This document shows positions 1 through 25,007 of a DNA stretch of 25,007 nucleotides, piece after piece. The stretch comes from a virus: IMG/VR virus record IMGVR_UViG_3300010368_000099, positions 1 through 25,007 of that record. One strand, 5' to 3'. The notes under the pieces are model-generated. The model had not been told where the DNA came from. It saw only the letters and a program-made list of their open reading frames with translations, and searched no databases. The stretch's first letter is position 1. Every line of letters starts with the position of its first letter. Position numbers and translations under genes: made by a program.

Positions 1-594
1 AGCACGAGTCTTAGCAGAAACAGTAACTTTCTCAATTGAGAAGGCCATTTCGCTATAAGCAGTTCCGCCGCTTTCGCCGCGAGCTTCTGCAACGCCAGTG
101 TCAAGACCAGTACCAGTTGTAATCAACGCAGTATTAGCATTTGGCAATGTGTTAGCATGAGTGCCTGCACCAGAAAAACCAGTATCAGATTCGCCGTAGA
201 ATGCTTCGGCTCCACCTTGGGTGCCGTAACGAGCACGCATAGCAAAGATCAGACCAGTAGGTCCAGTCATTGGCTGTACGCCACAGATGTCATAAGCAAT
301 CATGTTAGGAACGGCGCGTCTTACCAAACTGATAAGAATTGGGTCGTAACCAGCAGTAGGACCACCAGCGGCAGATAAGCCACCGAAACCACCAGTGCCA
401 GCATCGTTAGATGGCGACTCGGATAACAGTGAAGTCATGTTTGCAGACAGATCACCTGTTTCCATGAGTGCACGTTCAGTGTTCTCAAGAATGGTTGCTG
501 TAACAGCTTTCTTATGAGAATCGGTAATTGGTGAAAAAGATGCATGCTCTAGGATAGGGCCCCATTTTTCCACAAGTTTTTGATAGTTATTCAT
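1..594 (-). CDS. 23: major capsid protein gp23, N-terminal part (gene runs off the left edge)
   Basis: Subunit of the hexameric head lattice of T4-like phages. The first 198 residues are visible; the rest lies beyond the left edge. The stretch LVRRAVPNMIAYDICGVQPM (about residues 90-109), followed by GPTGLIFAMR, is the hallmark of the family. The N-terminal 59 residues look like the removable delta piece: L57-S58-E59 fits the gp21 protease rule (L/I)-x-E and lies close to the T4 cleavage point after residue 65. The ATG at 594 is preceded by a strong AAAGGAGAT ribosome site. It follows gp22 by 56 bases, as in T4. No exact late-promoter octamer precedes it; a degenerate TATAATTC lies at 633-640. 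Identity is recognised from family knowledge, and the cleavage site is inferred. Confidence 0.97.
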   Translation of the reverse strand, partial: MNNYQKLVEKWGPILEHASFSPITDSHKKAVTATILENTERALMETGDLSANMTSLLSESPSNDAGTGGFGGLSAAGGPTAGYDPILISLVRRAVPNMIAYDICGVQPMTGPTGLIFAMRARYGTQGGAEAFYGESDTGFSGAGTHANTLPNANTALITTGTGLDTGVAEARGESGGTAYSEMAFSIEKVTVSAKTRA

Positions 595-650
595 TGTCTA
601 TCTCCTTTGATAAATGAATATTAATTTAATATGAATTATAAAACCAGAAA

Positions 651-1619
651 TTAATTATTCTTCTTTCTTGTGTCGAACGCCTCTACAAGAGCATTAATAG
701 AAGTGTAATCAGAAGTTGGTTTAGCCACTTCCTGTTCTTCTAGAATAATTTCGTCATTTTCTTCTTGAACATCATGTTTTTCAACAATAGGTTTGTCGCT
801 AAAGAATGACTCCTTAATTACTTGAAGATTTTGTGAATACTCACTTACGTCTTCAATATCAAGTTTTTCAGACAATACTTTCAAACGTTCTACCTGATTT
901 TCAGATAGTCCTTCTGATAGTTTGTCAAATACTTTTGCTGCTTTGAAAGATGCAATTTCTTTTTGCAAGTCAATATTCTCAGATACGAGACTATTGGCTT
1001 TTTCTTCCAATTCAGTTACTTGTCCTTCGAGTGAACTAACAACATCAACAGTTTCTTCAGAAACAGCAACGTTATGTTCTACAAATAAGTTCTTGAGACC
1101 AGACATCAATGATTCTGCCATCTCAACCTTAATACCGGCTTCAATTGCAATTTCATTTTCAGACATCCATTCAGTAACAACGTAGTCAAGATACTTATCA
1201 ACATTTTCAGAAATAGTATCTAACTTCTCAGTTACTGCTTCTTCCAAGGTTGCATCAAGTGACTTAGTCAATTCTTCACGAATTGTCTCTTCTCTTTTAC
1301 TTACTTCTTCGGTTAGTGCGGCTTCAAATACCAAAGCAATTTTGGATTTGAAATCTTCCGATAAATCTTCACCTTCGATGATTGACTCAATAGAAGACTC
1401 GACAACTACTTCTTCAACAGTCTCTACTTCTTCTGCAGTAGGTACTGGCTTTCCAGCATCACCTTGGCCTGGTGTTACTTTAGTGGCATCTACTTCACCT
1501 TTTGGCTCGTCAGTAGTAGTCTTCTTCAGCTTGTCTTTTTTACCTTCGCCACCCTCAGGTGTAATCGGCGCAGGTACCATTGAAACGCCATCGTCAGCAG
1601 TGAAATCTTTGTCTGCCAT
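651..1619 (-). CDS. 22: prohead core scaffold protein gp22
   Basis: Main internal scaffold of the T4-like prohead; it is degraded by gp21 when the head matures. The protein has 322 residues, somewhat longer than T4 gp22 (about 269). It is strongly acidic and mostly predicted helix or coiled coil from about residue 70 to 290. The VVTEWMSEN stretch at 147-155 and the following GLKNLF-EH region match the conserved centre of gp22 proteins. Residues 1-65 are a low-complexity Pro/Gly/Lys/Glu linker that accounts for the extra length. Many (L/I)-x-E tripeptides are present, as expected for a protein cut into small pieces. AAGGAG precedes the ATG at 1619. A late-promoter octamer lies 55 bases upstream, so gp22 and gp23 probably share a transcript. 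Confidence 0.9.
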   Translation of the reverse strand: MADKDFTADDGVSMVPAPITPEGGEGKKDKLKKTTTDEPKGEVDATKVTPGQGDAGKPVPTAEEVETVEEVVVESSIESIIEGEDLSEDFKSKIALVFEAALTEEVSKREETIREELTKSLDATLEEAVTEKLDTISENVDKYLDYVVTEWMSENEIAIEAGIKVEMAESLMSGLKNLFVEHNVAVSEETVDVVSSLEGQVTELEEKANSLVSENIDLQKEIASFKAAKVFDKLSEGLSENQVERLKVLSEKLDIEDVSEYSQNLQVIKESFFSDKPIVEKHDVQEENDEIILEEQEVAKPTSDYTSINALVEAFDTRKKNN

Positions 1620-1673
1620 AATTTTTTCTCCTTTTAATTTGTAGTATACAAATATTGTTTATATTAACTGTTT

Positions 1674-1681
1674 TATTTATA
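1674..1681 (-). promoter_or_regulatory. T4-type late promoter (TATAAATA) for gp22-gp23
   Basis: Exact TATAAATA on the minus strand in the gap between gp21 and gp22, 55 bases before the gp22 ATG. The sequence continues AAACAGTT, close to the AAACTGTG that follows the octamer upstream of gp18. T4 late promoters are this -10 element alone, read by a gp55-type sigma with gp33 and gp45; those genes are not in the window. Confidence 0.8.
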
Positions 1682-1686
1682 AAAAA

Positions 1687-2361
1687 TTAATTTTTCAAAG
1701 AACGGATGAATGATTCAAACATTTTAGCTGCCGTTACTTCGTCAATAGTTTTAGTTATACGATTATACTTTTTCTCAGCAACTGCGGCAATTTCCTCAAC
1801 CATTTGCGTGGCTTTCCAGTTACCTGAAGCTATATCGTAATAATATTCTACGTTCTCCATGATACCATTTACAAACGCGTTTGGTGCAGAAGGATCAGTA
1901 ACAATATCAACAGTAGAGAGGTGGAAATCATTTTGCACTTCCATTACACCGCCTTTACCTGTCTTGACTGAACCAAGACCGCGAGTAGAAACACCGATCT
2001 TGACACCTTCATCTAATAGGCTTTTAACAATTTCTCCCATAGGGGTTGAAAGAATTTTAGCTCTTCCATAAAAATCATTTCCGTCACGTCTCATTTCAGT
2101 AATCAAATGTGATACGCGATCGCCGTTAATTTGAGGACCATCTGGATGACCCAGTTCTCCAAGAGCACGTTTAGTTTGAATGAATTCTTTGTTATAGCGA
2201 TTCATTTCGTTTTCTAAAGTAGCACTAGGATAAATTCTTCCGTTGCGATTTTTTAAATCGCCTTGCATAAAGATACCTTCAATAAAGTAATTCTTCTTAC
2301 CGCCATCTGCTGCTTCGGTAATTACTTCTAGCTCTTCATGCTGTTCTGTTATTAATCTCAT
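1687..2361 (-). CDS. 21: prohead core protease gp21
   Basis: Serine protease that cleaves the scaffold and capsid N-termini during head maturation. The protein has 224 residues (T4 gp21 has 212). Candidate catalytic residues are H72 in GELGHPDG and S125 in GVSTRGLGS, with an acidic partner in DIVTDPSAP (D152 or D156), in the usual order and spacing for the phage prohead protease family. The C-terminal 50 residues are charged and helical; IxE/LxE sites there fit self-cleavage. GGAG lies just before the ATG at 2361, and a late-promoter octamer lies 20 bases upstream. It stands between a small beta-rich gene and gp22, as the T4 order predicts. Confidence 0.95.
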   Translation of the reverse strand: MRLITEQHEELEVITEAADGGKKNYFIEGIFMQGDLKNRNGRIYPSATLENEMNRYNKEFIQTKRALGELGHPDGPQINGDRVSHLITEMRRDGNDFYGRAKILSTPMGEIVKSLLDEGVKIGVSTRGLGSVKTGKGGVMEVQNDFHLSTVDIVTDPSAPNAFVNGIMENVEYYYDIASGNWKATQMVEEIAAVAEKKYNRITKTIDEVTAAKMFESFIRSLKN

Positions 2362-2380
2362 ATTCCGTTCTCCGTAAATC

Positions 2381-2388
2381 TATTTATA
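2381..2388 (-). promoter_or_regulatory. T4-type late promoter (TATAAATA) for gp21
   Basis: Exact TATAAATA on the minus strand between the 83-residue gene and gp21, 20 bases before the gp21 ATG. The transcript leader would be very short (about 13 bases), just long enough to keep the GGAG ribosome site. Confidence 0.7.
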
Positions 2389-2398
2389 CAGTTATCGC

Positions 2399-2650
2399 TT
2401 AAGTATAATGTGCGACTGATACCATTAATACAGAAGCCGCAGCAGTAAGAGTATCTGTTGGCGCTTTCTTGATAAATGTTACACCTGGACCAACTGTTAC
2501 TGTTGCCAAAGTATCTCCACCAAAGTTCTTTTGTGTTACAAGAATTCCCGCTGTCGTTCCATTAAATATTCTAACGACGGTTGCTGATCCAACATTACTA
2601 GCAGTAGTTACTCCAGCTTCACTACCCTGTAATTTAAGTATACTGGGCAT
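2399..2650 (-). CDS. small beta-rich protein of the head module, unknown function
   Basis: 83 residues, rich in Gly, Thr, Val and Ala, with alternating hydrophobic positions that suggest an all-beta fold (for example VRIFNGT and ILVTQK). There is no signal peptide or membrane helix. The ATG at 2650 overlaps the stop of the upstream gene as TAATG, and AAGGAG sits inside the end of that gene, so the two are translationally coupled. In T4 this position (between gp20 and gp21) holds the small core genes 67 and 68, but those are acidic and helical, unlike this one. A small head-surface or head-internal protein is possible. I do not recognise the family. Confidence 0.8.
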   Translation of the reverse strand: MPSILKLQGSEAGVTTASNVGSATVVRIFNGTTAGILVTQKNFGGDTLATVTVGPGVTFIKKAPTDTLTAAASVLMVSVAHYT

Positions 2651-3741
2651 TACACGTTCTCCTTAGCGAAAGAAAGTATTTCATTATAACCAGCTTTGTC
2701 TGCAACTAATACGCTATACATTTCGCTTGAATTGGTTTCATTTAAATTTTCAAAAACAATATTTAATATTGAAGCATCTTCTTCTGAAATTTCTACAGTT
2801 TCACTGTTTGATAATTCAAATGATCCTGCCTGGATTTCTTCGTAAACCTTACTTGCTTTAAACATTCTTGCAGCGGATATTGGCTTTAAATTCATCATTT
2901 GATCGCCTTTTGCATAAGCATATAGCGATTTAACATTCGAGAATACTTCTGCTAATTTGTTCTGCCACCATTCTTCTGGATCTTGACCTTCCATTTTAAG
3001 GTAATCACTTATCTCTTCAGAAGCATAACATATGAAGTGTAGCTGTTTCATCATCATAGGAATTTCTTGCTGAGGACTTTCAAGTAATTCATCTTCCGTA
3101 GAAACTTTTTCTAACATCTCTTTAAATGTTAACGATATGGTTTTACCATTTGAATCTTTAATAGTAACTTGTGAAGGTTTAGGCTTTGGTTGCTTTTCTA
3201 AAGTAGCAGAAGCTTCTGTATCAGACTCTTTCTTTATTTCGGCTTTCTTTACTGGTTGCTTTTCAGCTTTCAGAGTACTACCACAACTACCTTCCGACGC
3301 AACGCCTTCAATCTTATTGCCGCAGCATTCGCAATCTTTTCCAATTTCGTTAATAGAATGGCTACCACCACAATGATCGCAATCAGGACCACAACCACAG
3401 CTAGCTTCAACGGCCTCTTCTTGTTCTTCACCGTCTTTCTTAACATCCTTTTTATATACACCAAGGATTTCTGTAATCGATTTTTTATACGATAGCGTAG
3501 ATTCACGAGGCAATGTTTGCACTTTCTTAGGCTTCTTATAAGCTTGATCGTAATCTGCTTCATCGTCAACTTTGTCTGCTATACGCTTACCAGATTCAAT
3601 GCCATCTATATCACCGGTGAATTGATGATCCAACGCAACTGGATGCCCAATTACTTCAATAGCATGTTGATCCTTAAAGCGCTTCTCTTCGGGTGCCTTA
3701 GGCTGAGCCACTTCGGAAACAAGGTCTTTAAAATTTTTCAT
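2650..3741 (-). CDS. Cys-rich head-module protein, probable prohead core or virion component
   Basis: 363 residues, of uncertain family. Residues 1-110 are charged and probably disordered. Residues 115-153 hold eight cysteines (115, 117, 121, 124, 137, 139, 140, 153) in CxC-x3-C-x2-C and CxCC patterns with nearby histidine H128, which resembles a zinc-binding knuckle. A Lys/Pro/Glu linker follows. The C-terminal half has a helical block with Y239-A-S-E-E-I and D254-P-E-E-W-W-Q-N-K-L, a pattern I recall from uncharacterised marine T4-like proteins beside gp20. The (L/I)-x-E sites at residues 89-91 and 219-221 would allow gp21 cleavage. Position between portal and protease suggests a core or head-assembly role. 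A late-promoter octamer lies 31 bases before the ATG; the ribosome site (AGGGA) is modest. Confidence 0.85.
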   Translation of the reverse strand: MKNFKDLVSEVAQPKAPEEKRFKDQHAIEVIGHPVALDHQFTGDIDGIESGKRIADKVDDEADYDQAYKKPKKVQTLPRESTLSYKKSITEILGVYKKDVKKDGEEQEEAVEASCGCGPDCDHCGGSHSINEIGKDCECCGNKIEGVASEGSCGSTLKAEKQPVKKAEIKKESDTEASATLEKQPKPKPSQVTIKDSNGKTISLTFKEMLEKVSTEDELLESPQQEIPMMMKQLHFICYASEEISDYLKMEGQDPEEWWQNKLAEVFSNVKSLYAYAKGDQMMNLKPISAARMFKASKVYEEIQAGSFELSNSETVEISEEDASILNIVFENLNETNSSEMYSVLVADKAGYNEILSFAKENV

Positions 3742-3771
3742 GGTTAGTCCCTAATATTTAATTTATTTACT

Positions 3772-3779
3772 TATTTATA
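3772..3779 (-). promoter_or_regulatory. T4-type late promoter (TATAAATA) for the 363- and 83-residue genes
   Basis: Exact TATAAATA on the minus strand, directly touching the gp20 stop codon and 31 bases before the ATG at 3741. Confidence 0.75.
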
Positions 3780-5297
3780 TTAAAATGGATTGTTTTCATC
3801 AGAATGGCCACCCAGGATCCGTTCTTGTTCAATTTCTTCTTCCATCTTAGACATATCTTCATCAGACATTTGAAGTACATTTCTTGTAATCCACTGATGC
3901 GAGAAATACCTTCCAGTATAATCGCCTATATCTCTGAGAGTATTTAATCGTTCTCTCAAAATTTCAGATTCTTTCAACTCTTCAAAATAGTTGTCTTTAA
4001 CAAAATCGTATCTAAGATCGTTTCTAATCTCGTTAAATTCTTCAGGTGTTAAAATACCTTTTAGAATTAACTGCTTTTCTAGTATTGAATTAAACAGCCA
4101 TGAAAAGCGAGATCGAATCCTTCTAATAAATTTACCAAACTTTAATTCATCACGCGTCATCTCGGATGTTCTACCAAAGCTTGACATTGCTTCTGGTTCT
4201 AAACGAGATAATGGTACCTTCAACGATTTAAATAATTTACGTTGAAAATACTCTAAATTTTCGTTATTACTCAAGCCAGGTGCACTACCGCCTGCAAGAG
4301 TATCTACCTCTGTTGATCTTTCGCCGCCTCTACGTGGAAACCAAAAGTCTTCTGTCATTGTCATCATTTTGCGAGAATCACTTATTTCACCACTGCTAGC
4401 ATTATATTGTAGCTTGTTCTTATGACGGGCCATCATATCACGTAAATATTGCTCCGCCTTATTCTTTGGCAAATTGCCAACATCAATATAAAAAATTCTT
4501 CTTTCAGGGGCTCTAGTTAAAGTATAAATTACTACTGCATCCTCTAACATTCGCAGCTGATTTAGTGCCTTAATTGCAGGATGCAAATGAGAAAGAACTA
4601 AACTGTTACTCTCATTCATCAAGCCAGAAGTAACTCTAGCAATAGAATCCTTCGATATTTTAATTCCTGTAGTACTGCTACCACCACCTGAAGTTGCATT
4701 CTGAAACCCAGACTCTGAATACATATAATACTCATTCTTAACTTTCTTTATCGGAACGCCTGAATGAGGATCTTTACTCTTTTTGTCAACTTCACGAATT
4801 AACTTTAATTTGCGTGGATCAACATATCTTAATTCAATAACACCTTTCTTAATATCTTGTGGATCAATTACAATATGGTAATTTAGCCTTCCATCTACAT
4901 AGAACTTTTGAAACATATCATATGCGTTATTAGTAAAGTCTAATAATGCAAGTATGTTATCAAATTCCTTAACAATTGATTTCTTTACTTTATCAGATAG
5001 ATCAGTTTCTCCCAATGAGACTTCTACAACTCTATCATTAGTATCGACACTAATTGCTTCGTTAACTATATCGTCAACAGCTTGGTTAATTTCAGGCTGC
5101 ATTGCCATTGCGCGATATTTTGTAATAAGCTCAGACTCTGTTTTAGCAGAACCTTCCATATCTAAAATTGTATTATAAAATCCACCGAGCGCGTTACCAA
5201 CGGTAATTGCTCCATCATCGTTAGAAGGCTCAGCAAAGGAAACCGGCAAATTGGTTTCCTCTTCTGTCCTCTTTACATCAAATCCAAAAATTTTCAA
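3780..5297 (-). CDS. 20: portal vertex protein gp20
   Basis: Dodecameric head portal: it starts prohead assembly, is the channel for DNA packaging by gp17 and the docking point for the neck. The protein has 505 residues (T4 gp20 has 524). Conserved family blocks include LEDAVVIYTLTRAPERR (251-267), FYIDVGNLP (269-277) and MTMTEDFWFPRR (312-323), followed by E330-V-D-T-L. The C-terminal 30 residues are acidic. The start is an unusual TTG at 5297: an in-frame TAA lies 18 bases upstream, the next Met is residue 47, and AGGTGA lies 4 bases before the TTG. No ATG could restore the conserved N-terminus. It follows gp19 by 18 bases and has no promoter of its own, so it is probably read through from gp18/gp19. 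Confidence 0.96.
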   Translation of the reverse strand: MKIFGFDVKRTEEETNLPVSFAEPSNDDGAITVGNALGGFYNTILDMEGSAKTESELITKYRAMAMQPEINQAVDDIVNEAISVDTNDRVVEVSLGETDLSDKVKKSIVKEFDNILALLDFTNNAYDMFQKFYVDGRLNYHIVIDPQDIKKGVIELRYVDPRKLKLIREVDKKSKDPHSGVPIKKVKNEYYMYSESGFQNATSGGGSSTTGIKISKDSIARVTSGLMNESNSLVLSHLHPAIKALNQLRMLEDAVVIYTLTRAPERRIFYIDVGNLPKNKAEQYLRDMMARHKNKLQYNASSGEISDSRKMMTMTEDFWFPRRGGERSTEVDTLAGGSAPGLSNNENLEYFQRKLFKSLKVPLSRLEPEAMSSFGRTSEMTRDELKFGKFIRRIRSRFSWLFNSILEKQLILKGILTPEEFNEIRNDLRYDFVKDNYFEELKESEILRERLNTLRDIGDYTGRYFSHQWITRNVLQMSDEDMSKMEEEIEQERILGGHSDENNPF

Positions 5298-5315
5298 GAT
5301 ATCACCTATTAATTA

Positions 5316-5849
5316 TTATGTAGTAGGATTTCCAGTGTTACCTTCAACTTTCCATAGGTCGTAAGCAAAGGTAACTCCGAATTCCTGTATACTATCGTTT
5401 GTCGACCAATCCATGGCAATTGCGTCCACTGTTACTGGGAACAACCCCTCAAACACATACGAACGTAATGCATTACCATCTTTACTGTATTGAGTAATCA
5501 ACGCATTAGATTTATAATCCTGTGGTAAAGCGCGAGTATTAGAATCATGCGAGTTAATTGCATTCATCCATGCCTCTAACGAATTACGTACTAAGAAATC
5601 TTCATCGTTAATGATTGTTACTATCCAATCTGCAAATGTTCTATCACCAGCGTACTTAACCTGTCTACCAAAATATGGAACTGTAAATTGCCCTACTGTA
5701 CTTTCAGGCAATCCAGCAGTCTTAATCATAAACGGAGATTTAAAATCGGCCGAAGGATCAACTGGGTTCAGAATTTGCACTTGGAATAGATTGGAACGAG
5801 CACCACCGCCCGTAAGCTGTGATTTAAACTCATTTATATTAAATGCCAT
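5316..5849 (-). CDS. 19: tail tube protein gp19
   Basis: Subunit of the inner tail tube, stacked as hexamer rings inside the sheath. The protein has 177 residues (T4 gp19 has 163). The N-terminus MAFNINEFKSQL followed by GGGARSNLF-V is the family signature, and the C-terminal region contains the usual SNDSIQEFGVTFAYD stretch. AAGGAG precedes the ATG at 5849. It lies directly after gp18 and before gp20, the T4 order. Confidence 0.95.
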   Translation of the reverse strand: MAFNINEFKSQLTGGGARSNLFQVQILNPVDPSADFKSPFMIKTAGLPESTVGQFTVPYFGRQVKYAGDRTFADWIVTIINDEDFLVRNSLEAWMNAINSHDSNTRALPQDYKSNALITQYSKDGNALRSYVFEGLFPVTVDAIAMDWSTNDSIQEFGVTFAYDLWKVEGNTGNPTT

Positions 5850-5870
5850 TCTTATTCTCCTTATTTAAAA

Positions 5871-5878
5871 TATTTATT
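5871..5878 (-). promoter_or_regulatory. possible weak late promoter (AATAAATA) before gp19
   Basis: One mismatch to TATAAATA, overlapping the gp18 stop codon and 22 bases before the gp19 ATG. Its position matches the exact octamers elsewhere, but in AT-rich DNA a single near match is weak evidence. Confidence 0.3.
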
Positions 5879-7796
5879 ATGTTAGCGAGCCAACAATTTC
5901 TTCAAACTCAATACCACTTCGAGTCGCAACAAAGGTAAGTTCAATAACATTAATTGAACGCGCAGGCTTAATAAAGATATTAGCTCTGAACTTGCTTTGC
6001 TCAACAATCGCAGGCGTATTTACCGTAGCATCTGACACGACTCTAAAATCAACAATTCCGCGTCTACCTTGGATATCTCTAAGGAATGGTTCAACAATTC
6101 CTTTAAACTGAGCTTGAGTAAATTCATCGTTTAATTCAAATAAGAATGATTGTGCGGCATTAGCAATTGCTTTTTCTACAGCAATGAACAATCTACGAAC
6201 ATTAATTCTATCGAATGCACTGTTCTGACCTAAACCAGTCTTATCACCAAACAGAACAATTCCTTGTCCTACTTGACTCATTACTGGATTAACTTCATTA
6301 CTATACAATTGATCTCTTTGAGATTTATTAGGATTGAATGCAAGTTTAACAACATTCTTAATTACGCCCTTACGGAAACCGGCGGGTGATTCAAAAGGTT
6401 CAACTCTTGAAGCAAGACCAGCAATATCGCCGTTAAGTGGAGTATATCTATAAACATCGTTATATCTGTCGTATCTATACTTGTAACCAGAATCAATTAC
6501 TGAGTATGAAGACGAAGGTAATGCATTACGATATGCAATTACATTTGATAGTTTAGTTTCTGTTTTGCTTTCGTCAACCACATCAGATTTTGCTGGTGAT
6601 ATGAACGCAATACAATCCTTTCTATATTCTGCAATATTTGAAATAATGTAAGTGGCAAGGTTAGCAGCATCATCGCCTTTACCTTGTAATACAAACGATA
6701 TATCAATTTCGTTAGACGATTTAAACAAGTCGTAACCCGCGGCAAGATCGCCTAGAGTTGCTGCTGTTTCAGTTCTACCGGCGGTTCCATTTGCTAATGA
6801 TTCATATGCAGCATCTGCGGCTTCAAAGTAAACAGTATTTGCAACTTTAACCCACGCAGAATCTTGAGTAATTACATCTTTATAATAATTAGTCTTACCG
6901 CTTGATAATTTAGCAGTAGGCGATGTAGATACATCAGTATACAGTTCTAAAATTGAATCTGCCGTACCACTGATTGAACCGTCTTGGTCAATAACGGCAA
7001 TATGATATTGAGTGTTTGACGATGGCGCTTTGCTAAACAAACTTGCCCAAGCCCACTTTCTATCAATTTTTAGTTTGTTTAAGCTAGTTTCTGATAAAGT
7101 ATATCTACCACCCAGCACAACCTCATAACCGTATGCTGCAATTAAGGCATCATCAGTTTCGACGGTACCCGCAGCATTTCTTGCTTGTTCTTGTATTGAA
7201 GAAACTGGGATTGTTTGGAAGCCAACTGAATCATTACCAATTACAAACACATCATCTGTTGCAATGTCAGCTATTGTAATTCTGTCTGCTTTAGCCACTT
7301 CAAAAGTAATTACATTACTATTAAACGCAATTGTATGAGTAATGTCTGTGTTACCAGTAATTTTATTTGTTGGAATGTCTCCTACTTCAACCACGATTGA
7401 TTGATACTTATCACCATTAACATAAGCAACTTCTAAGGAATTACCAAGATCACCTGGATATAAACCATCAAAAGCGCCATGCGTCCACAGTGCATTATTT
7501 GCATTGCTTTTATCCGACGCTGATGCAGTAACTGCGCCGTTGTCAATACGAGCTACGTATAAAGCATTTGAGTATGAAAGATAGTCAGCCGCCACAAAAA
7601 ATGTTTCGTAATTATCGTCATTTGGCGTACCATAACGAGTAACTAAGTCATTTTCTGAAGAAAGCAAAACTGCCTCACCTACAGGACCCCATCTAAAAAC
7701 CCCAGCTATTGCAGCAGGCGGCGTTGCGATGGCAGGAACCGATGCTGATGCGTCCACCTCTCGAACAATTACGGAAGGACTTACGGAAAAAGCCAT
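5877..7796 (-). CDS. 18: contractile tail sheath protein gp18
   Basis: Subunit of the contractile sheath. The protein has 639 residues (T4 gp18 has 659). The N-terminus SVSPSVIVREVDAS and the following IAGVFRWGPVGE motif are typical of Myoviridae sheaths. The C-terminal domain (about 500-639, with FELNDEFT, RGIVDF-VVSD and KPARSINVIEL-F) is the conserved core that binds the tube. The middle, about residues 100-370, is the variable outward-facing part. AAAGGAG precedes the ATG at 7796; a late-promoter octamer lies 66 bases upstream. Confidence 0.96.
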   Translation of the reverse strand: MAFSVSPSVIVREVDASASVPAIATPPAAIAGVFRWGPVGEAVLLSSENDLVTRYGTPNDDNYETFFVAADYLSYSNALYVARIDNGAVTASASDKSNANNALWTHGAFDGLYPGDLGNSLEVAYVNGDKYQSIVVEVGDIPTNKITGNTDITHTIAFNSNVITFEVAKADRITIADIATDDVFVIGNDSVGFQTIPVSSIQEQARNAAGTVETDDALIAAYGYEVVLGGRYTLSETSLNKLKIDRKWAWASLFSKAPSSNTQYHIAVIDQDGSISGTADSILELYTDVSTSPTAKLSSGKTNYYKDVITQDSAWVKVANTVYFEAADAAYESLANGTAGRTETAATLGDLAAGYDLFKSSNEIDISFVLQGKGDDAANLATYIISNIAEYRKDCIAFISPAKSDVVDESKTETKLSNVIAYRNALPSSSYSVIDSGYKYRYDRYNDVYRYTPLNGDIAGLASRVEPFESPAGFRKGVIKNVVKLAFNPNKSQRDQLYSNEVNPVMSQVGQGIVLFGDKTGLGQNSAFDRINVRRLFIAVEKAIANAAQSFLFELNDEFTQAQFKGIVEPFLRDIQGRRGIVDFRVVSDATVNTPAIVEQSKFRANIFIKPARSINVIELTFVATRSGIEFEEIVGSLT

Positions 7797-7861
7797 ATTA
7801 TTCTCCTTTAATATTATTATCTAAAAAAATATTCTTTTTTAATTATAGTTAATCACAGTTT

Positions 7862-7869
7862 TATTTATA
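7862..7869 (-). promoter_or_regulatory. T4-type late promoter (TATAAATA) for gp18-gp19-gp20
   Basis: Exact TATAAATA on the minus strand in the 95-base gap between gp17 and gp18, followed by AAACTGTG. The leader would be about 60 bases and very A/T-rich. The rest of the gap holds no gene I can support. Confidence 0.8.
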
Positions 7870-7891
7870 AAAAAAGTATATCGTACATTTC

Positions 7892-9502
7892 TTAAAACAT
7901 ACGATCGTGTTCTGGAAATTCAATCCAACCTGCTTCATCAGCAATTGGGTCTCCATTATCAATAAATCCAAAAGGAAGTAATTCGTCATCAAGCTGTTGT
8001 TCTGTTTTTTCTTTTAACTGAGCTAAAGTATTTATGTCTGTTAATTCCCTAAAGAATCGTTGGTCTGATAACCAAGCAAACAATACTAAAGTCATTACAA
8101 GATCATCGTTAGATCCTGACTCTGCTTCATAACTGTTACCTTTTTTACTAAATCGTGATAACTCCTGTATTGTAGTGTAATCTTGTATTATTAACTGATT
8201 TTGCTCAATTAATAATTTCAATATTGAACAACCTTTTGATTTTACACTACGCGTTGTTCTTATTCCATGATCTGACCTCTTCCCGCCAAAATTCGATACC
8301 TGCTTGCCGGCTCTGCCTGCGTTTTCAGTAAAGAGAAGATTTTCGTAGCCGTAGTCCATTAAGAGTATATCGGAAACTTGTTCGCCGATGTCATTAATTT
8401 CAACTAATACTGCTGCCTCATTATACATCAGCCCTATTCTATATATAACAGATGCAAAGTCAACTGGACTAACGGTGTTATCGCGAAATACACATACTTG
8501 TTTATATGGCATCGATGATGTGTCTATCACATTAAATGCCGAATAATCAAGACCTTTACCTCTCGATACGTCAACTATCATAACATACGAGTGGTCTTTT
8601 AATACAGTCTCGTATTGTACAATATGTTCGCTTTCAGCGATTGGTCTTGATGGAGCAAGTTCTTTTAGTTTGGCACCACTAATAAGAGTACCTGAGCTTC
8701 CTAGAAATTGGCAACAGTACTCTTGGTTGAACTTTTCCATATCAAAATCTAAAGCTTCAAGAGTTTCTTCTTTCCATTGTTCATCTCGCCCAGGTACATC
8801 ATACCACATAACTTCAACATATTCATAACCATTAGTGCCTTCTTTGGCGCCTTTACACGTTTTCCAAAAATGATTTAGACCATTCGGAGTAGAAGTCATT
8901 AATAACTTTGTTGTTTTACCTGATGATATTGTTGGATATACCGAAGCAAAGAATTCATCAAACCCTTCAATAAACGCAACTTCGTCAAGGTATAGAAAGG
9001 AAATAGATTTACCACGAATTGCAGATGAAGTTGTTGTACCCGCATATATCTTACAACCATTTTCTAAAGTAATATTACCTTTATTCCATTCTTCAATTCC
9101 TTGCTGCATCCATTTAGGTAAAGCTTCATACGCCAATTGAATACGACCCAGCACCTCCCGCGCGGCATCACCCTTGTTTGCCAATACAGCAACAGTTTTA
9201 AATTCATTAAAGAGGATGTAGTGCAATATAACAGCCACTGCAGTTGTAGTCTTGCCTGCCTGCCTAGATGTTAGTACAGAAACACGCCTTTCTTTTGTAA
9301 TCTTTTGGACGATATCTTTTTGGTATCCGTACATATTCATAGGTATTAATCCATGATCAACATGTACAATTTTAATATAGTTTTCAGCAAAGTAAATAGG
9401 ATCTTCGGCGCACTTCATATATTCTTGGAGCATTTCAGGCGTAAATTCAATTTGCTCGCCTATCTTTTTGAGAAACGAGTTACCTAAGTAACCTTTATCC
9501 AT
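7892..9502 (-). CDS. 17: terminase large subunit gp17 (packaging ATPase and nuclease)
   Basis: ATP-driven motor that packages and cuts concatemeric DNA. In a frame opening with GTG at 9514 (540 residues), Walker A is SRQAGKTT (83-90), Walker B FLYLDE (173-178) and the coupling motif TSTPNG (207-212). The RNase H-like nuclease has acidic candidates D315 (IVDVS), E373 or D375 (VEINDIG) and D470/D471 (SNDDLVMT), in the order of T4 D401, E458 and D542. I prefer the ATG at 9502 (536 residues): AAGGGTGA ends 8 bases before it, and it makes an 8-base overlap with gp16, whereas the GTG at 9514 lies inside that ribosome site. T4 gp17 has 610 residues, so this is a compact version. No intein or intron breaks the frame. 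Confidence 0.97.
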   Translation of the reverse strand: MDKGYLGNSFLKKIGEQIEFTPEMLQEYMKCAEDPIYFAENYIKIVHVDHGLIPMNMYGYQKDIVQKITKERRVSVLTSRQAGKTTTAVAVILHYILFNEFKTVAVLANKGDAAREVLGRIQLAYEALPKWMQQGIEEWNKGNITLENGCKIYAGTTTSSAIRGKSISFLYLDEVAFIEGFDEFFASVYPTISSGKTTKLLMTSTPNGLNHFWKTCKGAKEGTNGYEYVEVMWYDVPGRDEQWKEETLEALDFDMEKFNQEYCCQFLGSSGTLISGAKLKELAPSRPIAESEHIVQYETVLKDHSYVMIVDVSRGKGLDYSAFNVIDTSSMPYKQVCVFRDNTVSPVDFASVIYRIGLMYNEAAVLVEINDIGEQVSDILLMDYGYENLLFTENAGRAGKQVSNFGGKRSDHGIRTTRSVKSKGCSILKLLIEQNQLIIQDYTTIQELSRFSKKGNSYEAESGSNDDLVMTLVLFAWLSDQRFFRELTDINTLAQLKEKTEQQLDDELLPFGFIDNGDPIADEAGWIEFPEHDRMF

Positions 9503-9971
9503 CTTTTGTTTCACCCTTAATCATTTTAAGTAAATCAGAGGTGGATACGATCAAATTATTATTAGTTACTTGACTTTGATTTGAAGTACCTTCTTCCTTA
9601 GCGTATCTTCGCTTTGTTGACATTTCAACATAATCTTTGTTTGCGTCAAGTAATGTTTTCATTAATGTTGATACAACTTCAAATGCGCGAGGGGATTCAG
9701 ATTGTTTTGCGATAGCTGTCATTTCCCTGACCGCGTCATCGCCAAGCGTAATGATACTTTCAATATTGGCTTTTGCTAATTCAATATCTTTTAAATTTTC
9801 ATCAGCTAATTTATCCATAGGGGCTAACGGTTGATATACAGACTCTTGAGGAAGATTCTTGATGTCATCTACCATCTCAATAACTTGAGGTACAGCTTCT
9901 TCTTCACACTCAATAATAGTTTCATCAAGTGATCGCATATTTAGTGCTTGCGCAATGCTTTTGTCACTCAT
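9495..9971 (-). CDS. 16: terminase small subunit gp16
   Basis: Ring-forming regulator that recognises phage DNA and stimulates the gp17 ATPase. The protein has 158 residues (T4 gp16 has 164). It is acidic at the N-terminus, with a helical centre (about 55-125, including VREMTAIAKQSESPRAFEVVSTLMKTLLDA in pattern) that fits the oligomerising coiled core of gp16. The C-terminus is Ser/Thr/Asn-rich and then charged. TTGGAGTG precedes the ATG at 9971. The identification leans on its position immediately before and overlapping gp17. Confidence 0.88.
   Translation of the reverse strand: MSDKSIAQALNMRSLDETIIECEEEAVPQVIEMVDDIKNLPQESVYQPLAPMDKLADENLKDIELAKANIESIITLGDDAVREMTAIAKQSESPRAFEVVSTLMKTLLDANKDYVEMSTKRRYAKEEGTSNQSQVTNNNLIVSTSDLLKMIKGETKDG
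9511..9518 (-). promoter_or_regulatory. ribosome binding site that sets the gp17 start at 9502
   Basis: AAGGGTGA on the minus strand, 8 bases before the ATG at 9502. It overlaps the GTG at 9512-9514 that would otherwise open the frame, which argues against GTG being the start. Confidence 0.65.
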
Positions 9972-9987
9972 TATGTTTCACTCCAAT

Positions 9988-10404
9988 TCATATAGTATTA
10001 TTTATCGCGCAAGACTTCCTCAGCGCGGAACTACTAAATCTGTGATCTCTATTATTAAAGAATAAATCAATATCTCGCCTGCGGCAAATATCTTTTCCTG
10101 TAAAATCTTTATCTCTATATTCGTTGCCCAAGATTCTAACATGAATTGTATATAATTCAAGAATATCTTCGAGGTCTTGTTCTGTTGAATAAGGAATAAT
10201 TTCGTCAACATAGCGTACTGCCTTTAATTGACTATACCTCTCAACTATTGTTTGTATAGGAGGATTTTTACTAGCTCTATCATGCGAAGGATCCATTTGC
10301 AGCCCAACAATTAAATAATCGCACTGTTCTTTTGCTTCTCTTAACATTTGAACATGGCCTGCGTGTAGCAAATCAAAAGTGCTACAAGTAAAACCTATTT
10401 TCAT
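9988..10404 (-). CDS. cytidylyltransferase-like nucleotidyltransferase
   Basis: 138 residues, the size of TagD/glycerol-3-phosphate cytidylyltransferase (about 130). The CTP-binding signature STFDLLHAGH has its HxGH at 14-17. Another conserved segment is ILGNEYRDKDFTGKDI (91-106). The C-terminal RTxGISTT block of the family is replaced by HRFSSSALRK (121-130), so substrate is uncertain. Activity would be transfer of CMP (or AMP) to a small phosphate such as glycerol-3-phosphate or a sugar phosphate. The gene sits between gp15 and gp16; I recall the same placement in vibriophage KVP40-type genomes. AAGGAA precedes the ATG. A role in virion glycan or lipid modification is only inference. Confidence 0.85.
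   Translation of the reverse strand: MKIGFTCSTFDLLHAGHVQMLREAKEQCDYLIVGLQMDPSHDRASKNPPIQTIVERYSQLKAVRYVDEIIPYSTEQDLEDILELYTIHVRILGNEYRDKDFTGKDICRRRDIDLFFNNRDHRFSSSALRKSCAINNTI
9999..10006 (-). promoter_or_regulatory. possible weak late promoter (GATAAATA) before gp16
   Basis: One mismatch to TATAAATA, inside the last codons of the cytidylyltransferase and 28 bases before the gp16 ATG. Spacing is similar to that of the exact octamers. Confidence 0.35.
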
Positions 10405-10434
10405 AATGTATTTCCTTCATAATATATTTGATGT

Positions 10435-11292
10435 TTAACTTGGTTCCGTATCACTTATAGTTTCTGCAAAGTCCCAGTTATCATCAAAATCAATTAAGCT
10501 ATAGTCAATTGATATAGACGCATCTGATGTTGGAGTACCGTTTGCTGTCATACCAGGCTGTATTGTTTGGTATTCTTCAAACTCAGTATCAGTTGGTGTA
10601 TCAGTTGCATAACGCATATCCATGAATTTGATAACTTTTTTATCTTTCTCTGGCCCAAAGAACCACCCTTTCATTGTAAAATCTAATGTATACAATATGG
10701 ATCTTCTTGTTTCAAAGTCTCCGTCGTATATATCTTCTGAGTTTACTGAATTTAATATTAATGGTATATCAAGCGGTTCCAATTCTGGAATCATTCGCAC
10801 TGTACTTGTAAAATCTGGATTAAAGAATGGCAATATTTGTTCTAATATTTTAACAGCGTCTTCATTATATTTTGCCATGATATACAATGAGAATCCCATA
10901 TTATATGGAGTCCCAGAATATACAAATCTTCTATTACCGCCCTGTTCATCAGCAGTAGTCTTTCTTATTCTTCTTGTTGGCGAAACCTTTCTTTCTGCAT
11001 CATATTCAAAAGTATTTAGTTCAAAGGACATACGTGGTAATGCAATTGCATAAGGTCTACCGCCTATTGTATTTCCAGTCGCATCTTGAGCTGCACCGGC
11101 CTGTAGTCCAGGATCTTGTTCAAGCCTTGCTAATACTTTTTGATAAGGCGCATAAGCTATAGGAACAATCTGCCTTTGATTTAATGTGCCATCGGTTGAA
11201 GTTCTTCTTACTTCCAGCTGATTAAAGTACGTGCCAAACAAAGCCACATACTTGCGAATAGATTGATTATAAAAATAATTTGCAATAGCCAT
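10435..11292 (-). CDS. 15: tail sheath stabiliser and completion protein gp15
   Basis: Hexamer that caps the top of the tail and joins it to the neck. The protein has 285 residues (T4 gp15 has 272). The N-terminal YFYNQSIRKYVALFGTYFN and the downstream IPIAYAPYQK-type stretch (here IVPIAYAPYQKVLAR) are well conserved in the family. So is PRMSFELN, followed by the GTPYNMGFSLYIMAK region. The ATG at 11292 overlaps the gp14 stop as TAATG, which indicates coupled translation. Confidence 0.94.
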   Translation of the reverse strand: MAIANYFYNQSIRKYVALFGTYFNQLEVRRTSTDGTLNQRQIVPIAYAPYQKVLARLEQDPGLQAGAAQDATGNTIGGRPYAIALPRMSFELNTFEYDAERKVSPTRRIRKTTADEQGGNRRFVYSGTPYNMGFSLYIMAKYNEDAVKILEQILPFFNPDFTSTVRMIPELEPLDIPLILNSVNSEDIYDGDFETRRSILYTLDFTMKGWFFGPEKDKKVIKFMDMRYATDTPTDTEFEEYQTIQPGMTANGTPTSDASISIDYSLIDFDDNWDFAETISDTEPS

Positions 11293-11978
11293 TAAGTGTC
11301 ACTTATCTGTATATTTTCGCTGAATGGATCTACTTCTGAAAAGTCAAGAATACCGTCGGCCGTTAATTCGAAGTCAAGGTTTTGGGCATTATCATCAGCA
11401 ATAGATAGAGCATTTAGTGTTGCTGTATTTGAAACATATATGTCTGTGTTGTAGGCTTCAAAGTAGTTATCAATTTCAGTACGACCAGTATTGAATCTTT
11501 GATTACTGTATTCTAATAGCTCGCATGTCATATCAAATACTTGGGTCTTTCCCATTTGATAAAATACACTTTCATGTTCAACATATGTTATTTCAAATAT
11601 CTTTTCGTTTATCGGGAAGTAAATTAAATCGCCTTCTCTTGGGCGAATAATACTAGTTACTTCACGAGTAACATATCTTTCAAAAGTTCTATTGGCAACA
11701 GTTAGTGTTAATTGATCTCTTATCTCTAAACCAAATTTAGAAAGAAAATCTCCATCACCGTCAAATCCGTCCATGTTTTTAACATAAGATTCAAATTCAA
11801 ATGTTTCATTATACTCTGGATAGTCATCTTCATTAAAAATACTATCTCGACCTTTAATTGACTTGGTAATATAAATTACATCTACGCCGTATATCTTAAT
11901 TGATTCAATTACTAAATCGTCAATTAATTCTTGCTCGGACGTTCTTGAATAATTGTTAAAGAATACATTAGTGGCCAT
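11292..11978 (-). CDS. 14: neck protein gp14
   Basis: Neck component that with gp13 closes the packaged head and receives the tail. The protein has 228 residues (T4 gp14 has 256). The N-terminus has VFFNNYSRTSEQELIDDL and VDVIYI. A central RPREGDLIYFPIN-xx-FEITYVEHE block fits the family. It ends as TAATG into gp15 and begins three bases after gp13, so gp13, gp14 and gp15 form a tight set. The ribosome site (GGGTAA) is weak, in line with coupling. Confidence 0.92.
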   Translation of the reverse strand: MATNVFFNNYSRTSEQELIDDLVIESIKIYGVDVIYITKSIKGRDSIFNEDDYPEYNETFEFESYVKNMDGFDGDGDFLSKFGLEIRDQLTLTVANRTFERYVTREVTSIIRPREGDLIYFPINEKIFEITYVEHESVFYQMGKTQVFDMTCELLEYSNQRFNTGRTEIDNYFEAYNTDIYVSNTATLNALSIADDNAQNLDFELTADGILDFSEVDPFSENIQISDT

Positions 11979-11981
11979 GTG

Positions 11982-12725
11982 TTACCCAATATAGTTATAA
12001 GAAAGAGGCTGTAAATTATTAATGGCATCTTCTTCCATTAACTTTCTTTCTTCCTTACCGTCAGCAAGTATTTGCTCTCCATTAAATTGAACTCCGCCAA
12101 CTAATGACATTCCAGTAAACTTAGTTAAATTTGAACCCCACTGCTCTTTAATCAATGCCGCAGTATAATTCTGTAACCAACGATCTGACCATACATCAGA
12201 GTAAGTTGATGGATCTATTACATCGTAAGCTTCAATGATAATATATTCGCCTACTCCCAATGATCCTTTATCAATATCAAGGTATAATCTATTTACATGT
12301 TTGTTATATCTTACCATGGGTTTGCCAACAAGCATTTCTTGCAAAAACTCCATGTGAGACATTGCCATAAAATAGTTTGTAGTATTATAACCCGTAATAT
12401 CTTCAAGATTATTTAATACGAATTGATACTGAACATTAAAGATTCCTGAACCGGTTGATATACTTGACTGCATATTAAATATACCAGATATGCCAAGTAA
12501 TTGTGGCGGCAATGTTACGTATCCGTTAGTTTTATCTTCTTCGGTAATTTGGTGTTTTAAATAAACTAATTGACTACCGTTATAATGATAGTCTCTCCAG
12601 AAATCCACGGCTTCATCAATACGATCGTCTATTTGTTCATCAGAAACATTAATGTCAATGACAGGCGCCCCGAGCTTTCTCATTACCCAGTCTTTAAAAG
12701 TTTGTCTGCTTGTTGGCTGTGCCAT
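11982..12725 (-). CDS. 13: neck protein gp13
   Basis: Head-completion neck protein that binds the portal side. The protein has 247 residues, shorter than T4 gp13 (309). Family features are the N-terminal FKDWVMRKLGAPVIDINVSDEQIDDRIDEA and W43-RDYHY region and the C-terminal LQNYTAALIKEQWGSNLTKF with GGVQFNGEQI. A late-promoter octamer lies 27 bases before the ATG. It leads the neck-packaging operon that continues to gp17. Confidence 0.93.
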   Translation of the reverse strand: MAQPTSRQTFKDWVMRKLGAPVIDINVSDEQIDDRIDEAVDFWRDYHYNGSQLVYLKHQITEEDKTNGYVTLPPQLLGISGIFNMQSSISTGSGIFNVQYQFVLNNLEDITGYNTTNYFMAMSHMEFLQEMLVGKPMVRYNKHVNRLYLDIDKGSLGVGEYIIIEAYDVIDPSTYSDVWSDRWLQNYTAALIKEQWGSNLTKFTGMSLVGGVQFNGEQILADGKEERKLMEEDAINNLQPLSYNYIG

Positions 12726-12751
12726 ATCTATTCTCTGTAAACGTATTTTAT

Positions 12752-12759
12752 TATTTATA
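12752..12759 (-). promoter_or_regulatory. T4-type late promoter (TATAAATA) for gp13 to gp17
   Basis: Exact TATAAATA on the minus strand in the 49-base gap upstream of gp13, 27 bases before the ATG. No further exact octamer appears until after gp17, so this probably drives gp13-14-15-cytidylyltransferase-gp16-gp17. Confidence 0.78.
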
Positions 12760-12774
12760 CTTTAGTTAAAAATT

Positions 12775-13242
12775 CTAAGCAATGCCGCTCGCTTCGAGCG
12801 TATACGCATCAACGTCAATATTTGAATTATCAGATTTTTGTCTGATAGAAATATTGAACGTAGCAGACACCCTCCCGCCACTGGAAGCTATTTGTTTTCT
12901 CCACTCTCTGCTGGTACTTAGATCTAGCCAAATTCCTTGCGAATCACCAGCAACAAACCCAGAAACTACATCACACTTTATCTCCCAGTCGGTGTTATCA
13001 ATACCCGTAAGATTAGATAACCAATCATAAGTTAGGAGTTGCGAGCCAGCAAACGTAGTCCGGTAATGAACTTCATTGCCAGTATTAGTAAATCTTAATT
13101 CTGCTGTGGCGGTTGTGTTAGGAGCTCCATCAGCATCCCCGAAGATATAGCCACCCCTAAGGGTTGGATATGGCCCAGATGGCGCAGCAGCTGCTTGCCC
13201 CATATTCCCGCCTATTAATTGTGTTACTGTTGGTAAAGCCAT
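12775..13242 (-). CDS. virion-like paralog, domain B only
   Basis: 155 residues from the ATG at 13242. The frame is open to a TTG at 13269, but that start would overlap the upstream gene and has no ribosome site, whereas AAGGAA lies 6 bases before the ATG. The second half contains GIWLDLSTSREW and a following FNISIRQ strand, matching GVWLNLGTSRTW and NAWLALNVERTF in the next two upstream genes. The N-terminal part is Gly/Ala/Pro-rich. The predicted fold is all beta. It is the fourth gene of a four-gene paralog set. Function is unknown; a fibre or head decoration protein is likely from context. A perfect 6-base inverted repeat lies in its last codons (12786-12800). Confidence 0.82.
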   Translation of the reverse strand: MALPTVTQLIGGNMGQAAAAPSGPYPTLRGGYIFGDADGAPNTTATAELRFTNTGNEVHYRTTFAGSQLLTYDWLSNLTGIDNTDWEIKCDVVSGFVAGDSQGIWLDLSTSREWRKQIASSGGRVSATFNISIRQKSDNSNIDVDAYTLEASGIA

Positions 13243-13248
13243 TTTTAT

Positions 13249-13254
13249 TTCCTT
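13249..13254 (-). promoter_or_regulatory. ribosome binding site that sets the start at 13242
   Basis: AAGGAA on the minus strand, 6 bases before the ATG at 13242. It decides between that ATG and the upstream in-frame TTG at 13269. Confidence 0.65.
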
Positions 13255-14068
13255 ACGGTTCGAAGTCAACAGACATCGATAATGTACCTGTTGCTAAAAC
13301 TACAAGTGTGGACGCATTCCTAATTTGTAAATTGCCTATAATATTCTTAACACCGGGATTGTAATCCGAATCACGAATACTCCAAGTTCTGGATGTTCCA
13401 AGATTAAGCCAAACACCATTACCTGGATTAGCGATTACATCGCCAGTAGAACCTGTAAAACTCCATCGTACATCGTAATCGCTTGCGGCACCAGTTATTA
13501 ACCAAGTTTCAGAACTCATGAGTGTCGCCCCACCACCACCGTTAGATCCAACATTACTCATTGACGCAATACCGGTGCTTGCTATTCTGAAGTTACACTG
13601 TGCCGCGCCGCCCAGGCTGGAAGCGTAGACAAAACCAGCCCAAGGGGTGTTATTCATTACAACGTCTGGGCTCGCCGCAGCAGCAGTACCATATCCTTGA
13701 GCATTAGCTCTTATAACGCCGAGATTACAAAGTTGAAAAGCTATCATCCAATATCGACTGCCGCTCCATGTAGGAGTAGTACTAGCCGGCCACTTAACAT
13801 TTGCACTAAAAGTTGGCGTATATCCAGTAGCAGAAGTATCTAAAAGTAACATAGAAGTTGAACCTTTAAACGCATCAGTTGCGTTAGCTTCAGTAAATGT
13901 AACATTAGAAGACATAACTAACTTCGTCATTGGCTTAGTAAAATCAATAACCGTTGTAATAGTCTGGAGTGTAGCATGAAAACTGCCAGATATACCGTCA
14001 GCGTCTGCAATATTAGTTAATGCTCTTGCATTTGTTATTACTTCAGCGTTTCCTACCTTAATTGCCAT
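13253..14068 (-). CDS. virion-like paralog, domains A and B
   Basis: 271 residues. Domain A is about residues 1-126: it opens MAIKVGNAEVITNARAL, continues TVIDFTKPM, SSNVTFTE and LLLDTS, and ends with TPTWSGSRYW (98-107). Domain B is about 170-271 and has NGVWLNLGTSRTW and a C-terminal LATGTLSM strand. Between them is a Gly-rich link. The same A plus B plan is found in the next upstream gene. The opening MAIKVxxxxVI is common at the N-terminus of marine T4-like fibre or structural proteins, so a virion-surface role is likely but unproven. AGAGGA precedes the ATG. Confidence 0.85.
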   Translation of the reverse strand: MAIKVGNAEVITNARALTNIADADGISGSFHATLQTITTVIDFTKPMTKLVMSSNVTFTEANATDAFKGSTSMLLLDTSATGYTPTFSANVKWPASTTPTWSGSRYWMIAFQLCNLGVIRANAQGYGTAAAASPDVVMNNTPWAGFVYASSLGGAAQCNFRIASTGIASMSNVGSNGGGGATLMSSETWLITGAASDYDVRWSFTGSTGDVIANPGNGVWLNLGTSRTWSIRDSDYNPGVKNIIGNLQIRNASTLVVLATGTLSMSVDFEP

Positions 14069-14080
14069 TTGTATTATCCT

Positions 14081-14890
14081 CTATTGTGCTTCTTGGTTAG
14101 CAATCATGGCATAATATCCAGTTGCAAGAATGTTAACTCCACCAGAATCACTAGCTATTCTAAATAACATATTACAACTAGGTATTGATCCTCCGGCAGT
14201 GGTATCAACGACTTGAAATGTTCTTTCAACATTTAGGGCCAACCAAGCATTAGCAACAGAGCTGCCAGAGCCTAAGGCTCCAGATTGAACTGTGCCATTA
14301 ATATAGTAAGTTTGCGAAGGAGTATCATTGCACCATTCAGTTCCAGCACCAAACTGAGCATTATATGTGCCAGTTATATTAGTTCTGAATAATGTACCAT
14401 CTGTTTTAAATTTCCACCCCGCCACAGCATCCGCGCCATTAGGTGTTATGGAGAGGGCAGTATTATAACTACCACTGCTGCCGCTCAAAGCCACTGTTTC
14501 AGATACAGCTACTGATGGTTGATAAGCAACTGCGGTAGCTCTTACTTCAGTAGAGGACCAACATACCAAACCAATTTGCCAATATCTAGCGCTTGTCCAT
14601 GTTGGTTCAGTACTGTCTGGCCATATTATGTTAGCACTAAAAGTTGGGATATACGGTGCAGTGCCAGTATCTAAGAATAAGAATGCTGTGTGCCCACCAT
14701 TTTTATTTGATTCTGTAAATGTAGTATTAGAAGACATAATTGCTATCATCATAGGAATTGTAAAATCAATTACCGTGCTGATAGAAGTTAAGTTCTGGTG
14801 AAGTCCAGTATATACGCCTGTAGCACCAGTAATATTTTCTATTTGTCTGGTGTTATTGATTACAGTAGTACCGCCTACTTTAATAGCCAT
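14081..14890 (-). CDS. virion-like paralog, domains A and B
   Basis: 269 residues with the same two-domain plan as its downstream neighbour. Domain A (about 1-127) has MAIKVGGTTVINNTRQIENI, TVIDFTIPM, SSNTTFTES, LFLDTG and EPTWTSARYW. Domain B (about 165-269) has NAWLALNVERTF and NILATGYYAM. The intervening part SETVALSGSSGSY is Ser/Gly-rich. The two AB genes have diverged well apart yet keep length and motifs, so duplication is old or selection for variety is strong. AGGAG precedes the ATG. The 12-base gap to the next gene and the shared promoter at 15331 suggest co-expression. Confidence 0.85.
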   Translation of the reverse strand: MAIKVGGTTVINNTRQIENITGATGVYTGLHQNLTSISTVIDFTIPMMIAIMSSNTTFTESNKNGGHTAFLFLDTGTAPYIPTFSANIIWPDSTEPTWTSARYWQIGLVCWSSTEVRATAVAYQPSVAVSETVALSGSSGSYNTALSITPNGADAVAGWKFKTDGTLFRTNITGTYNAQFGAGTEWCNDTPSQTYYINGTVQSGALGSGSSVANAWLALNVERTFQVVDTTAGGSIPSCNMLFRIASDSGGVNILATGYYAMIANQEAQ

Positions 14891-14904
14891 TATTCGTTCT
14901 CCTA

Positions 14905-15294
14905 TTATGCATCATAACCTATTGCCGTTACTCTTACGTCTGTGCCACCATACGCGGCCATATTAACAAGCCAATATCGATGATCCGACCAAGTTGGTTC
15001 AGTTGGCGCAAAATTAAATACACTTGTCGGCCAAGAAGGAGTCCATGGTGTAGCGGACGTATCCAAATCAAGTATTGTTGTCCTTCCGGGAACGACATTA
15101 GTAACAGTGTATGTTGTGTTTGTTGTAAGAACGTCATAGTAAAACGGATAGTTCATATCAATCACGCCGGCATTGGCACTTGGTGAAGGGCGAAAATGAT
15201 CGTACACACCAGTGATGTCTAGAATATTTTGTAAGGCGCCGCCTGTGTATACACCATTGTTTATGACGGTTGTCCCGTCTATTTTAATTGCCAT
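14905..15294 (-). CDS. virion-like paralog, domain A only
   Basis: 129 residues, all domain A: MAIKIDGTTVINNGVYTGGA, then VIDMNYPF, TNTTYTVTN, LDLDTS and EPTWSDHRYW, ending at GYDA with no domain B. It is the first gene of the four-gene set, 37 bases downstream of a late-promoter octamer, with GGAGG before the ATG. Function is unknown. Confidence 0.85.
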   Translation of the reverse strand: MAIKIDGTTVINNGVYTGGALQNILDITGVYDHFRPSPSANAGVIDMNYPFYYDVLTTNTTYTVTNVVPGRTTILDLDTSATPWTPSWPTSVFNFAPTEPTWSDHRYWLVNMAAYGGTDVRVTAIGYDA

Positions 15295-15330
15295 CTTCGT
15301 CCTCCGACTATTAGCATTAATTATTAGTTT

Positions 15331-15338
15331 TATTTATA
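15331..15338 (-). promoter_or_regulatory. T4-type late promoter (TATAAATA) for the four-paralog set
   Basis: Exact TATAAATA on the minus strand in the 46-base gap between the cupin fusion and the first paralog, 37 bases before the ATG at 15294, followed by AAACTAATAAT. Confidence 0.78.
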
Positions 15339-15340
15339 CA

Positions 15341-16105
15341 TTAATCACGGCGTTCGATATCTGATTCTGTTAACTTATCTCCAAGCCATACTTCAATTAC
15401 CTTTGCAGGTTCATCTCCGACGTTTGTTGCTTTATGCCAGCATCCTACTGGAATATCAATGCTTTGTCCTTCACAATAGATACGAGATTCTGTTAAACGA
15501 TTACCGTGATCAAGTTCCATTAATATAGAACCTTTTACAACATGCCAATGTTCAGATCTATGAAAGTGTCTTTGGTTACTTAATGCTTGACCAACATCAA
15601 AGCTTAATTCTTTAACCGCCCATTTACCATTTTGAGCCAAAACGGTATAAGTACCCCAATCTCGGCGAGTTGTAGGTTGAGACCATTCTTTTAATATCCA
15701 GCTTGAGCTATTCTTTTTATCTTCTCCACCTACACCGAAAGTAAAGAGCACGTCCTCAACAGCCATCTCAGGGATGTTGTCTGACGTTCTATCACCACCA
15801 TTAACGAATACAATAGTATCTAACGGATATAGTAGTTTAACCTGTTCTAAGCAATCTATTGCGCTTCCATCCGAATCATCAAATGCTATTACATTATCAA
15901 CACATCGCAATTCTTTTATAATTGCAGCTCTTTCTTTCCAAGGCATAAAGTGTTTGCCTTTTTTACGAATTAGCCATTCATCTGAATTAACGCCAACAAC
16001 CAATCGAGGAGAATTAGCGCAATCAATTATTTTTGCTGCTTTTAAATACTCAATATGACCTGTGTGAATAGGATCAAAACCACCAGTTGCGACTACTGTT
16101 ATCAT
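15341..16105 (-). CDS. nucleotidyltransferase fused to a type II phosphomannose-isomerase-like cupin
   Basis: 254 residues from the ATG at 16105, which overlaps the upstream stop as ATGA; an ATG at 16135 is in frame but would add 10 residues before the first beta strand and overlap 34 bases. Residues 1-125 are a cytidylyltransferase-fold nucleotidyltransferase: GGFDPIHTGH with HTGH at 14-17, and NGGDR at 103-106. Residues 145-254 resemble the C-terminal cupin of ManC-type mannose-6-phosphate isomerases: RDWGTYTVL, VKELSFDVGQALS, RHFHRSEHWHVVKG (H180, H182 and E185 as candidate metal ligands), H224, and EVWLGDKLTESDIERRD near the C-terminus. The ManC GT-A pyrophosphorylase half is absent. A bifunctional sugar-phosphate enzyme (isomerise, then activate) is inferred; the substrate is unknown. 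Confidence 0.88.
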   Translation of the reverse strand: MITVVATGGFDPIHTGHIEYLKAAKIIDCANSPRLVVGVNSDEWLIRKKGKHFMPWKERAAIIKELRCVDNVIAFDDSDGSAIDCLEQVKLLYPLDTIVFVNGGDRTSDNIPEMAVEDVLFTFGVGGEDKKNSSSWILKEWSQPTTRRDWGTYTVLAQNGKWAVKELSFDVGQALSNQRHFHRSEHWHVVKGSILMELDHGNRLTESRIYCEGQSIDIPVGCWHKATNVGDEPAKVIEVWLGDKLTESDIERRD

Positions 16106-17319
16106 GATACTATTGGTCCCATTGCATAATCCCATATAAAGTTAATATCTTTTTTGGATTTCATATTAATGATAACATCTTTACAAACAACATCAGGATG
16201 TATGTACCAATCTTCGTATGCGCAAGATTCATTAAACGCCACGTTTGGTACTGTAAGAATATAACCATAGCCTTCTAAGTATTTTCTTACTTCATCACGC
16301 TGTGCAGTTCCTAATCTATAAGAATCATGTTCAAACGTAATTACTCCAAACTTTACTGTTTCAAATGGTATATTCTTTAATATTGTCGTTGAAGCTTCAT
16401 CGCAATCAATTTGCAGATAATCAATTATGTGATCCATAGAATGTATATTTAAAAGATCAGAATAACTAATATCAGTTGCATCAACGCAAATAACAGTATT
16501 AGATCTTTTCTCTTTAAATTTATAACACAACGCTGGGTTATTGTCAATAGAAATACCTTTCCAGCCAAAACTTTCTAACAAAGCTGTGTTGTTATGAATT
16601 AACGGATCTCCTGAACCAATTTCTAAATATGATCCTTTAGTTTTGCCATCAAAGCATGAAAGTACAAACATATCTTGAAAATGTTTAGAATTATTTTCCT
16701 TAATAGATTCTATATTAGAAAAAGGAAACTTATACCTAGCCATTTCATTAACAGTATAAGGTATAGTATCTGGATACCAAATGCGTTCAGTAATACGGTT
16801 TACTCTTTCTTTTAGATTAGGTTCTAGCTTATACTTATATTTTAAATCAAAGAACAGATGTTTACCAATTTGTTGCCCTGTAATGTACCACGTAGATAGT
16901 GCACGATAAAATAATAGCCAATCGGATCCAGGATAATTGAGTTCTTCATTTGTAGTTTCGTGTGGTGCTATTAATAATCCAGTTTTTGCATATGCTAAAC
17001 AATGTTTCCAATTTGATTTAGATTCATAATATTTACATAAATGATAGTAAGCTTCAGGCCGCGCTGGATTTAATGCAATTGCGTCAAGTAATGCACCTTC
17101 AACTGTAAAGCCACGATCTCGCTGTCTATCATAACACAAAGCAATTCCAATCATACAGTTATATTGTAAATCTGTGTTATCACTTAGGTCAGCCGCCTTT
17201 AAGTATAATGAAACACCCATTGCGCCCTGTTCCAAGCGATCGTATTCTTTTGCCAAGTCATAGCATTTAAACGGATTCTTCGGATCCATGATATGAGTTT
17301 CTAATAATTCCTGTAACAT
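16102..17319 (-). CDS. TPR-like repeat protein fused to an FkbM-family SAM methyltransferase
   Basis: 405 residues. The N-terminal half (about 15-185) is helical with TPR-like spacing (Y40-LKAADL, EAYYHLCKYY at 89-98, HCLAYAKTGLLIAP at 107-119). The C-terminal half (about 215-390) is an FkbM-type methyltransferase: YLEIGSGDP (231-239) as SAM motif I, LLESFGWKGISIDNNP (247-262), DYLQIDCDE (300-308) and VITFEHDS (326-333). FkbM enzymes often O-methylate sugars, which fits the neighbouring sugar-type enzymes. GAGGGG lies in the end of the preceding gene, 2 bases before it, and its TGA overlaps the next start, so the three genes are coupled. The acceptor is unknown. Confidence 0.9.
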   Translation of the reverse strand: MLQELLETHIMDPKNPFKCYDLAKEYDRLEQGAMGVSLYLKAADLSDNTDLQYNCMIGIALCYDRQRDRGFTVEGALLDAIALNPARPEAYYHLCKYYESKSNWKHCLAYAKTGLLIAPHETTNEELNYPGSDWLLFYRALSTWYITGQQIGKHLFFDLKYKYKLEPNLKERVNRITERIWYPDTIPYTVNEMARYKFPFSNIESIKENNSKHFQDMFVLSCFDGKTKGSYLEIGSGDPLIHNNTALLESFGWKGISIDNNPALCYKFKEKRSNTVICVDATDISYSDLLNIHSMDHIIDYLQIDCDEASTTILKNIPFETVKFGVITFEHDSYRLGTAQRDEVRKYLEGYGYILTVPNVAFNESCAYEDWYIHPDVVCKDVIINMKSKKDINFIWDYAMGPIVS

Positions 17320-17321
17320 AA

Positions 17322-18356
17322 TTAACCCCTCGCCACAAAATCAAAAAATAATTGCTCTGGCATCTTCAAAATAAATGTTCCATTATCTTGATACCCAAAA
17401 GCAATTAAAACATTACCATTTAAGAACGCCATACCCGTAGCAAACTCAATATTATATTCGTTACCAGTAGTAGGATCAATCTGTGTACCTAAAAAGTGAA
17501 AGTCTTGTGTATTATGAACCATGTTCCACTCATCATCCCATACAACAATTCTATGATTATAATGACCATCTTTGCGCGAGAAGGCATCTCTTGATAAATC
17601 AACCTCATGCGTAATTGTCATTCTTCGGTTTTCGCCGATCGGATATACTTGTGTACCGCCTCGTAAATCGCGTGGTAGTTTATATGTCTTTTCAGCATCA
17701 TGCACTATTGTCGTCGTTGTTCTTGTATCAGGGTCGTACTTAACAACTTCTACAGGATTGCACCATTTAACAAAATGCCACGGTTTATCAATAATAGGCA
17801 TCCAATTCTTTTCACAAAAGGTAGCATCATCGTTAGGGGCAGGAATAGGATTTCTAGATATTTCTTGCCATTCGCCATCAATGAATTCTATTTCAGCCAT
17901 TTCCATGCGGCCAGTTCCTATATTATCATAGGCATCTCTGCGAACTCCGCATAGAAATAATCGACCGTCCCAACTAAATAGTCGGCCATCTTCAAGACCA
18001 ATAAAATTCCAGGTTGGTGTACCTGTATCTAAATTCATTTTAATACGGCTTGCACTAAGAACATTGAGATCAGCATCTAACTCTGTCATAATATTATGAG
18101 TAGTTAGAGTGACATCATTTTCTGGGTGTAAGTATTGGAGAGGACCCCAAGTGTGAGGAAACTTTTTACCTTCTGAATGATATAAGGTATAGTTAACATG
18201 GCGAACGTTCATTAAAATCTTTCCATCGTGTATAAAGATGGACGGATTCATAATACCGGTTTCGCCAGTTAATTCTTTTGGTAACGTAATTGGGTGTATA
18301 CTTCCGCCTCTTTTTAAAGCGTAGTGCACCAACCCGTGATGACGCAAATCATGCAT
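17322..18356 (-). CDS. beta-propeller glycan-active enzyme-like protein (GH43/GH130-like fold, tentative)
   Basis: 344 residues with no signal peptide. The repeating motif order fits a five-bladed propeller of the GH32/43/62/68/130 kind: MNPSIFIHDGKILMNVRHVNY (36-56), GLEDGRLF-DGRLFLCG (120-137), CEKNWMP (181-187) with CNPVEVV, RGGTQVYPI (232-240), THEVDL (249-254) and EFATGMAFLNGNVLIAFG (304-321). I cannot say which family or whether it cuts, phosphorolyses or transfers sugar; GH130/GT108 relatives would transfer or phosphorolyse mannosides, which would suit the ManC-like cupin next door. GGAG lies before the ATG at 18356. It could also be a non-catalytic glycan-binding protein. Confidence 0.7.
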   Translation of the reverse strand: MHDLRHHGLVHYALKRGGSIHPITLPKELTGETGIMNPSIFIHDGKILMNVRHVNYTLYHSEGKKFPHTWGPLQYLHPENDVTLTTHNIMTELDADLNVLSASRIKMNLDTGTPTWNFIGLEDGRLFSWDGRLFLCGVRRDAYDNIGTGRMEMAEIEFIDGEWQEISRNPIPAPNDDATFCEKNWMPIIDKPWHFVKWCNPVEVVKYDPDTRTTTTIVHDAEKTYKLPRDLRGGTQVYPIGENRRMTITHEVDLSRDAFSRKDGHYNHRIVVWDDEWNMVHNTQDFHFLGTQIDPTTGNEYNIEFATGMAFLNGNVLIAFGYQDNGTFILKMPEQLFFDFVARG

Positions 18357-18388
18357 ATAAACTCCATAATGTAAATCAATTTTTTAGA

Positions 18389-18718
18389 TTAACCCCAAGG
18401 CCTCGCGCGCTCGACGATATCTAAATTACTTATCTTGCCTGCGATTGTTGCATCATAAGACGCAATTAAATCAGCAGACATTGTGGATTCTATCCAATTA
18501 ACAACCGCTTCTTTTGTTAGTGAAGCAAACGCGGTAAAGTCACTCTCAGCAACTGAAACAGCTGATAACTGTGTATAACCAACTATGAACGCAGAGTTAT
18601 CATTTTCAGTTCCAACTCTGCGCCACTTGACATTTACAACCGCATCAGAAAGAACCACGCCATCAGCATTGGTTAGATCTTTTGTATCAAACTTTACAAT
18701 TTGCCAAGAGTAAGTCAT
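18389..18718 (-). CDS. small paralogous structural-like protein, short form
   Basis: 109 residues, paralogous with the gene just upstream: shared pattern YSW or YTW, then NxxGVxLxxAxV, FTAFASLT, VVNWIES, and a closing PWG. AAGGAATAGG precedes the ATG at 18718, 10 bases after the previous stop. No catalytic motif is visible. I recall related genes near fibres in marine T4-like phages, but I cannot name a function. Confidence 0.82.
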   Translation of the reverse strand: MTYSWQIVKFDTKDLTNADGVVLSDAVVNVKWRRVGTENDNSAFIVGYTQLSAVSVAESDFTAFASLTKEAVVNWIESTMSADLIASYDATIAGKISNLDIVERARPWG

Positions 18719-18728
18719 TACCTATTCC

Positions 18729-19139
18729 TTATTCAGGGAGTTCAAGTTCTTCAGGCGTAGGTGGTGTTACACCATCAGTGCCATCGCCCCAAGGTACTGG
18801 CGCATCTTGAATTAATTCTTCATCAATTGAATACTGAATTCTAGACACAATATGATCTGCATAGCCTTGATCTGCATCAATTACTGACTGAATCCAACTA
18901 AGAACAGTTACTTCAGTCAAATCTGCAAACGCAGTAAAAGATCCAGCTGGAACTTTTGAAGCAGAAAATGGAGTTGCACCAGTAAATGTACCAGAGTTTC
19001 CATTTGCGTCAGTGCCTGTTACTTTCCAATGTGTTTGAACAATAGCGCCTTCTAAAGTTACACCTTCAGAATTAACTTCGTTCTTTTTCTTGAGACTGTT
19101 TACTTCCCAAGTATAAGTAAATTTTGTATTAAGTGCCAT
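18729..19139 (-). CDS. small paralogous structural-like protein, long form
   Basis: 136 residues. It matches the next gene over its first 117 residues (YTWEVN, GVTLEGAIV, GTFTG-TPFSAS, FTAFADLT, VLSWIQS, PVPWG) and adds an acidic Gly/Pro/Glu tail of about 20 residues. AGGAG precedes the ATG and a late-promoter octamer lies 45 bases upstream, so it leads the operon that carries the glycan-type enzymes. Function is unknown. Confidence 0.82.
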   Translation of the reverse strand: MALNTKFTYTWEVNSLKKKNEVNSEGVTLEGAIVQTHWKVTGTDANGNSGTFTGATPFSASKVPAGSFTAFADLTEVTVLSWIQSVIDADQGYADHIVSRIQYSIDEELIQDAPVPWGDGTDGVTPPTPEELELPE

Positions 19140-19183
19140 TTTTGTTTTCTCCTAATTTAATAACATTTGTTATATTGTAATTC

Positions 19184-19191
19184 TATTTATA
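19184..19191 (-). promoter_or_regulatory. T4-type late promoter (TATAAATA) for the glycan-enzyme operon
   Basis: Exact TATAAATA on the minus strand in the 60-base gap after the 144-residue gene, 45 bases before the ATG at 19139, followed by GAATTACAATATAA. It is the only exact octamer before the five genes ending at 15341. Confidence 0.78.
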
Positions 19192-19199
19192 TAATCTAA

Positions 19200-19634
19200 T
19201 TAATCTTCAGTACAGCCTTCGTAAAAATCCAAAGATTTTAGATGATTGTATCCTTGTACTAGATCTGAGTCAGCCGATGCCATATCGAGCATGAATTCAC
19301 ATCGTTGATCTAATCCTGGGGTACCAATTGATAAATTAGCTTGGACTTCTGTAGAGTTAAGGCCCGCATATCCAATAGCGTCCATGCCAGAATCGCGCGC
19401 GGCTTTATCTTTAAAGATAGTAACCCATATTCTACAAACATAACCTGCAGCCCAATGTACCTCTGTGTCAAGTTCTCTTACACCATTGTTAGTTAAGCCT
19501 GATGCCGTTCCATTATCTGGTGGCAAAGCGATCTCGGCCATTCTTTTATTTACTTTAATATCAGAAATTACGTGGTAAGCGTTCGGCACTACCACACCAG
19601 TTCCCTGTATTTCATAATCTTTAATTAGTGCCAT
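19200..19634 (-). CDS. fibre-adjacent protein of unknown function
   Basis: 144 residues with N-terminal MALIKDYEIQGTG and a beta-rich centre (EVHWAAGYVCRIWVTIF) that suggests a compact all-beta protein. It begins one base after the fibre stop and has GGAG inside the fibre's last codons, so it is likely coupled to the fibre. Three cysteines are present; no known active-site motif appears. By position, a fibre accessory, attachment or assembly factor is plausible, as in T4 gp38, but the sequence does not resemble T4 gp38. Not recognised. Confidence 0.82.
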   Translation of the reverse strand: MALIKDYEIQGTGVVVPNAYHVISDIKVNKRMAEIALPPDNGTASGLTNNGVRELDTEVHWAAGYVCRIWVTIFKDKAARDSGMDAIGYAGLNSTEVQANLSIGTPGLDQRCEFMLDMASADSDLVQGYNHLKSLDFYEGCTED

Positions 19635-19635
19635 C

Positions 19636-22600
19636 TTACTTCTCCATCATTTGTTGTATATTATAAACCATTTCTTTCAGCATGTCAATATCTTTCTGCT
19701 GATTATTTATTATTTCTTTCTGTGCTTCTACGATTGCGTGTTGATCTTTAATACCTTCAACAAGCAATCCAACAACGTTACCGTAATTAATACCGTATTC
19801 ATCAACATCTTCAGCATGAGTTACTACTTCTGGTAATATCTCAATTACTTCCTGAGCGATAAGACCAATTTCTTTCTTGCCTGTCCATGAATCTTTAATA
19901 TGCTCTTCATAGATTCTATTATAACTAACACCACGCATTTGTAAAATCTTATCTAATGCGCCGTCGATAGTTTCAATATTTTCTTTCTTACGTCTATCAG
20001 AGTAAGCAACGATATCACTTGTTGCATATATTGCACCACTAACATATAAGGAATATGCAGAACTCGTGGCGGAACTAGCAATACCCATACAGTTATTGCC
20101 AAGGCTATGATAGTATATCCAACGGCCATAATTTTGAGAATAATGGCCGCCATTACCAGCACCATCAAGCATCCAATGAGAATTACCAGCTTGGCTAATA
20201 GCAAGGCCGTAATAACCACTTCTGTTACCGTGCATATTCCAAGAACCATAACTTGTTGCGTTATTTGGATAGAAGTGAGAACCGTTATAATCATCATAGA
20301 TACCGACACCACCACCGCCAACTTGGAGCCATGTATTTGCATATGTGTAATTTGAGCCGCCGTTAACTTGGAAGTTAACAGTACTATTGTTATAATCGGA
20401 CATGAATCTCATGCCACCATAGGATGAGTTAGCAGCAAAAGTTAGTCCGGTGTGATACTGGAATACCGTTCCTTTTACCCATGCCCCGCCTTCTTGGAAA
20501 CCCCAACTATAAGGATAACTTGATCTTGTTAAACCAGAGTTACTACCAGGATACGGACTATTGTATATGTTACCGTTTATAGCATTCATTCTCGACGTAC
20601 TTGCTGGATCACAATAGTAACCAGCGTTGTTTGCATCATAATAAATGCCGGCGTACATTGCACCAGCGCTACCATCATTAACGTCGAGCATTGGAACTGT
20701 ACGCCATGCGCCAAAGCCACCCCACGATTGACGGAAACGAAGGTTACCAATTGGACCACCAACCAACTGCCAACCGTAGTTAGTACCGCCAGCGCCATAG
20801 TGAAACGCTTGAGTACCTACCCAATGCGAAGTACCTGATGGTTGGTTAGCAGGATTACTCCAAGAATCAATAAAGCCAGGACCCCATTGGGCTACGACCG
20901 ACATGTCGATTGTGCCCCAGCCCATCGAACCAGTCCAATAGTTTTGGTCACTAGTTATACGAGGTCTTGCTGAGTAATATTCTGCTGAGCTTGCTGTCTT
21001 GCCAGAAAGACCCATCATTGCCTTAGTTCTATTACTTACACCTTCAAATCGTGTTGAGTTAATCGATGCGCCATCAAAGTAATATCCAGTATTATTTCTA
21101 TCGTAATAGATATAAGAACGTGTATCGTTTTGATAAGTTATACCATACTGTTCCGAAGAACCGCTTACAGTACGTAATGCCCAACCGCCGGCACTGTGTA
21201 ATAATCCAAAACCACTTGCATCGTAATAGAGGTAACCGCGACGACCTGCACCTGCACCTTGTGAGCCGTTATATTGATCGTATAAAATTAAACCGCCACT
21301 ACCGCCACCGCCATCCATATGCCAATAGGCTGAACCTGGACTGTAGAAGTGACGGCCTGTTGCTTGGTTATATAAACCTTGACCTCCGTTATAGTTACGG
21401 AACCAACCATCGGTATAAGCTTCGGTCATTCTTGTTGTATTAAATCTTGAATCACCACCGCCTGAACCGAAGTAAAAAGCAGTATTTTCACGATCGTAGA
21501 ATATATTTGCTCTTACATCATTCATATACGAAGTAGAAGCAAAGTCACCATAATAAGCAGTATTATCTCTATCGTAATAGATGTTAGCTTGTACTGATCC
21601 GTTAATGTAAGTTGTTCCACCTACATACCATTGTAAGTATAAGCTATTACCTGAACGAGAATCTATGTGCAAGTTACCGTTTGTAGCCGCAACCGAAGCA
21701 TAAGAACCAGACCAATGACCGTTAGTGCCAACCGCAAGGTAATGGCCCCAAGTTGGGTTAGGTCCGTATAATGTACCACCTCTTTGTCTTCCTGCCGCAT
21801 TACTGGTAGAGTTAGGATCATAATAATAAGTAGTATCATTCAGATCATAGAAGATTGGAGCACGCATGTCGGTTTCGTTAGCAAGATAACCTAATCGAGT
21901 ATTTGTGTATGACCCATTCCAATACCATAACCAGCTTGAATCATTATTATGAACACCAAAGTTGTTACTGTTTCCAGTACCAGAACTCATCATTGTCCAT
22001 TTTCTACTGATACCAATACCTGACCAACCACCAGCACCTGTACCGTAGGTTGTCATGTTACCGTATGGATTGCCACCTGCTCCAGCAGAATATATTCCGT
22101 ACCCAGTGTCGAAGAGCAAACCCGTTGAACCTTGAGGTCTGAACCAGTTGTTTGCATATACAGCGGACAACTGAGAAGTTGATGCAGGATCTACATAATA
22201 ACCGGTATTATTATAATCGTAGAATAACGTACCACGAACGTCAGCACTAAATACCGCTCTACTTGAAATGGCAGCTCTAAATCCACCATTATTGATAATC
22301 AACAAACCATGATCGTTTAGATTGTTTGCTCCACCTTTAGAGCCAGCGTTTGGATGAGACCACGCAATACCATACATATTTGCCGTAGAATTACCATCGG
22401 CCGGTAGACGATATGAAGCACCCATTGCGAATACTTGTTGTAAACGAGTAGACGTATACGTACCAGTTACACCAACACCGTAGTCTAGGAATGTATGATA
22501 ACCGCCTTGCTGGGAAGCATTCCAGTAAGAAGTACTAGCCATATCCATGTAGTAGCCAGTATTATTCAAATCATAGAATATAGGTGCTCTAAACGAACCT

Positions 22601-25007
22601 GAAGTTGAAACGTAGTTCAGCGTATTTTGAATATAAGCATCATAAGTTAATGTCCAGGCCTGAGTTGGGAAACTATCGTTACCACCTAATGCAGCATACC
22701 AACCTGTTTGACCACTACCCCAACCTGAAGCATACTTATATAAACCAGTTGAAAGATGCGTTCTATAACCTGAACTATATAATGCAGTCTGATGAGTTAA
22801 CGGTAAGTAAGTATTTGAAGTACCAACATTATAATCTCTATTTCTTGTTGAAATCGGAGCATTGGTTAATCCACTTAAACTTGTTGAAGCATATTTCTGT
22901 GGATTATCAGCATAAAAGATTGCATTTGTAGTCAATGCACCAGCAGTAGTTAATCCATTAAGATTCGAAGTTGATGCTGGATCTAAATAATATCCTGTAT
23001 TATTTGAGTCATAGAAGATTGGTGCTCGGAAACTGTATGCAGTATAAACATACAACGCATCACCGTAAACATCAAACAATCCAAGATTAGCAATTGAACC
23101 AGTTGCCGAACCGTGTCGACCAATACGGAAGTCAGCGCCGCTACCGTTATTATTATTTGAATCTAAGTTAACAAACAATGAACCGTATGTGTTAATTCTG
23201 ATATCATCAGTAGCGGTACCGGCATTATTTCTTGATGAGATACTATGGAACCCGCCGCTATCGCCGCCGTAGAATTCTATGAAGTCTCCACGAGTTGCCA
23301 TAACAACTTTATTTGGCGTTATAACATTGAATCTTGAATTGCCAGCTTGGTCACTATAATATCCTGTATTATTTGAGTCATAGAAGATAGGAGCTCTAAG
23401 TGAATTGCCGGCTTCTAAGTAGTTGTTAACATATACATAACCGGAGGAGTCCATTCGCATATTAGTAGAACGTGTTCCGGCTGTATTCGTATTATAAAAA
23501 TATGTGTGGCCATCAATCGAGAATCGCATGTAAGCCTGACCACGAGTAGTATTTGGTCGGCCGAAGAAATACTGATCTGTACCACTGTTGAGGTTGTTAT
23601 CAACGTTATAACCGAACCCGGCCCAGTCCCAAGTATTACCTGGTTCCGAAACCCACATTTGTAACGCAATTTCGCCAGTACCTGCACCATTATTAGCAGC
23701 AGGAAGAGCCAATCTTATTGCTGTAGTACCGTGATCACCGGTTACATCTAATCTCTTGCCGCCTGCGCGATAACCAATACCTAGCTGTTCTACACGACCG
23801 TTAGAGTTTGGATCCAAGTAATAAGCAGTATTATTCCAATCATAGAAGATTGAAGCTGTTGCCGAACCACCTTCAACATATAAGTTATTACTATTCTCAA
23901 CTCTAACATTATTATCGCCTTTACCTACCGATAATAATAAAATACTTAGATCTTCGTTATTGTATATACGAGTACCACCGTAGGCTGCCTGAGCACCCAT
24001 ACGAATACCTGTATGCCATCTTAAATCAAGCTTGGTATAATTACCACCATAGTTTTCTTTGTTTGTACCAATATAGTAATCATTATTAGCATTACTATCA
24101 CCACCACCAAAATGTAATCTTGTGGAAGCAACTGAATCATACGGGTTGTTTTCAAAAGTACCACCAATTACAACACGGCCTGCAGTTATTAACGTATTGA
24201 GTCGGGACTCACCGGCAAAATCACCATAATAACTAGTGTTATCTAAATCGTAGAAGATAGGAGCGCGTTTAGACACTGCTGAATATGAGTTGCCTGCAAA
24301 ATCAATATACCATTTAGCTGGATATGTCCAGCCCACACCTACACCGTAATGTGGATTATCGTTATTATCATAACCACCGATTGAAAAGAAGTTTGGTGCA
24401 GAGTTAGGAGTACCAATATTCCAACGCCTAAAGCCACCGCCGTTTGCCGATCTAAAACTAATTACACCGCCATGAGTAGTATTAGACCCTGAAGAGTGAA
24501 GAGTAAGATGTGGATAAGCTTGCCCAGCACCTAATTCAATAATAGGTCTGTTTGTATCTCTTGTTGTTACAGGTGCACCAGATCCACCAACTTTAAGATA
24601 AGAATTGGCTGCAGTCATTTCCTGATTATAAATTCTTGATGTATCTGCGGGATTTACATAGTAACTAGTATTATCTACATCGTAAAATATAGTACCACGA
24701 ACATCGCTGCCAAATCTACCGTATCCTGCTGCATCTAAATCACCGCCAATAGTTACATCATCTAATACTTGTAAATCATCAACTAACAAATTAGATTCTG
24801 CATTACGGCGTTTCAGCATAATACCGCCGAACTCTCTTAAAGCGCCGCCAGAAGCATAGTTAAGTAATATTCTTATTCTAATCCAATGAACACCGCCACC
24901 ATCTGAACCACTATAAGGTGTATGAGATGTTGGAAGCGTTGTATGATTTCTTAGAGTTTCCCAAGAAGTACTTGTTCTGTTTGAACCGCCAACAACAAAG
25001 TAATCAC
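19636..25007 (-). CDS. giant tail fibre with S74 self-cleaving chaperone tip (N-terminus beyond the window)
   Basis: The frame is open to the right edge with at least 1789 codons. The Met at 24819 opens a 1727-residue reading, but 62 more in-frame codons precede it without a stop, and the last in-window codons still read as protein. The body has 12 degenerate repeats of the type FYDxNNTxYYxDPxSTS, usually about 115-155 residues apart, with Gly/Asn/Ser-rich, Tyr/Trp-rich beta segments between. Near the C-terminus, counting from that Met, is YSDRRKKENI with S1607 and K1612 at the Ser+5 spacing of the Ser/Lys dyad of S74 endosialidase/L-fibre chaperones; cleavage should fall at the serine and release about 120 residues. 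The end is a coiled coil (VEAQKEIINNQQKDI). It is the host-range fibre by inference. Confidence 0.93.
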   Translation of the reverse strand, partial: DYFVVGGSNRTSTSWETLRNHTTLPTSHTPYSGSDGGGVHWIRIRILLNYASGGALREFGGIMLKRRNAESNLLVDDLQVLDDVTIGGDLDAAGYGRFGSDVRGTIFYDVDNTSYYVNPADTSRIYNQEMTAANSYLKVGGSGAPVTTRDTNRPIIELGAGQAYPHLTLHSSGSNTTHGGVISFRSANGGGFRRWNIGTPNSAPNFFSIGGYDNNDNPHYGVGVGWTYPAKWYIDFAGNSYSAVSKRAPIFYDLDNTSYYGDFAGESRLNTLITAGRVVIGGTFENNPYDSVASTRLHFGGGDSNANNDYYIGTNKENYGGNYTKLDLRWHTGIRMGAQAAYGGTRIYNNEDLSILLLSVGKGDNNVRVENSNNLYVEGGSATASIFYDWNNTAYYLDPNSNGRVEQLGIGYRAGGKRLDVTGDHGTTAIRLALPAANNGAGTGEIALQMWVSEPGNTWDWAGFGYNVDNNLNSGTDQYFFGRPNTTRGQAYMRFSIDGHTYFYNTNTAGTRSTNMRMDSSGYVYVNNYLEAGNSLRAPIFYDSNNTGYYSDQAGNSRFNVITPNKVVMATRGDFIEFYGGDSGGFHSISSRNNAGTATDDIRINTYGSLFVNLDSNNNNGSGADFRIGRHGSATGSIANLGLFDVYGDALYVYTAYSFRAPIFYDSNNTGYYLDPASTSNLNGLTTAGALTTNAIFYADNPQKYASTSLSGLTNAPISTRNRDYNVGTSNTYLPLTHQTALYSSGYRTHLSTGLYKYASGWGSGQTGWYAALGGNDSFPTQAWTLTYDAYIQNTLNYVSTSGSFRAPIFYDLNNTGYYMDMASTSYWNASQQGGYHTFLDYGVGVTGTYTSTRLQQVFAMGASYRLPADGNSTANMYGIAWSHPNAGSKGGANNLNDHGLLIINNGGFRAAISSRAVFSADVRGTLFYDYNNTGYYVDPASTSQLSAVYANNWFRPQGSTGLLFDTGYGIYSAGAGGNPYGNMTTYGTGAGGWSGIGISRKWTMMSSGTGNSNNFGVHNNDSSWLWYWNGSYTNTRLGYLANETDMRAPIFYDLNDTTYYYDPNSTSNAAGRQRGGTLYGPNPTWGHYLAVGTNGHWSGSYASVAATNGNLHIDSRSGNSLYLQWYVGGTTYINGSVQANIYYDRDNTAYYGDFASTSYMNDVRANIFYDRENTAFYFGSGGGDSRFNTTRMTEAYTDGWFRNYNGGQGLYNQATGRHFYSPGSAYWHMDGGGGSGGLILYDQYNGSQGAGAGRRGYLYYDASGFGLLHSAGGWALRTVSGSSEQYGITYQNDTRSYIYYDRNNTGYYFDGASINSTRFEGVSNRTKAMMGLSGKTASSAEYYSARPRITSDQNYWTGSMGWGTIDMSVVAQWGPGFIDSWSNPANQPSGTSHWVGTQAFHYGAGGTNYGWQLVGGPIGNLRFRQSWGGFGAWRTVPMLDVNDGSAGAMYAGIYYDANNAGYYCDPASTSRMNAINGNIYNSPYPGSNSGLTRSSYPYSWGFQEGGAWVKGTVFQYHTGLTFAANSSYGGMRFMSDYNNSTVNFQVNGGSNYTYANTWLQVGGGGVGIYDDYNGSHFYPNNATSYGSWNMHGNRSGYYGLAISQAGNSHWMLDGAGNGGHYSQNYGRWIYYHSLGNNCMGIASSATSSAYSLYVSGAIYATSDIVAYSDRRKKENIETIDGALDKILQMRGVSYNRIYEEHIKDSWTGKKEIGLIAQEVIEILPEVVTHAEDVDEYGINYGNVVGLLVEGIKDQHAIVEAQKEIINNQQKDIDMLKEMVYNIQQMMEK
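20587..24695 (-). repeat. 12-copy degenerate FYDxNNTxYY repeat array in the tail fibre
   Basis: Protein-level repeats centred near 24670, 24230, 23835, 23360, 23000, 22550, 22205, 21840, 21560, 21480, 21080 and 20620. Typical spacing is 345-475 bases; the copies at 21560 and 21480 are only about 80 bases apart and one other spacing is about 280. Copies differ: DP is replaced by DF, DQ, DM or DG in some, and one has C after YY. The array is coding, not a tandem DNA repeat. Confidence 0.9.

Follow-up and report, generated by a model that had tools for sequence, protein, structure and literature searches.

The genes between the tail fibre and the neck of a marine phage raise the question of why a virus would express a set of sugar-type enzymes late in infection, and on what these enzymes would act. 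The locus lies in a 25,007-base virus record, the whole of which was analysed and is called the window here; its main genes, including every feature located below, are all on the minus strand. PHROG matches to the portal, tail tube, tail sheath and large and small terminase subunits, together with further matches to a sheath stabiliser, head closure protein Hc2, head-tail adaptor Ad2 and a giant S74-type tail fibre, identify the phage as a marine T4-like myovirus. Its terminase is nearest to those of the Sinorhizobium phages phiM12 and phiN3 at only 59%, and the phage is therefore no close relative of any isolate. Three relatives were placed in a single Rhodobacteraceae metagenome bin, which is only a hint at the host.

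Judged by gene order and promoter position, five genes form one late transcription unit: two DUF7936 genes, a propeller gene, a TPR-FkbM gene and a nucleotidyltransferase-cupin fusion. The unit is opened by the late-type octamer TATAAATA (19184..19191), 45 bp 5' of the first DUF7936 gene, and an exact match at 15331..15338 marks its end and opens the next unit, so that it is bounded on both sides. The first DUF7936 gene (18729..19139) encodes a structural-like protein of 136 aa (PF25590, E 1.5e-14; phrog_7802) and the second (18389..18718) a 109-aa paralog (PF25590, E 1.9e-13). The octamer has seven exact copies in the window, every one of them on the minus strand and in intergenic DNA, 20-66 bp 5' of a gene, although such DNA makes up just 5.6% of the window. 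Among relatives, 37 of 53 loci keep the exact octamer 5' of the first DUF7936 gene; it was never found 5' of the FkbM or fusion gene in the relatives' loci, and only two octamers fell within the three enzyme genes in the 174.6 kb scanned. These results bear out the earlier note on this DNA, which had described three sugar-type genes in a row behind two structural-like paralogs, headed by one exact late octamer at 19184; the genes lie where it had placed them.

Upstream of the unit are a gene for a 144-aa protein (19200..19634), whose cyanophage homologs are located at tail-fibre genes, and the gene for a giant tail-fibre protein of 1727 aa (19636..24819) with a C-terminal S74 chaperone (PF13884, E 4e-16; phrog_5668 tail fiber, E 3e-31), a candidate acceptor of modification. 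Downstream, three structural-like paralogs of 129, 269 and 271 aa (13253..15294), which have the common N terminus MAIKVxGTTVINN and belong to the next late unit, and a 164-aa gene precede head-tail adaptor Ad2 (11982..12725; phrog_211, E 4e-40), the first neck gene. The set had thus been rightly located between tail fibre and neck, but it does not directly adjoin the neck, because these four genes intervene.

The propeller gene (17322..18356) encodes a 344-aa protein with a predicted five-bladed, GH130/GT108-like fold (AF2 pLDDT 79 and fold search). A direct search of its sequence against the PDB returned nothing, and NCBIfam contained no model matching this protein or the TPR-FkbM protein; identification of the propeller therefore relied on profile and fold searches. 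The fold search with the AlphaFold model returned 21 GH130 entries as its top rows (Z 21-24 over 264-289 residues, rmsd 3.1-4.2), followed by the GT108 mannosyltransferases/phosphorylases, which are Leishmania enzymes (Z 18-19), and then by GH43 (Z about 17), with 10-14% identity to the solved structures. The predicted model has the five-bladed beta-propeller fold that CAZy gives for GH130. GH130 and GT108 themselves share a common fold and mechanism while differing in sequence (PMC8950772).

Analysis of conserved residues pointed to a mannose site. N37, E122, D123 and D324 are invariant in the clade, and in remote cellular homologs N37, D123 and D324 are also invariant and E122 is nearly so. 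In Teth514_1788/1789, Asn28, Asp92/98 and Asp281/287 bind mannose at subsite -1, and Glu91/97 is the mark of the GH130_NC group (PMC4264767). Profile alignment placed N37, D123, D324 and E122 on these respective residues, giving the phage protein the Asn/Asp/Asp of the GH130 mannose -1 subsite through local alignments that are weak (E 0.1-0.3). Since each alignment is weak alone, the predicted mapping is argued from the joint agreement of all positions and the fold. The family has signatures of its own (EKNWMP, RGGxQ, GLEDxR and YxHR); the window propeller did not match the Pfam GH130 model, which four of 13 family members match (best E 1.3e-4). Because of this lack of a match and the distinct EKNWMP and RGGxQ signature, we name the family GH130/GT108-like rather than a member of either, and propose that the propeller is a beta-mannosyltransferase. 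At least 590 viral stretches match the family, whose cellular homologs occur as fusions with TPR and GT2 domains.

The next gene (16102..17319) encodes a 405-aa protein that profile and fold evidence divides into a TPR part (about residues 1-185) and an FkbM-type methyltransferase (about 190-405). Residues 1-185 matched an engineered TPR protein with a profile E of 9e-14, and O-GlcNAc transferase and other TPR proteins also matched; the fold agrees, VIA-align on the whole model being a good test for the TPR half alone. The FkbM model PF05050 scored below its cutoff in the window protein (E 0.0032; 18.1 bits against 22.7) and matched six of 17 clade members at E<=0.01, while homologs reached 9.3e-26 for FkbM and 6.9e-19 for TIGR01444. 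A methylated-sugar step would follow solely from this FkbM assignment.

The last gene of the unit (15341..16105) encodes a nucleotidyltransferase (residues 1-145; PF01467, E 4e-12) fused to a type-II phosphomannose-isomerase cupin (146-254; PF01050, E 4e-22, 79 bits against a cutoff of 23.6). Its start is more likely the ATG at 16105 than the previously noted 16135: the former shares 4 bp (ATGA) with the FkbM stop, in line with the spacings of -4, 0 or +3 in relatives. The second His of the cupin H-x-H metal motif is present in the window, but roughly every second aligned relative has another residue there, making isomerase activity uncertain. TIGR01479 and TIGR02199 matched the fusion partially, and the latter, the HldE/RfaE equivalog, scored 63 bits against a cutoff of 181.5, placing the domain in the same superfamily without making it that enzyme by model. 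In 50,697 phage records no match spanned 80% of the fusion, and the two halves were found apart; the complete fusion occurs in two 1.4-Mb alphaproteobacterial genomes, beside pyruvate kinase. The closest bacterial single-domain relatives of the nucleotidyltransferase half adjoin phosphomannomutase in four of 13 fetched loci, two of which have the order isomerase cupin-phosphomannomutase-nucleotidyltransferase, and some bacterial loci have GT2 and gmd-like genes nearby (gmd-like by sequence motifs only). The phosphomannomutase and isomerase neighbours suggest that mannose-1-phosphate may be the substrate of the nucleotidyltransferase. HldE-type heptose activation was set lower, since equivalog cutoffs were missed and these bacterial neighbours are not heptose genes. 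Cyanophage relatives of the nucleotidyltransferase adjoin DNA polymerase, not fibres, and therefore lend no support to a virion role; phosphomannose isomerases of cyanophages were already known (PMC9602691).

A propeller scan found 55 loci, with more from a profile scan, and dereplication at 95% propeller identity gave 55 relatives' loci. In these, wherever it could be scored, a DUF7936 gene lies upstream (53/53), the TPR-FkbM methyltransferase comes next (53/53), the fusion follows in 51 of 52 (L096 lacks it), and neck genes lie 2-6 kb downstream (47/47). Close pairs gave dN/dS values of about 0.04-0.29, indicating purifying selection on all three enzymes. Far from being scattered or unlinked in relatives, the outcome that the earlier note named as telling against it, the three genes show almost absolute linkage in the clade. 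Because the loci were retrieved via the propeller and the clade has shared ancestry, this conservation reflects stability, not independent assembly.

The region upstream is less constant. Among 37 dereplicated clade loci with 5.5 kb of upstream sequence, 21 have a giant ORF, 15 instead have at least two CxxxCxxC (radical-SAM-like) ORFs and one has neither; Pfam matches confirmed that these arrays hold genes of the radical-SAM and 2OG-Fe(II) oxygenase types. With an array in place of the giant fibre in about 40% of relatives, the unit is not bound to a single fibre, and arrays of peptide-modifying enzyme types would fit a protein acceptor.

The propeller-TPR pair extends well beyond the clade. 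Of 57 distant viral loci left after dereplication, with propeller identity mostly 46-60%, 50 have the same TPR module in the gene after the propeller, usually with a 4-14 bp overlap between the two genes. The fusion partner of the module is FkbM in most and otherwise GT17, GT25, another methyltransferase (Methyltransf_24) or radical SAM. The conserved-neighbourhood search proposed in the earlier note thus yielded a near-invariant three-gene order within the clade and a pair kept in very different phages. Big fibre-like ORFs lie within 3.5 kb upstream in 36 of 39 distant loci, compared with 126 of 153 control ORFs of the same loci, a control so weak that fibre size alone is not counted as evidence; collagen-like repeats occur upstream in 18 of 39 compared with 32 of 153, and many proteins upstream of distant pairs match tail-fibre PHROGs. 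Two named phages carry the pair: in Synechococcus phage DSL-LC02 (OR032571) it lies between fibre/collagen-like genes, and in Synechococcus phage S-SCSM2R (PQ898602), isolated on WH7803, it follows a gene with a tail-pin annotation and is close to nrdAB. In both, the propeller is 43-44% identical and a TPR-FkbM protein is directly next; unlike the window, neither has the nucleotidyltransferase-cupin fusion or DUF7936 genes in the fetched regions, and the S-SCSM2R pair is away from the fibre/neck region. Our literature search on the pair found no description, and the paper describing DSL-LC02 is silent on it. We tentatively suggest a modular fibre-decorating system, widespread in phages, in which a GH130/GT108-fold mannosyltransferase and an acceptor-presenting TPR adaptor would be constant and the catalytic domains (FkbM or other methyltransferases, GT17, GT25, radical SAM) interchangeable, with one clade adding a fused isomerase-nucleotidyltransferase for activated mannose; we hold this somewhat less likely than not to be right.

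Taken together, the late, conserved unit probably serves to produce a sugar of the mannose type, attach it and methylate it. The cupin would convert fructose-6-phosphate to mannose-6-phosphate, a host phosphomannomutase would yield mannose-1-phosphate and the nucleotidyltransferase would turn this into NDP-mannose, from which the propeller could pass mannose, or a sugar related to it, to an acceptor; docking of the acceptor polypeptide may fall to the TPR part, and the FkbM domain may methylate a sugar hydroxyl. The acceptor would most likely be a virion protein made concurrently: the giant fibre, the DUF7936 proteins or the MAIKV paralogs. We consider this pathway, mannosylation and methylation of a virion protein with a TPR protein adaptor, the best reading of the locus, at a probability of roughly 0.48. 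Its basis is gene order, promoter position, conservation, predicted folds, conserved site residues and module swapping, from which we infer the substrates, the direction of reaction, the methylation target and the virion as acceptor. Inference lends the mannose chemistry reasonable support, and the virion is favoured as target at about even odds. We rejected a role of the glycan enzymes in modifying DNA, as the unit has no DNA-modification gene.

The main rival to a virion target is the host surface, where late in infection the enzymes would change the O-chain, or another glycan of the envelope, and so keep other phages or newly released progeny from binding to the cell or its debris. The unit occupies the position of the host recognition cluster of pelagimyophages and cyanomyophages, whose glycosyltransferases and rfaE were read as modifying the host O-chain (PMC7029224); GT25 is an LPS-biosynthesis family, and the bacterial nucleotidyltransferase relatives belong to gene clusters for polysaccharides that also contain GT2 and gmd-like genes. 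However, the promoter is late, the unit has no membrane, flippase or lipid-carrier enzyme, and the protein-docking TPR module, DUF7936 co-transcription and recurrent fibre neighbours also speak against it; no membrane segments were predicted in the unit's enzymes, which disfavours action on a lipid-linked glycan. We regard host-surface modification as unlikely, though deserving serious weight. The claim that the late unit modifies the virion has the support of the late promoter, DUF7936 co-transcription, soluble enzymes, the O-GlcNAc transferase-like TPR and frequent fibre neighbours, but has to contend with the radical-SAM array that replaces the giant fibre in those 15 clade loci and with the published O-chain view for the same position (PMC7029224).

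The same arrays and their 2OG-Fe(II) oxygenases, found in one branch of relatives, and the TPR-radical SAM fusions of some distant phages would suit an intracellular modification of phage or host proteins for another purpose (for example one in which these enzymes act jointly with radical-SAM and 2OG oxygenases on a small protein or peptide) in which mannose is not involved. Yet the window neighbours are fibre and structural-like genes, and propeller and fusion alike indicate mannose, and we find such a modification distinctly improbable. Degradation is another use of this fold, as characterised GH130-fold enzymes are mostly catabolic phosphorylases or hydrolases (PMC8950772), and the propeller might free mannose-1-phosphate from host glycans as a metabolic aid, its neighbours just sharing the late promoter. 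That would sit poorly with late expression, with a protein that has no signal peptide or membrane segment, and with the fixed pairing to a TPR-methyltransferase/glycosyltransferase fusion across very different phages, and there is little chance that it is correct.

The usual label for sugar genes of marine T4-like phages is host-surface 'auxiliary metabolic genes'. Here, late co-transcription, strict conservation and a protein-docking module in one pathway open the alternative, that phages glycosylate and methylate virions of their own, to direct testing in named phages. The analysis also assigns a GH130/GT108-fold family to viruses, points to a nucleotidyltransferase of Rossmann type as the probable mannose-activating enzyme and reveals a plug-in architecture of TPR plus an interchangeable enzyme. 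We found no description in the literature of the invariant unit, the GH130/GT108-like phage family or the constant propeller and TPR-X architecture.

Comparison with known systems revealed partial likeness in each case. Chloroviruses and giant viruses encode their own glycan assembly, including methyltransferases, for a virion protein, but these are eukaryotic viruses with other enzyme families, and the window unit is known from genes alone. The fusion resembles ManC, the type-II phosphomannose isomerase/GDP-mannose pyrophosphorylase, in joining an isomerase cupin to a nucleotidyltransferase, but a short N-terminal CTP_transf-like (HldE/TagD-type) domain replaces the ManC pyrophosphorylase domain. 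With the GH130 mannoside phosphorylases and hydrolases and the GT108 mannosyltransferase-phosphorylases, the propeller shares the five blades, the aligned Asn/Asp/Asp mannose site and the GH130_NC-type Glu, and it differs in being a phage-borne, separate sequence family (10-14% identity) with a TPR partner. The host recognition cluster of pelagimyophages and cyanomyophages, with its fibres, glycosyltransferases, rfaE and radical-SAM cassettes, occupies the same place in T4-like marine phages, from the fibre/baseplate end to the neck genes, and a GH130-fold enzyme and a TPR-FkbM protein are not named for it in the portions of the source consulted (PMC7029224). Its content is described as hypervariable and non-syntenic (PMC7029224), whereas the unit in the window is a five-gene block that is almost invariant throughout its clade.

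Comparison of 37 dereplicated loci revealed that a radical-SAM array and the giant fibre, which in the window is the 1727-aa S74-type tail-fibre protein, were mutually exclusive upstream of the late unit in these loci. In one branch of relatives, this upstream region carried 3-5 radical-SAM-like genes together with 2OG-Fe(II) oxygenases, and these relatives lacked an adjacent giant fibre. Such arrays were found in loci L032 (877-8089) and L108 (1318-5832), and in the upstream regions of L116 and L122.

The three paralogs at 13253-15294 of the window, which share the N terminus MAIKVxGTTVINN and are preceded by a conserved leader, GCTAATAGTC...GGAGACGAAG, differed in copy number between relatives and were absent from some. 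For Ad2, the neck gene encoding the head-tail adaptor, the match was broken into two pieces ~200 bp apart in several relatives (L009, L010, L011 and L013), possibly reflecting an intron or insertion.

Homologs of the propeller in bacteria carried fused GT2 and TPR domains, as in L079 (2651-7953) and L073 (5109-8997), with at most two propellers per protein. The nucleotidyltransferase-isomerase fusion was also found in two small alphaproteobacterial genomes (G051 and G272; loci L240 and L241), where it adjoined pyruvate kinase, making these genomes a possible cellular source of the fusion. Five contigs assigned to bacterial genomes of Pirellulales, Rhodobacteraceae and Bacteroidetes (L063-L067) are phage contigs carrying the late unit, and their bacterial labels therefore look like binning contamination.

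Finally, a second nucleotidyltransferase, HldE/TagD-like, lies at 9988-10404 of the window within the neck-packaging block, between the sheath stabiliser and the small terminase. This gene was kept in one part of the clade of phages with this late unit, and Vibrio phage genes showed 77% identity to it. A related NMNAT-like protein has been reported in cyanophage virions (PMC9602691).
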